Part shown: piece by piece, positions 1 through 46,047 of the stretch
How positions within the stretch are numbered: the stretch's first letter is position 1
How the letters are laid out: each line of letters opens with the position of its first letter
DNA from: Candidatus Woesearchaeota archaeon
GTDB lineage: Archaea; Nanobdellota; Nanobdellia; Woesearchaeales; UBA10216
NCBI GenBank assembly: GCA_016192905.1
Contig: JACPTG010000004.1
Span: 237,734-283,780 of the forward strand
Direction: 5' to 3'
Length of the DNA stretch: 46,047 nucleotides
Program-made: the position numbers and the translations under genes
The notes under the pieces: generated by a model
Databases searched by the model: none
What the model was told of the DNA's origin: nothing
Seen by the model: only the letters and a program-made list of their open reading frames with translations

Positions 1-404
1 CCCCTTGATTTTCCCATTGACTCTGCCTCCTCCCAGTCAAACCTGTCAATCCTCACGAAAACGCCCTGGGCAATCCTCTCGCCGCGCTTAATTGTGACGT
101 CATTATCCGTGAAATTGTATACCTGGACCTTGACCTCGTCCTCATCGCCGCAGTAATCCTGGTCAACAATGCCTATGCCATGAGGCTTGATAAGGCCGAA
201 TTTCCTCGGAGTGGACGACCTCAAGGCAAGCAGCAGCATGTAACCTTTTGGAGTCTCTATAACAAGGTTGCCGGGTATCAGCGCGATAGACTTTGACTTG
301 ACCAAAGTATCCTCCCTGCAAAGGATGTCAAAGCCCACGCTGCCATCAGTATGGTAAACAGGCAGGGGAAGGGACTTGTCAATCCTCTTGACGCGGAGTT
401 TCAT
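1..404 (-). CDS. dut: dUTP diphosphatase (dUTPase), 3' end beyond window
   Basis: Trimeric dUTPase family: hydrolyses dUTP to dUMP and pyrophosphate, keeping uracil out of DNA and feeding dTMP synthesis. Reading the minus strand from the ATG at 402-404 gives 134 residues before the window edge. Motif 1 reads GSVGFD, motif 2 RSSTPRKFGL, motif 3 GIVDQDYCGDEDEV (with the catalytic Asp region), motif 4 RGERIAQ. The last visible residues, ESMGKSRG, lead into where the glycine-rich motif 5 should be, so only the final few residues are cut off. It is the last visible gene of the nrdJ-led operon, which makes sense because dUTPase and ribonucleotide reductase act in the same dNTP pathway. The dCTP deaminase branch of this fold is the alternative, but the motif 3 form favours dUTPase. 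Confidence 0.85.
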   Translation of the reverse strand, partial: MKLRVKRIDKSLPLPVYHTDGSVGFDILCREDTLVKSKSIALIPGNLVIETPKGYMLLLALRSSTPRKFGLIKPHGIGIVDQDYCGDEDEVKVQVYNFTDNDVTIKRGERIAQGVFVRIDRFDWEEAESMGKSR

Positions 405-460
405 TCGGTCACCTCACAAATTTGTTAAAAGACATCTCTGACTTTTTTTTTGAAAACATA

Positions 461-622
461 TCAATCCTTGAACATCTCGTCAATCTCCTTCAGAATTTTT
501 GCAGTGTCCGCCTTCCTTTCCAGACTTCCAAAGACCTCTGCCCCGGTAGTAAACCTGCGCTTTACCTCAACCTCTACCTCTGAATTCGGAGTCAAGCCTG
601 CCTTAACCGCATCAGTCTTCAT
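461..622 (-). CDS. Small protein, 53 aa, possible antitoxin-like fragment
   Basis: An ORF of 53 codons starting MKTDAVKAGLTPNSEVEVEV and ending LKEIDEMFKD. It lies between nrdR and dut on the same strand, with gaps of 39 and 57 bases, so it is probably co-transcribed. The first half is a short beta-rich segment with alternating E and V, the second half an amphipathic helix. This layout resembles the C-terminal parts of short AbrB/VapB-type antitoxins, but no DNA-binding motif is visible and no toxin sits next to it. Function unknown; the resemblance is a weak inference. Confidence 0.5.
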   Translation of the reverse strand: MKTDAVKAGLTPNSEVEVEVKRRFTTGAEVFGSLERKADTAKILKEIDEMFKD

Positions 623-661
623 AATTATCCGGAAGTTTAACTAAATAATAAAGGTTACGGT

Positions 662-1114
662 TCACTTCCTAATCAGCTTCTCCAGCTCCTTCCTGAAGCT
701 TTCCAGGTCCTCAAACTCGCGGTAAACTGAGGCGAAGCGTATGTAGGCAACCTTGTCAACGCCCTTAAGCTTTCTGGCCACGAGCTCTCCAATCTCCTTG
801 CTTGTGACCTCGTTGCCCTCCCGCTGCCGCAAGTCAGCCTCAATCTCATCCACAGCCTTCTGGATCTGCTCAACGCTGACAGAGCGCTTCTCACAGGCCT
901 TCTGAATGCCTGCAATTACCTTTGCCCGGTCAAACCTCTCCCGGCTGCTGTCCTTCTTGACAACCATCAAATCAATGTTCTCAACGCGCTCATAAGTTGT
1001 AAAGCGCTTCTCGCACTTAAGGCACTCCCGCCGCCTCCGGGTAATGCCCACATCATCAGAGTCACGCTTGTCAGTGACCTTGGCCTCGGGATTTCCGCAG
1101 TAAGGGCATTTCAT
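662..1114 (-). CDS. nrdR: Transcriptional repressor NrdR
   Basis: NrdR represses ribonucleotide reductase genes when dATP/ATP binds its ATP-cone. The protein (150 aa, the normal family length) begins with a zinc ribbon, MKCPYCG then ECLKCEKRFTTYERVE, four cysteines spaced as in NrdR, with the basic DNA-contact stretch TRRRRECLKCEKRF. Residues about 47-135 form the ATP-cone (VVKKDSSRERFDRAKVIAGI onward). Its start overlaps the stop of the cobalamin adenosyltransferase gene by 4 bases, so both are in the nrdJ operon. NrdR is best known from bacteria; its presence here next to its expected target is coherent. A likely operator is the pair of palindromes upstream of nrdJ. Confidence 0.93.
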   Translation of the reverse strand: MKCPYCGNPEAKVTDKRDSDDVGITRRRRECLKCEKRFTTYERVENIDLMVVKKDSSRERFDRAKVIAGIQKACEKRSVSVEQIQKAVDEIEADLRQREGNEVTSKEIGELVARKLKGVDKVAYIRFASVYREFEDLESFRKELEKLIRK

Positions 1115-1656
1115 TTCTGATACCTGTACCTTGGCTGGGCCTCTGAGAAGCCCTGCATCCTGTTCTGAAGCCTGGCCAGAACATAAAGCAGAGTGGAAAG
1201 CCTGTTGGCATAAACAAGAAGCTCACTCCTGACCGGCCTTGCCTTTGAAAGCCTTACAAGAGTCCTCTCAGCCCTCCTGGCAACTGCCCTGGCCAGATGT
1301 ATAAGCGAGGCCAGCCTTGAGCCTCCTGGAAGCAAAAAACTTGATTGCGGCCCAATAATGCCCTCAATCCTTGCCACAGCCAGCTCCAGCTCAGCAAGGT
1401 GCTCCTCTCTAATCAGCGGGAACTTCTCAGAGCCTCCGGAGGAAAGCTCTGCGCAGACAGTGTGAAGGTCATTCTGAAGGTGATACAAGGTGGAAGCGGT
1501 CGCCCTATGCGAGGAAAAGGAGGCGGCAACGCCCAAAGCGCAGCTAAGCTCATCAAAGCATCCAAGAGCCTCAACCAGAAGGTCATCCTTGGCCAGCCTT
1601 CCAGCGCCAAGAATACAAGTCCTGCCCATGTCCCCTGCCTTTGTGTAGTATGGCAT
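1111..1656 (-). CDS. pduO: ATP:cob(I)alamin adenosyltransferase, PduO type
   Basis: Transfers the adenosyl group from ATP to cob(I)alamin, making the adenosylcobalamin that class II ribonucleotide reductase needs. The 181-aa protein begins MPYYTKAGDMGRTCILGAGR, the PduO N-terminal ATP-binding motif (family form YTKTGDxGxTxLxGGxR), and carries the C-terminal signature RAVARRAERTLVRLS followed by YANRLSTLLYVLAR (family RxxxRRAER and NRLSDxLFxxAR). It directly abuts the small membrane-protein gene (1657) and overlaps nrdR by 4 bases, so the cofactor-making enzyme is co-expressed with the enzyme that uses it, NrdJ. The family assignment is firm from the two motifs. Confidence 0.92.
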   Translation of the reverse strand: MPYYTKAGDMGRTCILGAGRLAKDDLLVEALGCFDELSCALGVAASFSSHRATASTLYHLQNDLHTVCAELSSGGSEKFPLIREEHLAELELAVARIEGIIGPQSSFLLPGGSRLASLIHLARAVARRAERTLVRLSKARPVRSELLVYANRLSTLLYVLARLQNRMQGFSEAQPRYRYQK

Positions 1657-2013
1657 CTATCTCAGATAATAAATCTGTTGACCAGATTCTGCCCCTGATT
1701 CCCTAAGGAACCTGTAAAGCGAATAAAACTCAAACCCTACCTTCACAAAGGTAAAGAATGTCTTCTGGCCAAGGTAGATGAGTGCGGCAGTGTTGAGCAA
1801 CGGCACGCCAAGGCCTGCGACAAACAGCAAAATGTAGAGGCCGCAGACAAGGTCGCCCAGGCTGGCAATGTCTCTTGAAGCAGCAATGAAAACAAAGCCC
1901 TTTATGACCAGATAGCTGCCTGCATACAAAAGGAGCGCATGCGGGAAAAAGGCAGCGCCCAGCAGCAAAATGACTGCCACCAAGTCCAGCACGCCCAAAG
2001 TCCTGAAAATCAT
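1657..2013 (-). CDS. Small integral membrane protein, 118 aa
   Basis: Read from ATG 2011-2013 (MIFRTLGVLDLVAVILLLGA), preceded by GGGTGATAAA as a plausible ribosome site; a longer frame exists upstream but would run back into the end of nrdJ. Three or four hydrophobic helices are visible: residues about 5-25, 28-48, 55-75 and 78-100, with a charged C-terminus ending QQIYYLR. It sits 10 bases after nrdJ and directly before the B12 adenosyltransferase. No family recognised. Its operon position suggests a link to nucleotide or cobalamin metabolism, but that is only context. Confidence 0.7.
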   Translation of the reverse strand: MIFRTLGVLDLVAVILLLGAAFFPHALLLYAGSYLVIKGFVFIAASRDIASLGDLVCGLYILLFVAGLGVPLLNTAALIYLGQKTFFTFVKVGFEFYSLYRFLRESGAESGQQIYYLR

Positions 2014-2023
2014 TTTATCACCC

Positions 2024-5000
2024 TTACATGTCGCATTTGCTGAAGCCACACTCGTCGTTAAGGCAGGACTGGCATCCAGCCTCAACCTTCATAGTCTTCA
2101 TGCCGCATTCAGGGCAGACGCTAAGCTTAACACCCTCAACAACAAGGCCTGCCTTCTCTGTGGCGATGACAACCCCCTGCTCCTCAGGAACATTGGCTGC
2201 GAATACAAACATCCCGTTGTCCTTCCTAAGCTCACCCGCCTTAAGGGCGTGATAAACAGTGGTCAGCCTGCCATCAGGGTAAGCAAGCAGGTCGTCCCCA
2301 TGCATAACCCTCTGCTCCCCCTCAACGTCAAAGGACTGCTCCTTCACCCGCTGGAAGTCGCTTGCCTCAGATTCCACGCTTAGGATCGGATACCTTGAGC
2401 CCTCCCTGTAAACCGTTATGCCCTTAAGCCCATGCTTCCACGCATCAAGATAGATATTTGAAATTGTCTCAGGCTCAACATCCTCAGGAAGGTTTACTGT
2501 GGAGGATATGCTGTGGTCAATGTACCTCTGCCACAGGCCTTGGACAAGAACCCTCTTCTTCGGCTCAATATAATGCGATGTCCTGAAGAAGTGGGCAGGC
2601 AGAACCTTTGAAAGCTCATCCGGGCCCTCAGTCCTGCGCACTGCCTCAACAAGGCCATGCTGATGAATGTACGCGTCAACAGTCGAATGGAAAACCCTGA
2701 ACAGCTGGTTCCCGAAGGACTCAGACCTCCTTGTATAGTACAGAGCGAAAATAGGCTCAATGCCCCCGCTGACGCCAATAAAATTGCGGCTGCCAATCCT
2801 ATAGCCGAGGACTATGCTTGAAATTGTCCCTGTCGGCGCAATTGACAGCAGGGCGATATTCCTCAGACCCTTCCTTCTTACCAGTTCCCTTGTCTCCTCA
2901 GAAAGGCACTCCTGAAAGAAGGCGCCCCTTGAATAAGAAGCGTAGTCAAAAATAGGCGAGGGAGACTTTTCCTCAGCAAGATTCGCAGAAGCCTCATAGG
3001 CTGTGTTGGCAATAAGCTTGGCCGCAACCTCAAGAATCTTCAGGCCCTCATCGCTGTCATAACCAACCCCAACCTGGTTAAGCATGTCAGCAATCCCCAT
3101 AACACCAAGGCCAAGACGCCTGGTCTCAAACGCCGCCCTGCGCTGCTTCTCCAGCGGATTCAGAATCTCGTTCCACGTAACGACATTATCCAGGAATCTT
3201 ATTACCGTATGGGTCGCCTCCCTGATTCCAGCCCAGTCAATCTCAGCGCCGTCAGTATAGCCGCGCTTCACAAACCTTGAAAGGTTTATCGATGCAAGAT
3301 TGCAGGCCCCGCCATCCTCAAGAGGGACTTCGCCGCAGTTATGCACCACCATGCCGTTTGCGATAAAAGAATGGGTTTCAGGCTCGGTTATATCCCAAAC
3401 TTCCCTTTTTCCAACAAATTCCTTTGACTTAACCTTGTCGGTGAAGCTCTCGCTGTAAAATTCAAAGCCCCTCAAGGCCTCAGTCTTATCCCTATTCTTT
3501 TGCTGGGCAAAAACAATCTTTGCAATGAATTTCTTCACATTTTTCTTGCTGATGTTAAGCTCGAAATTAACACCTGACGTCTTATACTTTACCAACTCTC
3601 CTTCCTTGTTAATATATCTAAATGTTTTAGCCGCGGTTGACCTGTCGTATATGCTGCTCCGGATGCCCATGTTCAACAAAATCAATTGGACTTGTTTCAG
3701 CAGCTTAACCGAGCTTGAATTAAGCCTTACATAGTTCCTGCTTTTGCTCCCCAAGCCGATTGTCCCATCTGAAGAGAACAAACCCTCCAGGAAGCCTACA
3801 ACTGCCTCCTCTGTCGCAGTGAACAGAGTTACAGGAACCTCCCTTTCCTCCCCAGCCCCTTTTACCCCCAGTTTTTTCAAAAAATCGATCAAATATTTGC
3901 TGGACGACCTTATTTGAACACAACCATTGTCATATTTCACTTCCTTTATTTGCCGGTTGCAATAATTCTCAAATATAGGCTGGATTAACCTTCTTGCGTC
4001 TTCATCCTCTCTTGCAAATACAAGCCCTGCCTTATGATAGCTCTCATTGTAAAATCCATCTCCAACAAACCAACCAAGAAGCATTCCAAGATCCCTACTC
4101 CACTCAGTTGGAAGATTAAGTTCATATTTTCTGCCATTCTTCCCAATTATTGAGTTTTGAACAGCGAAAGGCAGCTTTGCATCCTTATTAAAAAGGCCTT
4201 CACCTGACTGAATGAGTATATTGTCATCCTCGGCTATAGCCTGCATCTCCTTCCACCCTTCAGTCGTAAGAATCTTATGATCTGCTGTAGCAACAACTTC
4301 ATAGCCCGACCTTGTCTCAAGCTTAAAGCAGTCTTTTACCCCACTCATCACTACTTGGCTCGGCTGAACGAGCCTTGTTCCTAACTGCAATAATCTCAGC
4401 CCTGCCCTTGAATCAACCATTATCTTTTCAGCCTTAATGCTATCAATCCTCTCAAGCCCTCTTTCGGTAGATACAAGGCTATCAGCTGCCACGCAGGGGT
4501 TAGTTGATGCAATCGGCCTGCCGACGTAATTTGAAGGGGAATACTTAGTCATAGTGGACCAGAAAATCAGGCCTGGCTCAGCAGTCCTGTAGTTGCCATC
4601 AATGAACATGTTCCAGAGCTTCCTTGCCTTCACCATGCGCTTAATCTCGCCGGTCTCCCTTGAATTGAAGTAAAGAAGGAAATCGCCAGCGTACCTCACG
4701 GCAAGGTCGTGTTCAGAGCCCGGCCTTGGAATAACGATGTCGCCGAACATGTCGCGGCGGGAATTGTCACACAGGTCCCCGGCTGAAAGCATGCCAGCGC
4801 CCTCCTCTGCAAGGAAGCTGTTAAGCTCTTCCACTGAGCCAAACGCCCTGAAAAGCCTGTACTTCCCGATTGGCTTGGAAGGAATGCCAAATGAGTAATG
4901 AGCAGTGCCGCCCTGGGCAATGCCAATGCTGGAAACGTCCTTGCCCTTAAGATAAACAAGCAGCTTGCCACCAAACATGTTCTGCTCCTCAACAGCCTGC

Positions 5001-6175
5001 ATGAACTCGTCGCTTATCTTAAGGCTGATGTTCGCAAACCTCACCTGGGTGTTCTCACGAACCTGCCTCTCAACCTCCCTAAGCTGCGCCTCGCTGAACT
5101 TGCCAGACCACTTGCACTGCTGCACAATCTGGCTTGTAACCCAATTCGGAATTTTTTTTGCATTTACAAATAGCGGGCTGTCAGGATTCTTGATGTCAAT
5201 AGTGAGCATCAGGGCGCCGCGCCTTCCGGACTGTCCTATAAGGCCTGTCGTAAGCGAGAACAGCTCCATGAAGGAAACGCTTCCTGTGGAGCTGTCAGCC
5301 GCATTATGCACAACAGAATCCTTGGGCCTCAAAACAGAGATATCAACTCCAATGCCACCCCCGTAAGAATAAGTGCGCGCGCACTCGTAAGCAGCATCGT
5401 AAATTGAATTAATGCTGTCATCGGCTATCAGCGATACAAAGCAGTTGGCCATGGTCTTAAGCCTGTACAGGTCTCCTCCGCCAGCTATAACCCTGCCTCC
5501 AGGCAGAAAATGGCCCTCGTAAAGCGCAAGATAGAACTTCTCAGCCCACTCAACCTGCCTTGAAGGCTCCTCAACAGCAGCCATAAAAGCAGCGAGCCGA
5601 GCAAATACATCCTCAGGCCGCTTCTCAATATGCCTGTTCGCAAGTTCCTTCAGCAAGTACTTCTTCTGGTAAATGCTGGTCGCAAGCTCATTGCCGTTAA
5701 GGTAGTCTGATGGATGGACAGGCAGGGAGCCATCAGCCTGCTTATCCTTAATGTGAAACAGCAGATTCTTGTATGATTCTATCCGGTCATAGCCGATTAT
5801 TGAAGCAAGCTTGCTCTTATGGGCAAACATGTCAAGCAAGGCAGTCCTCTCAGAGTCGCCAAGCTTTCTTGACTCATTGGCCGCAGCCCTCAACTCAGCC
5901 CGCTTGGCCCTGTAAAGGATATATGCCTTCGCGGTCATGGCATGGCCCTCCTCAATAAGGACCTTCTCAACAACATCCTGAACCTGCTCAACCCCTGGAA
6001 GGCTGCCAGGGCCAAACTTCAGCTCCAGCTCCCTCACCACATTTTCAGCAAGCTTCTCAGCAGTCTTCCTATCCCTGCCTCCAACAGACTGGACAGCCTT
6101 GAAAATGGCATTAACAATCTTCTCCTTCTCAAACCTAGCCACCTTCCCGTCCCTCTTCCGGATCTGCGAAATCAT
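2024..6175 (-). CDS. nrdJ: Adenosylcobalamin-dependent class II ribonucleoside-diphosphate/triphosphate reductase, intein-containing
   Basis: Reduces ribonucleotides to deoxyribonucleotides using adenosylcobalamin to make the active-site thiyl radical. The precursor has 1383 aa. Order: ATP-cone (1-95), reductase barrel with the first redox cysteine in MANCFVSLI (Cys245), intein (561-946), then catalytic NPC|GE, partner cysteine ACNLASINL, phosphate loop APTGTIS (1113-1119), SGGIEPIFALYY, and a C-terminal cysteine cluster CPECGMK...CQSCLNDECGFSKC typical of NrdJ. Without the intein it is about 997 aa. An 11-12 residue insertion (about 1122-1133) lies right after the phosphate loop and is not normal for the family. 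TATA-like ATTTAAATAA sits near 6243-6252. First gene of the dNTP operon. The codon pattern is more A/T-rich within the intein than outside it. Confidence 0.93.
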   Translation of the reverse strand: MISQIRKRDGKVARFEKEKIVNAIFKAVQSVGGRDRKTAEKLAENVVRELELKFGPGSLPGVEQVQDVVEKVLIEEGHAMTAKAYILYRAKRAELRAAANESRKLGDSERTALLDMFAHKSKLASIIGYDRIESYKNLLFHIKDKQADGSLPVHPSDYLNGNELATSIYQKKYLLKELANRHIEKRPEDVFARLAAFMAAVEEPSRQVEWAEKFYLALYEGHFLPGGRVIAGGGDLYRLKTMANCFVSLIADDSINSIYDAAYECARTYSYGGGIGVDISVLRPKDSVVHNAADSSTGSVSFMELFSLTTGLIGQSGRRGALMLTIDIKNPDSPLFVNAKKIPNWVTSQIVQQCKWSGKFSEAQLREVERQVRENTQVRFANISLKISDEFMQAVEEQNMFGGKLLVYLKGKDVSSIGIAQGGTAHYSFGIPSKPIGKYRLFRAFGSVEELNSFLAEEGAGMLSAGDLCDNSRRDMFGDIVIPRPGSEHDLAVRYAGDFLLYFNSRETGEIKRMVKARKLWNMFIDGNYRTAEPGLIFWSTMTKYSPSNYVGRPIASTNPCVAADSLVSTERGLERIDSIKAEKIMVDSRAGLRLLQLGTRLVQPSQVVMSGVKDCFKLETRSGYEVVATADHKILTTEGWKEMQAIAEDDNILIQSGEGLFNKDAKLPFAVQNSIIGKNGRKYELNLPTEWSRDLGMLLGWFVGDGFYNESYHKAGLVFAREDEDARRLIQPIFENYCNRQIKEVKYDNGCVQIRSSSKYLIDFLKKLGVKGAGEEREVPVTLFTATEEAVVGFLEGLFSSDGTIGLGSKSRNYVRLNSSSVKLLKQVQLILLNMGIRSSIYDRSTAAKTFRYINKEGELVKYKTSGVNFELNISKKNVKKFIAKIVFAQQKNRDKTEALRGFEFYSESFTDKVKSKEFVGKREVWDITEPETHSFIANGMVVHNCGEVPLEDGGACNLASINLSRFVKRGYTDGAEIDWAGIREATHTVIRFLDNVVTWNEILNPLEKQRRAAFETRRLGLGVMGIADMLNQVGVGYDSDEGLKILEVAAKLIANTAYEASANLAEEKSPSPIFDYASYSRGAFFQECLSEETRELVRRKGLRNIALLSIAPTGTISSIVLGYRIGSRNFIGVSGGIEPIFALYYTRRSESFGNQLFRVFHSTVDAYIHQHGLVEAVRRTEGPDELSKVLPAHFFRTSHYIEPKKRVLVQGLWQRYIDHSISSTVNLPEDVEPETISNIYLDAWKHGLKGITVYREGSRYPILSVESEASDFQRVKEQSFDVEGEQRVMHGDDLLAYPDGRLTTVYHALKAGELRKDNGMFVFAANVPEEQGVVIATEKAGLVVEGVKLSVCPECGMKTMKVEAGCQSCLNDECGFSKCDM
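3338..4495 (-). mobile_element. Intein with LAGLIDADG homing endonuclease in NrdJ
   Basis: 386 residues (561-946 of the precursor). It begins with Cys (CVAADSLVST, splicing block A), has block B TADHKILT, two dodecapeptide endonuclease motifs LGMLLGWFVGDG and VVGFLEGLFSSDG with the catalytic acidic residues in place, block F near VWDITEPETHSFIANG, and ends VVHN before Cys+1. Joining the flanks restores the uninterrupted family sequence STNPCGEVPLEDGG. The +1 cysteine is the residue equivalent to the thiyl-radical cysteine (E. coli NrdA Cys439). Both endonuclease motifs look intact, so the element may still be mobile. The site matches a known insertion point in archaeal reductases (family knowledge). 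Confidence 0.93.
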
Positions 6176-6204
6176 CAGTTAACCTCGATACAACCAGTTG
6201 CGGT

Positions 6205-6239
6205 CCAGGCTACCTGGAAGCCCAACATCTGGTAGCCAG
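6205..6239 (-). promoter_or_regulatory. Two related palindromes in the nrdJ leader, candidate operator pair
   Basis: CCAGGCTACCTGG at 6205-6217 and CTGGTAGCCAG at 6229-6239. Each is a palindrome with a 3-base centre, and both contain the core GGCTACC, in opposite orientations; centres are 23 bases apart, about two helical turns. They lie between the TATA-like sequence (ATTTAAATAA on the minus strand, 6243-6252) and the nrdJ ATG at 6175. NrdR typically binds two similar boxes near its target promoter; these differ in sequence from the bacterial NrdR box, so assignment to NrdR rests on position only. They could also pair as an mRNA hairpin, because GGCTACC and GGTAGCC are complementary. Confidence 0.5.
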
Positions 6240-6294
6240 GGGTTATTTAAATGTTTTGCCGCCATATAGCAAAATGGTTATTTTCATACATAAA

Positions 6295-7761
6295 TTAACC
6301 AAGAAATTTCCTGATAAATCCAGCCCGCATTATGTTCTCAGACAACACCCTGTAATTCCCCTTCCTGTAGTCATCAAGGATGATGCCTGTCACCTTCATA
6401 TGGCTTTTGCTGGCCTCACATTCTGTGACCTTAGCCACTTTTTCCACAGCATGCCTTATCTCATCCGGAAACGCATCTAGGTTACCCGGGTTAAGGTACT
6501 GCAGTGCATCAGCAATGTCGCGGTCAAAATTCAGGTATATGGACCTGACATATTCCAAATCATGCTCAGAGGCTGCGCTAAGGCCAAGCAGCTCAGGCGG
6601 AAGGCCCAAAGAGTACATTGAGGCGCAGAAGCCAATCGCCCTTGGCAGCCTTACGCCACCCATGCTCCTTGAATAGCCAAACAGGCCGATGTGAAGCTTG
6701 CGCCGCCTCTTTGAAGGCACGTACTGGGCGAAGTCATTCACAAGCGGGGCAATAAGGCGAACCTGCCTCTGATATTCAGCAGACAGCCTTTCGACAATCT
6801 CAATGCACCTGGCCTCATCCACAGCCACAGGAGGCTTTCTTTTAGTACCATTCAGGGCATCCACAGCGCTGTTAACCACGCCAATATCATGGTCATACCT
6901 GAACGCTGACTGAAGGGTGAATGTCTGAACGCTCGGATACCCATTTACACAATTCTCCACATTGTCAGGCCTGAAGTTGCCGCGGAAAGGGGATGAGCCG
7001 CAGCCGAGAATAGGCAGAATCTCCACAGAACTGCTTTCCTGCAAAGCTGCAAGCCTCTGGAATGCGACCTTGAGCATAAGAACAGTGGCCAGGTTACCGT
7101 AGTTAAGCGCAGGGTCAGACCTGGCCAGCCACACACGCTGATAATCCGAAGGCTTTTCACTGCCAAGGTATTCGCCAACAATTGAATCACATGACAGGAT
7201 GGAATCCCTGTCCTCAACAAGCGGGATTACGCCTATGGACTCAGGCCTGAACTCGCCAATCCACTCGCCAATCCTGACGCCTCCGACAGAACTTGCACCC
7301 TTGCCAACAACATGCTGCCTGTAATACTCAGCTATCCTGACCAGCTCCCTGCCGCTTGTCGTCATGGGCAGGGCGACCTCAAAAATCGGCGAAAAATCAG
7401 CATCGCCGTAAAAAAGTGCAGCGGTGTCAAAGTTCCTCGGGATGCCCTCCAGGGTCTCAAGAAGAATCTTGGACTCGCTTTTCTCAACCGAAGGGTTCGG
7501 AACCCTAAGGGTCAGGAAAACATCCTTCCCAAGGCGGTTTTTGCCGAAGAAAGGGCCATACTTGCCAAGCAGCTTCTTCACAACAAAATTATCAACCTCC
7601 TTACCCTCGCAGTCCCAAAGCTGCTCCCTGCACTTAACATGCGAAAAGCTGTAGAACGCCTCCTTAATCTCATCCTCCCCGCCCATCTCAGCAGCATCGC
7701 AGAAGAAAGGATTGCTGACATTATCAGGATGCTGCGTGGCCATAGCCCTGCTGACTTTCAT
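6295..7761 (-). CDS. ppcA: Phosphoenolpyruvate carboxylase, archaeal type
   Basis: Adds bicarbonate to PEP to give oxaloacetate, the usual anaplerotic entry to the TCA intermediates. Archaeal-type PEPC is about 480-520 aa, much shorter than the bacterial enzyme; this is 488 aa from ATG 7761. I chose that start because it gives the family N-terminus with TQHPDN at residues 9-14, and because a TATA-like TTAAATATT lies about 30-38 bases upstream on the minus strand; a 27-residue in-frame extension is possible but unsupported. Conserved stretches include GCGSSPFRGNF, GYSRSMGGVRLPRAIGF and the C-terminal SENIMRAGFIRKFLG. Monocistronic. With the GAPDH-PGK pair at 21154-23305 it suggests an operating lower glycolytic or gluconeogenic route. 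Confidence 0.92.
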   Translation of the reverse strand: MKVSRAMATQHPDNVSNPFFCDAAEMGGEDEIKEAFYSFSHVKCREQLWDCEGKEVDNFVVKKLLGKYGPFFGKNRLGKDVFLTLRVPNPSVEKSESKILLETLEGIPRNFDTAALFYGDADFSPIFEVALPMTTSGRELVRIAEYYRQHVVGKGASSVGGVRIGEWIGEFRPESIGVIPLVEDRDSILSCDSIVGEYLGSEKPSDYQRVWLARSDPALNYGNLATVLMLKVAFQRLAALQESSSVEILPILGCGSSPFRGNFRPDNVENCVNGYPSVQTFTLQSAFRYDHDIGVVNSAVDALNGTKRKPPVAVDEARCIEIVERLSAEYQRQVRLIAPLVNDFAQYVPSKRRRKLHIGLFGYSRSMGGVRLPRAIGFCASMYSLGLPPELLGLSAASEHDLEYVRSIYLNFDRDIADALQYLNPGNLDAFPDEIRHAVEKVAKVTECEASKSHMKVTGIILDDYRKGNYRVLSENIMRAGFIRKFLG

Positions 7762-7936
7762 AAAGAGGGCGCATTTGCCAGCTGTTTTAATATTTAACGG
7801 CGCTTTTCGTAATGTCCTGGGCACGTACATTGTAACCAGCACAGGATTTAAGGACGTGCCTTTGATTAAACTTTAAACCTGCGGCCAATTTTGGTTCGCT
7901 TTTTTACCTGCAAAAATCACTTAGAAAAATATTACA

Positions 7937-8055
7937 AGTAGCAGGCTGTTCCTGCTTTGTAGGGCTGCCCCTTTCGGGAGACTCGTGGCGTGTACGGCTG
8001 GTCTTCGTATACTACCTTGCAATGTTCACGGCTCTTGCCGATAACAAAGGTCGCA
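7937..8055. ncRNA. Candidate structured RNA, strand unresolved
   Basis: The 397-base gap between ppcA and the nuclease gene has no credible ORF but several strong hairpins in a row: AGCAGG/CCTGCT (7940-7956), CCC/GGG around 7968-7978, a 7-bp stem GTGTACG/CGTATAC (7990-8012), and CGGC-TCTT-GCCG (8029-8040) extended by TGTT/AACA. A possible closing stem CTTTGT/ACAAAG joins 7955-7960 and 8044-8049. The density of nested complementarity is well above that of the flanking A/T-rich sequence. I could not match it to SRP RNA, RNase P RNA or a riboswitch, and I see no clear promoter that settles the strand. Confidence 0.45.
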
Positions 8056-8158
8056 CAAACGGAAATTTGAACCCTGTCAAAAACAGTAAATCGGTGACTG
8101 TGCTAATTAAAGGGCGATAATTAGAGACCTTTTTAAAGGATTAAAATTACTGGTTGAT

Positions 8159-9163
8159 ATGCCCGCCCTAAAGAATTTTACTGTGCCTTTTTTACTATCA
8201 TTGCTTATATTAGCTTCTATTCCAATGGCATATTCCCACCCTGGCCGCACAGATGCCTCAGAATGTCATACTTGCAGGACTAATTGTGAAAAATGGGGGT
8301 TAAAGTATGGCGAATACCATTGTCACAAAAAAACGGCAGAGACCTCTCAACCCGCTCCTATAATATCAAGCCCGGAACTTAAGCCTCAAGCAGAAGCAAC
8401 CTCCGAGAAAATCAATGATACATTAGTCCTGCCGTCAGAACAAATAATTCAACAATCAGAGCAAGCCCCGCCTGAAAAACCGGAGAAAGAGGCTGGAACT
8501 GAAGGCAAGCAAAAAGAGATACCTACAAATCCAACAGAGAAAATCCCTGCCGAGATGCCTGAAACACGCCCTAAAGCAGGAGAAGAACCAACAAAAGGCG
8601 AAAATCTACCGCCACAACCAACACCAGAAACAACTAATCTGCCGTCCGTACAAAATGAAGAGCAGAAACAGGAAAATATTTCGCAGGAGAAACCGCCCAA
8701 ATCTTCAGTAATTTCCAGATTTAATGAGTCTTTTTTCAAAGTTGCGGAAATAACAGACGGTGATACAATAAAAGTCAGTATTAATGGAACCATAGAAACT
8801 GTGAGATTATTAGGAATAGATAGCCCTGAAACGTATAAGAAAAAGCAGTGCTTTGGAGCAGAAGCAACTTTGGGAATCACAGCCTTGGTGAGGGGCAAAG
8901 CGGTAAGGTTAGAGCCTGATTCAAAACAGCCAAATAGAGACAAATATGGCAGATTATTGCGGTACGTATATTTAGACGATGGAACCTCGGTAAACGGAGA
9001 AATGGTAAAGAGGGGTTATGCAGTAGCTTATAGGAAGTATAATTCAGACAAACTAAAACTTTTTGTCGATATTGAAAGATCAGCTGAGAAACAGCAAATA
9101 GGCTTATGGGGTAAATGTCCCATAATTACCAGATTTTTGTACAAAACTCTCCAGAGCGATTAA
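8159..9163 (+). CDS. Secreted staphylococcal nuclease-like (thermonuclease) protein
   Basis: A 334-aa exported protein. Residues 1-26 form a signal peptide (LLSLLILASIPMAYSH). A Cys/His-rich motif follows, HPGRTDASECHTCRTNCEKW then YHCH, of the kind found in secreted nuclease-associated proteins. Residues about 50-190 are a Pro/Glu/Thr-rich low-complexity linker. Residues about 195-325 are the nuclease domain: EITDGDTIKV, VRLLGIDSPET (the Arg, Asp, Glu of the active site) and DKYGRLLRYVYL (second catalytic Arg). It probably cleaves nucleic acids outside the cell for defence or scavenging. TATA-like TTTTTAAA lies about 30 bases before the ATG. The gene is more A/T-rich than its neighbours, which hints at transfer. 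Its stop overlaps the convergent antiporter stop by 4 bases in a shared TTAA. Confidence 0.85.
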   Translation: MPALKNFTVPFLLSLLILASIPMAYSHPGRTDASECHTCRTNCEKWGLKYGEYHCHKKTAETSQPAPIISSPELKPQAEATSEKINDTLVLPSEQIIQQSEQAPPEKPEKEAGTEGKQKEIPTNPTEKIPAEMPETRPKAGEEPTKGENLPPQPTPETTNLPSVQNEEQKQENISQEKPPKSSVISRFNESFFKVAEITDGDTIKVSINGTIETVRLLGIDSPETYKKKQCFGAEATLGITALVRGKAVRLEPDSKQPNRDKYGRLLRYVYLDDGTSVNGEMVKRGYAVAYRKYNSDKLKLFVDIERSAEKQQIGLWGKCPIITRFLYKTLQSD

Positions 9164-10839
9164 ACGTTGCCCCCAGAACCCCCCTTCAGCTCCCTGTAAT
9201 ACTTCTGGCCCCAGTCAACGATGCCCTTCGGCGTGAGGTGCGTAAGGTAGTTTACAACCTTTTCCCCTCCAAGAACCAGAGGTATAATCACGAAATCAGC
9301 TCCGGACTCGTAAAGCCTTACAGCATCGGCCTCGTCATTGCTTGAGACCATAACAATAGCAGCCTTGTTCGCTTTCTTAACCACGCGTATAAGGGCGATG
9401 TTTGCTCCGAGATTCTGGACTGTGGAAACAACTATCTGGGCCTTATCCAGATTAACGGCTTCATACACCTCTGGATTGGTCATGTCGCCGCACACGCATA
9501 CAATACCCGCCTGGGACAACGAACTGGCCTTCTCAGGGTTATGGTCAACAACAACGAACTTGGCGCCCTTCTCCCTAAGCCCTGAAATAATCCTCCCAGC
9601 CATCCTATGGTAGCCGAAGATGACCATGTGGCCTGACATCGGCTCCTTAAGCTTAAGGTTTGTTTCCTTAGAATCCCTGCCAAAAGGGGCAAGTAGCCTG
9701 GAGAAAAAGCCGCTGTACAAAGCGTCATCATACCTTATTATGTAGGCTGTAAGAAGCATTGTAATGACTGTAAGCATTATGAGCATGGAAAACATGCCCT
9801 GGGTAATATGCGAAAGGAGGATGCCCTGAGCGGCAATCACAAGCGAAAACTCGCCGACCTGGGCAAGCTGCGCACCTGTAAAGAAGGCAGTCCTGCTGCT
9901 GTACCTGAAAAGCCGGACTATTACGATGATAATCAGGGGCTTCAGAAGCAGGACAACCAGCAGAAGAACGAGCAGCGGAACAAGGACAGAGCCAAAGCCT
10001 GACAAAACCATCTGCATACCCAGCGTAACGAAAAAAAGCACAAGGAAAAAGTCCTTAAGCGGCTTCACCCTCCCAATAATCTCATGGCTGTACCTGACCG
10101 TGCTAAGGGCAACTCCTGCGATAAACGCGCCAATGGCAAACGAGTAGCCAAGATACCTTGCCAATGCCGAGAAAACAAACATTGCCGTCAGCGCGCTTAT
10201 GAAAATAAGCTCAGGCGAATGAACAGCCTCCCTCAGGAAAACCGGGAGGATGAACCTGTAAACCAAAAAAGAGCCAGCCACCAGCAACACGCCCTTCAGC
10301 AGGATTCCCGGGAAAGTGGCAAGCGACAGGGAACCTGAGCCGATGACAGAAAATGCAAGCACAGCCAGAATGTCCTGGATGATCAGGATTACAATCACCA
10401 GCTCGCCATGCAGCGAGTCCAGCTCCTTCTTCTCGCCAAGCAGCTTGGCGACAATCATCGTGCTGGAGAAGGAAACCGTAAGACCGATGTAAACTGACTC
10501 AGTGCTGTTGAATCCAAGCAGAAGAGCTATAAAATAACCTGCGGCAGCAGTAACCACAACCTGAACAAGCCCAATGGCCGATGAAACAAGCCCGACCTCC
10601 CTGAGCCGCCTGAAGTCAAGCTCAAGCCCGATGATGAACAGCAAAAAAGCGATTCCAAGCTCGCTGATTATGATTATAGGCTCAGCATCGCTGACCAGGT
10701 GAAGCACAGGGCCAAGAAGAATGCCTGCAAGCACATAGCCAAGAATCAGGGGCTGCCTAAGCCTTGACGAGGCAACAGCAATCACTGAAGCAGCTATAAT
10801 GATAAGGCTGATGTCCTTCAGCAACAGAAGCTCTGCCAT
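9160..10839 (-). CDS. Kef-type cation/proton antiporter with TrkA-N domain
   Basis: A monovalent cation:proton antiporter (CPA2) in the cytoplasmic membrane. Residues 1-385 contain about 12-13 transmembrane helices, beginning LLLKDISLIIIAASVIAVAS, with the family stretch ELGIAFLLFIIGLELDFRRL. Residues about 403-520 are a TrkA-N/RCK Rossmann domain: MVIFGYHRMAGRIISGL, VVDHNPEKA and CGDMTNPEVY, where NAD(H) or another nucleotide would gate transport. The length of 559 aa is usual. TATA-like TTTAAATA lies upstream near 10865-10875. Which ion (K+ or Na+) cannot be decided from the sequence. Confidence 0.9.
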   Translation of the reverse strand: MAELLLLKDISLIIIAASVIAVASSRLRQPLILGYVLAGILLGPVLHLVSDAEPIIIISELGIAFLLFIIGLELDFRRLREVGLVSSAIGLVQVVVTAAAGYFIALLLGFNSTESVYIGLTVSFSSTMIVAKLLGEKKELDSLHGELVIVILIIQDILAVLAFSVIGSGSLSLATFPGILLKGVLLVAGSFLVYRFILPVFLREAVHSPELIFISALTAMFVFSALARYLGYSFAIGAFIAGVALSTVRYSHEIIGRVKPLKDFFLVLFFVTLGMQMVLSGFGSVLVPLLVLLLVVLLLKPLIIIVIVRLFRYSSRTAFFTGAQLAQVGEFSLVIAAQGILLSHITQGMFSMLIMLTVITMLLTAYIIRYDDALYSGFFSRLLAPFGRDSKETNLKLKEPMSGHMVIFGYHRMAGRIISGLREKGAKFVVVDHNPEKASSLSQAGIVCVCGDMTNPEVYEAVNLDKAQIVVSTVQNLGANIALIRVVKKANKAAIVMVSSNDEADAVRLYESGADFVIIPLVLGGEKVVNYLTHLTPKGIVDWGQKYYRELKGGSGGNV

Positions 10840-10921
10840 GGCACTTCTTTCAACTCTTCCGACAGATATTTAAAGGTTTGTCAGGATACTGCCGTATTGA
10901 AAACATAATTGATGATTAGCA

Positions 10922-11016
10922 GGCTAACTCTCCGTGCACTGGCGCAAAAGTGAACTGACGCAAGGGCGTACTAACCAACGCCAACGAATGGAACGAAAAA
11001 TGCAGAGCCAGCCTAC
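10922..11016. ncRNA. Candidate structured RNA element, copy 1 (related to 30002-30065)
   Basis: In the 220-base divergent gap between the antiporter and the C39-like gene. A long-range stem pairs GGCT (10922-10925), CTC (10928-10930) and TGCA (10935-10938) with TGCA (11001-11004), GAG (11005-11007) and AGCC (11010-11013). Two inner hairpins are possible (GCG/CGC and GGCG/CGCC). The two ends closely match the element at 30002-30065: TAACTCTYCGTGYACTG on the left, GGAACGAAAA then GCAGAG, CAGCCTAC and ARAAAATAGT on the right. No ORF. A/T-rich TATA-like sequence at its right edge (TTATTTAAATT, 11028-11038) could serve the + strand gene or an RNA on the minus strand. Confidence 0.5.
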
Positions 11017-11059
11017 AAAGAAAATAGTTATTTAAATTGAGCCACTAAAAAATCAAACG

Positions 11060-11674
11060 ATGACCAGCACTGAAAAAAGGCTGCCGGGGAGATGCATACT
11101 CCGCATCAGGCCTAAAGAATACCTAATGCAGGGGCCAAGCCACTGCGGAGCATACTCGGTAAAGGGTGTTCTGAGCGCCTATGGACTCGACAGGAAAACG
11201 CAAGCAAAAGAATACCACACCCGCCTTTTCGGCAGGATAACAGGCACGACATTAAGCAGGCAATACTGGCCAAAAGTCCTCAAGGCGCATGGCATCAAGG
11301 CAGAGATAAAATCGGCTGAAAAGCTTAGCGATGAGGAACGGCTGCAGGTTATCAAGCAGCTAATCGCAAAAGGAACACCAGTCATGATACTAATAGGAAA
11401 CGGATATTACAGGGGAACCAAGTACAAGCCATGGCTTGGCAAAATAGTGTCGCACTGGATAACGGTCTATGGCTACAATGATGATGCCCGGAGATTTTAC
11501 ATTTACGATTCAGCGCTCCACAAAAAACACTGGAAGATAAACCAGCCAATCGGAAACACATCAAGAAGCTATTCTGAAATGCTGAGAGACTGGAACATAG
11601 GAAAGTGGCAATTCTGGACGTGGCCTGTCACTGAGGGGCATACGCACAGCTACATAGAAATAGCCAGCATTTAA
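11060..11674 (+). CDS. C39-like papain-fold peptidase family protein
   Basis: 204 aa without signal peptide or membrane segment. The N-terminal LMQGPSHCGAYSVKGVL places a cysteine (residue about 29) after a conserved Gln, as in the catalytic QxxxxCG motif of C39-like peptidases. SHWITVYGYNDDARRFYIYD supplies the matching His (about 133) and Asp (about 148). These three form the expected papain-fold triad. C39 peptidases are best known for cutting double-glycine leaders in bacteriocin export; here there is no transporter or small leader-peptide gene beside it, so the substrate is unknown. TATA-like TTATTTAAATT lies about 28 bases before the ATG. The alternative is a transglutaminase-like or amidase member of the same fold. 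Confidence 0.7.
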   Translation: MTSTEKRLPGRCILRIRPKEYLMQGPSHCGAYSVKGVLSAYGLDRKTQAKEYHTRLFGRITGTTLSRQYWPKVLKAHGIKAEIKSAEKLSDEERLQVIKQLIAKGTPVMILIGNGYYRGTKYKPWLGKIVSHWITVYGYNDDARRFYIYDSALHKKHWKINQPIGNTSRSYSEMLRDWNIGKWQFWTWPVTEGHTHSYIEIASI

Positions 11675-11699
11675 ATAAGCCAAACTATTCGCTGCACCC

Positions 11700-12260
11700 A
11701 TGAATATAGGCGAGGTGCTTGAAAGGTTCGCAAGCATCCGGAAAAAGTACCAGAAGCATGCGGCATTGGCAGTGGTAGCCCTTCTGGCGGTGTTGTTCTT
11801 CGGGGCGACAATAAAGCCCCTGGTGGTATCTGTAATATTCATACTGCTGGCAGCCTTTTCAACGTTCTACCACAACTACTTCCGCAGCCCCATCAACTTC
11901 GAGCTGATGAAACTGTTCACAATAATAGAAAGTGTGGCGTATGGCGCGCTGGCAGGCGTGATTGTCGGCGTGACCTCAATAATCCTCGGCAGGGCATTGT
12001 CTGGAAGGCTTGACCAGGAGACGGTGACAAGCATATTCGCAATGAGCGCAATAGCAGTGCTCGCGGGCATGTTCAGGGATGCAAACATAACAGTCCTCGG
12101 GATAACACTTGCACTGGCTTATTACCTGATTCTGTCGCCATTCATTTTCCTGTTCAGGGAGAACAAGGCAAGGACTGCAATATACATCGGGACAAACTTA
12201 TTGTTCAACGCCATACTATTCATTAATATCGGGCCTGCAGTGCTGAGTTTTGTGAGGTAA
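11700..12260 (+). CDS. Multi-spanning membrane protein, unknown function
   Basis: 186 aa, read from ATG 11700, 26 bases after the C39-like gene; TATA-like ATTTAAATAAGCC overlaps that gene's end. A short basic N-terminus (ERFASIRKKYQKH) is followed by about six hydrophobic segments: AALAVVALLAVLFFG, PLVVSVIFILLAAFSTFY, AYGALAGVIVGVTSIILG, VTSIFAMSAIAVLAG, TVLGITLALAYYLILSPFIF and YIGTNLLFNAILFINIG. No catalytic motif is visible and I do not recognise the family. Confidence 0.75.
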   Translation: MNIGEVLERFASIRKKYQKHAALAVVALLAVLFFGATIKPLVVSVIFILLAAFSTFYHNYFRSPINFELMKLFTIIESVAYGALAGVIVGVTSIILGRALSGRLDQETVTSIFAMSAIAVLAGMFRDANITVLGITLALAYYLILSPFIFLFRENKARTAIYIGTNLLFNAILFINIGPAVLSFVR

Positions 12261-12385
12261 GCGAAATCTGACTTTAATAGAATTAAGACTCCTAAGGAAA
12301 TCCGAAAACATTACGATTTTTCTGAAGGCACTGGCCACTGGACAGTTGCCCGCCTAAGATATTTAAAGCAATAAAAAAAGAAAAA

Positions 12386-12470
12386 TCCAGTTGACGCTTA
12401 CCCAGCGTCACGCGGGTTCAAAGCCGCTGTTTGGGAGGCTCAACACGGGTGAAAGTCCTGTCCCTGGCGC
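12386..12470 (+). ncRNA. Candidate small structured RNA with its own promoter
   Basis: An approximately 85-nt segment between convergent genes. CCAG (12387-12390) pairs with CTGG (12464-12467) to close a multibranch: a perfect 7-bp hairpin TGACGCT-TACCC-AGCGTCA (12392-12410), GCGG/CCGC around GTTCAAAG (12412-12427), a weak TGTT/AACA hairpin, and a 5-bp stem with a 7-base loop ACGGG-TGAAAGT-CCTGT (12445-12461). A TATA-like ATATTTAAA (12359-12367) lies about 25 bases before the proposed 5' end, supporting the + strand. It looks tRNA-like in size and has T-arm-like loops, but I could not build a cloverleaf. It ends just before the ThyX stop codon. Confidence 0.5.
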
Positions 12471-12471
12471 A

Positions 12472-14124
12472 CTACCTAAACCCCTCCCTCTTCTCCTCCT
12501 TCCTCAGCTCGCTGCCCATGCGGCCTAACGGGTAATCCTTCATGTCAACAAAGCGCATGTAATGCGCAAGCGCGGGGTGAACCGCGGAAATCTTCCTGAA
12601 CATATCCTGCGCAACCCTCCTGTACGCAGGATGACCCTGCGGGGTTGAGCGCAATTCAATAAGATGGAAAGCCTCCCTGAGGTTAAGCTTGCAATACCAT
12701 CTGACTTTGAATGCCATGGGCACGACGTACTGGGCCTCCAAAGGCATAGTCCCGGCTATTTTTCCATAAAGCGCAGCGGCCTCTGCCATGCACTGGTCGA
12801 AATCCTCCTGGAAGCCTGCCTTAGCAATTTCATCAGGGGTTGCGTATCCATGAACCGTTGTCAGAAGCTGCCTTTCCTGCGTCATCATCCTGTGCCGCTG
12901 CAAATCCCTGTAAATCCCGAAATCGGTCAGAAGGTCAAAAGTGTAATAGACGTGCTCCAAAGCGCGGCCAGGCTTATCCCTCCGCTGCCTGCGCATCCCC
13001 ATATAGCTGTCAACAACCTCCTTCACCTGCGAAAAGGACATTTCCTTCAGTGAGTCCCTAAGCTGCTGAAGCGAAAGGTTTGAGAAAGGGTAAAGCATTC
13101 CAGCAACACAATCAACCTCAGCATCCCTGTCATAGTAATGAAGGACAACGTCATCTGAAGGTTTGGGCTCCATGTTCCTTAAAAGCCGCCGCACCAGCGC
13201 CCTCATGTTGGCATCCACAGAAGCCCGGTAATCATCACGCCCGGCCCTTCGTACAAAGGATGGAATGACAGAGTTCAGCTCGGCATGAATTGGAGATGCA
13301 AGCCCCCTTAGCTCGGCCAGATCTGAAGTGTACATTTTGTTGAGCAGCCCCTGGAAAAACCTGCCGTTGCCAAAAACACCCACATTGGTAAGGGTGCCTG
13401 CAGGAAGGAAAGAGCGCAGCGCATCACAGGCCTTAGCCTTAACAGAAGCGTTATAGGCAGCCCTCGCCCTCTTCAGCAGCTTCTCGTCTGAAATCTCAGG
13501 AAACTTAAGCGAAGCCTTTGAAACAGAGTCAAAAAACTCAAATTCCTCAAGCGGAAACCTGTCAACAACAAAGGCAGTCATTGGCTCCATAAGCCGGCTG
13601 TATGTTTCAAACAGAAGATTGTTAACCCTTACGTAATCATCAGCAAATTTGCTCTTCATAATCCCCGGCTCCCTGAAAAACAGGAATTCGCCATTAGCCT
13701 TTGTGTTGAACCAGACATACCTCGTTGACTTCTCAAGGGGGCTGCCGCCAATCCTGCAATCCTCAATGAACTTTGCAGCGACATTTGAAATCCCCTCGCA
13801 GGCCAGATGCGCACCGCCAAGTTCCCCAACGCTGTCATCACCATAACCGTCAAGAATCCTGTCGTAAAATCCCTGCGCCTTCCCCACCGCAGCAGACAGG
13901 TTTGACCTGGGACCGGAAGCCACTGATGCAAACTCATCCGAGCCAATGAACTCGTCAAGAAGCAGGCGACGCAGGCTCTTTGAAGAGCGGCTGTACCTTG
14001 AGAACAAAGCGCCCTTTATAACCTCAGGCAGGTTCATCAGGACGAAAACATCCTTATCCGCATTGGAGACAAAAGGCTCTAGGATTTTCCTCTCCTGCCC
14101 TGTGAATTCCTCGCTGCCAGCCAC
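12472..14124 (-). CDS. ThyX-like FAD-dependent thymidylate synthase family protein, tandem-domain form
   Basis: 550 aa, about twice the size of a normal ThyX (220-260 aa), and two ThyX-like halves are visible. The first half has NLPEVIKGALFSRYSRSSKS, GYGDDSVGELGGAHLACEGI and SPLEKSTRYVWF (about 128-139), matching the end of the ThyX signature (S-x-E-x-S-x-RY). The second half has LQRHRMMTQERQLLTT (about 408-423), matching its start (RHR), and RWYCKLNLREAFHLIELRS. Thus the two parts of the signature are divided between the halves. ThyX makes dTMP from dUMP with FAD and methylene-tetrahydrofolate. Long ThyX-like proteins of this kind occur in other archaea and bacteria; whether this one is the cell's thymidylate synthase is not provable here. 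Confidence 0.78.
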   Translation of the reverse strand: MAGSEEFTGQERKILEPFVSNADKDVFVLMNLPEVIKGALFSRYSRSSKSLRRLLLDEFIGSDEFASVASGPRSNLSAAVGKAQGFYDRILDGYGDDSVGELGGAHLACEGISNVAAKFIEDCRIGGSPLEKSTRYVWFNTKANGEFLFFREPGIMKSKFADDYVRVNNLLFETYSRLMEPMTAFVVDRFPLEEFEFFDSVSKASLKFPEISDEKLLKRARAAYNASVKAKACDALRSFLPAGTLTNVGVFGNGRFFQGLLNKMYTSDLAELRGLASPIHAELNSVIPSFVRRAGRDDYRASVDANMRALVRRLLRNMEPKPSDDVVLHYYDRDAEVDCVAGMLYPFSNLSLQQLRDSLKEMSFSQVKEVVDSYMGMRRQRRDKPGRALEHVYYTFDLLTDFGIYRDLQRHRMMTQERQLLTTVHGYATPDEIAKAGFQEDFDQCMAEAAALYGKIAGTMPLEAQYVVPMAFKVRWYCKLNLREAFHLIELRSTPQGHPAYRRVAQDMFRKISAVHPALAHYMRFVDMKDYPLGRMGSELRKEEKREGFR

Positions 14125-14171
14125 AATAACCCCCTGATTTAGGAGCCATGCGTGGATTATAAAAAGCTTTT

Positions 14172-14822
14172 TCAGCTGTTGCTGGAATTCAGCTCGCCAG
14201 CAATCCTTGAATAGAAGCAGTCATCCAGGCATGGAAAGCCTATCTTCACAGCTACTGCAGTAAGCAGCGCAGGGTGAGGCGACCTCGCGGCAACTGACGC
14301 AGAATGGCATCCAAAAGGCTCAAAGCTCAAACTTTCCAACCACGCAAACCTGCAAAAGCCACGCTCCAAATCCGAGGCCAGGTAGCCGCTGTCAATCAGG
14401 TCAGCAACCGAATGGTCAACCCTTCTGTCAATTGCCGTAATCAAGAGGTATCTCCCCCTCTCATCGGTTTCAAAAACAGGCTGCTGGAAATCGTAGCCAA
14501 GCTCATCCAGAGAGCCGATATTGACAAGCCAGTGGCCTGGGCTTCCAATCCTCTCACCCCTTGAGCTAAGCGAATAGCCAGCCTTGTTGCGATTCAGCCT
14601 GCCCTGGAGAGCATATTCATCCACCAGCATTTTCAGGTATGGAAGCTCGGAGCCAAGAAATCTGATTGCGCCGAGGACGTCGGACTCAAACCGGTCCATA
14701 TCTTCCCTTATCGCCCTCAGGGGCCTGCCAGAGTCGATATAACCAATCAATGACCTAACTTCGTCCCCGTCATAGGGTCTTGGACAGGGCATTGGGATTA
14801 CCTTAACTGCAGCGTCAGCCAT
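14172..14822 (-). CDS. Unknown soluble protein, 216 aa
   Basis: Start placed at ATG 14820-14822 (MADAAVKVIPMPCPRPYDGD); the frame stays open upstream but then runs antisense through the next gene, and a TATA-like TTAAATAC is shared in the divergent gap 14823-14900. The protein is soluble and charged. Residues about 55-90 (LPYLKMLVDEYALQGRLNRN then AGYSLSSRGERIG) have the look of a winged-helix segment ending in a small hairpin. Later it has GHWLVNIGSLDELGYDFQQP and YLLITAIDRRVDHSVADLID. No family recognised; a role in regulation is a guess from the possible winged helix. Confidence 0.65.
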   Translation of the reverse strand: MADAAVKVIPMPCPRPYDGDEVRSLIGYIDSGRPLRAIREDMDRFESDVLGAIRFLGSELPYLKMLVDEYALQGRLNRNKAGYSLSSRGERIGSPGHWLVNIGSLDELGYDFQQPVFETDERGRYLLITAIDRRVDHSVADLIDSGYLASDLERGFCRFAWLESLSFEPFGCHSASVAARSPHPALLTAVAVKIGFPCLDDCFYSRIAGELNSSNS

Positions 14823-14900
14823 AAACTGAAGGAAAAAAGCCGAGTTTAAATTGTTTTTTGCAGCAACAATTAAATACAGGGCAGCAGTTCCTGCAAAAAC

Positions 14901-15566
14901 ATGCTGCTTGATGCAATTGTCATGGGGATGGCGAGGCGAATGCTGGCAAGCCCGCAGCGAAAATTGGCACAGCTTAAGGCAGACGAGTTCAGCAGCCCTG
15001 AAGACTACCAGTCCTATCAAAACTTTGTAACTGCGGCACAGAAGGCACACCAAGGGAACACCAAAGACCTTTACCTGGCGAGGCAAAAACTTGATGAAGT
15101 AATAGGGAGGAACCCTGTACTTTTCGCAAGGTTCCATGAACAGGCAAGAAGTGTGCTCCAAACAGCCATAGATACTGGAGCGTATGATATTGGGGATGCG
15201 ATGGTCGCAATGCTAAGCCTCCCAACAGAGAATGCCCTGGCTTCAGTGGAGGCAAAGTTGCATGCATGGGAGGCCACAGGAATCCCGATGCACCATCAGC
15301 TTGCATTCTACCACCGGCTCGCATGGTCACACCCCAGGCGAGACGAGATTTACGAGGCAATAAGGTGTTTTGCAAAAGCCTGCCACGACTATGTCACTTC
15401 CACACTATCCAAGCCCCAGGCAACACCATACCAGCGATTTCTTGAGCCAGACTTCACATTCAGCAGGGTATTTGCGCCTGGCCGGGCTGACATGCTGGTA
15501 ATAGAGGCGCTCTCAGCACTCACACCAGACTTATTGCGCCAATGCGCATACGGAGCAGCCCGCTGA
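14901..15566 (+). CDS. Unknown helical protein, 221 aa
   Basis: Begins MLLDAIVMGMARRMLAS and is rich in Ala, Leu and charged residues, so probably all-helical; no membrane segment or signal peptide is evident. The middle (YLARQKLDEVIGRNPVLFAR, then LPTENALASVEAKLHAWEAT) resembles helical repeats. It ends 5 bases before the aIF5A gene on the same strand, so the two are probably co-transcribed. I do not recognise the family. Transcription likely starts from the shared A/T-rich region between 14822 and 14901. Confidence 0.6.
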   Translation: MLLDAIVMGMARRMLASPQRKLAQLKADEFSSPEDYQSYQNFVTAAQKAHQGNTKDLYLARQKLDEVIGRNPVLFARFHEQARSVLQTAIDTGAYDIGDAMVAMLSLPTENALASVEAKLHAWEATGIPMHHQLAFYHRLAWSHPRRDEIYEAIRCFAKACHDYVTSTLSKPQATPYQRFLEPDFTFSRVFAPGRADMLVIEALSALTPDLLRQCAYGAAR

Positions 15567-15571
15567 GGCAG

Positions 15572-15955
15572 ATGATGCTAATGGCAGAGGCAAAAGACGT
15601 AAAGGCCGGCGACTGGATAATATTCAACAGGGAGCCGTACAGGGTGAAAAGAAAAGAGATAGTTACAGCAGGCACCCATATGCACTCCAAGACAAAGCTG
15701 ATAATGCAGGGGCTTTTTTCCACAGGCGAAAAAAGCAATGTCTACGGGCACCACGACAAGCTGGACCTTGCAGAACTTGAATTCAAGACAGGGCAGGTAA
15801 TATCCGTAAGCGGAAACAAATGCCAGGTCATGGACAATAGGACATACGAAGTATTTGACGCTGACCTAAAAGAAGACCAGACAGTCCAGGAAGGGCAGAA
15901 CCTTCTTTTTGCAAACTACAACGGGAAAAACATCTTAATAGGAGAAGCCAGATAG
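15572..15955 (+). CDS. Translation factor aIF5A-like, lacking the hypusine lysine
   Basis: aIF5A binds the ribosome and helps peptide-bond formation at difficult sequences. 127 aa from ATG 15572 (alternatives ATG 15575 and 15581; GAGG at 15565-15568 fits the first two). N-terminal SH3-like domain: DVKAGDWIIFNREPYRVKRK; then the tip loop VTAGTHMHSKTKL; C-terminal OB domain: KTGQVISVSGNKCQVMDNRT then YEVFDADL, a good aIF5A match. In aIF5A/eIF5A the loop is about PGKHGHAK and the Lys is modified to hypusine. Aligning G-x-H here puts Thr in that place (AGTHMHSK). A nearby Lys remains three residues after the loop. EF-P-like proteins are the alternative family, but they share the same missing lysine position. 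Confidence 0.82.
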   Translation: MMLMAEAKDVKAGDWIIFNREPYRVKRKEIVTAGTHMHSKTKLIMQGLFSTGEKSNVYGHHDKLDLAELEFKTGQVISVSGNKCQVMDNRTYEVFDADLKEDQTVQEGQNLLFANYNGKNILIGEAR

Positions 15956-15997
15956 CCATCCCAGCAGCTTTATAAGCAAACCGCCAATAACCCGCCC

Positions 15998-16855
15998 ATG
16001 TTTGAATTAATAGGGGCTGCAGCCCTCATAATGGCTGGCTGGGGAATCGCCGACTTCCTCAACGGCGTACTTTCCAAGAATTCCGGGCCATACTATACGA
16101 ATTTCTGGGGCTCTGTCTTCATATTCCTAATAACGCTGCCAGTATACCTTGTGTTTTTCTACCCGAAAACCATATCCCCAGGCTACTGGCCAACAATCGC
16201 AGCCTACAGCCTTCTTGTTGTCGGTTCGTTCTGGTCATTCCTCAAGGCGCTTCAGGCCGGCAAGGTTTCCCTGATAGTGCCAATATGCTCGGCCTACGGG
16301 ATTCTGTCAATGATGCTCAGCATGCTTTTCCTAAGGGAAACCCTGCAGCCAAACCAGATTGCAGGAATAATAATCTCCACAGCAGGGCTCATACTCGTGA
16401 CAATCAATTTTGCCGAAATCAGGCGGCTCAAGGTTAACACCGAAGTTGCCGGCCTGAAATACGCAATATTGACTTTCATACTATGGGGAATAATCTTTAC
16501 CTTCGCGGCAAAAATAGTGAAGGACACAGACTGGTTTACGCCATTCTTCTTTGCATCGTTCATAACAATACCAGTCGCATTTGCGTTAATGCTGCTGAAG
16601 GAACGGAGAATCAGGCTTCCAGACAGACACATCCTGCCAACTTATCTTCTGGCAGCCATAACAGGGCAGGGCGCATTCCTAGTATACGCGGCATCACTGG
16701 GCAAATTCCCAAGCGCGCTCCTGGCGCCGATATCGGCAGGATACCCTGCGCTTACGGTAATACTGGCCCATTACTTCCTAAAGGAGAGGATAACCATGCT
16801 CCAGTATTTTGGCACAGGACTGATAATCGCAGGCCTGATAGTGGCAGCGGCCTAG
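15998..16855 (+). CDS. DMT superfamily (EamA) transporter
   Basis: 285 aa with ten predicted membrane helices in two EamA repeats. First repeat: LIGAAALIMAGWGIADFLNG to LQPNQIAGIIISTAGLILVT. Second repeat: YAILTFILWGIIFTFAAKIV to MLQYFGTGLIIAGLIVAAA. The end-of-repeat phrases LRETLQPNQIAGIIISTAGL and LKERITMLQYFGTGLIIAGL are typical of the family. These proteins move small metabolites or drugs; the substrate cannot be told. TATA-like CTTTATAAGC (15967-15976) places transcription start almost at the ATG. Confidence 0.88.
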   Translation: MFELIGAAALIMAGWGIADFLNGVLSKNSGPYYTNFWGSVFIFLITLPVYLVFFYPKTISPGYWPTIAAYSLLVVGSFWSFLKALQAGKVSLIVPICSAYGILSMMLSMLFLRETLQPNQIAGIIISTAGLILVTINFAEIRRLKVNTEVAGLKYAILTFILWGIIFTFAAKIVKDTDWFTPFFFASFITIPVAFALMLLKERRIRLPDRHILPTYLLAAITGQGAFLVYAASLGKFPSALLAPISAGYPALTVILAHYFLKERITMLQYFGTGLIIAGLIVAAA

Positions 16856-16876
16856 CCTTTTTCATCCCCTTCGGAC

Positions 16877-16884
16877 TTTTTTTT
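16877..16884 (+). terminator. T-tract terminator after the DMT transporter
   Basis: Eight consecutive T residues 22 bases after the transporter stop codon, in the short gap before the convergent HEPN gene. Oligo-T runs act as intrinsic terminators in archaea. Confidence 0.5.
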
Positions 16885-16903
16885 GCGGAGCATAAAGAAG
16901 AAA

Positions 16904-17425
16904 TCATAACACTTGGTCTGTAAGGATGCCTTTTATCTTGTTCACAAACATTGCAGCCTGTATTCTTAGCTTTTCAACATCTTTTTTTTCAAATAAGGTC
17001 TTTGTTGAATAGGTCGCATCTTCCCTTTTATTCTTGGTCTCAACATAGAACAATATATCTTCGTAGTCAATGAAATTTGAAAGCAGTTCAATATCATCTT
17101 TTGTCAGTTCTTTTTTGTAGAACTCTTTGATGATAACGCAAAGTGTTGCTAAGTGGTTTTTCGATGTATATCCCTTAGTCTGAATCAAAGCAAGTGCAGC
17201 ATGATAGCAGGAATAATAACAACCTGTCAATGCCCAATCAAAGAATTTTTCTCCTGCTATTGCAGCAATAAATCTCAGGTTATGCTCGGCCTTAAGGATA
17301 TGGCCTTTGACTTCTTCCTTATCAAAAGCCTGCTTGAAAAGGAGCTTTTTGTCCATAAGCTCTTTTATTTTTTCATCGACAATTGCAGGGTTGTTGATCA
17401 TCTTATGCAGGTCATATTCTTTCAT
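16904..17425 (-). CDS. HEPN-domain protein, partner of the MNT protein
   Basis: 173 aa, helical. The core HEPN stretch is GHILKAEHNLRFIAAIAGEK, then FDWALTGCYYSCYHAALALI (the YYxxxHAA signature) and KGYTSKNHLATL. HEPN/MNT pairs act as toxin and antitoxin: HEPN is often an RNase, and MNT silences it by AMPylation. The catalytic Rx4-6H motif of active HEPN RNases is not visible; the equivalent region has SKNH. It overlaps the upstream MNT gene by 14 bases and ends in a convergent gap with the transporter. The pair is more A/T-rich than the flanking housekeeping genes, as expected for transferred modules. Confidence 0.82.
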   Translation of the reverse strand: MKEYDLHKMINNPAIVDEKIKELMDKKLLFKQAFDKEEVKGHILKAEHNLRFIAAIAGEKFFDWALTGCYYSCYHAALALIQTKGYTSKNHLATLCVIIKEFYKKELTKDDIELLSNFIDYEDILFYVETKNKREDATYSTKTLFEKKDVEKLRIQAAMFVNKIKGILTDQVL

Positions 17426-18014
17426 TGTAAAGCGCCTCGTAGTATTGGATATGGTTTATCAGGGGATATCCGGAATTTATTGCTGATTGCGCCACTTTAT
17501 CTTCTTTCATTTTTCGCTCAACTAAAAAGGATTTATAGGTTATCTGGAATGTGCTTGTCCTAATTGCTGTTAGCGCGTTTGTTTCTCTCTCGGCTTGTTC
17601 TGCGGATATGCTGTTATTCGTGACTAACAAAATGTCTATATCAGAGCCATCTTTGTATGTTCCTTTTGCTGTTGAACCAAAAAGTATCGCAAATACCGGT
17701 TTTTCAGGAAGGTTATCCAAATAGGTTTTTATGGCATTTCTCCTTATGCCCGGAAGCTTTTCGAATCTTTCAAGGTCGAAGGCTTCAAATAGAAAATAAG
17801 TTCTGAGTGTTCTTTTAATGGCGTATTTTTTGAGGTTGCCATCTTTTTCGGATTTCAACATCTGGTCTTTCTCAAGACTATTCAGAAATCTTGAAACACT
17901 TGGCCCAAACAAATGTGTCTGCCGGGCTATTTCTCTCAAGTGTAGTTTTGCAGTCTTGTCTTTGTAAAATAAATGCATAATCTTTCCATAGCCCGATCTT
18001 AGCAATGTTAGCAT
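17412..18014 (-). CDS. MNT-type nucleotidyltransferase with N-terminal winged helix (antitoxin/regulator)
   Basis: 200 aa from ATG 18012-18014. A longer frame runs upstream through the promoter and into pcna, so I reject it. Residues about 8-60 form a winged helix (LHLREIARQTHLFGPSVSRF). Residues about 85-180 are the minimal nucleotidyltransferase: FAILFGSTAKGTYKDGSDID with the GS and DxD residues that bind metal and ATP. In MNT/HEPN systems this protein modifies and neutralises the HEPN partner. The fused DNA-binding domain suggests autoregulation; a strong inverted repeat lies at the transcription start (18017-18045). Confidence 0.85.
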   Translation of the reverse strand: MLTLLRSGYGKIMHLFYKDKTAKLHLREIARQTHLFGPSVSRFLNSLEKDQMLKSEKDGNLKKYAIKRTLRTYFLFEAFDLERFEKLPGIRRNAIKTYLDNLPEKPVFAILFGSTAKGTYKDGSDIDILLVTNNSISAEQAERETNALTAIRTSTFQITYKSFLVERKMKEDKVAQSAINSGYPLINHIQYYEALYNERI

Positions 18015-18016
18015 TT

Positions 18017-18055
18017 TTATAACAAGTGTTATAATAATTATAACATATATAAACC
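18017..18055 (-). promoter_or_regulatory. Promoter and operator of the HEPN/MNT module
   Basis: A perfect inverted repeat TTATAACA-AG-TGTTATAA at 18017-18034, plus a third half-site TTATAACA at 18038-18045. The TATA box (TTTATATA on the minus strand, about 18046-18053) is next to them, 32-39 bases from the MNT start at 18014. Protein bound here would cover the transcription start. The likely binder is the winged-helix MNT protein (inference). Confidence 0.7.
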
Positions 18056-18087
18056 TTCCGATTTTAGCAGTCTTCAAAAGCAAAGAA

Positions 18088-18834
18088 TTAGTCGTTATCA
18101 ACCCTCGGCGCGAGAATGAAGCTGAGCATAACCCTGTCAATGGTGTTGTAGGCAAGCCTCAGAGGGTAATCGTGGTTGAAGTTTATTACAACCCTGTCAG
18201 AGAGCTTTGAGCCCTGCATCATCTTTTTCAGGTACTCGATGGAATACTTTGAGCGGACCTTGTCCTTTGAGTCAGTCCTGATATTAGTCTCATCACCTGC
18301 CTTTATCTCAATGTTCGCGGTGCTCAGGTCGCCATCGGCACGCACTGTGAACTTGCCGGGGTCTGCAATAAAACTAACAGATTCTGCAACAATGTCAGCA
18401 TCGTCAACAGCCTCGTTAAGAAAGGCAGAGTTGGTTTCGATAGTGACCGGAAATGAAAGCTCTGGAATCTTCTGCTCCTTATGCTCCAGGTCAATTATCG
18501 GAATGCTGAAGGTCCTCACAGACTCAGAGCGCAGCTGAATCCTCAGCCTGCCGTCCTCAAGCTCAAGCACAACCATGTCATTCGGCTTGGCCCTCCTGAG
18601 TATCTGCTTCAGATTGTTCAGGTTGATAGCCAGGTTAACGTCACTCTCAAGCGCGTACTCGGCAAAGGCGCTTGGCAGGAGCCTGAAAATAACCATGGCA
18701 ACGTTCGCAGGGTCCATGGCAACGAGCTCAATGCCATCCCTGCCAACCTTAATCCTGGCCTCATTCACAAGGTCTGAAATTATGGAAACGCTCTCCTTCA
18801 AGTACTTCGGCTCTGCAAGACTAAGCTTCATCAT
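18088..18834 (-). CDS. pcn: DNA polymerase sliding clamp PCNA
   Basis: 248 aa, the normal archaeal length. PCNA encircles DNA as a trimer and tethers polymerase, ligase and nucleases. Recognisable parts: LVNEARIKVGRDGIELVAMD (first half), the interdomain connector region IIDLEHKEQKIPELSFPV, and the C-terminal YLKKMMQGSKLSDRVVINFN then YPLRLAY. The start is one of two adjacent ATGs (18834 or 18831). It follows the RNase J gene with a gap of 16 bases, so both are probably one transcript. Its clamp loader large subunit is encoded at 44643-45848. Confidence 0.95.
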   Translation of the reverse strand: MMKLSLAEPKYLKESVSIISDLVNEARIKVGRDGIELVAMDPANVAMVIFRLLPSAFAEYALESDVNLAINLNNLKQILRRAKPNDMVVLELEDGRLRIQLRSESVRTFSIPIIDLEHKEQKIPELSFPVTIETNSAFLNEAVDDADIVAESVSFIADPGKFTVRADGDLSTANIEIKAGDETNIRTDSKDKVRSKYSIEYLKKMMQGSKLSDRVVINFNHDYPLRLAYNTIDRVMLSFILAPRVDND

Positions 18835-18850
18835 TCACCCCCAAAGAATA

Positions 18851-20173
18851 CTAAACAGCTACTGGCGAGTATTTATATTTTTTGTGTTCCGCATAGCCCA
18901 TCTCATAGGCGAGCTCGGCCATCTTGGAAGTCATCTCAAGCGGAGCATGGGCAGGAATTATGTGCTTTGGCCTTACCAATGAAATCATCTCCCTTGCATC
19001 CTCCCTTGCGCTGTGGCCGCTGACATGGATGTCCCTGAAAATCCTCGCACCCTTCTTTGTGAGGAGCTTCTCAAGGTATTCCCGGTTGGCAATGTTTGTT
19101 GGAGTTGGAATTGTCCTGCACGAGAAAATCACATGGTCGCCGGGGTCAAGCCTGAAGTCAAGCTCGTCATGGGCCAGCCTGTAAAGGCTGCTGTTCGGCT
19201 CACCCTGATGGCCGGTCATTACAATCAGATAACGGTCCTTGCCCTCCTTCATAATCCTCTTAAGCCTGCGGCTGACCTGCCGCTTGAACTTAACAACCTC
19301 CACATTTGCAGTGAAGTCCGCAATGCCCGTATCCCTGGCCGCAGCAACGTACTTGGCAAGGCTTCTCCCAAGAAAGACAACCTTCCTGTCAAGCTTAATG
19401 CCGAGTTCCACTATGCTCTTAAGCCGCGCAATGTGGGAGGAGAAGGTGGTCACTATTATGGCCCTTCCCTTGTTGTCAGCTCCAAGCAGAACGTCCCTGA
19501 GAAGCTGCCTCGCGACAGACTCAGAGGGCATCTTCTGATACCAGCCCGCGTAGGTTGAGTCAATTATCAGCGCAAGAACGCCCTTGTCGCCCATCAGCCT
19601 GAGCTTCGCAAAATCAGGCTTCTTTCCTATGACTGGATAAAGGTCAAACTTGAAGTCATTTGCATAAAGGATGATTCCCTGCTTGGTGTGAATAGCCACT
19701 ATAATTGACTGGGGAGTTGAATGGGTGATGTTAATGAACTCAACCTTGACCTCATCAGACTGCATGTACCGGGCGTTGACATCCAGCGTCTTTATCTTGT
19801 TCCTAATCCTTATCTTCTCCTCGTTGAGGATGTTCCGCAGCACCGCGGCGGTAAAAGGGGCTGCAAGGATATCGGCCTTTGGATATCGGCCGCAGAGGTA
19901 AGGAATGCCTCCGACATGGTCAAGGTGGGCATGGCTGGGGATAATAAGGCTCACCTTCCCCTCCCAGTCCCTGATTGAGTCAACATTCGGGACAGACTCT
20001 GACTTAATGAGCAGCTCAGCGCTTATGTTAAGCACGTCCTCGTCATTTGTGGCATGAATATAATTCTCCATGTGCAGGCCGATGTCAAGGACAACCACAT
20101 CATTGCCAATCTTTACGGCAGTCATGTTCCTGCCCACTTCGCTATAGCCTCCGACTGCCGCGAGCTCTATCAT
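18851..20173 (-). CDS. rnj: Archaeal ribonuclease J (beta-CASP metallo-beta-lactamase)
   Basis: 5'-3' exoribonuclease of the beta-CASP family, acting in mRNA and rRNA turnover. 440 aa, the archaeal size. Metal-binding motif SHAHLDHVGGIPYL, then ITHSTPQSIIVAIHTKQG, NDFKFD, the beta-CASP region YLIVMTGHQGEPNSSLYRLA, and C-terminal HVSGHSAREDAREMI then HIIPAHAPLEM. A TATA-like GATATATAAC near 20194-20203 is about 25 bases upstream of the ATG, so the message is nearly leaderless. Co-oriented with PCNA downstream. Confidence 0.93.
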   Translation of the reverse strand: MIELAAVGGYSEVGRNMTAVKIGNDVVVLDIGLHMENYIHATNDEDVLNISAELLIKSESVPNVDSIRDWEGKVSLIIPSHAHLDHVGGIPYLCGRYPKADILAAPFTAAVLRNILNEEKIRIRNKIKTLDVNARYMQSDEVKVEFINITHSTPQSIIVAIHTKQGIILYANDFKFDLYPVIGKKPDFAKLRLMGDKGVLALIIDSTYAGWYQKMPSESVARQLLRDVLLGADNKGRAIIVTTFSSHIARLKSIVELGIKLDRKVVFLGRSLAKYVAAARDTGIADFTANVEVVKFKRQVSRRLKRIMKEGKDRYLIVMTGHQGEPNSSLYRLAHDELDFRLDPGDHVIFSCRTIPTPTNIANREYLEKLLTKKGARIFRDIHVSGHSAREDAREMISLVRPKHIIPAHAPLEMTSKMAELAYEMGYAEHKKYKYSPVAV

Positions 20174-20251
20174 TCCAAACAGGAAATCAAGCCAGGTTAT
20201 ATATCTATCTTACGCAAAGATAAGAATCTTGAAAACATGACTCTCAAAACA

Positions 20252-20284
20252 TTTAAATACTTACTGTATTACATAAGTAATACA
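20252..20284 (+). promoter_or_regulatory. Promoter and operator of the first VapBC pair
   Basis: TATA-like TTTAAATA at 20252-20259, then a perfect inverted repeat TGTATTAC-ATAA-GTAATACA at 20265-20284, 6 bases before the antitoxin ATG at 20291. The repeat covers the expected transcription start, the common layout for autorepression by a VapB antitoxin. Confidence 0.7.
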
Positions 20285-20290
20285 TCCAAA

Positions 20291-20497
20291 ATGCCAGTCT
20301 CCAGAATAAGGAAGTCAGGGAATAGCACTGTGCTGGTCCTACCTCCTGATTATGTGGAGGAAAAAAACCTTGCCATCGGGGAGGAAGTGGAATTCCAGGT
20401 GTTCAGGAAGGCAAACCTGAAGAGACTATTTGGAAGGGGAGCTCACCTGAAGCTGGATGCCCAGAAAGCAAAGGACGAGCTTAGGAAGGAATGGTAA
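20291..20497 (+). CDS. vapB: AbrB-type antitoxin (VapB-like)
   Basis: 68 aa, MPVSRIRKSGNSTVLVLPPD at the N-terminus, a SpoVT/AbrB swapped-hairpin DNA-binding motif (family form RKxGxSxxVxIP). The C-terminal part, KRLFGRGAHLKLDAQKAKDE, would wrap the toxin. A longer frame upstream overlaps the RNase J promoter and is rejected. The stop overlaps the PIN toxin start by 7 bases. Binds and silences the PIN protein and probably represses its own promoter through the inverted repeat just upstream. Confidence 0.85.
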   Translation: MPVSRIRKSGNSTVLVLPPDYVEEKNLAIGEEVEFQVFRKANLKRLFGRGAHLKLDAQKAKDELRKEW

Positions 20498-20859
20498 TTT
20501 TCCTGGACACTTACGCCTTGATAGAAATAGACAGCGGCAATGCAGAGTACAAAAGGTATGTGATATCTCCAACAGAGGCCATAACAACGATATTCAACCT
20601 GGCGGAAGTTCATTTTTACTATCTGAAGAATTTCGGGCAGGAAGAGGCTGATGCAATCCTCCGCCTGGTCAAGCCCATTGTTATTGAAATTGACGATAGG
20701 ATAATAACTGATGCGAATAAACTCAAGCTGGTTAACCTGAAAAAAAGGCTGAGCTTTGCAGACTGCATCGGGTACGCCACGGCCAGAAAGTTTGGAGCGA
20801 AGTTTGTAACAGGCGACTATGCTTTTAAGGGACTGGAGAATGTGGAGTTTGTCGTGTGA
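20491..20859 (+). CDS. vapC: PIN-domain ribonuclease toxin (VapC-like)
   Basis: 122 aa, complete PIN domain with all four acidic positions visible: FLDTYALIEI (Asp6), NLAEVHF (Glu), SFADCIGYATARK (Asp), VTGDYAFKGL (Asp). Such toxins cut tRNA or rRNA when released from VapB. The gene overlaps the antitoxin gene by 7 bases, so they are translationally coupled. It is followed at once by the minus-strand tRNA-Leu gene; tRNA loci are common landing sites for such modules. Confidence 0.88.
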   Translation: MVIFLDTYALIEIDSGNAEYKRYVISPTEAITTIFNLAEVHFYYLKNFGQEEADAILRLVKPIVIEIDDRIITDANKLKLVNLKKRLSFADCIGYATARKFGAKFVTGDYAFKGLENVEFVV

Positions 20860-20888
20860 TGGGTAATGCGCCCTACTGTAAAAAATAA

Positions 20889-21042
20889 TGCGGGGAGTAG
20901 GATTCGAACCCACGTAGGCACTAAGCCAGTAGATATCCCACCAGCCATCAGCTGGCAGATAAGCTTAGCTCCCTGCTCCAGAAGCCTTGAGTCTGGGCGC
21001 TTTCGACAGCACTACCCCGATTGGCCACTCCGGCATCCCCGC
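20889..21042 (-). tRNA. tRNA-Leu (anticodon CAA) with two introns
   Basis: The 154-base gene resolves to three exons: 21012-21042 (31 nt), 20986-20992 (7 nt) and 20889-20934 (46 nt), giving 84 nt, right for a long-variable-arm tRNA. Acceptor GCGGGGA/TCCCCGC with A73; D-stem CCGG/TCGG; anticodon stem GTAGA/TCTAC around CTCAAGA; T-arm GTGGG-TTCGAAT-CCTAC. Intron A (20993-21011, 19 nt) splits the anticodon stem between positions 30 and 31; its BHB has helix GGGT/GCCC and bulges AGT and AGA. Intron B (20935-20985, 51 nt) is at the canonical 37/38 site, helix CTCA/TGGG, bulges AGG and ATA. CCA is not encoded. A run of six T follows on the minus strand. Confidence 0.9.
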
Positions 21043-21153
21043 ACTGGCAGGAAGGGCTTTGAGGGATTATTTAAATATTGCTGCTTACCAACCGCTCCAT
21101 AAACTATATAAACATCCCTTAGCTGGCATTGCAAAAAACAAAAGGGTGGTTGA

Positions 21154-22155
21154 ATGGTCAGGGTGGCTATAAACGGCTTTGGAAGGATAGGAAGGATGTT
21201 CTTAAGGGCATGCCTGAATGACAAAAAAGTCGAGGTTGTGGCCATAAATGACCTTGGGGACATCAGCGCGCTGGGATATCTGCTGAAATATGACTCAGTC
21301 CACGGCGAATTTGAAGGAACAGTGTCAGTGGACAAGGACAGCCTGGTGGTCAACGGCAGGAAAATACAAGTTACAAACGAAAAGCAGCCTGAAAACCTCC
21401 CATGGAAGGACCTGAAGGTGGATGTTGTAGCTGAATGCACAGGCGCATTCACAAACGCACAGGACGCCGCAAAGCATATTGCAGCAGGCGCAAAGAAAGT
21501 GCTGCTGTCAGCGCCGCCAAAGGAGGGCGGCTGCACAACAATAGTCGTGGGCGTGAATGACCAGAAGCTGGGCAAGGAATGCAAGGACGACGTGATTTCA
21601 AATGCGAGCTGCACAACAAACTCACTCGCGCCCGTTGCGAACATTCTGCACAGGAATTTCGTGATAAAGCACGGCTTCATGACAACAATACATGCCTACA
21701 CAAATGACCAGAAGATATTGGACCTGCCGCACAAGGACCTGAGAAGGGCGAGGGCAGCGGCGCTTAACATAATCCCAACTACAACAGGCGCTGCGAGGAT
21801 GCTACATGAGGTAATCCCTGAACTTAAGGGCAAGATGGACGGCATATCAATGAGGGTTCCAGTTCCCTGCGGTTCTGTAACAGACCTCGTATGCGAAGTG
21901 GAAAGGCCAACCACAAAGGAGGAAATTAACGCGGCCTTCAAAAAGGCGGCAGCCGGAGAACTGAAAGGAATACTCCAGTATTCCGAAGAGCCGCTTGTGT
22001 CAACAGACATCGTGGGCAACCCCCATTCAGCCATACTCGACTCGCAGCTTACAAACGTATCAGACCGCACCCTGGTAAAGGTCGTTAGTTGGTACGACAA
22101 TGAATGGGGATTCTCAAACAGGATGGTTGACGTCGTAAAAAAGCTCGTAAAGTAA
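21154..22155 (+). CDS. gap: Glyceraldehyde-3-phosphate dehydrogenase, class I (bacterial-type)
   Basis: Oxidises and phosphorylates glyceraldehyde-3-phosphate to 1,3-bisphosphoglycerate. 333 aa. N-terminal Rossmann motif VAINGFGRIGR with NDL at the coenzyme-specificity site (NAD-like), catalytic SNASCTTNSLAPV (Cys153), HAYTNDQ, and C-terminal SWYDNEWGFSNRM. This is the class I enzyme of bacteria and eukaryotes; most archaea use the unrelated-looking class II form, so the gene was probably acquired. TATA-like CTATATAAAC (about 21107-21116) and GGGTGG shortly before the ATG give a short leader with a ribosome site. One base separates it from pgk; the two catalyse consecutive steps. Confidence 0.96.
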   Translation: MVRVAINGFGRIGRMFLRACLNDKKVEVVAINDLGDISALGYLLKYDSVHGEFEGTVSVDKDSLVVNGRKIQVTNEKQPENLPWKDLKVDVVAECTGAFTNAQDAAKHIAAGAKKVLLSAPPKEGGCTTIVVGVNDQKLGKECKDDVISNASCTTNSLAPVANILHRNFVIKHGFMTTIHAYTNDQKILDLPHKDLRRARAAALNIIPTTTGAARMLHEVIPELKGKMDGISMRVPVPCGSVTDLVCEVERPTTKEEINAAFKKAAAGELKGILQYSEEPLVSTDIVGNPHSAILDSQLTNVSDRTLVKVVSWYDNEWGFSNRMVDVVKKLVK

Positions 22156-22156
22156 A

Positions 22157-23305
22157 ATGCGGACCTTAAAGGACCTTGACATAAAAAACAAGCGAGTCCT
22201 GCTTCGTGCGGACTTCAATGTGCCCATTGACGACGATGGAAACCTAAGGGAAGCGAGCAGAATAGAACACACCCTGCCCACCATCAGGAAACTGATTGAG
22301 GGGAGGGCTGCAAAAATAATAATAATGAGCCACCTTGGCAGGCCCGACGGAAAGCCAGTCGAGAACCTTAGGCTTGGCCCAGTGGCAAAATGCCTTGAAA
22401 GGCTGCTGAAGGAGGACTTGACAAAGCTGGACGACTGCGTAGGCCAGCGGGTGAGACAGCAGGTGCAGGACTCAAAGACCAGGCTTGTGCTGCTGGAAAA
22501 CCTCAGGTTCCATCCTGAGGAGGAAAGGAATGACCCGCAGTTTGCGAAAGAACTCGCCAACTTGGGGGATGTGTACGTTAATGATGCGTTCGGGGCATGC
22601 CACCGAAGCCATGCATCGGTAGATGCAATAACAAAATACCTTCCAAGCTGCGCAGGGCTCCTGCTTGAACAAGAAGTAAGGGCCCTTAACAAGCTATTCA
22701 GGCCCAGGAGGCCACTTGTAGTCGTCCTGGGCGGCTCAAAAGTATCGGACAAGATAGGGCTGATTGAGAACATCGGCAGGCGGGCGGACACAATACTGAT
22801 AGGCGGGGCAATGGCATTCACATTCCTGAAGGCGCAGGGAAAAGAGACAGGCCTGAATAAAGTGGAAACTGGAAGGCTGGAGTATGCCGGAAACATCAGC
22901 ATGAAAAACATAAAGCTCCCAACCGACTTCATAATGGCGGACAAGGTGGATGAGTCAGCCACGGCAACCTTAAGCAAAACGATCCCAAAAAACGCTTATG
23001 CGCTGGACATAGGCGAGGATACCATTTCCGGGTTCTGCAACGAAATATCGAGGGCAAAGACAATAATATGGAATGGGCCGATGGGCGTGTTTGAAGTTGA
23101 AAAATTTGCACACGGAACGAAAAAAATCGGGGAAGCCATAGCAAGGGCGGATGCTGAAACCGTGGCAGGAGGGGGTGACACTGTGGCAGCCATTGAAAAG
23201 CTGAAACTAAAAGGGTTCACACACGTATCAACAGGCGGCGGCGCAATGCTTGAGTTTCTCGAAGGAAAGAAGCTGCCCGGGATTGTGGCGCTTGAAAGAA
23301 ACTAG
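22157..23305 (+). CDS. pgk: Phosphoglycerate kinase
   Basis: Transfers phosphate from 1,3-bisphosphoglycerate to ADP. 382 aa, usual size. N-terminal RVLLRADFNVPIDDDGN and MSHLGRPDGK bind the triose substrate; VLGGSKVSDKI, GGAMAFTFLKAQG, IWNGPMGVFEVEKF and GGGDTVAAI then HVSTGGGAMLEFLEG form the nucleotide domain. All signature regions are intact. Translationally close to gap (1-base gap). Confidence 0.97.
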   Translation: MRTLKDLDIKNKRVLLRADFNVPIDDDGNLREASRIEHTLPTIRKLIEGRAAKIIIMSHLGRPDGKPVENLRLGPVAKCLERLLKEDLTKLDDCVGQRVRQQVQDSKTRLVLLENLRFHPEEERNDPQFAKELANLGDVYVNDAFGACHRSHASVDAITKYLPSCAGLLLEQEVRALNKLFRPRRPLVVVLGGSKVSDKIGLIENIGRRADTILIGGAMAFTFLKAQGKETGLNKVETGRLEYAGNISMKNIKLPTDFIMADKVDESATATLSKTIPKNAYALDIGEDTISGFCNEISRAKTIIWNGPMGVFEVEKFAHGTKKIGEAIARADAETVAGGGDTVAAIEKLKLKGFTHVSTGGGAMLEFLEGKKLPGIVALERN

Positions 23306-23362
23306 AACTATTTCCCACTTTGAAGTAGTTTCAAAGGAAAAACTTTTTATATTCAGCCGGGT

Positions 23363-25099
23363 ATGGCTGCCATGGGGTGGCAAAGAGTGGTTTCTGACAG
23401 GGACGTAGAGGCAGCGTTCGGAAAGGTCAAGCAGGACATCAATGCGGTCAGGCAGGATATAGCGGCAGCAAAGGCGCTGATTGGGGCTGACAAAAAAGAG
23501 CTTCATGAATTCATCAACGCTGCAACCGCAAAACTGGACCGGATTGAAAACAATGCAGCAACAAAGGAAGACCTGTCAAACACAGAAGGCCAACTGGAAA
23601 TCAGGGGAAAGGAGCTGTCAGGGCTTTCCAGGGAAATCAAGAGCCTCAGAAACGACATAGAAAAGGCCTCGGCAAAGGCATCACAGCAGATTGAGGAGCA
23701 AAAGGCAGCAAGAAAGCAGGCTGAAAAGTCATTGGACGAGAAGCTCCGTAAGACAGCAGAGGAAGCAGCCAAGGCCAGCGATATTTCTGAAGTAAAATCA
23801 CAGCTCGCAACAATAAAAAAGGAGGCAGCCACCACAGAGCTCAGAATCAAGGCAATGCCAGGCGCAGAGCCAATCCTGAAGCGGCTGCAGGAGCTTGAGG
23901 AGAGCCTTGCAAAGACCCGCAGGCTGATGCAGGAAGCAGATGTCAAGGAGCTAAAAGCAGAGCTTGCAGAGGTGACGGCGGATTTCACCAAGCTGGGCAG
24001 CAGGTTTGTAAGCTGGCAGGACAGCCAGAAGGCAGAAAAAAGAATTGAAAGGGAAATCCGCGAGACTGAAGAAAGGATAAGCAGCCTAAAGGCGGGACTT
24101 GAGGCAGCCAAAGCGTCATCGATTGACAGGGAGGAGCATGAACGGGCGGTATCTGACATAAGGTCAGAAATGAAGGCCACCAAAGAAAGCCTGAACACCT
24201 TGCTCAAGGCAGAGGTTGACTTGGGCGAATACGCGACAAGGGAAGAACTTCGGAAATCGGCAAGGAACCTGGAAAAAGAACTTGAAGAAACCCGGAAAGG
24301 CCAGGAAAAAAGGCTTCTGAAGCTTGAGGAGGAGCACAACGAAAAGCTGCGAAAAGCCCAGGCAAGGATAGCAGACCTGGAAAACTCCATTGAGATACTC
24401 AGCGCGCGGGCGGAAAGGGCGTCAGCAGAGCTGTCTGACAAGCTAAAGGCTGTGGCGCGCGCAAAGGCAAAACCCGAGCCAATGGCAAGCATATCTGCAG
24501 TCTCAGAGAAACGGCACGCCCACGGAAAAGAGGAAATTCCTGAATACGTGCCTGCCCAGGAAAAGGGGATGGGAACCTATCTAACAGCAATCATCCTGAT
24601 ACTCATCCTGATTGCGGCAGGATACTACATCTACACCCAGCTTGCGCCGGGGACTCCAGGAAATTATTCAGCCAATTACTCGCAGGCACCCACTGCCCCT
24701 GCCGCAATAAGGGGGGAGAACAAGACAACAAACGAGACTGACTTTGCCGCCAAAAACAAGGAGTGCTTCTACAAGTTTGAATGCTTACAAGACAATGAGG
24801 GGAACTACTACTTTGAATGCAAGTACGACCTGAACGCAAGCGAATGCAAGTGCTACAAGGGAGCCAATGAAAGCTGCACCGGGGAAAAGATGGAGATCTT
24901 GGCAGCAGGCCGCAATTCAACAGCAGCGCCGGGACAGATAACCTGGCCAAAATACACCATCCACATAATTGCAATAGCCGCAATAGCAGCGTTCACAGCC
25001 ATACTGATATACCTTTTCAAGAAAGGGGAAGAGGCAGAAAGGGAAGAGGAGGAGAAAACCCAGGAACAGAAGGAACAGGAGAAAGAGGAGGAGAAGTAA
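23363..25099 (+). CDS. Large coiled-coil protein with two membrane segments and a glycosylatable external loop
   Basis: 578 aa, family not recognised. Residues about 10-370 are almost continuous coiled coil rich in Glu, Lys and Ala. TM1 is about 404-425 (YLTAIILILILIAAGYYIY). Between the TMs lies a loop of about 105 residues with six cysteines (FECLQ, FECKYD, ECKCYKG, ESCTG) and several N-x-S/T sequons (NYS, NKT, NET, NAS, NES, NST). TM2 is about 532-552 (IIAIAAIAAFTAILIYLF), then a Glu-rich tail. Thus long coil and tail inside, disulfide-rich glycosylated loop outside (inference). The TATA-like TTTTTATAT (23344-23352) is so near ATG 23363 that the ATG at 23372 may be the real start. A structural or envelope-linking role is a guess. 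Confidence 0.8.
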   Translation: MAAMGWQRVVSDRDVEAAFGKVKQDINAVRQDIAAAKALIGADKKELHEFINAATAKLDRIENNAATKEDLSNTEGQLEIRGKELSGLSREIKSLRNDIEKASAKASQQIEEQKAARKQAEKSLDEKLRKTAEEAAKASDISEVKSQLATIKKEAATTELRIKAMPGAEPILKRLQELEESLAKTRRLMQEADVKELKAELAEVTADFTKLGSRFVSWQDSQKAEKRIEREIRETEERISSLKAGLEAAKASSIDREEHERAVSDIRSEMKATKESLNTLLKAEVDLGEYATREELRKSARNLEKELEETRKGQEKRLLKLEEEHNEKLRKAQARIADLENSIEILSARAERASAELSDKLKAVARAKAKPEPMASISAVSEKRHAHGKEEIPEYVPAQEKGMGTYLTAIILILILIAAGYYIYTQLAPGTPGNYSANYSQAPTAPAAIRGENKTTNETDFAAKNKECFYKFECLQDNEGNYYFECKYDLNASECKCYKGANESCTGEKMEILAAGRNSTAAPGQITWPKYTIHIIAIAAIAAFTAILIYLFKKGEEAEREEEEKTQEQKEQEKEEEK

Positions 25100-25102
25100 G
25101 GT

Positions 25103-25109
25103 TTTTTTG
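25103..25109 (+). terminator. T-tract terminator after the coiled-coil gene
   Basis: Seven T residues four bases after the stop codon, in the short gap before the convergent NMD3-like gene. Confidence 0.5.
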
Positions 25110-25116
25110 TGGGGAC

Positions 25117-25713
25117 TTACTTCACAGCATAAGCCTTTCCCCTGTGCACAACAACCCTGACTTTCTCCCCAACAGCAACCTTCCTTCCGACAAGCAGGGG
25201 GATATTCTCATAGGTTGACAGGCTCATCGCCTCAGGCACAGGATAAACTTTTGTAACCAGGCTGTCCTGTGTTTGCTTTTTTTCAGGCTCAGCATCCATG
25301 TCAAGGAACACCCTTCTCCCTGAAGGAATGGCAGTTCCTGCTATTTTCCTTCCCACGCTGCTCACAAGCACAACCTCATCGCCATGAGTGACTACATCGC
25401 CTGGCATGACTGAGGCCGGCCTGTACAGCACGCTTGTCCTGTAAAGGTCCCTGCTTGTCTGCCTGTCCCTTGTGTGGAGCTTCTCACTGATTTTAAGATG
25501 GCCTCCGAATTTTCTCTTAAGAGCCCTCCCAAGGTTGGCTGCAAACCTGTTTGAGCTCAGGTAATAGTCATACCCGTCTCCAGCCCTTTTCCGCCTGCTT
25601 AGGAACACACCTTTTGAAGCGGCCTTTCCTATTTCCTGCTCAGCATACGCCTCAATATCCCTGTTTGGGCTGCGGAGCTGCAATATCGCCTCATAATAGC
25701 TGGAAGGCTTCAT
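25117..25713 (-). CDS. Short NMD3-like protein
   Basis: 198 aa from ATG 25711-25713 (MKPSSYYEAILQLRSPNRDI); upstream extension of the frame would run antisense into the signal peptidase gene. It resembles the central and C-terminal parts of archaeal NMD3, a large-ribosomal-subunit binding protein: YYEAILQLR, then GYDYYLSSNRFAANLGRALK, KFGGHLKISEKLHTRDR, DLYRTSVLYRPASVMPGDVV. The N-terminal domain with repeated CxxC zinc sites found in longer archaeal NMD3 proteins is absent. Probably a ribosome-related RNA-binding protein. Family assignment is from motif resemblance only. Confidence 0.65.
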   Translation of the reverse strand: MKPSSYYEAILQLRSPNRDIEAYAEQEIGKAASKGVFLSRRKRAGDGYDYYLSSNRFAANLGRALKRKFGGHLKISEKLHTRDRQTSRDLYRTSVLYRPASVMPGDVVTHGDEVVLVSSVGRKIAGTAIPSGRRVFLDMDAEPEKKQTQDSLVTKVYPVPEAMSLSTYENIPLLVGRKVAVGEKVRVVVHRGKAYAVK

Positions 25714-25765
25714 GGCTGCATGTTGAAACCGATAGGTTTTTATTTCCTCCGCTGTGCCTTTGCAC

Positions 25766-26341
25766 ATGAGTTTTGGCAGGTTCCTGAAGCGTGCCTGGCG
25801 CTTCATCTGGGATGACAACAGCGTATGGAGCTGGCTTGTGAATGTTGTCGTGGCCTTTGTCTTAATCAAGTTTGTTGTTTACCCAGGACTTGGATTTTTG
25901 CTTGGAACCACGCATCCCATCGTCGCGGTTGTCAGCGGCAGCATGGTCCATGACGAGCCATTTGATGCATGGTGGGAATCCAACGGCGCGTATTATGAGG
26001 GATTAGGGATTGACAAGGGGGAGTTTGCCAGGTTTCCGCTGAGGGATGGTTTTAATGTTGGCGACATTATTGTACTTCGCAGCGCAGGCGATACCAGGCC
26101 CGGCGACATCATTGTCTTCAAAAGCTCCAGGCCAGACCCCATCATCCACAGGGTCATCGAAGCCAGGCCAGGGAGCTTTACCACTAAGGGCGACCACAAC
26201 CCTGAGCCAATAAGGGACAGCACCATGAATGAGCATGATGTAAATCCTTCCATGGTAATTGGAAAATCTTTTATACGGATTCCGCTCCTTGGCTACATCA
26301 AGATTGGCGCTGTCCAGCTGTTTGGATGGTTTGCGCGGTGA
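25766..26341 (+). CDS. Signal peptidase I, Sec11-like
   Basis: Removes signal peptides from exported proteins at the outer face of the membrane. From ATG 25766, 191 aa; a GTG at 25754 is in frame, but the TATA-like TTTTTATTT (25737-25745) is about 25 bases before 25766, favouring the ATG. A membrane anchor (LVNVVVAFVLIKFVVYPGLG) precedes the nucleophile box VVSGSMVHDE (Ser59). His128 lies in DPIIHRVIEA and Asp143 in TTKGDHNPEP, the Ser-His-Asp layout of archaeal/ER enzymes rather than the bacterial Ser-Lys dyad. Six bases separate it from the TFS gene. Confidence 0.92.
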   Translation: MSFGRFLKRAWRFIWDDNSVWSWLVNVVVAFVLIKFVVYPGLGFLLGTTHPIVAVVSGSMVHDEPFDAWWESNGAYYEGLGIDKGEFARFPLRDGFNVGDIIVLRSAGDTRPGDIIVFKSSRPDPIIHRVIEARPGSFTTKGDHNPEPIRDSTMNEHDVNPSMVIGKSFIRIPLLGYIKIGAVQLFGWFAR

Positions 26342-26347
26342 TGCTTC

Positions 26348-26662
26348 ATGGGTCTGTTCTGCTCCAAGTGCGGCTCTATCCTCAGGCCAAAAAAAAATGG
26401 CAGCCAGGTCGTCATGGCCTGCGCATGCGGCTATACTGAAGGCTCGGAAGAGGCCAAGATAACTGAACGGCTTGGCTCCTCTGCGGGCGTTGAGGTGGTT
26501 GAAAAACAGGAGGATGTGCTCCCAAAAACGCCTGCAGAATGCACAAAATGCGACAGCAAGTCCGCTTATTACTGGCTAGTCCAGACCAGGGCCGGTGACG
26601 AGCCCGAGACAAAGTTCATGAAGTGCACAGCATGCGGCCACACATGGAGGGATTACAGCTAA
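26348..26662 (+). CDS. tfs: Transcription factor S (TFS)
   Basis: Rescues stalled RNA polymerase by stimulating cleavage of backtracked RNA. 104 aa, two zinc ribbons: FCSKCGSIL...ACACGYTE at the N-terminus, and CTKCDSKSAYYWLVQTRAGD then CTACGHTWRDYS at the C-terminus. The catalytic acidic pair is in QTRAGDEPET, so it should be active in cleavage. Placed 6 bases after the signal peptidase gene (ATG 26348). Its stop overlaps the convergent Nudix stop by 4 bases. Confidence 0.94.
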   Translation: MGLFCSKCGSILRPKKNGSQVVMACACGYTEGSEEAKITERLGSSAGVEVVEKQEDVLPKTPAECTKCDSKSAYYWLVQTRAGDEPETKFMKCTACGHTWRDYS

Positions 26663-27036
26663 AGCAGGGCCTTCCTTTTCAGGAATGGCAGAATTTTGTT
26701 TTTAACAATCGGCGAAACCCGGGCGCTGCCTGACCCAACCCACACGATTTTTTTGATTTCTGACCCTGGCCGCGGCCTGCCGGACAGCGCTCCTGAAAAA
26801 AGGACGATTTGCAAACTGCCCTTTTGACCTGCTGCAACATCTACAAATTTTCCCAGAAGCCTTAGGTTTCCTGCCTTAGTCCCCAGTTCCTCCTGAAGCT
26901 CCCTCTGAAGCGCCTGCCTGAAGGATTCACCAGCCATCACCTTTCCACCAGGCATTATCAGCTGCCTAAGCCCCTTCTTTTTGACAAGAAGCAGCTTTCC
27001 TGACCTGATTGCCGCAAGCCCTGCCTTTACAATCAT
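26659..27036 (-). CDS. Nudix hydrolase
   Basis: 125 aa. The Nudix box is complete: GGKVMAGESF, then RQALQRELQEELGT, matching Gx5Ex7REUxEExGU. It follows the N-terminal strand IVKAGLAAIRSGKLLLVKKK. These enzymes hydrolyse nucleoside diphosphate-linked compounds, for example oxidised dNTPs (MutT-like) or NDP-sugars; the substrate is not predictable here. It starts 2 bases after the PAP2/kinase gene stop, so it is the last gene of the CCA-DedA-PAP2/kinase operon. Confidence 0.9.
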   Translation of the reverse strand: MIVKAGLAAIRSGKLLLVKKKGLRQLIMPGGKVMAGESFRQALQRELQEELGTKAGNLRLLGKFVDVAAGQKGSLQIVLFSGALSGRPRPGSEIKKIVWVGSGSARVSPIVKNKILPFLKRKALL

Positions 27037-27038
27037 GC

Positions 27039-28076
27039 CTAAACCACTCCAAGAAAAAGCCTAAAAACCAATACAGAAACGCCTGCGACCACTGGAACCA
27101 GCACATTATCGTCGAGGAAACTCCTGTGAAAGCCCAGCTCAACCGCCTCTGCGAGCATTGCGAAAAAAGCAGCAAAGAGCGCCTCCCATACGCCAATGAA
27201 AAGCAAAGCGCCAAGGAAACCAGCAGCCATGCCCGCAACAGTGCCTTCAACAAGCTTAACACTGAAAGGCTGAGGAGTCCTGCCGAAAAAACGGCCGACC
27301 AAATGGGAAAATGAGTCGCCAAGCGAGAGAATCATAACCGAAGCCAAGGCCACATCCCTGGGGAACAAAACAAGGGACAGCATGCACCCAAGCACCAGAA
27401 AAAAAGCGCCCCTTCCAGGAAAAACTGCAATATCCCGCGGCCTCTCAAACAGCTCAATGATCCTGCTGACCAAAGGAATCCTAACCCGGGAGGCAGCCTG
27501 CGATAAAAGCAGGCCTGCAGCCAGGACAACCGCAAGCACAGGTGCTGTCACAATGCCCCTGTAAGCCAGATAAGCGATGGAAAGCCCAAGGGCGATGTGA
27601 AATGCCTGCCTCCTTACCTCAAGGAAGTCCCTCTCAAACCCAAACCTTGAATTCCCTGCGAAAAACAACCCGATGAAATAGCCGAGCAAAGCGCCGGCAA
27701 AAACATCAGGCAAAGTGTGCAGGCCAAGCAAAACCCTGCTGGCCGAAACAACTAATGCGTAAGCAAGCCATAAAAGGGAAAGCCGTCCCCTGAAAAAGGC
27801 CAAAGGCGCAAAAGCCAGGGCAGCGTGGCTGCTTGGAAACGAATAGTCAGGAAGCTGCGTAAAGGCAAAATTCACAGGCAAGCCGCCAGGCCTGTCAACG
27901 CCCAGGATAAACTTCAGCGCATAGCTAAAAACAAGGGAAAAAAGTATTGAAAGGCAAACTCCAGGGAGAATATCCCTCATCCTTGACCTGTTGACAAAAA
28001 AAAGGTAAGCAACCGGGACTGCAACTGCAACCAAAAAGACAGATGCTGACACCGCCGAGGCAACCTGAAGCATCAT
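27039..28076 (-). CDS. PAP2 phosphatase fused to a CTP-dependent polyprenol (dolichol) kinase-like domain
   Basis: 345 aa from ATG 28074-28076, which overlaps the DedA stop (ATGATG); a longer frame would lie antisense inside DedA. All membrane. Residues about 1-140 are a PAP2 lipid phosphatase with its three motifs: KFILGVDRPGG, PSSHAA and SRVLLGLHTLPDVFAG. Residues about 150-345 match the dolichol kinase/SEC59-like CTP-dependent kinases: LSLGDSFSHLVGRFFGRTP, KLVEGTVAGMAAGFLG and FLDDNVLVPVVAG. One protein could remove phosphate from a lipid (di)phosphate and the other half could add phosphate to the free polyprenol. Co-transcribed with a DedA protein. Each domain is common; the fusion and set are what is striking. 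Confidence 0.82.
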   Translation of the reverse strand: MMLQVASAVSASVFLVAVAVPVAYLFFVNRSRMRDILPGVCLSILFSLVFSYALKFILGVDRPGGLPVNFAFTQLPDYSFPSSHAALAFAPLAFFRGRLSLLWLAYALVVSASRVLLGLHTLPDVFAGALLGYFIGLFFAGNSRFGFERDFLEVRRQAFHIALGLSIAYLAYRGIVTAPVLAVVLAAGLLLSQAASRVRIPLVSRIIELFERPRDIAVFPGRGAFFLVLGCMLSLVLFPRDVALASVMILSLGDSFSHLVGRFFGRTPQPFSVKLVEGTVAGMAAGFLGALLFIGVWEALFAAFFAMLAEAVELGFHRSFLDDNVLVPVVAGVSVLVFRLFLGVV

Positions 28077-28678
28077 GCCCTCAAATGCCTCCTGATGTAG
28101 ACAAACGCCGCTGCGGCCAGAAGCAGGACAACAACAAGGCTGGCGAGCTCCCCATACCTGCTGATAAGATGCCAGTTTGCGCCAAGGAAATAGCCAAGCA
28201 AGGCGAGAAATGAACTGTAAATCAGGGCGCCCAGGAAAGTGAACAGGATGAACCTTGGCAGATTCATGCCCGCAACCCCTGCCGGAACTGAGATAATATG
28301 CCTCACAACCGGGATAAACCTGCTGATGAAAATTGTCCTGCCGCCCTGCCTGCTGAACCACTCCACAGCCCAGTCCACATCAGAACGCCTGACCAGCAGG
28401 AACCTGCCATACCTGTGCAAAAAAGGCAGGCCAAACCTTGCGCCGATAAAATAAGAAACAAGGTTGCCTGCAACAACTCCGGCAGTGCCCACAAGAATCA
28501 CCGCAAGAAGGTTTAATTTTCCCTCAGCAGCGAGAAAGCCTGCAAAAGGCATCACAAGCTCTGCAGGAACAGGGGTTGGCGTACCCTCAAGCAGCATAAG
28601 GACAAAGATTCCAGCGTAACCCACCAACCCGATAAAGCCTGTAATGGCATCGGCAACAAATCCCAGCAACTCAAGCAT
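28073..28678 (-). CDS. DedA family membrane protein (candidate polyprenyl-phosphate translocase)
   Basis: 201 aa with about five membrane segments. Typical DedA parts: LEGTPTPVPAELVMPFAGFL, then YFIGARFGLPFLHRYGRFLL, FSRQGGRTIFISRFIPVVRH and VPAGVAGMNLPRFILFTFLG. Members of this family have been shown in bacteria to recycle undecaprenyl phosphate across the membrane. Here it lies between the CCA-adding enzyme (8-base overlap) and the PAP2/kinase gene (overlapping ATGATG), which supports a role in lipid-carrier recycling. Confidence 0.9.
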   Translation of the reverse strand: MLELLGFVADAITGFIGLVGYAGIFVLMLLEGTPTPVPAELVMPFAGFLAAEGKLNLLAVILVGTAGVVAGNLVSYFIGARFGLPFLHRYGRFLLVRRSDVDWAVEWFSRQGGRTIFISRFIPVVRHIISVPAGVAGMNLPRFILFTFLGALIYSSFLALLGYFLGANWHLISRYGELASLVVVLLLAAAAFVYIRRHLRA

Positions 28679-29906
28679 TCAACACAGCCCTCCTAACCCT
28701 CTCCCTCACGTAAGGGTCATTAAGCAAGGAAGCCACCAGCTCCCCAGCAGCCCTGAACTTCCTCTTCCTGTAAGCCACAAGCCTGCCCCTCCTGGCAACA
28801 ACTCGGGAATGCAGCTTCCTGAAGGCAGAAAGATGCCTGGCATCAGCCGACACAGGAGGCCCGGCCAAAACCTCAAATTCAGGCAACTGGCCTGAGGCAA
28901 GCCTGAACCAAAGCAAGGCAGAGCCTCCCCATTTAATCCCTGAGTCCAGCACCCTGAACCCGTGCCTTGCCAACTGCTGGACAATGAACTGGTGGACTTT
29001 CACAATTTTCATGTTCACCAAATCGCGCCTGCCCCTGACAGGCCACGCCTCAACAACAAAACCCGTGCCAAGCCCTCCAAGCAACTCACCGGCTGTCGGC
29101 AAGTCATGGGAAAAAAAGGAGCCTGAAGGACTCTTAAGAAATGACCTGGCAGCCTGCCTGAACGCCTCCAGCTTGTCCACACTAAGGGCTGCTGCCGCAT
29201 TCCTGGCCCTATCAACAGGGTCCACAACAATAACCGGGCTCTGAGTCTTGGACTCGTTCATGAAATCCAAAACCCTCCTTCCCCTGTAGAAGCCAGAAAA
29301 ATCAACAGCCTCCTTATCCTTCCACTTCAAAGCAGCCTTAAGAACTGCCCTAAAGGAGCCGTAACGTGCAACCAGGACCTCGCAAACATAGCCGGAAAAC
29401 CCCCTGATATAGCTCTCAGCGCCATAACAGCCCTGCGCAGCACAAAAAGCCTTAAGCAGCCTGACCTCATCAGCCATGGCCGGGCTGACATGCGCCTTAA
29501 CCCACCTGGCATGCAGCATGCTTGCATCTGTAATGTTCAAAGCCTGGCCTGGCCTGCGAATATCCAAGACAGGAACGACCTCAAATGAAAAGCCCTGCCA
29601 GGCAACCTGGAAGTAATCACGGCTTCCATGCAGCCTCTCAAACCCAAGCCCTGAAGACTTAAGCGACTTCTCCAGAAGGTCAGACAAGCCCGCAGACCTG
29701 GACTTGTATCTAGTGTATGCAAAGCAAACAAAAATGTCAATGTCATGCACACCAGAAATCCACGTATCCTTGGCGAGGGAGCCGCCAACAACAACCCTCG
29801 CACCAGGCACCTTTAGACGTGCAACAAAGGAGGCCACTGCTGCCTTAACCTTCTTCCTCTCCCCCGCAGAAGGCCTAAGCCGCCCCAAAACCGCTGAAAA
29901 ATCCAT
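28671..29906 (-). CDS. cca: tRNA nucleotidyltransferase, CCA-adding, archaeal class I
   Basis: Adds the 3' CCA to tRNAs without a template. 411 aa. The nucleotidyltransferase motif GGSLAKDTWISGVHDIDIFV (GS then DxD) is at residues about 42-61; the later part has LLKAFCAAQGCYGAESYIRG then FSGYVCEVL, and FSHDLPTAGELLGGLGTGFV. None of the four tRNA genes in the window encodes CCA, so the enzyme is needed for all of them. A TATA-like TTTTATAG lies just before the ATG on the minus strand (about 29928-29935). First gene of an operon with DedA, PAP2/kinase and Nudix. Confidence 0.93.
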   Translation of the reverse strand: MDFSAVLGRLRPSAGERKKVKAAVASFVARLKVPGARVVVGGSLAKDTWISGVHDIDIFVCFAYTRYKSRSAGLSDLLEKSLKSSGLGFERLHGSRDYFQVAWQGFSFEVVPVLDIRRPGQALNITDASMLHARWVKAHVSPAMADEVRLLKAFCAAQGCYGAESYIRGFSGYVCEVLVARYGSFRAVLKAALKWKDKEAVDFSGFYRGRRVLDFMNESKTQSPVIVVDPVDRARNAAAALSVDKLEAFRQAARSFLKSPSGSFFSHDLPTAGELLGGLGTGFVVEAWPVRGRRDLVNMKIVKVHQFIVQQLARHGFRVLDSGIKWGGSALLWFRLASGQLPEFEVLAGPPVSADARHLSAFRKLHSRVVARRGRLVAYRKRKFRAAGELVASLLNDPYVRERVRRAVLNA

Positions 29907-30001
29907 AAAGGCAGAAGCCGCAGCGAGCTATAAAAGGTTTGCGAATGGGAAATGGGATACACATTTGACTCGTTTTAGCTTTACCGTAAATTAACAATAG
30001 T

Positions 30002-30065
30002 GGCCTAACTCTTCGTGTACTGACCCAAGAAATTAACGGAGGGAACGAAAAGCGCAGAGTCAGCC
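30002..30065. ncRNA. Candidate structured RNA element, copy 2 (related to 10922-11016)
   Basis: In the 259-base divergent gap between cca and the next gene. The ends pair: GGC (30002-30004) with GCC (30063-30065) and ACTCT (30008-30012) with AGAGT (30056-30060). Left and right arms closely match copy 1, while the middle is about 28 bases shorter. The remaining gap holds only the two flanking promoters. No ORF. A TATA-like GTTTAAC (30083-30089) to its right could drive an RNA on the minus strand. Confidence 0.5.
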
Positions 30066-30165
30066 TACCAAGAAAAATAGTAGTTTAACTTCACAATTGA
30101 GCAGGATTTTCAATACAGCCAGCTCATGGCAAGATATATAAGGGACGATATGGCAGAGGCGAATC

Positions 30166-31374
30166 ATGGGCATAAAAGAAGAGGTGGTCATGCTAGCAGC
30201 AGCTGCATTATCCCTGGCTGGCTCATACTATCTTGCAAGCGACGTCTTCCTGCCCATGGTTGCCGCCATGGCGGGCTTCATAATACTTGGGCTGGCAGGA
30301 AAGCTCCTGACAGGCAGGTTCACAATAGCCGAGGCCAAAGCCACTGCCTACAGCGTGCTGATAGCAAACTTACTGGCAATAATAACCCTTATTGTACTGG
30401 CAGCATTCCTTTTCAACAACAAAGCCTACAGCCTAATAGCCATCATATGGGCTTTTTTCATACCATCAATAGCGGTCTACAACATTGCCAGCATAGCCAT
30501 ACACGAGGCAATCTCCAGGGGAGAAGTCAGGGTTTTCAGAGTCACTGCGCATGCCTGCGCAACCACACTAATCCTCGGCATCCTTCTAACAGCAGGAGCA
30601 GCAGCAGCAACACATTACCTCTACAGCAGCCAATACGCCAGCTACGCGGAAAACTACCAAACACTGCATTCCCAGCTTGAAGCAGCCACCAAGAAAATCC
30701 CTGAATCCACGCTACCTGTGGTAAAGGAGGTAAAAGAATACGGCTCGGGGTCGCTCGCTGAAGCCGAGGCGAAAAACACTGAGTTCACTAAATACGCACA
30801 GCAAAATCCACTCTGCATCTCCAGCAAATGCATAAAAACAATCGCAGGGCAGCTCGACCAGCAGCTGGAAATGTCACTCCAGGCCCAACTGCTCGACGCG
30901 CTGGCACTGAACGCAGAAGACAACATCAAGGCAGCAGAGGAGACAGACCCCAGGCAGGCAACGCAGCAAATAAGCGCAATGAAGGCAAAGCTGCAGCTGA
31001 CAGGCTACAAGCCAGGCCAGTCAGACACAGACAGCCTTGACACGGCAAGCTACGAAACCATCGCAAAGCTCCGCAAAAAGTACCCGTTAGCGGAGGAGAG
31101 TCCTGTTGCGGGCCTGACATCGCTGCTGCCGCCAGGAACCTCAGCCCTGACCAAAAGCGTAACCACTGCAGTACTCCACACAGACATCATGAAGGAAGTG
31201 CTGGCAATAGACCTGAAAATGAAAATCTACCAGGCCACCTGGACAAAAAACAACGACCTGATAACCCTCCTGTACAGAAACCGCGACATCAAGGAGAGCG
31301 AACCCAGCAAGCTGCTGAGGTACACAATAATGCTCGCGATGCTTGAAAGCAAGCCAGGGCCGAGGGCGCAATAA
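30166..31374 (+). CDS. Membrane protein with long C-terminal hydrophilic domain, next to smc
   Basis: 402 aa. Residues 1-150 hold about five hydrophobic segments (LAAAALSLAGSYYLA; MVAAMAGFIILGLAG; LIANLLAIITLIVLAAFLF; LIAIIWAFFIPSIAVYNIAS; ATTLILGILLTAGAAAATHY). The rest is hydrophilic and helical with a Cys pair (PLCISSKCIKT). TATA-like GATATATAAG (30130-30139) predicts transcription close to the ATG. It ends 55 bases before smc on the same strand, but smc has its own TATA box. No family recognised. Confidence 0.75.
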   Translation: MGIKEEVVMLAAAALSLAGSYYLASDVFLPMVAAMAGFIILGLAGKLLTGRFTIAEAKATAYSVLIANLLAIITLIVLAAFLFNNKAYSLIAIIWAFFIPSIAVYNIASIAIHEAISRGEVRVFRVTAHACATTLILGILLTAGAAAATHYLYSSQYASYAENYQTLHSQLEAATKKIPESTLPVVKEVKEYGSGSLAEAEAKNTEFTKYAQQNPLCISSKCIKTIAGQLDQQLEMSLQAQLLDALALNAEDNIKAAEETDPRQATQQISAMKAKLQLTGYKPGQSDTDSLDTASYETIAKLRKKYPLAEESPVAGLTSLLPPGTSALTKSVTTAVLHTDIMKEVLAIDLKMKIYQATWTKNNDLITLLYRNRDIKESEPSKLLRYTIMLAMLESKPGPRAQ

Positions 31375-31429
31375 AACGGGCAAAAATATATAAACCAGGC
31401 AGTACCTGAGCAAAGGATAATTCTGAAAA

Positions 31430-34400
31430 ATGACAGTGATAAAAAAGCTGGTGCTGAACGGCTTCAAGTCCTTCGGAAAGTGGACAGACATACCATTCAC
31501 AGAGGGCTACAATTGCGTGCTTGGCGCCAACGGAAGCGGGAAATCGAACATAATAGACGCGCTGTGCTTCGTCCTCGGAAGAATGAGCTCAAAAGGCATG
31601 AGGGCGGAAAAGCTGGGGTACCTTGTCTACAACGGCGGCAAGACCAAAAAGCCGGCTCCAAAGGCAGAGGTATCAATATTCTTTGACAACTCAAAAAGGC
31701 AGTTCCCCCTTGACACTCCGGCGGTCAAGGTGTCAAGGCTTGTAAAGCCCGACGGCCAGAGCATATACAGGATAAATGACCAGAAAGGCACCCGCCAGCA
31801 AATCATAGACCTGCTCTCCGTGGCGAGAATAGACCCTGAAGGCCACAACATAGTGCTGCAGGGCGACATTATACACTTCGTTGAAATGAGCCCAGAGGAG
31901 AGGAGGCAGGTCGTGGAGGAAATAGCCGGAATATCAGTCTACGAGGACAAGAAGCAGAAAGCGATGAGCGAACTGGACAAGGTAGAGCAAAGCCTAAGGG
32001 AGGCTGATATACTCCTGTCTGAAAGAAAAACGCACCTGAAGGAGCTCAAGCAGGACAGGGACCAGGCAATAAAATACCGGGAGCTGAACGACAAGATAAG
32101 GCAAAACAAGGCTACGCTGCTGAACCTCCAGCTGGCCAGAAAGGAGTCTGAAAGGCAGTCAATCGAAAACACCATAGCCGAGCACAACAAGGAGATAGAA
32201 AAGCTAAGGCAGGAAATAGACGCGCTCAAGAAAAACTCGGCGCAAATAAAAGAGTCCATAGCCCTGATAACAAAAGAGATAGAGGAAAAGGGCGAATCAG
32301 AGCAGGTCAGGCTCCACAAGGAAATAGAGGGGCTAAGGGTGGACATGGGCACAGCCAGCAACCGCATGGCCATGTGCGACACAGAGTTCGGCAAGATTGC
32401 CGCGAAGAGGGAAGCGCTGCAAAAGGACCATTCAGAAATTGAAGCCAAAATCCAGGAGCTGAAAAAATCAAAGGCAGAGCTTGAAAAGGCAAAGGTCAGC
32501 AAGCTGACGGAAAAAACAAGGATAGAGCAAGGCATCGAAAAGATACGGAAGGACAGCAAGGTTGCAAACATAGGTGACATAGAGCTGGAAATCGAAAAGG
32601 TAGAGAAAGACCTTGAGCTGCGCACAGCCGAAAGCCAAGCGCTTGTCGAAAGAAAACAGGCGCTGCTGAGGGAGAAGGACAAATACGAGGTCCTTGCAGG
32701 CTCAGTGGACTCCCAGATAGCCAAGGTAAGGGAGCTTGAGCAGGAAAAAAGCAGGGAGCTTGAATCAGTAAAGTCAAAAAGAGAGGAATACAAGAGAATG
32801 GTGCTGGAACTCAACCAAAGCCTGAGCGAGGACACATCATACGCGGCACAGGCAGCAGACGCCAAAAGGCGGCTCATGATGGCAGAGGAGGCGGCTGCAA
32901 AGCTCAGGGCAAAGACAATCGTGACAAGGGAACTGAACCTCGCAGTCCAGAAGGTGATGGAACAAAGGGAAAAGATAAAGGGAATATACGGGACAGTGGC
33001 AGAGCTGGGCAAGGTGCAAAGCAGATACGCGCTGGCGCTTGAGGTCGCGGCAGGGCCAAGGATCAACAGCATAGTCGTCCAGAACGAGGAAGTCGCGGCA
33101 GAATGCATCAGATTCCTCAAACAGAACAAATACGGGGTCGCATCCTTCCTGCCGCTAACGAAGCTGAAATCAGACCAGCCTGAAAGCAAGTACGCCAAGG
33201 CAGGCGGAGTCCAAGGCCAGGCAATCGAGCTTGTCTCTTATGAGCCGAAATACAGGAAGGCATTCTCATACGTGTTCGGGAACACGCTCGTGGTGGACAG
33301 CCTCGACGTGGCAAAAAGAATAGGCATAGGAGAAGCAAGGATGGTAACGCTCGATGGCGACCTAAGTGAGCTGAGCGGCGCAATGCACGGCGGATTCAGG
33401 CAGAAAAAACAGCTGGCATTCCAGGAGGAGGAGGCTGAAAAGGAACTGCAGGAAGCAGAGTCAAAGGCAAGGGAGCTGGAGGCTGCAATAGACGTGCTCC
33501 AGAAGAAAAGGGCGGAAAACGAGCAGAAAATCAGCAGCCTCAGGCAAAAAAAGGCAGAGCTTGAAGGAGAGATAATAAGGACAGAAAAGAGCCTAAGCCT
33601 GGAGGCAACAGACCTGGACGCAAGCACAAGGATAAAGCAGGGCTATGAGCAGCAAATCAGCTCAGCAGAATCAGAGCTCACAGGAATACAGGAAAAATTA
33701 AACTCAACAAACAGGCTGATATCAGAGATAAAAGGCAAAAAACAGGCGCTCCGCGAAAAAATCAGCGAGCTCAGAAACCCCGCTGTCGTAGCAGAACTGA
33801 ATGCGTTCGAGCAGAAAAGGCGCGAGCTCATAGAGGAAATACTAAAGACTGAGAACCAGCTCCAGCAGGCAGACGCGCAGGAGAGCCAGGTTTATACGCC
33901 CGAAAAGGAAAGAATGACCCAGATACTGAAACAGCTTGACAGGGACGAGCGCCAGTTCACAGAGGAAAAAGGACAGCTAAAGGCAAAAACCGAGCAGAAC
34001 AAAAAGCTGCTTGCCGAGGCTGAAGAAAAGGCCAGGACATTCCAAAGGAAGTACAGGGAACTCTTCGAAAACAAATCCGGGCACATTGAGGAACTGCAGA
34101 AATCCGAGGAGAAGACAATAAGGAAAGAGGAGCAGATAAACACGACAGAGGTAAGGGTTAACAATGTAACACTGAAAAGCGCTGACGTGGCGGCCTCAAT
34201 AGCCGGCCTGAAGGCAGAGCTTGAGCAGTACAGCGACGTCCAGCTGCTTACAGAGGAATCCGAGGAGAAGCTAAAGGAGCACATTTACAGGTATGACAGG
34301 AACCTCAGCGAAATGGGCAATGTGAACCTGAAGGCCCTTGAGATATACGAGGACGTGGAAAAGCAGTACAACTCCCTGCTGGAGAAAAAGGAAAAGCTCA

Positions 34401-34903
34401 GCTCTGAGAAGGCCGACGTATTCAACCTGATGAACGAGATAGAGGTCAAGAAGAAGGAGCTGTTCATGAACACCTTCAACCAGGTCAACCAGAACTTCAT
34501 AAGGATATTCAATGAGCTGTCAACAAAGGGCGACGCCACCCTGGTCATAGAAGATGAAGAGCACCTATTCGACTCAGGCGTAAGGATAAGGGTGAACCTC
34601 ACAGGCGAAAAGTTCCTCGACATAAGAGGCCTGTCAGGAGGCGAGAAGTCCATGACCGCCCTGGCGCTGATATTCGCAATGCAGGAATACAGCCCTGCGT
34701 CATTCTACATACTGGACGAGGTGGACGCAGCCCTTGACAAGAAAAACAGCGAAAAGCTCTCGCAGCTCATCAAAAAATATTCGGAAAAAGCGCAGTACAT
34801 AGTAATAAGCCACAACGACAGCGTGCTGACCTCGGCATCAGCCCTCTACGGGATAAGCATGGACGAGCACGGGATAAGCAATGTGGTGAGCCTGAAGGTT
34901 TAG
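31430..34903 (+). CDS. smc: Chromosome segregation ATPase SMC
   Basis: 1157 aa, normal length. Walker A GANGSGKSN at 32-40; two long coiled coils (about 160-500 and 650-1000) around a hinge (about 515-640, with YGTVAELGKVQSRYALALEV); C-terminal signature LSGGEKSMTALAL (about 1070) and Walker B FYILDEVDAALDKKN (about 1092). SMC dimers organise and separate chromosomes. The usual kleisin (ScpA) and ScpB genes are not beside it in this window. TATA-like AAATATATAAAC (31383-31394). Confidence 0.97.
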   Translation: MTVIKKLVLNGFKSFGKWTDIPFTEGYNCVLGANGSGKSNIIDALCFVLGRMSSKGMRAEKLGYLVYNGGKTKKPAPKAEVSIFFDNSKRQFPLDTPAVKVSRLVKPDGQSIYRINDQKGTRQQIIDLLSVARIDPEGHNIVLQGDIIHFVEMSPEERRQVVEEIAGISVYEDKKQKAMSELDKVEQSLREADILLSERKTHLKELKQDRDQAIKYRELNDKIRQNKATLLNLQLARKESERQSIENTIAEHNKEIEKLRQEIDALKKNSAQIKESIALITKEIEEKGESEQVRLHKEIEGLRVDMGTASNRMAMCDTEFGKIAAKREALQKDHSEIEAKIQELKKSKAELEKAKVSKLTEKTRIEQGIEKIRKDSKVANIGDIELEIEKVEKDLELRTAESQALVERKQALLREKDKYEVLAGSVDSQIAKVRELEQEKSRELESVKSKREEYKRMVLELNQSLSEDTSYAAQAADAKRRLMMAEEAAAKLRAKTIVTRELNLAVQKVMEQREKIKGIYGTVAELGKVQSRYALALEVAAGPRINSIVVQNEEVAAECIRFLKQNKYGVASFLPLTKLKSDQPESKYAKAGGVQGQAIELVSYEPKYRKAFSYVFGNTLVVDSLDVAKRIGIGEARMVTLDGDLSELSGAMHGGFRQKKQLAFQEEEAEKELQEAESKARELEAAIDVLQKKRAENEQKISSLRQKKAELEGEIIRTEKSLSLEATDLDASTRIKQGYEQQISSAESELTGIQEKLNSTNRLISEIKGKKQALREKISELRNPAVVAELNAFEQKRRELIEEILKTENQLQQADAQESQVYTPEKERMTQILKQLDRDERQFTEEKGQLKAKTEQNKKLLAEAEEKARTFQRKYRELFENKSGHIEELQKSEEKTIRKEEQINTTEVRVNNVTLKSADVAASIAGLKAELEQYSDVQLLTEESEEKLKEHIYRYDRNLSEMGNVNLKALEIYEDVEKQYNSLLEKKEKLSSEKADVFNLMNEIEVKKKELFMNTFNQVNQNFIRIFNELSTKGDATLVIEDEEHLFDSGVRIRVNLTGEKFLDIRGLSGGEKSMTALALIFAMQEYSPASFYILDEVDAALDKKNSEKLSQLIKKYSEKAQYIVISHNDSVLTSASALYGISMDEHGISNVVSLKV

Positions 34904-34910
34904 CTTATAA

Positions 34911-34944
34911 ATAAGAAATTCTTATAAATCATAATGTTTATATA
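34911..34944 (+). promoter_or_regulatory. Promoter and inverted repeat before the second VapBC pair
   Basis: Inverted repeat ATAAGAA-A-TTCTTAT at 34911-34925, flanked by two CTTATAAAT copies, then TATA-like TTTATATA at 34937-34944, about 31-38 bases before the VapB ATG at 34975. The repeat is upstream of the TATA box, unlike the other TA promoters here. It also follows directly after the smc stop codon, so it could serve in transcription ending. Confidence 0.5.
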
Positions 34945-34974
34945 CCTGCAGCGATTTAGTCCGGATGGTGAAAA

Positions 34975-35241
34975 ATGCCTGCAGCTGCCATTGATACAAC
35001 CAGGATGTCCACAAGGGGACAGGTGATAATACCCAAGGAAATAAGGGACTATGTTGACGTCGGGGAAGGCACAATATTTACGGTAATGCCATTGGACAAG
35101 CAGACCATAATAATGAGAAAAATGGACAAGGGAAAAATCAGGGCAGAGCTCCAGGCGATGAGGGCACGGACCGGGAAGATATCGCTTAAAGAGGTTACTG
35201 ATGAAGTCAGGGCTGCCAGGCAATCCAAGAGTGGTGCTTGA
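34975..35241 (+). CDS. AbrB-type antitoxin (VapB-like), second pair
   Basis: 88 aa. N-terminal SpoVT/AbrB motif DTTRMSTRGQVIIPKEIRDY, then a helical C-terminal toxin-binding part (KISLKEVTDEVRAARQSKSG). It overlaps the following PIN gene by 41 bases in another frame. Probably neutralises that PIN protein and represses the common promoter. Confidence 0.87.
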   Translation: MPAAAIDTTRMSTRGQVIIPKEIRDYVDVGEGTIFTVMPLDKQTIIMRKMDKGKIRAELQAMRARTGKISLKEVTDEVRAARQSKSGA

Positions 35242-35641
35242 CACAAATACAGTCATCTCCGCGGCTATTTCTGATGATGGAACCTCTTATAAGGTATTTG
35301 AGCTTCTATTAACGGGCGCAATAGAGAACATAACCACCAAGGAAATTATAGCGGAGGTTAAAGATGTTTTTTCCAGGCCCAGAATTTCCAAACTTATTGG
35401 CCCAGAGGACATGAATTCCTTCATTCAAACTTTTGAAAAAAGCTCGATCAAAATAGAGGCCATTTCTGAGTTTGAAGCGGTGCCAGAGGACCCTGATGAC
35501 AATATGATCCTTGAAGCTGCAGTAGACGGAAATGCCGATTACATTTTAAGCTGGGATAACCATTTATTGCAAATTGGCAATTTCAAAGGGATAAAAATAA
35601 TCACTCCGAAGGACTTTTTGCTTCTATTTGCCACAAATTGA
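35201..35641 (+). CDS. PIN-domain putative toxin (PIN_3-like)
   Basis: 146 aa. Acidic positions: VVLDTNTVISAAI (Asp), TTKEIIAEVKDVF (Glu), DPDDNMILEAAVD (Asp pair) and ILSWDNHLLQI (Asp). This arrangement with DxDDN followed by SxDxHLL is typical for the putative-toxin PIN subfamily rather than the short VapC of 20491-20859. Predicted Mg-dependent ribonuclease controlled by the overlapping AbrB antitoxin. Confidence 0.87.
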   Translation: MKSGLPGNPRVVLDTNTVISAAISDDGTSYKVFELLLTGAIENITTKEIIAEVKDVFSRPRISKLIGPEDMNSFIQTFEKSSIKIEAISEFEAVPEDPDDNMILEAAVDGNADYILSWDNHLLQIGNFKGIKIITPKDFLLLFATN

Positions 35642-35700
35642 GGGTTGATGCTGGCCTGAAGGTCTAACGGTATCTGTAAAGTAATCCGGGTTTTAAGTGC

Positions 35701-35775
35701 ATGTAAGTTTTGTTTAAATATGCTCAAATTTAGTTACATTGTAAGTAACATTTATATATCGGGGGTTTTACTTAC
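35701..35775 (+). promoter_or_regulatory. Promoter with repeated TGTAAGT elements before the AbiEi-like gene
   Basis: The element ATGTAAGT or its complement occurs three times: ATGTAAGT at 35701-35708, within GTTACATTGTAAGTAAC (an inverted repeat with GTTAC/GTAAC arms, about 35733-35749), and ACTTACAT at 35770-35777 overlapping the start region. TATA-like ATTTATATATC follows the middle copy. Likely binding sites of the winged-helix antitoxin (inference). Confidence 0.5.
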
Positions 35776-36351
35776 ATGTTTATGCGTGGAACTAAGAAGG
35801 AGAGAATACTTAGGGTCATACTTGAGAGCAAAGAGCCTTTGAGTAAGAATGAAATTTCGAAAAGGGCAGAGTGCAGCAGGCAGTGGGTTATTCTTTTCCT
35901 GAAAAACCTTGAAAGAATGGAACTAATAAAAAAGGATTATCCTTTGGACAAAAAGAAACTTTTGATGTATTGGGTCAAGATTTCCAAGAAGACAAAAAAT
36001 TACAGAAGCTACATGGTTCAGGAACCTTTAGAAATTTTGAAAGAGTCCAAACTAGATTATGCTTTGACCACTTATCAGGCCGAAAATATTGTCCAGCATT
36101 ACTTGTTTCCGGCAAGAATAGATATCTACATAAAAGCTGCTGATTTAGACGCTTGGCATCGGCTGGTTATGAAAAATGGACTCTATGGAAAAGGAAATTT
36201 CAGAATCATAGTTGAGGATAGCCATGTAATGTTTAAAAAAAGAGTTATAGACGGACTTTCAATAGTTTGTTTGCCACAGCTAACAGTTGATTTGTTCAGA
36301 GAAGGCCGCCCTTGTGAAGAGGCTGCGCAAATGCTGCTTAAGAGACTTTGA
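35776..36351 (+). CDS. AbiEi-like antitoxin / winged-helix regulator
   Basis: 191 aa. Residues about 5-60 are a winged helix (ERILRVILESKEPLSKNEIS, then RQWVILFLKNLERM). The rest resembles AbiEi-family antitoxins of type IV systems, including the end IDGLSIVCLPQLTVDLFREG then EEAAQMLLKRL (family: QLYLDL...G..EEAA). Such proteins repress the operon and counter a nucleotidyltransferase toxin. The partner gene directly downstream (36355) is broken. The start could be ATG 35776 or ATG 35782. More A/T-rich than the surroundings. Confidence 0.75.
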   Translation: MFMRGTKKERILRVILESKEPLSKNEISKRAECSRQWVILFLKNLERMELIKKDYPLDKKKLLMYWVKISKKTKNYRSYMVQEPLEILKESKLDYALTTYQAENIVQHYLFPARIDIYIKAADLDAWHRLVMKNGLYGKGNFRIIVEDSHVMFKKRVIDGLSIVCLPQLTVDLFREGRPCEEAAQMLLKRL

Positions 36352-36354
36352 AAA

Positions 36355-36846
36355 TGTATAAGGAATTTGAAACCAGGACTTCATATAATTATTTGAAGAG
36401 CGTAATAGGAACTTTAGATGAGCCTATTTGCATACTTGGAGGCTGGGCGGTTTTCTTCCAAGTATTTTAGAAAAATCTTCGGGTTCGACCCTATTGATGA
36501 GCCTCTGCTAAGATTTGCTTTTGAAGAAAAAGATGTCGTACTAATGAAGGAATTTGATAAGAAGCTGCTGCTTCCAAGTGTGGCGCTTCTTTTGGCAATG
36601 AAAATAAGCTCGCTTCCACAAAGAGATAAAGAGCATAAAAGGGTGAAGGATGTTTGTGATATTTTCGCACTGGAATGGTATGGCGGAGTGAATCCTAAAA
36701 ACGCCAGTTTGGACAAATACCTGCCAAAAAGCAGTTTTGCAAATTGCAAGAAAATGCTAGCCGATTATGATTTCTCAAGAGCAGCAGCCCAACTTGGTCA
36801 CGAAAAAGAAGAGCTCACAAGGGTTTTTGACATACTATTAGGCTAA
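36355..36846 (+). pseudogene. Remnant of an AbiEii-like nucleotidyltransferase toxin gene
   Basis: Two pieces in different frames. From ATG 36355: MYKEFETRTSYNYLKSVIGT, then CILGGWAVFFQVF and a stop at about 36469. From about 36447 in another frame: SSKYFRKIFGFDPIDEPLLR, LPSVALLLAMKISSLPQRDK and VKDVCDIFALEW, ending at 36846. The first piece has the beginning of a nucleotidyltransferase core (GGWAV), the second its C-terminal half. The middle, which should carry the catalytic DxD, is missing, so an internal deletion of unequal reading frame has occurred. An ORF from ATG 36418 would encode only the C-terminal part. Intact antitoxin upstream. Confidence 0.7.
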
Positions 36847-36881
36847 ACCTAGCCCACAAGGGTACCAAAATGTTAATGCCT

Positions 36882-37121
36882 CTACCGGGCATTTCGCCAG
36901 AGCAGCTCAAAGCAGGTGTTGAAAGTTTCGGCTATTTCCCTGCTCTCAATCATAATGCCGTAAAAAGGCTCCCTTGAAGTCATAATGCCGACCTTATCGC
37001 CTATAATGCCAAAGCTGGCGGGAATCTTTACAATTACAGCACTGCCTTTTTTAGGAAAGTATACCTTCCTTCCAAGCTTCATTGTGAGCTCGGTGGCATT
37101 CATACTGGCCTCAAAGCTCAC
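36882..37121 (-). pseudogene. C-terminal fragment resembling a TrmB-type regulator
   Basis: 79 aa from a GTG at 37121. The end REPFYGIMIESREIAETFNT then CFELLWRNAR resembles the effector-domain C-terminus of TrmB-like archaeal regulators (family: P.G..I....iA......F..lW..A). No DNA-binding domain is present. The open frame extends upstream without an ATG to the stop codon of the glycosyltransferase gene, and is in that gene's frame; it reads ...FSQSIRLISQAEWAVSF. Probably a decayed gene; a small expressed protein cannot be excluded. Confidence 0.5.
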
Positions 37122-37187
37122 TGCCCATTCAGCCTGCGAAATCAGCCTAATGGACTGTGAGAAAACAAATTGATCAAATGCGTGGTT

Positions 37188-38312
37188 TCACACCCTCTCA
37201 AACACACTCCTTAGCTCATCAACAGTCTTCTGCCAGGAGAACCTGCTTACAATTGCAAGGCGGGCGTTCTGGCCGAGGCGCTTCCTGAGGATTTCATCAG
37301 CCAGCAGCTGGTCAAGCTTCTTTGCAAGCTGATACGCGTCCTGCTTCGGGAAGAAAAGGCCGTTATAGCCATCAGTAACGTACTCCTTAACTGATCCTAC
37401 AGGCGTTACAAGCACAGCCAAGCCGCAGCTCATCGCCTCCATGGTTGAAAGGGAAGAGGTCTCAGTCAGCGATGAGAGAACATAGACGTCCATGGCCTGA
37501 AAATAGGGTGCAATGTTATTCGTAGAGCCGAAAATCCTTACTTTTGAACTCTGCCTGAACCTCTCTGTAACGCCAGCAAGGTCCTGGCCGGCAATCAGCA
37601 AAACGCAGTCATACTTCCGGTTAACCCTTCCAAATGCCCTGTAAAGCGTCATCAAGTCCTTCTCCAGGCCAATCCTTCCTGCAAAGCCCACAACAAGACG
37701 CTTTCCATCTATGCCAAGGGCCATCTTGGCAGCAGCCTTGCTGTCAGGCTGATTGAACAGCTTTGTGTCAACGCCAAGCCGGACAACCTTCTTCACAGTC
37801 CTGATGCCCTTTGCCTCCAAAAGACGGGAAACGTCCTCAGAAGGAACCAATAGAAGGTTGCACTTATTGTAAAGGAAACGGCTGATGAACACAGAGGACT
37901 TGTGGACAAGCCACTTGGCGGCGTGAAAGGTCCGGAGGCTCCTGGGGAAAAGCTCCCACTCAATTGAGTGGATGTAGGCTATGACCGGCTTTTTTTTCCT
38001 GCTGGCAGCCAGAATGGCAAGGCTTCCAACAGGGCCTATGGTCTGCGTCCAGACAACATCAGCCCAGTCCACAGCGTCAGAGACAAGCCTGTTCTGCAGC
38101 TTGGGAAGCTGATAGTCTGCAAACTTAAAGCCTGAGAGAGGGCAGCGGATAACCTCAACGTCAGGGTATCCGGCAAACTCCCCCCTGAAATCAGGAGCCA
38201 GAACCCTGATCTCAAAATGGGATGAAAGCCTTGGGATTACCTCGTTCAGGAACCTTGAAACGCCATCCCACCTGGGCAGGAATGTGTCCGAGGCTATAAG
38301 CAGCCTTTTCAT
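37188..38312 (-). CDS. Glycosyltransferase family 4 (GT-B)
   Basis: 374 aa. N-terminal MKRLLIASDTFLPRWDGVSR, with the glycine-containing acceptor loop, and C-terminal nucleotide-sugar motif TSSLSTMEAMSCGLAVLVTP (the E-x7-E region, with the first Glu in LTET) then GSVKEYVTDGYNGLFF. Uses an activated sugar to glycosylate a lipid or another acceptor. It overlaps the PIG-L deacetylase gene upstream by 4 bases; such pairs make GlcNAc-inositol-type or other aminosugar glycolipids (GPI-like, mycothiol-like steps), so this pair may build an aminosugar lipid. Exact substrate unknown. Confidence 0.9.
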   Translation of the reverse strand: MKRLLIASDTFLPRWDGVSRFLNEVIPRLSSHFEIRVLAPDFRGEFAGYPDVEVIRCPLSGFKFADYQLPKLQNRLVSDAVDWADVVWTQTIGPVGSLAILAASRKKKPVIAYIHSIEWELFPRSLRTFHAAKWLVHKSSVFISRFLYNKCNLLLVPSEDVSRLLEAKGIRTVKKVVRLGVDTKLFNQPDSKAAAKMALGIDGKRLVVGFAGRIGLEKDLMTLYRAFGRVNRKYDCVLLIAGQDLAGVTERFRQSSKVRIFGSTNNIAPYFQAMDVYVLSSLTETSSLSTMEAMSCGLAVLVTPVGSVKEYVTDGYNGLFFPKQDAYQLAKKLDQLLADEILRKRLGQNARLAIVSRFSWQKTVDELRSVFERV

Positions 38313-38953
38313 CGCACCTTATAGAACCTCTCAGCGTACCTGCAGCCAAAATCAAGGCCGTTAAGGAAGGCCCTGAGATAAACACTCCAAAGCAGGGAAA
38401 CCATGGAAACCCACTGGCTCCGAAAACACTTAAGCGCCTTCAGCTTAAGGCTGAATGTCCCGGTAACATCAACATAAAGCTTTGGCTCGTTCCTGCCCTT
38501 GATGTTGAAAGGGTTCCAGATATCGAAGGAATACAAGTCGCATTTAAGCCCTGCCTTGTCCAACGCCTGGACAGCGGCATGAAAAACAGCCCTATGCGCC
38601 GGATGCCAGTCGTCGGCGGAATGAGTGAATATCTTTACAGGCCTGTAATGGGCAATAAGGCCCTGAAGCTTATCCATGACCCACTGGGCCTGCGATTCCT
38701 GGGCCAGGCCGGAATCGTTAATCCTAAGGAAAAGCACTTCCCTCCCTCCCAGAACCTTGTCTGCCTCAACCGCCTCAGCCTCCCTTATCTCGGCAGTGAC
38801 TCTCCGCTTAACCCAGGGGTGAGTAAGCTCACCATTTGAGAAGACCACGCTGACAACCTCATACCCCCCCTGCGCAAGGGCAGCCACAGCCCCTCCTGGG
38901 CCGAGCACTTGGTCATCGGAATGCGCGCAGAAGACAATAACCGTTCCAGCCAT
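38309..38953 (-). CDS. PIG-L family N-acetylglucosaminyl deacetylase
   Basis: 214 aa. Zinc motif FCAHSDDQVLGPGGAVAALA corresponds to the family AHPDDE, with Ser for Pro and Gln for Glu; the metal ligands His and Asp are kept. The third ligand is in HSADDWHPAHRAVFHAA. Deacetylates an N-acetyl sugar on a lipid or inositol acceptor. The loss of the E in AHPDDE is not unusual but worth noting. Overlaps the GT4 gene by 4 bases (ATGA), so the two are translationally coupled. Confidence 0.88.
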   Translation of the reverse strand: MAGTVIVFCAHSDDQVLGPGGAVAALAQGGYEVVSVVFSNGELTHPWVKRRVTAEIREAEAVEADKVLGGREVLFLRINDSGLAQESQAQWVMDKLQGLIAHYRPVKIFTHSADDWHPAHRAVFHAAVQALDKAGLKCDLYSFDIWNPFNIKGRNEPKLYVDVTGTFSLKLKALKCFRSQWVSMVSLLWSVYLRAFLNGLDFGCRYAERFYKVR

Positions 38954-39005
38954 GAGCCACCCTGAAAATAAGCGCTTTTTTAAAGCTTTTCAGCAATGAA
39001 GCACT

Positions 39006-39014
39006 AAAAAAAAA
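39006..39014 (-). terminator. T-tract terminator of tRNA-Phe
   Basis: Nine consecutive T on the minus strand directly after the tRNA-Phe 3' end, a typical archaeal tRNA terminator. Confidence 0.6.
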
Positions 39015-39142
39015 TGGGGCCTCTGGGATTTGAACCCAGGACACCTACGGCTTCAGCGTAGTGCTCTCCTAAGCCGAAGCTGCACATCTTCTCAGGCTGA
39101 GCTAAGGTAATGGTCCTGCGAGCCCTGACTCACAGAATCCCC
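39015..39142 (-). tRNA. tRNA-Phe (anticodon GAA) with two non-canonical introns
   Basis: Exons 39139-39142 (4 nt), 39093-39107 (15 nt) and 39015-39069 (55 nt) give a 74-nt tRNA: acceptor GGGGCCT/AGGCCCC, A73; D-arm GCTC-AGCCTGGGA-GAGC; anticodon arm CTACG-CTGAAGC-CGTAG; T-arm CTGGG-TTCAAAT-CCCAG. Intron 1 (39108-39138, 31 nt) splits the acceptor stem after nucleotide 4: central helix ATGG/CCAT, bulges GGA and TAC, outer stem TTCTGTGAG/CTCGCAGGA. Intron 2 (39070-39092, 23 nt) splits the D-loop between G18 and G19: helix AGCC/GGCT, bulges TGA and TAG, outer stem GAAG/CTTC. Both are textbook BHB motifs. Splicing restores every stem perfectly. No CCA encoded. Confidence 0.95.
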
Positions 39143-39194
39143 ATCTGATGCCCAGCCTAATTAATTTGAGCTTCCGGCCTTTTTAAATAGTTTT

Positions 39195-39614
39195 CTATGG
39201 AAGTCCGCGCTGCATCAGGGCATGCCGTTGTACATCCAAACTTGCAATACTTCTCATGGTCCCCACAATGTAAGAGATGATGTCCGGATTTTCCCCTGTT
39301 CGAGAACCTACATCAAGAAAGTTCACCTGATGCTTATCAGCACGGTAAAGCTCATCAGCAACTGCTACCAAAGAAAGCACTATAGACCCACGATGAGCGG
39401 CCAAAACAGGATGCTGGCCACTGTATACCGCACTTTGCAGATCCTCACGTGAGCCGGTTTCTAAAGTGAGAACTCCATAATATTCACCGGCCAGAAACAA
39501 TGTTGCACTGGCAAGCTGACTGCCGGACAAGCGGCTTGCTTGGCGCGCCTCACGGGTTTCCAAAGGCAAACCAAACTCGTCAATCAAAAGCTTAACAGCA
39601 TCATCAATATTCAT
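39195..39614 (-). CDS. Unknown protein, 139 aa
   Basis: Begins MNIDDAVKLLIDEFGLPLET. Soluble, mixed alpha/beta. Recognisable only as a compact domain with ATLFLAGEYYGVLTLETGSR, GSIVLSLVAVADELYRADKH and VNFLDVGSRTG. No family recognised. It lies alone between tRNA-Phe and the OB-fold gene. Confidence 0.6.
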   Translation of the reverse strand: MNIDDAVKLLIDEFGLPLETREARQASRLSGSQLASATLFLAGEYYGVLTLETGSREDLQSAVYSGQHPVLAAHRGSIVLSLVAVADELYRADKHQVNFLDVGSRTGENPDIISYIVGTMRSIASLDVQRHALMQRGLP

Positions 39615-39705
39615 GGAATAAGGTTTTTTTCACGATATAAAAAATTTTTCAAAACCTAAACAAAGCGACCAGCTAATCAATGGAGATGCCAAACAAGCTT
39701 CAAAA

Positions 39706-40002
39706 TTACTTCCTGGAAATAACTTCCAGAGTCCCATTCCTGCCCGTCGTAAGCTGCTTCTCGCCCTGCCACTCGTTGACGTAGCCGTTTGTCAGCCTTA
39801 CCTTGTCGCCGACCTTAACAAGGTCTGTCTGCTCATTCCAGAGAGTGAGGTTAATCTTCCCTGTCTTGTCCTGGGCAACCGCAGTCAGGACCTTTCCCAC
39901 ATTGCCAAACTTGCTGAACTCCCTCATCATGCCGAGCTCAACAATCTCCAGCTCCAACTCCACATTTCCCTGCTTTGCAACAAGGTCCTTCACATTATTC
40001 AT
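39706..40002 (-). CDS. Single OB-fold protein, RPA-like nucleic-acid binding
   Basis: 98 aa, one OB-fold of the archaeal replication protein A type: VKDLVAKQGNVELELEIVEL at the start, then GKVLTAVAQDKTGKINLTLW, DKVRLTNGYVNEWQGEKQLT and TGRNGTLEV. This is the usual pattern for RPA/SSB-like OB domains. Likely binds single-stranded DNA or RNA; no zinc finger or extra domain. Next to tRNA-Leu(CAG) on the same strand, 18 bases apart, so possibly co-transcribed with it. Confidence 0.85.
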   Translation of the reverse strand: MNNVKDLVAKQGNVELELEIVELGMMREFSKFGNVGKVLTAVAQDKTGKINLTLWNEQTDLVKVGDKVRLTNGYVNEWQGEKQLTTGRNGTLEVISRK

Positions 40003-40019
40003 AAGGCATCACCATGATA

Positions 40020-40122
40020 TGCGGGGGAAGGGAATTTCGACGCTACGCGATTCGAACCCTCGTACCCACTAAGGGACAGGCTCCTGAAGCCTGCGCATTT
40101 GACCAGGCTCTGCCACCCCCGC
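40020..40122 (-). tRNA. tRNA-Leu (anticodon CAG) with a T-loop intron
   Basis: 103 bases, exons 40051-40122 and 40020-40033. Acceptor GCGGGGG/CCCCCGC, A73; D-arm with CCTGGTCAAA; anticodon arm CAGGC-TTCAGGA-GCCTG; long variable arm; T-stem GAGGG/CCCTT. The T-loop reads TTCGAA then a 17-nt intron (40034-40050) then T, giving TTCGAAT when spliced. BHB-like: helix TTCG/CGAA, bulges AAT and ATT, outer CGC/GCG with one unpaired T. Mature length 86 nt, correct for Leu. Intron is at position 59/60. CCA is not encoded. Confidence 0.93.
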
Positions 40123-40182
40123 ACTGCAATTGGGAGGAATCTTTCGATTGTTATATAAAAGTTTTGAAAAGAGGATGGGAAA

Positions 40183-40270
40183 TGGGGCTGCGAGGATTTG
40201 AACCCCGATTTCGACCCTTTTCTCCAAATGACCCGAAGGTCGAGTGATAGCCAAGTTACACTACAGCCCC
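40183..40270 (-). tRNA. tRNA-Pro (anticodon CGG) with a short 37/38 intron
   Basis: 88 bases. Acceptor GGGGCTG/CAGCCCC, A73; D-arm GTG/CAC; anticodon stem CGACC/GGTCG; T-arm CGGGG-TTCAAAT-CCTCG. The anticodon loop TTCGGG is followed by 14 extra bases (40218-40231) before G38 and the 3' stem strand. Removing them gives a 74-nt tRNA with a 7-base loop. The BHB is weak: TTCG pairs with AGAA at only three of four positions, so the splice sites are less certain than in the other three tRNAs. Confidence 0.88.
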
Positions 40271-40319
40271 TTGGGAAAAAAGGTTAAACCCAAACTATTT
40301 AAATTATGGCAATAAACAG

Positions 40320-40925
40320 ATGCAGATGAAGTGGTTAATACTGGCTGCACTGGCAGCTATGCTGGCGGTGGCAGGGTGCAGCGGCAAGGCCACTACACTG
40401 GCCGACCTGAAGGATGTTCCGGCAGAGGGGGAGACAGGCGAAATAACCTATGAAGATTCTGGAGGCATCCAGGCAGCAGCCACCACAACAGGCATAGAAA
40501 AAGGAAACATCGCGCCTGACTTTGCCGTAACAGCAACAGACGGAAAGGAGATAAGAATGGCTGAGCTGCGGGAGGCAGGCCCGCCAGTGGTCGTCTATTT
40601 CTGGGCAACCTGGTGCCCCTACTGCAAGGCCGACCTGGAGAATGTCAGGAAAGTCTACCCTGAATACGCCGATAAGGTGAGGTTTGTAGCAATAGACCTA
40701 GACCTCAATGAAAACGCGAAGCTTATCGCAGAGTACAAGCAGAAAGGAGGGCATGAACTGATAGACTTTGCGCCGGGATATGAACAGGTATTAAGGGACT
40801 ACAGCGTCACGCATACCACAACAAAATATGCAGTCGGCAGGGATGGAAGGATTTTATGGAAGGGCTCCGGGGTTGCGGATGTGGAGACGTGGAAGATACT
40901 TCTGAAGGGGCTGGCGGAGAGTTAA
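40320..40925 (+). CDS. Thioredoxin-like lipoprotein (TlpA/ResA type)
   Basis: 201 aa. N-terminal lipoprotein signal (WLILAALAAMLAVAGCSG, lipobox Cys at residue 20). After a linker, a redoxin domain: NIAPDFAVTATDGKEIRMAE, VVYFWATWCPYCKADLENV with the redox pair CPYC, and late HTTTKYAVGRDGRILWKG with the cis-Pro region changed. Anchored outside the membrane, it would reduce or shuffle disulfides of exported proteins. TATA-like TATTTAAATTA (40295-40305) allows either ATG 40320 or ATG 40326. Confidence 0.88.
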   Translation: MQMKWLILAALAAMLAVAGCSGKATTLADLKDVPAEGETGEITYEDSGGIQAAATTTGIEKGNIAPDFAVTATDGKEIRMAELREAGPPVVVYFWATWCPYCKADLENVRKVYPEYADKVRFVAIDLDLNENAKLIAEYKQKGGHELIDFAPGYEQVLRDYSVTHTTTKYAVGRDGRILWKGSGVADVETWKILLKGLAES

Positions 40926-41182
40926 TCAAAACAGCGAGTGTTGTCACTTAAAAACTCAGTTGCTATAATCAAGTGGCTATAATTGACTTAAGCTCAAGCA
41001 GGGAAAGCCCATCCTTGTCGCAAGCGTAACCAGCGGACTCCCTATACTCCATAAAGGCCAAAAGGAAACGCAGATTTTATTACACAGTCGCGTATGGCTG
41101 AAAGGTCGTGCATAATTTGAGGGATACCCCATCCAGATAAAAATTTTAGGGGTGGCAGCAGCCTGAGCCGGAAAAAGGTGAA

Positions 41183-41216
41183 GCTTAAATAGTTAATTAA
41201 TTCATTAATCATTAAG
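41183..41216 (+). promoter_or_regulatory. Promoter and repeats before the orphan AbrB gene
   Basis: TATA-like CTTAAATAG (41184-41192) is followed by TTAATTAATTCATTAATCATTAAG-type repeats up to the ATG at 41217: two TCATTAA copies and TTAATTAA. The repeats cover the expected transcription start and are probably bound by the AbrB protein itself. The rest of the 291-base gap 40926-41216 holds no clear gene or strong hairpin. Confidence 0.45.
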
Positions 41217-41450
41217 ATGACGCTTGCCAAAATAAGCAGGGGCTACCAACTGACAATTCCCGCAGAAATTAGAAACAGGTTTGGATTGAAGCCCGGGACA
41301 GATGTTGAGATAGCTGTGGAAAAGGACAGGATAATCATAACTCCGCTGGATGATGCGGATATCGAAGACGTATTCAAACGCGCTGATAAGTTCAAGCCGC
41401 ACAATTTAAGCCCTGAAGACCTGGAAAGGATGGAAGAGGAGCTTTATTGA
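41217..41450 (+). CDS. AbrB-family antitoxin or regulator, no toxin beside it
   Basis: 77 aa. N-terminal LAKISRGYQLTIPAEIRNRF, the SpoVT/AbrB swapped-hairpin motif, then DVEIAVEKDRIIITPLDD and a C-terminal helix. Unlike the two complete pairs in this window, no PIN gene follows: the next gene is on the other strand, 32 bases away. It may be a solitary regulator, an antitoxin acting on a distant toxin, or the survivor of a lost module. Confidence 0.82.
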   Translation: MTLAKISRGYQLTIPAEIRNRFGLKPGTDVEIAVEKDRIIITPLDDADIEDVFKRADKFKPHNLSPEDLERMEEELY

Positions 41451-41482
41451 GTTTCCGGATATCAAGGTGATGGCAAAATGCA

Positions 41483-42655
41483 CTACACCCAGGCATCATA
41501 TGCATCGAGCCTATAAAATTTGCCATCAACTACCAAATAGAAATCGGAGGTGACCTTCTCCATGCCAGGCACACGCTTACCATCAACGTAAAGCCCCCTA
41601 TCCCCTTCTTCAACCCAGGCTATATAGAATAGATGATCCCCTATCAGTTCATACGCGTATACACGTTCCTTTTCACCCGTAAGCGCAACACCATCGAAAG
41701 TTAAGTTAAAATCGTAATAAGAAACGCGGCACCTAGGACTGTTGCATTCATGGGTTGCACTAACTGTGTGCCTTGGCTCTAATTCTCCTTCGCTATGATT
41801 ATACAATCGCGATGCTAAACTTTTCAAAACATCCATTATTTCCCAAGAAATTATTTCCCAAGAAGCATTTACTTCCTCATATTTTTTCCCATCTGCCAAA
41901 ATCTCATAAGAAACGCATTTGAACAGGGCCGATCCGGGGTCGTTTTTTGCTTCAGTGCAATGCGCATAAAGAAAATGGTCCCCTGCCAGTAACATTTTAT
42001 CGACAATAATATCCCAACCATTAGAACCACGCGGATCTTCATAGAAACCATGGTCCTGGCCGTAGCCCAGCTCAACACCATCATAAACCACTTTGTATCT
42101 TTTACAAGCCCGGTGTATCTCTGGCTTGCATAACTTAGATTGTGGGGGACAGTAGTTAAGTTCGTATTTCGCCTCATCTACGCACCTAAAAAATGCGAAA
42201 TGATCTTCATTAAATGCCGTTTCATATGTCCCCTCGCCATAATCCTTACCATTAACATACCAATGCAGAGAGCCACCTTTCTCAGGTCTGCTGCGGTAGT
42301 ATATGACCTGATCCCCTATCGCCTTGAAATAAATGACGTCCTTAGCAAGAAGCTTACCATCGTAGTATAATGTGTCAAAGGCATGCCCATCTTCAATTTT
42401 AGTGTAGGCGATGTGACCGGGCGCCAATTGAATTTCTTTTGTACGGAAATCGATGACGCGGCCGTTATAAATTAGGCAGCCATCCTTGGTATACGCATAA
42501 TCCTGCACATAATCAGGCATCTGTGCCGTGAGGTTGGCGTCCAGCATACAATCAGGCGTCCGTGCTGTGAGGTTGGCATCCTGCTCATAATCAGGCGTCT
42601 GTGCGCAGCCTGCGAGAAGCCATAAGCTTAACAGAAGAAGGGGCGCAATTCTCAT
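41483..42655 (-). CDS. Lipoprotein with N-terminal 13-aa repeats and propeller-like repeats
   Basis: 390 aa. Lipoprotein signal peptide (IAPLLLLSLWLLAGC, lipobox Cys17). Next come tandem 13-residue repeats TPDYEQDANLTAR and TPDCMLDANLTAQ, then a partial MPDYVQD; each full unit has an NLT glycosylation sequon. The rest is a series of beta-rich units with Y-x-DG or V-x-DG turns (LYYDGKLLAKD, WYVNGKDYGE, VVYDGVELGYG, EILADGKKYEE, LTFDGVALTGE, LYVDGKRVPG), suggesting a beta-propeller-like fold. Located at the cell surface, unknown role. Its start overlaps the GlyRS stop by 4 bases. Somewhat more A/T-rich than its neighbours. Confidence 0.8.
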   Translation of the reverse strand: MRIAPLLLLSLWLLAGCAQTPDYEQDANLTARTPDCMLDANLTAQMPDYVQDYAYTKDGCLIYNGRVIDFRTKEIQLAPGHIAYTKIEDGHAFDTLYYDGKLLAKDVIYFKAIGDQVIYYRSRPEKGGSLHWYVNGKDYGEGTYETAFNEDHFAFFRCVDEAKYELNYCPPQSKLCKPEIHRACKRYKVVYDGVELGYGQDHGFYEDPRGSNGWDIIVDKMLLAGDHFLYAHCTEAKNDPGSALFKCVSYEILADGKKYEEVNASWEIISWEIMDVLKSLASRLYNHSEGELEPRHTVSATHECNSPRCRVSYYDFNLTFDGVALTGEKERVYAYELIGDHLFYIAWVEEGDRGLYVDGKRVPGMEKVTSDFYLVVDGKFYRLDAYDAWV

Positions 42656-44178
42656 CCTGACTTCACAGCCTTCCCAAGCTCATTGAGCTCGCGGCCGGAC
42701 AGGAAATCTGCAAGGACAGACTGAAGGATGCTGGCCGGAACGCGGACCTGCTCAGTAGTGTCCCTGCTCCTTACAGTGACTGAGTCGTCCTCAAGGCTGT
42801 CGAAGTCAACGGTTATGCAGGCCGGGACTCCAATCTCGTCAGCCCTCGCATACCTCCTTCCTACAGAGCCTGACTGGTCCCAATAGATGTTGAAGTGCGG
42901 CTTCAGGGAAGAGTATACCTCCCTGGCCTTCTTCACCAACTCAGGCTTGTTAGCCACCAAAGGGAATACAGCGGACTTGAACGGGGCGAGCCTTGGATTA
43001 AGCTTAAGGACAATGTTGCCCCTCTTCTTATCATCATGATATGCCTCAAGCATGAACACAGCGAAGGCGCGCTCAACACCCTGCGACGGCTCAACAACCA
43101 CCTGAGGCACAATTTTTGACTTAGAATCCTCATCATAGAGGGAAAGATCCTTCCCGGAATGCCTAATGTGCTGCTTCAAGTCAAAATCAGTCCTGTTAGC
43201 CATGCCCTGCACTTCCTTCCAGCCAAAAGGAAAATTGTACTCCAAATCCCAAGTATCCAGGGCATAGTGTGACTTTTCCTCATTGAGATGCTGCCTTATC
43301 CTCAGGCGCTCTGGCCTAACGCCAAGGCCTGCAAACCAGGCATGCTCAAAAGCAAGCCAGTAGGCGTGCCAGGGCGTCTTTATAATGCCCTTATGCAGTG
43401 CCTCACCCACGCTCATGTTCCTGGCCTCCTGCTTCTTCTCCTGCATTTCGGCGCTGTAAACCATCAGCTCATAAGCCTTAAACTCCTCAAGGTAAGGACA
43501 TTTATGCACCTGGTCAGGCCTTACGAAATACTCAAGTTCCATCTGCTCGAACTCCCTGCACCTGAAAATGAAATCGCGGGGGCTAATCTCGTTCCTGAAA
43601 GCCCTGCCGACCTGCGCTATGCCGAACGGCAGCTTCAGCCTTGACGTGTCTGTCACCTGCCGGAAGTCAGCGAAAATAACCTGTGCTGTCTCAGGCCTAA
43701 GATAAGCAACAGAGCCTGCAATTGGCCCGACGTTTGTCTGGAACATAAGGTTAAAGCCCTCAGCATCCCTGAACTGGCTGCCGCACTTTTCGCACTTCAG
43801 CTTGTGATGCCTGACAATCTCGTCAATCTGCTTAAGAGGAAGGCCGGCAGTGTCCATATGGAGCTTATCCTCGATAAAATGGTCAGCCCTTGTCTTGAAG
43901 CCGCATTTGGAACACTCAAGCAACGCATCAGTAAAGCTCCCAACATGGCCAGAGGCAACCCAGACCTTCGGGTTGGTGATTATCGAGCCATCTATCCCTG
44001 TGACATCATCCCTGTCATGGACATGGGCCTTCCACCAGGCGGCCTTGATGTTGTTCTTCAGCTCAACTCCCAGGGGGCCGAAGTCAAAAAAGCCAGCCAT
44101 TCCGCCATAAATCTCAGAACTGGGATAGATGAAGCCCTTCTTCTTGCAGAAAACAGCAAGCTCGTCTATGTTAATCAT
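42652..44178 (-). CDS. glyS: Glycyl-tRNA synthetase, alpha2 (archaeal/eukaryotic type)
   Basis: 508 aa class II synthetase. N-terminal KKKGFIYPSSEIYGGMAGFF, zinc-binding pair CSKCGFK and CEKCGSQF, motif 2 FRNEISPRDFIFRCREFEQM, motif 3 GVERAFAVFMLEAY, and C-terminal anticodon-binding domain from about 400 (LAPFKSAVFPLVANKPELVK). TATA-like TTTTAAAC (about 44201-44208) gives a nearly leaderless message. Co-transcribed with the lipoprotein. Confidence 0.95.
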   Translation of the reverse strand: MINIDELAVFCKKKGFIYPSSEIYGGMAGFFDFGPLGVELKNNIKAAWWKAHVHDRDDVTGIDGSIITNPKVWVASGHVGSFTDALLECSKCGFKTRADHFIEDKLHMDTAGLPLKQIDEIVRHHKLKCEKCGSQFRDAEGFNLMFQTNVGPIAGSVAYLRPETAQVIFADFRQVTDTSRLKLPFGIAQVGRAFRNEISPRDFIFRCREFEQMELEYFVRPDQVHKCPYLEEFKAYELMVYSAEMQEKKQEARNMSVGEALHKGIIKTPWHAYWLAFEHAWFAGLGVRPERLRIRQHLNEEKSHYALDTWDLEYNFPFGWKEVQGMANRTDFDLKQHIRHSGKDLSLYDEDSKSKIVPQVVVEPSQGVERAFAVFMLEAYHDDKKRGNIVLKLNPRLAPFKSAVFPLVANKPELVKKAREVYSSLKPHFNIYWDQSGSVGRRYARADEIGVPACITVDFDSLEDDSVTVRSRDTTEQVRVPASILQSVLADFLSGRELNELGKAVKSG

Positions 44179-44220
44179 GGCCAGGGTTATCGGAGCGAGG
44201 TTTAAAATTGTTGCGGTGGC

Positions 44221-44640
44221 GTGATGTGCAGCAAGCTAAAACCTTGGTATGCAAAGTTCAACGAAATGTTCACAGCAGAAAAGGGAAAAGGCGCCAGGCT
44301 CAACGGGGTTCTGATAAAGGTTTCAGGGAGGACTTACCCGCAATGCATGGTTGAGTTTGACGGATTATGGGCGTATGACAGGCCTGGTGTAAGAAGAAAT
44401 TTCGAGGCGATAGCATCAAAATTCCACAGGCATTTCAGGCTGTTCGGCTCACTCATACACTCTTCCCTCTCTGTTGCCAGCGGAGACACAGACGGACACC
44501 TGGGCTTTCTGGGAAAACCGTGGGATTTTGCTCCAGGCATACTTCTTGTAACAGAGGCAGGCGGGATTGCCACTGATTTCAAGGGGAGTAAGGCAACAAC
44601 CTCTACAAGAAACACAATACTCTCAGCAATTGTGCCTTAA
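44221..44640 (+). pseudogene. C-terminal half of an inositol monophosphatase-family protein
   Basis: 139 aa, against about 250-270 for the family. It starts at FTAEKGKGARLNGVLIKVSG (family G.GA..NG..i.vS) and continues with FRLFGSLIHSSLSVASGDTD, then GKPWDFAPGILLVTEAGGIA (family WD.A.g..lv.eAGG). The N-terminal half with the metal-site motifs (EE, DPLDGT) is missing, so phosphatase activity is unlikely. The gene abuts GlyRS divergently and shares its A/T-rich promoter region. It may be decayed, or retained as an expressed fragment. Ends 2 bases before the RFC gene. Confidence 0.65.
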
Positions 44641-44642
44641 AG

Positions 44643-45848
44643 CTACCTGCTAAGCCAGTCAACCTCTTCCGGCGATAGCTCAAGCTCACCTGAAATACGG
44701 GCAGAAAGTTCTGGACTATTGCTAAACATAATCTTCAGGAAAGGAACATACCCAAGGACAGCCTTCCTTGCCGAGAAAAAAGCCTGCTTGGACACCTTGT
44801 CAGCAATTGACCTCTGCCTTGCGTGCCTGATATTTGCCAGGTAAATCTTAAGCGGCCTGGAACTCTGCCTGAATTCAGGAGGCCTCACGCTCCTCTTGGC
44901 CTTGGAAACCGCAACACCTGCCGAAATAAGCGCGTTAATGTAGACAAGAAAACGCCAGTGCTGCCAGCGCCTTATCCTGCCTGAAAACACATCAGCCCTT
45001 GACAGGAAGTCATAAGCCTGCGCAAGGTCACCAGAAGAATACTCATAGGGAAGGTTCTCATCAACCCACATCATGCAGCTGGCAAGGTCTTCATCAACAT
45101 TACCAAACGCCTCCAGGGCAAGCGAAACGTCAGAGCCCCTGAAAATCCTGACCAAAGCCGAAGACATTGGCTTGGCCCTGTCCCTGTCAGACAGCGCATC
45201 AACATCAGGCCTTGACAGGGAGCCTGAAGACTGTGCAATAACCTGCAAATCATTAATCGCGCCCCTCAAATCCCCCCCAGCCCTCAAAGCAAGCGCCTTA
45301 AGAGCCTGCGGGTCAAATGAAATCCCCTCAGAGCTGCACACACCCTCCAACGCCTTATAGATTTCCTGATATTGCAGGGCGGCATACTGAACAAGCAGGC
45401 ATGCCTTTACAACCGAGCTAAACTTCCTGTCAAAAGGGTCATTGGCAGTTACGACTACAGGAAAGGCGCTTTTCGCAATCACAGACTGGACAGCCGCAAC
45501 ACCACCCCTGTCCTCCTGGCCGGAAATGCCGTCAAGCTCATCAATCAGAATTATTTTTCCGCGCGAGAAAAGGCTCGCCTGCCTTGAGGCCGCGCCGGCA
45601 ACAGAATCAACGCCTTCCTCATTCCTGAAATCCGAGGCGTTGAGCTCAACAACCTCCAAGCCGAGCTCCGAGGCAAGGGCGTAAACGCTGCTGGTCTTCC
45701 CGCAGCCAGACGGGCCGTGTATCAGCAGCGCGCGCTTTTTCTGAAGCCTGAAGTTATTCAGGAAATCCCTGACCAGTGCCACGTTTGGCTGGGAAATCTG
45801 AGCCGATGCCTTTGGAGAATACTTCCTTATCCAGATGTTCTCATCCAT
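44643..45848 (-). CDS. rfcL: Replication factor C large subunit
   Basis: 401 aa clamp-loader ATPase that opens PCNA (18088-18834) and loads it on DNA. Walker A IHGPSGCGKTSSVYA (residues 43-57), Walker B IILIDELDGI, sensor region VVTANDPFDRKFSS, and the C-terminal collar. The large subunit differs from the small by its C-terminal part and by the VAL...RDF N-terminus. A TATA-like CTTATTAATT (45867-45876) lies about 20-28 bases before the start. The small subunit gene is not in this window. Confidence 0.93.
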   Translation of the reverse strand: MDENIWIRKYSPKASAQISQPNVALVRDFLNNFRLQKKRALLIHGPSGCGKTSSVYALASELGLEVVELNASDFRNEEGVDSVAGAASRQASLFSRGKIILIDELDGISGQEDRGGVAAVQSVIAKSAFPVVVTANDPFDRKFSSVVKACLLVQYAALQYQEIYKALEGVCSSEGISFDPQALKALALRAGGDLRGAINDLQVIAQSSGSLSRPDVDALSDRDRAKPMSSALVRIFRGSDVSLALEAFGNVDEDLASCMMWVDENLPYEYSSGDLAQAYDFLSRADVFSGRIRRWQHWRFLVYINALISAGVAVSKAKRSVRPPEFRQSSRPLKIYLANIRHARQRSIADKVSKQAFFSARKAVLGYVPFLKIMFSNSPELSARISGELELSPEEVDWLSR

Positions 45849-45920
45849 GGGCCAATGGACAAGGCTGCAATTAATAAGTGTTTTGCGTTTGTTTACTGAG
45901 AAAGATTTTTAATCAGAATT

Positions 45921-45942
45921 CCACCGGTTCTTTGACCGGTGG
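45921..45942. other. Perfect hairpin near the window end
   Basis: CCACCGGT-TCTTTG-ACCGGTGG, 8 bp with a 6-base loop, 73 bases upstream of rfcL in its divergent gap. It could be a terminator-like, protein-binding or RNA structure. The remaining 105 bases to the edge contain no ORF but have further G/C-rich complementary pieces, possibly the beginning of an RNA gene that continues outside the window. Confidence 0.4.
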
Positions 45943-46047
45943 ATAGTCATGTAGTAAGCTTTTTCTTGTAGAATGTCTAAAAATCAGTTGGCAGGCTCCT
46001 GAATGAGCACTGCCCACTGTCGTTTCGCGTAGCGGTAGCTTTGCGCG

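Follow-up and report, generated by a model that had tools for sequence, protein, structure and literature searches.

The window analysed here, 46,047 nucleotides from the genome of a Candidatus Woesearchaeota archaeon (1.43 Mb, 95% complete), carries on its minus strand a gene for tRNA-Phe(GAA) at positions 39015-39142. We found that this gene is interrupted by two introns, one of 31 nt inside the acceptor stem, after nucleotide 4 of the mature tRNA, and one of 23 nt in the D-loop (Table 1). Removal of both introns yields GGGGCCTTAGCTCAGCCTGGGAGAGCACTACGCTGAAGCCGTAGGTGTCCTGGGTTCAAATCCCAGAGGCCCCA, a sequence of 74 nt that forms a faultless tRNA-Phe(GAA) cloverleaf and is read by ARAGORN as a clean, undisturbed tRNA-Phe. 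On the genomic sequence, ARAGORN returned a mispaired call of 71 nt; both ARAGORN and Rfam landed on the locus and built the 5' half of the tRNA partly from D-loop intron sequence. Standard tRNA finders misread the gene. Upstream of it is a small OB-fold-like gene (39750-40003, minus strand), which is also found directly upstream in the relative G158, a possible case of conserved synteny.

Table 1. Features of the interrupted tRNA-Phe(GAA) gene, in the direction of transcription; positions are those of the window.
Feature	Position	Strand	Remarks
TATA box TATTTAAA	39181-39188	-	about -45 from +1
Leader element GGCTGGGC	39150-39157	-	can pair with GCTCAGCC on the 5' strand of the D-arm; complementarity reaches 39160 (11 bp, including two G-U)
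Leader bases -2,-1 (AT)	39143-39144	-	first motif (BHB1): outer half of its central helix
Exon 1, tRNA nt 1-4, GGGG	39139-39142	-	+1 = 39142
Intron 1, 31 nt, acceptor stem after nt 4	39108-39138	-	10-bp inner hairpin
3' half of the BHB1 central helix, CCAT	39113-39110	-	
Exon 2, tRNA nt 5-19, CCTTAGCTCAGCCTG	39093-39107	-	
D-arm segment GCTCAGCC	39095-39102	-	pairing partner of the leader element; contains AGCC, which also lies in the central helix of the second motif (BHB2)
Intron 2, 23 nt, D-loop	39070-39092	-	strict BHB, AGCC/GGCT
Exon 3, GGAGAGC... to discriminator A	39015-39069	-	no encoded CCA

Both introns are bounded by strict archaeal bulge-helix-bulge (BHB) motifs, that is, a central helix of 4 bp flanked by two bulges of 3 nt that are cut after their second base. 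In BHB1 the central helix is ATGG/CCAT and the bulges are GGA and TAC, while in BHB2 the helix is AGCC/GGCT and the bulges are TGA and TAG. An unguided solver, which lists candidate BHB introns and rates the cloverleaf left after splicing, ranked precisely this pair of introns above every other combination (total score 36.0, vs 25.9 for its best model without the acceptor intron). An earlier note, made from the letters of the sequence, had described the same two introns with their lengths, helices and bulges, and had claimed that cutting there restores the acceptor stem (GGGGCCT/AGGCCCC) and the canonical D-loop exactly; every element that it named is present, the solver picks the same cut sites, and we regard the two-intron tRNA-Phe gene as confirmed.

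Counted in mature nucleotides, the introns sit at positions 4/5 and 19/20, and thus neither at the canonical 37/38 position of archaeal introns nor at the 3/4 position of the Thermoproteales type. The 4/5 boundary of the window gene is unambiguous because every shift by one base alters the product; the sequence of the tRNA-Phe gene in the relative G122, taken alone, would permit 3/4. The position of the D-loop intron is common to three relatives of the same family (G001, G007 and G008).

The poor call of the standard finders is what would be expected if the locus were a degraded tRNA-Phe pseudogene in which the BHB motifs are coincidental, yet we give this reading hardly any weight. Among 200,000 random upstream segments taken from the window, a strict 4-bp BHB together with a 7/7 acceptor stem arose in 5, and one had an inner helix of 4 bp or more, the real inner helix having 10 bp; chance thus accounts for the intron-1 motif at a rate of at most about 2e-5. 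The spliced tRNA, moreover, is perfect. Another intact tRNA-Phe gene in the genome, which the earlier note had named as grounds for refutation, did not turn up: Rfam and pattern scans of the 95% complete genome, on which the uniqueness of the gene rests, found no second GAA tRNA. The pseudogene reading is also opposed by the recurrence of the intron position in eight families and by an intron-free congener of one carrier that has the identical mature sequence (G123 and G122, see below).

The host genome encodes the components that the processing of such a gene would call for. We identified one EndA gene (about 180 aa, 97 bits), whose product aligns Tyr, His and Lys with the catalytic residues, lacks the insert seen in the A. 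pernix EndA, and has the N. equitans and M. jannaschii EndA among its closest PDB matches. One rtcB gene (514 bits) and one archaeal RNase P RNA were also found. The nearest named relatives of the host GlyRS (58-77% identity) are mostly from Candidatus Woesearchaeota. Interruption of tRNA genes is common in this genome, as 24 of its 40 tRNA genes decoded with introns, many of them at noncanonical positions, some of these calls being less certain than that of tRNA-Phe.

We searched 353 Woesearchaeales genomes with the 3' junction pattern CCANNNCNNTAGCTCAGNCTG and obtained 18 matches, compared to 0 for a reversed control pattern. A tRNA-Phe gene with an intron after nucleotide 4 was present in 15 of the 353 genomes (the host genome, G056, G084, G093, G120, G122, G145, G149, G151, G155, G160, G168, G241, G242 and G287), a lower bound because the pattern fixes part of the motif. 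These carriers belong to eight families (f1, f10, f25, f37, f38, f39, f50 and f58); the gene of G093 ends at the contig end, after the anticodon loop. The introns are 28-43 nt long, mostly 30 or 31, with conserved ends (ATT...ACCAGAA) and an inner hairpin that covaries. A second pattern, applied to 371 genomes of the phylum, recovered 9 of the 15 carriers plus one false match, and gave no 4/5 intron in the 172 genomes outside Woesearchaeales (sister orders).

Several candidates were set aside. Neither L185 nor L195, both matches to the junction pattern, is a tRNA gene, the phylum-wide match in G279 (L209) has no tRNA around it, and the match in G158 (L192) was not counted, as it has neither exon 1 nor the leader. 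Introns that the solver placed after nucleotide 1 or 2 (L060, L098, L107, L117, L121, L175 and L176) were also rejected, since contiguous acceptor stems scored within 0.7 of them.

Two genomes of one genus, G122 and G123, share an identical mature tRNA-Phe of 74 nt, which is interrupted by a 43-nt acceptor-stem intron in G122 and by none in G123. Some tRNA-Phe genes were found to carry more introns than that of the window: five in G168 (L194) and four in G155 (L191) and G160 (L193), each restoring a perfect 74-nt tRNA-Phe. The gene of G151 also decodes to five introns, although its T-loop intron is beyond the length limit of the solver and the cloverleaf is incomplete. The noncanonical and multiple BHB introns of Thermoproteales, Thaumarchaeota and Nanoarchaeota resemble these in their splice motif, in their D-loop and T-loop positions and in the presence of several introns per gene, but the maximum cited for an archaeal tRNA gene is three (PMC8450103, PMC3293823), which the four- and five-intron genes of Woesearchaeales exceed.

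We then considered the 5' leader. In all 15 carriers an 8-mer located 5-7 nt before +1 is complementary to nucleotides 10-17 of the D-arm (7 or 8 of 8 pairs), while at least 7 of 8 pairs were present in only 3 of 102 intron-free tRNA-Phe genes of the order. The mean duplex energy was -15.6 kcal/mol for 14 carriers and -5.5 kcal/mol for 101 intron-free tRNA-Phe genes (p=1.5e-9); because the carriers are related, such p-values overstate their independence. The two strands covary at nucleotide 16: a D-loop C16 faces a leader G in 12 of 12 genes, and A16 faces a leader U in 3 of 3 (families f37, f38 and f39). In particular, G120 and G122, members of one family, differ by exactly this compensatory double change (C16-G to A16-U). 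The covariation of the whole structure among the carriers was matched by 0 of 500 shuffles, and 91% of the cells are paired, compared to 29-50% in slid versions. Minimum free energy folds of the junction region contained the leader:D-arm helix in every carrier.

The promoter is displaced as well. A TATA box (7-8 of 8 matches) was found in all 15 carriers, typically at -41 to -48, whereas in the intron-free tRNA-Phe controls it lies mostly at -30 to -35 (median -35). This displacement of about 11 nt upstream leaves room for the element in the carrier leader.

The leader:D-arm duplex would constitute the outer helix of BHB1, given that exon 1, with the intron placed after nucleotide 4, is too short to supply one. 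The earlier note had seen the leader bases AT as half of the helix in the first motif, which holds for the host gene and is conserved in part. The T at -1 was present in 15 of 15 carriers, against 57 of 102 controls, and every carrier has the conserved leader:D-arm helix; at -2 a Watson-Crick pair occurs only in the host and two relatives, the other 12 carriers having an A opposite G or C.

A different account accepts both introns as genuine and as EndA substrates, yet gives the leader:D-arm complementarity no part in splicing: it would be inherited, or serve as a promoter element or an RNase P antideterminant, and the order of processing would not be fixed. Shared ancestry of the carriers agrees with this, and so does the gene of G005 (L067), a member of the host's family that has kept the long leader and the D-arm-complementary element and has no acceptor intron, probably the remnant of a recent intron loss. 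The thermodynamic model also offers it some ground, because the native leader did not raise the probability of the central helix relative to shuffled leaders (0.22 vs 0.19, p=0.55). However, the near restriction of the element to carriers and the compensatory changes at nucleotide 16 in three families are not what this account predicts, the spacing of the element from +1 is variable (5-7 nt), unlike that of a DNA motif, and G123, which lacks the intron, lacks the element too and has a shorter promoter spacing, while G122 has both intron and element. We consider a leader without a role in splicing unlikely.

Modelling of the full precursor points to what the leader may do. Without a leader, nucleotides 1-4 paired with the 3' end at a mean probability of 0.90, which fell to 0.30 with shuffled leaders and to 0.04 with the native one. 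As the central helix reached only a modest probability with the native leader, no higher than with shuffled ones, the computed effect of the native leader is mainly to block premature pairing of the acceptor stem. The folding model therefore backs an anti-acceptor role of the leader, and by itself is no proof that the BHB forms.

Returning to a leader that takes part in splicing, we consider it very likely, from the sequence, that the locus is a functional and single gene for tRNA-Phe(GAA) with two BHB introns processed by EndA and RtcB, a splice site built with the leader, and splicing ahead of trimming. The archaeal splicing endonuclease would cut both introns and RtcB would join the exons. 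At intron 1 the leader would stand in for the missing outer helix, its last two bases completing the central helix and its element of 8-11 nt pairing with the 5' half of the D-arm, so that splicing of this intron would take place on a transcript that still has its leader and a D-arm kept open. Once the exons are ligated, the acceptor stem could form, the leader would come free, and RNase P would trim it. RNase P needs the acceptor stem; since this stem is complete only after splicing, and since BHB1 needs the leader, splicing of intron 1 should come before 5' trimming. The leader and the D-loop intron also share the AGCC of nucleotides 14-17, which would make BHB1 and BHB2 mutually exclusive and their removal sequential. 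Transcription, cleavage and the order of these steps are what we infer from the arrangement of the locus. The wider proposal, that the leader is an obligatory cis cofactor which builds the acceptor-stem splice site via the D-arm, that splicing precedes RNase P, that the promoter has moved upstream, and that intron and element were gained or lost largely together across Woesearchaeales, is in our view probable.

Leaders of tRNAs are usually viewed as disposable. If the proposal is true, the leader is needed to fold a splice site and imposes an order of splicing and then trimming, opposite to that measured in Methanopyrus, where the 3' end, the 5' end and the modifications precede the introns (PMC3695527); the splice-first order here would be an exception. 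The canonical 37/38 introns have the BHB motif and the EndA/RtcB chemistry in common with the introns described here, but they spare the acceptor stem and so allow RNase P to cut before splicing, as happens in Methanopyrus (PMC3695527). The presence and absence of the intron within one genus, together with the covarying leader helix, make both the processing order and the gain and loss of the intron directly testable.

Acceptor-stem introns as such are already known, at position 3/4 in certain Thermoproteales (Sugahara et al. 2008, cited in the review PMC4090602). Those introns are likewise BHB introns within the acceptor stem and leave a very short first exon, but the intron of the window gene lies unambiguously at 4/5 and occurs in another lineage and gene set; neither a leader:D-arm outer helix nor a promoter shift is described for them in that review. 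In the literature searched, mostly without subscription journals, we found no description of the 4/5 position, of its restriction to Woesearchaeales tRNA-Phe (in these screens), or of the leader helix.

A parallel to a splice site built from outside the tRNA comes from the split tRNAs of Nanoarchaeum equitans and Caldivirga, in which the BHB is likewise formed through base pairing of a non-tRNA flank; in the window gene this part falls to the 5' leader in cis, which pairs with the D-arm and would be removed by RNase P, not by EndA. Since Nanoarchaeum and Crenarchaeota have split tRNAs (PMC3218864), exon 1 of the window gene might be a chance match whose true counterpart is encoded elsewhere and joined by trans-splicing. 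The exons of a split tRNA are on separate transcripts, whereas in the window exon 1, the hairpin intron, the splice motif and the remaining exons are contiguous behind a single TATA box, and we regard a split gene here as extremely improbable. The tRNA-Phe gene of G158 (L192, positions 640-670) does lack exon 1 in cis: there is no leader, no exon 1 and little of intron 1, and the TATA-box TTTTAAA directly joins CCAGAAC. A deletion between short repeats, an assembly error or a split gene are the candidates; the arrangement suggests a deletion bounded by TTTTAAA repeats, and a search with one pattern found no trans-encoded 5' piece.

We also recorded other interrupted genes in the host. Two further tRNA genes lie on the minus strand of the window: tRNA-Leu(CAG) at 40020-40122, with a 17-nt T-loop intron (40034-40050), was missed by ARAGORN and fell under the Rfam cut-off, and tRNA-Pro(CGG) at 40183-40270, interrupted close to the anticodon by a short intron (about 40218-40231), was labelled only tRNA-??? 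by ARAGORN. Isoacceptors such as Asp-GTC, Thr-GGT and Val-GAC were absent from the tRNA scan results. The initiator tRNA-Met in the C1:602818 region (L042) apparently has three introns, and a tRNA with the anticodon UAU (Ile; L025) has two. A lone tRNA 3' fragment at C6:149468 (L041, L181), consisting of the T-arm and CGGGCCCA, may be an integration remnant or a split half; no 5' half was found within 2.4 kb. A ribonucleotide reductase ORF of 1383 aa (2024-6175 of the window, minus strand) shows by eye an apparent intein, from about CVAADSLVSTERGLERI to SFIANGMVVHN. Finally, rtcB itself carries two strict BHB introns of 29 and 30 nt (contig C2, L211, about 112795-112823 and 112896-112925), with central helices AGGG/CCCT and TAGG/CCTA and inner helices of 9-10 bp. 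Their removal restores an RtcB of 472 aa, so that RtcB would be required for ligation of the mRNA that encodes it.
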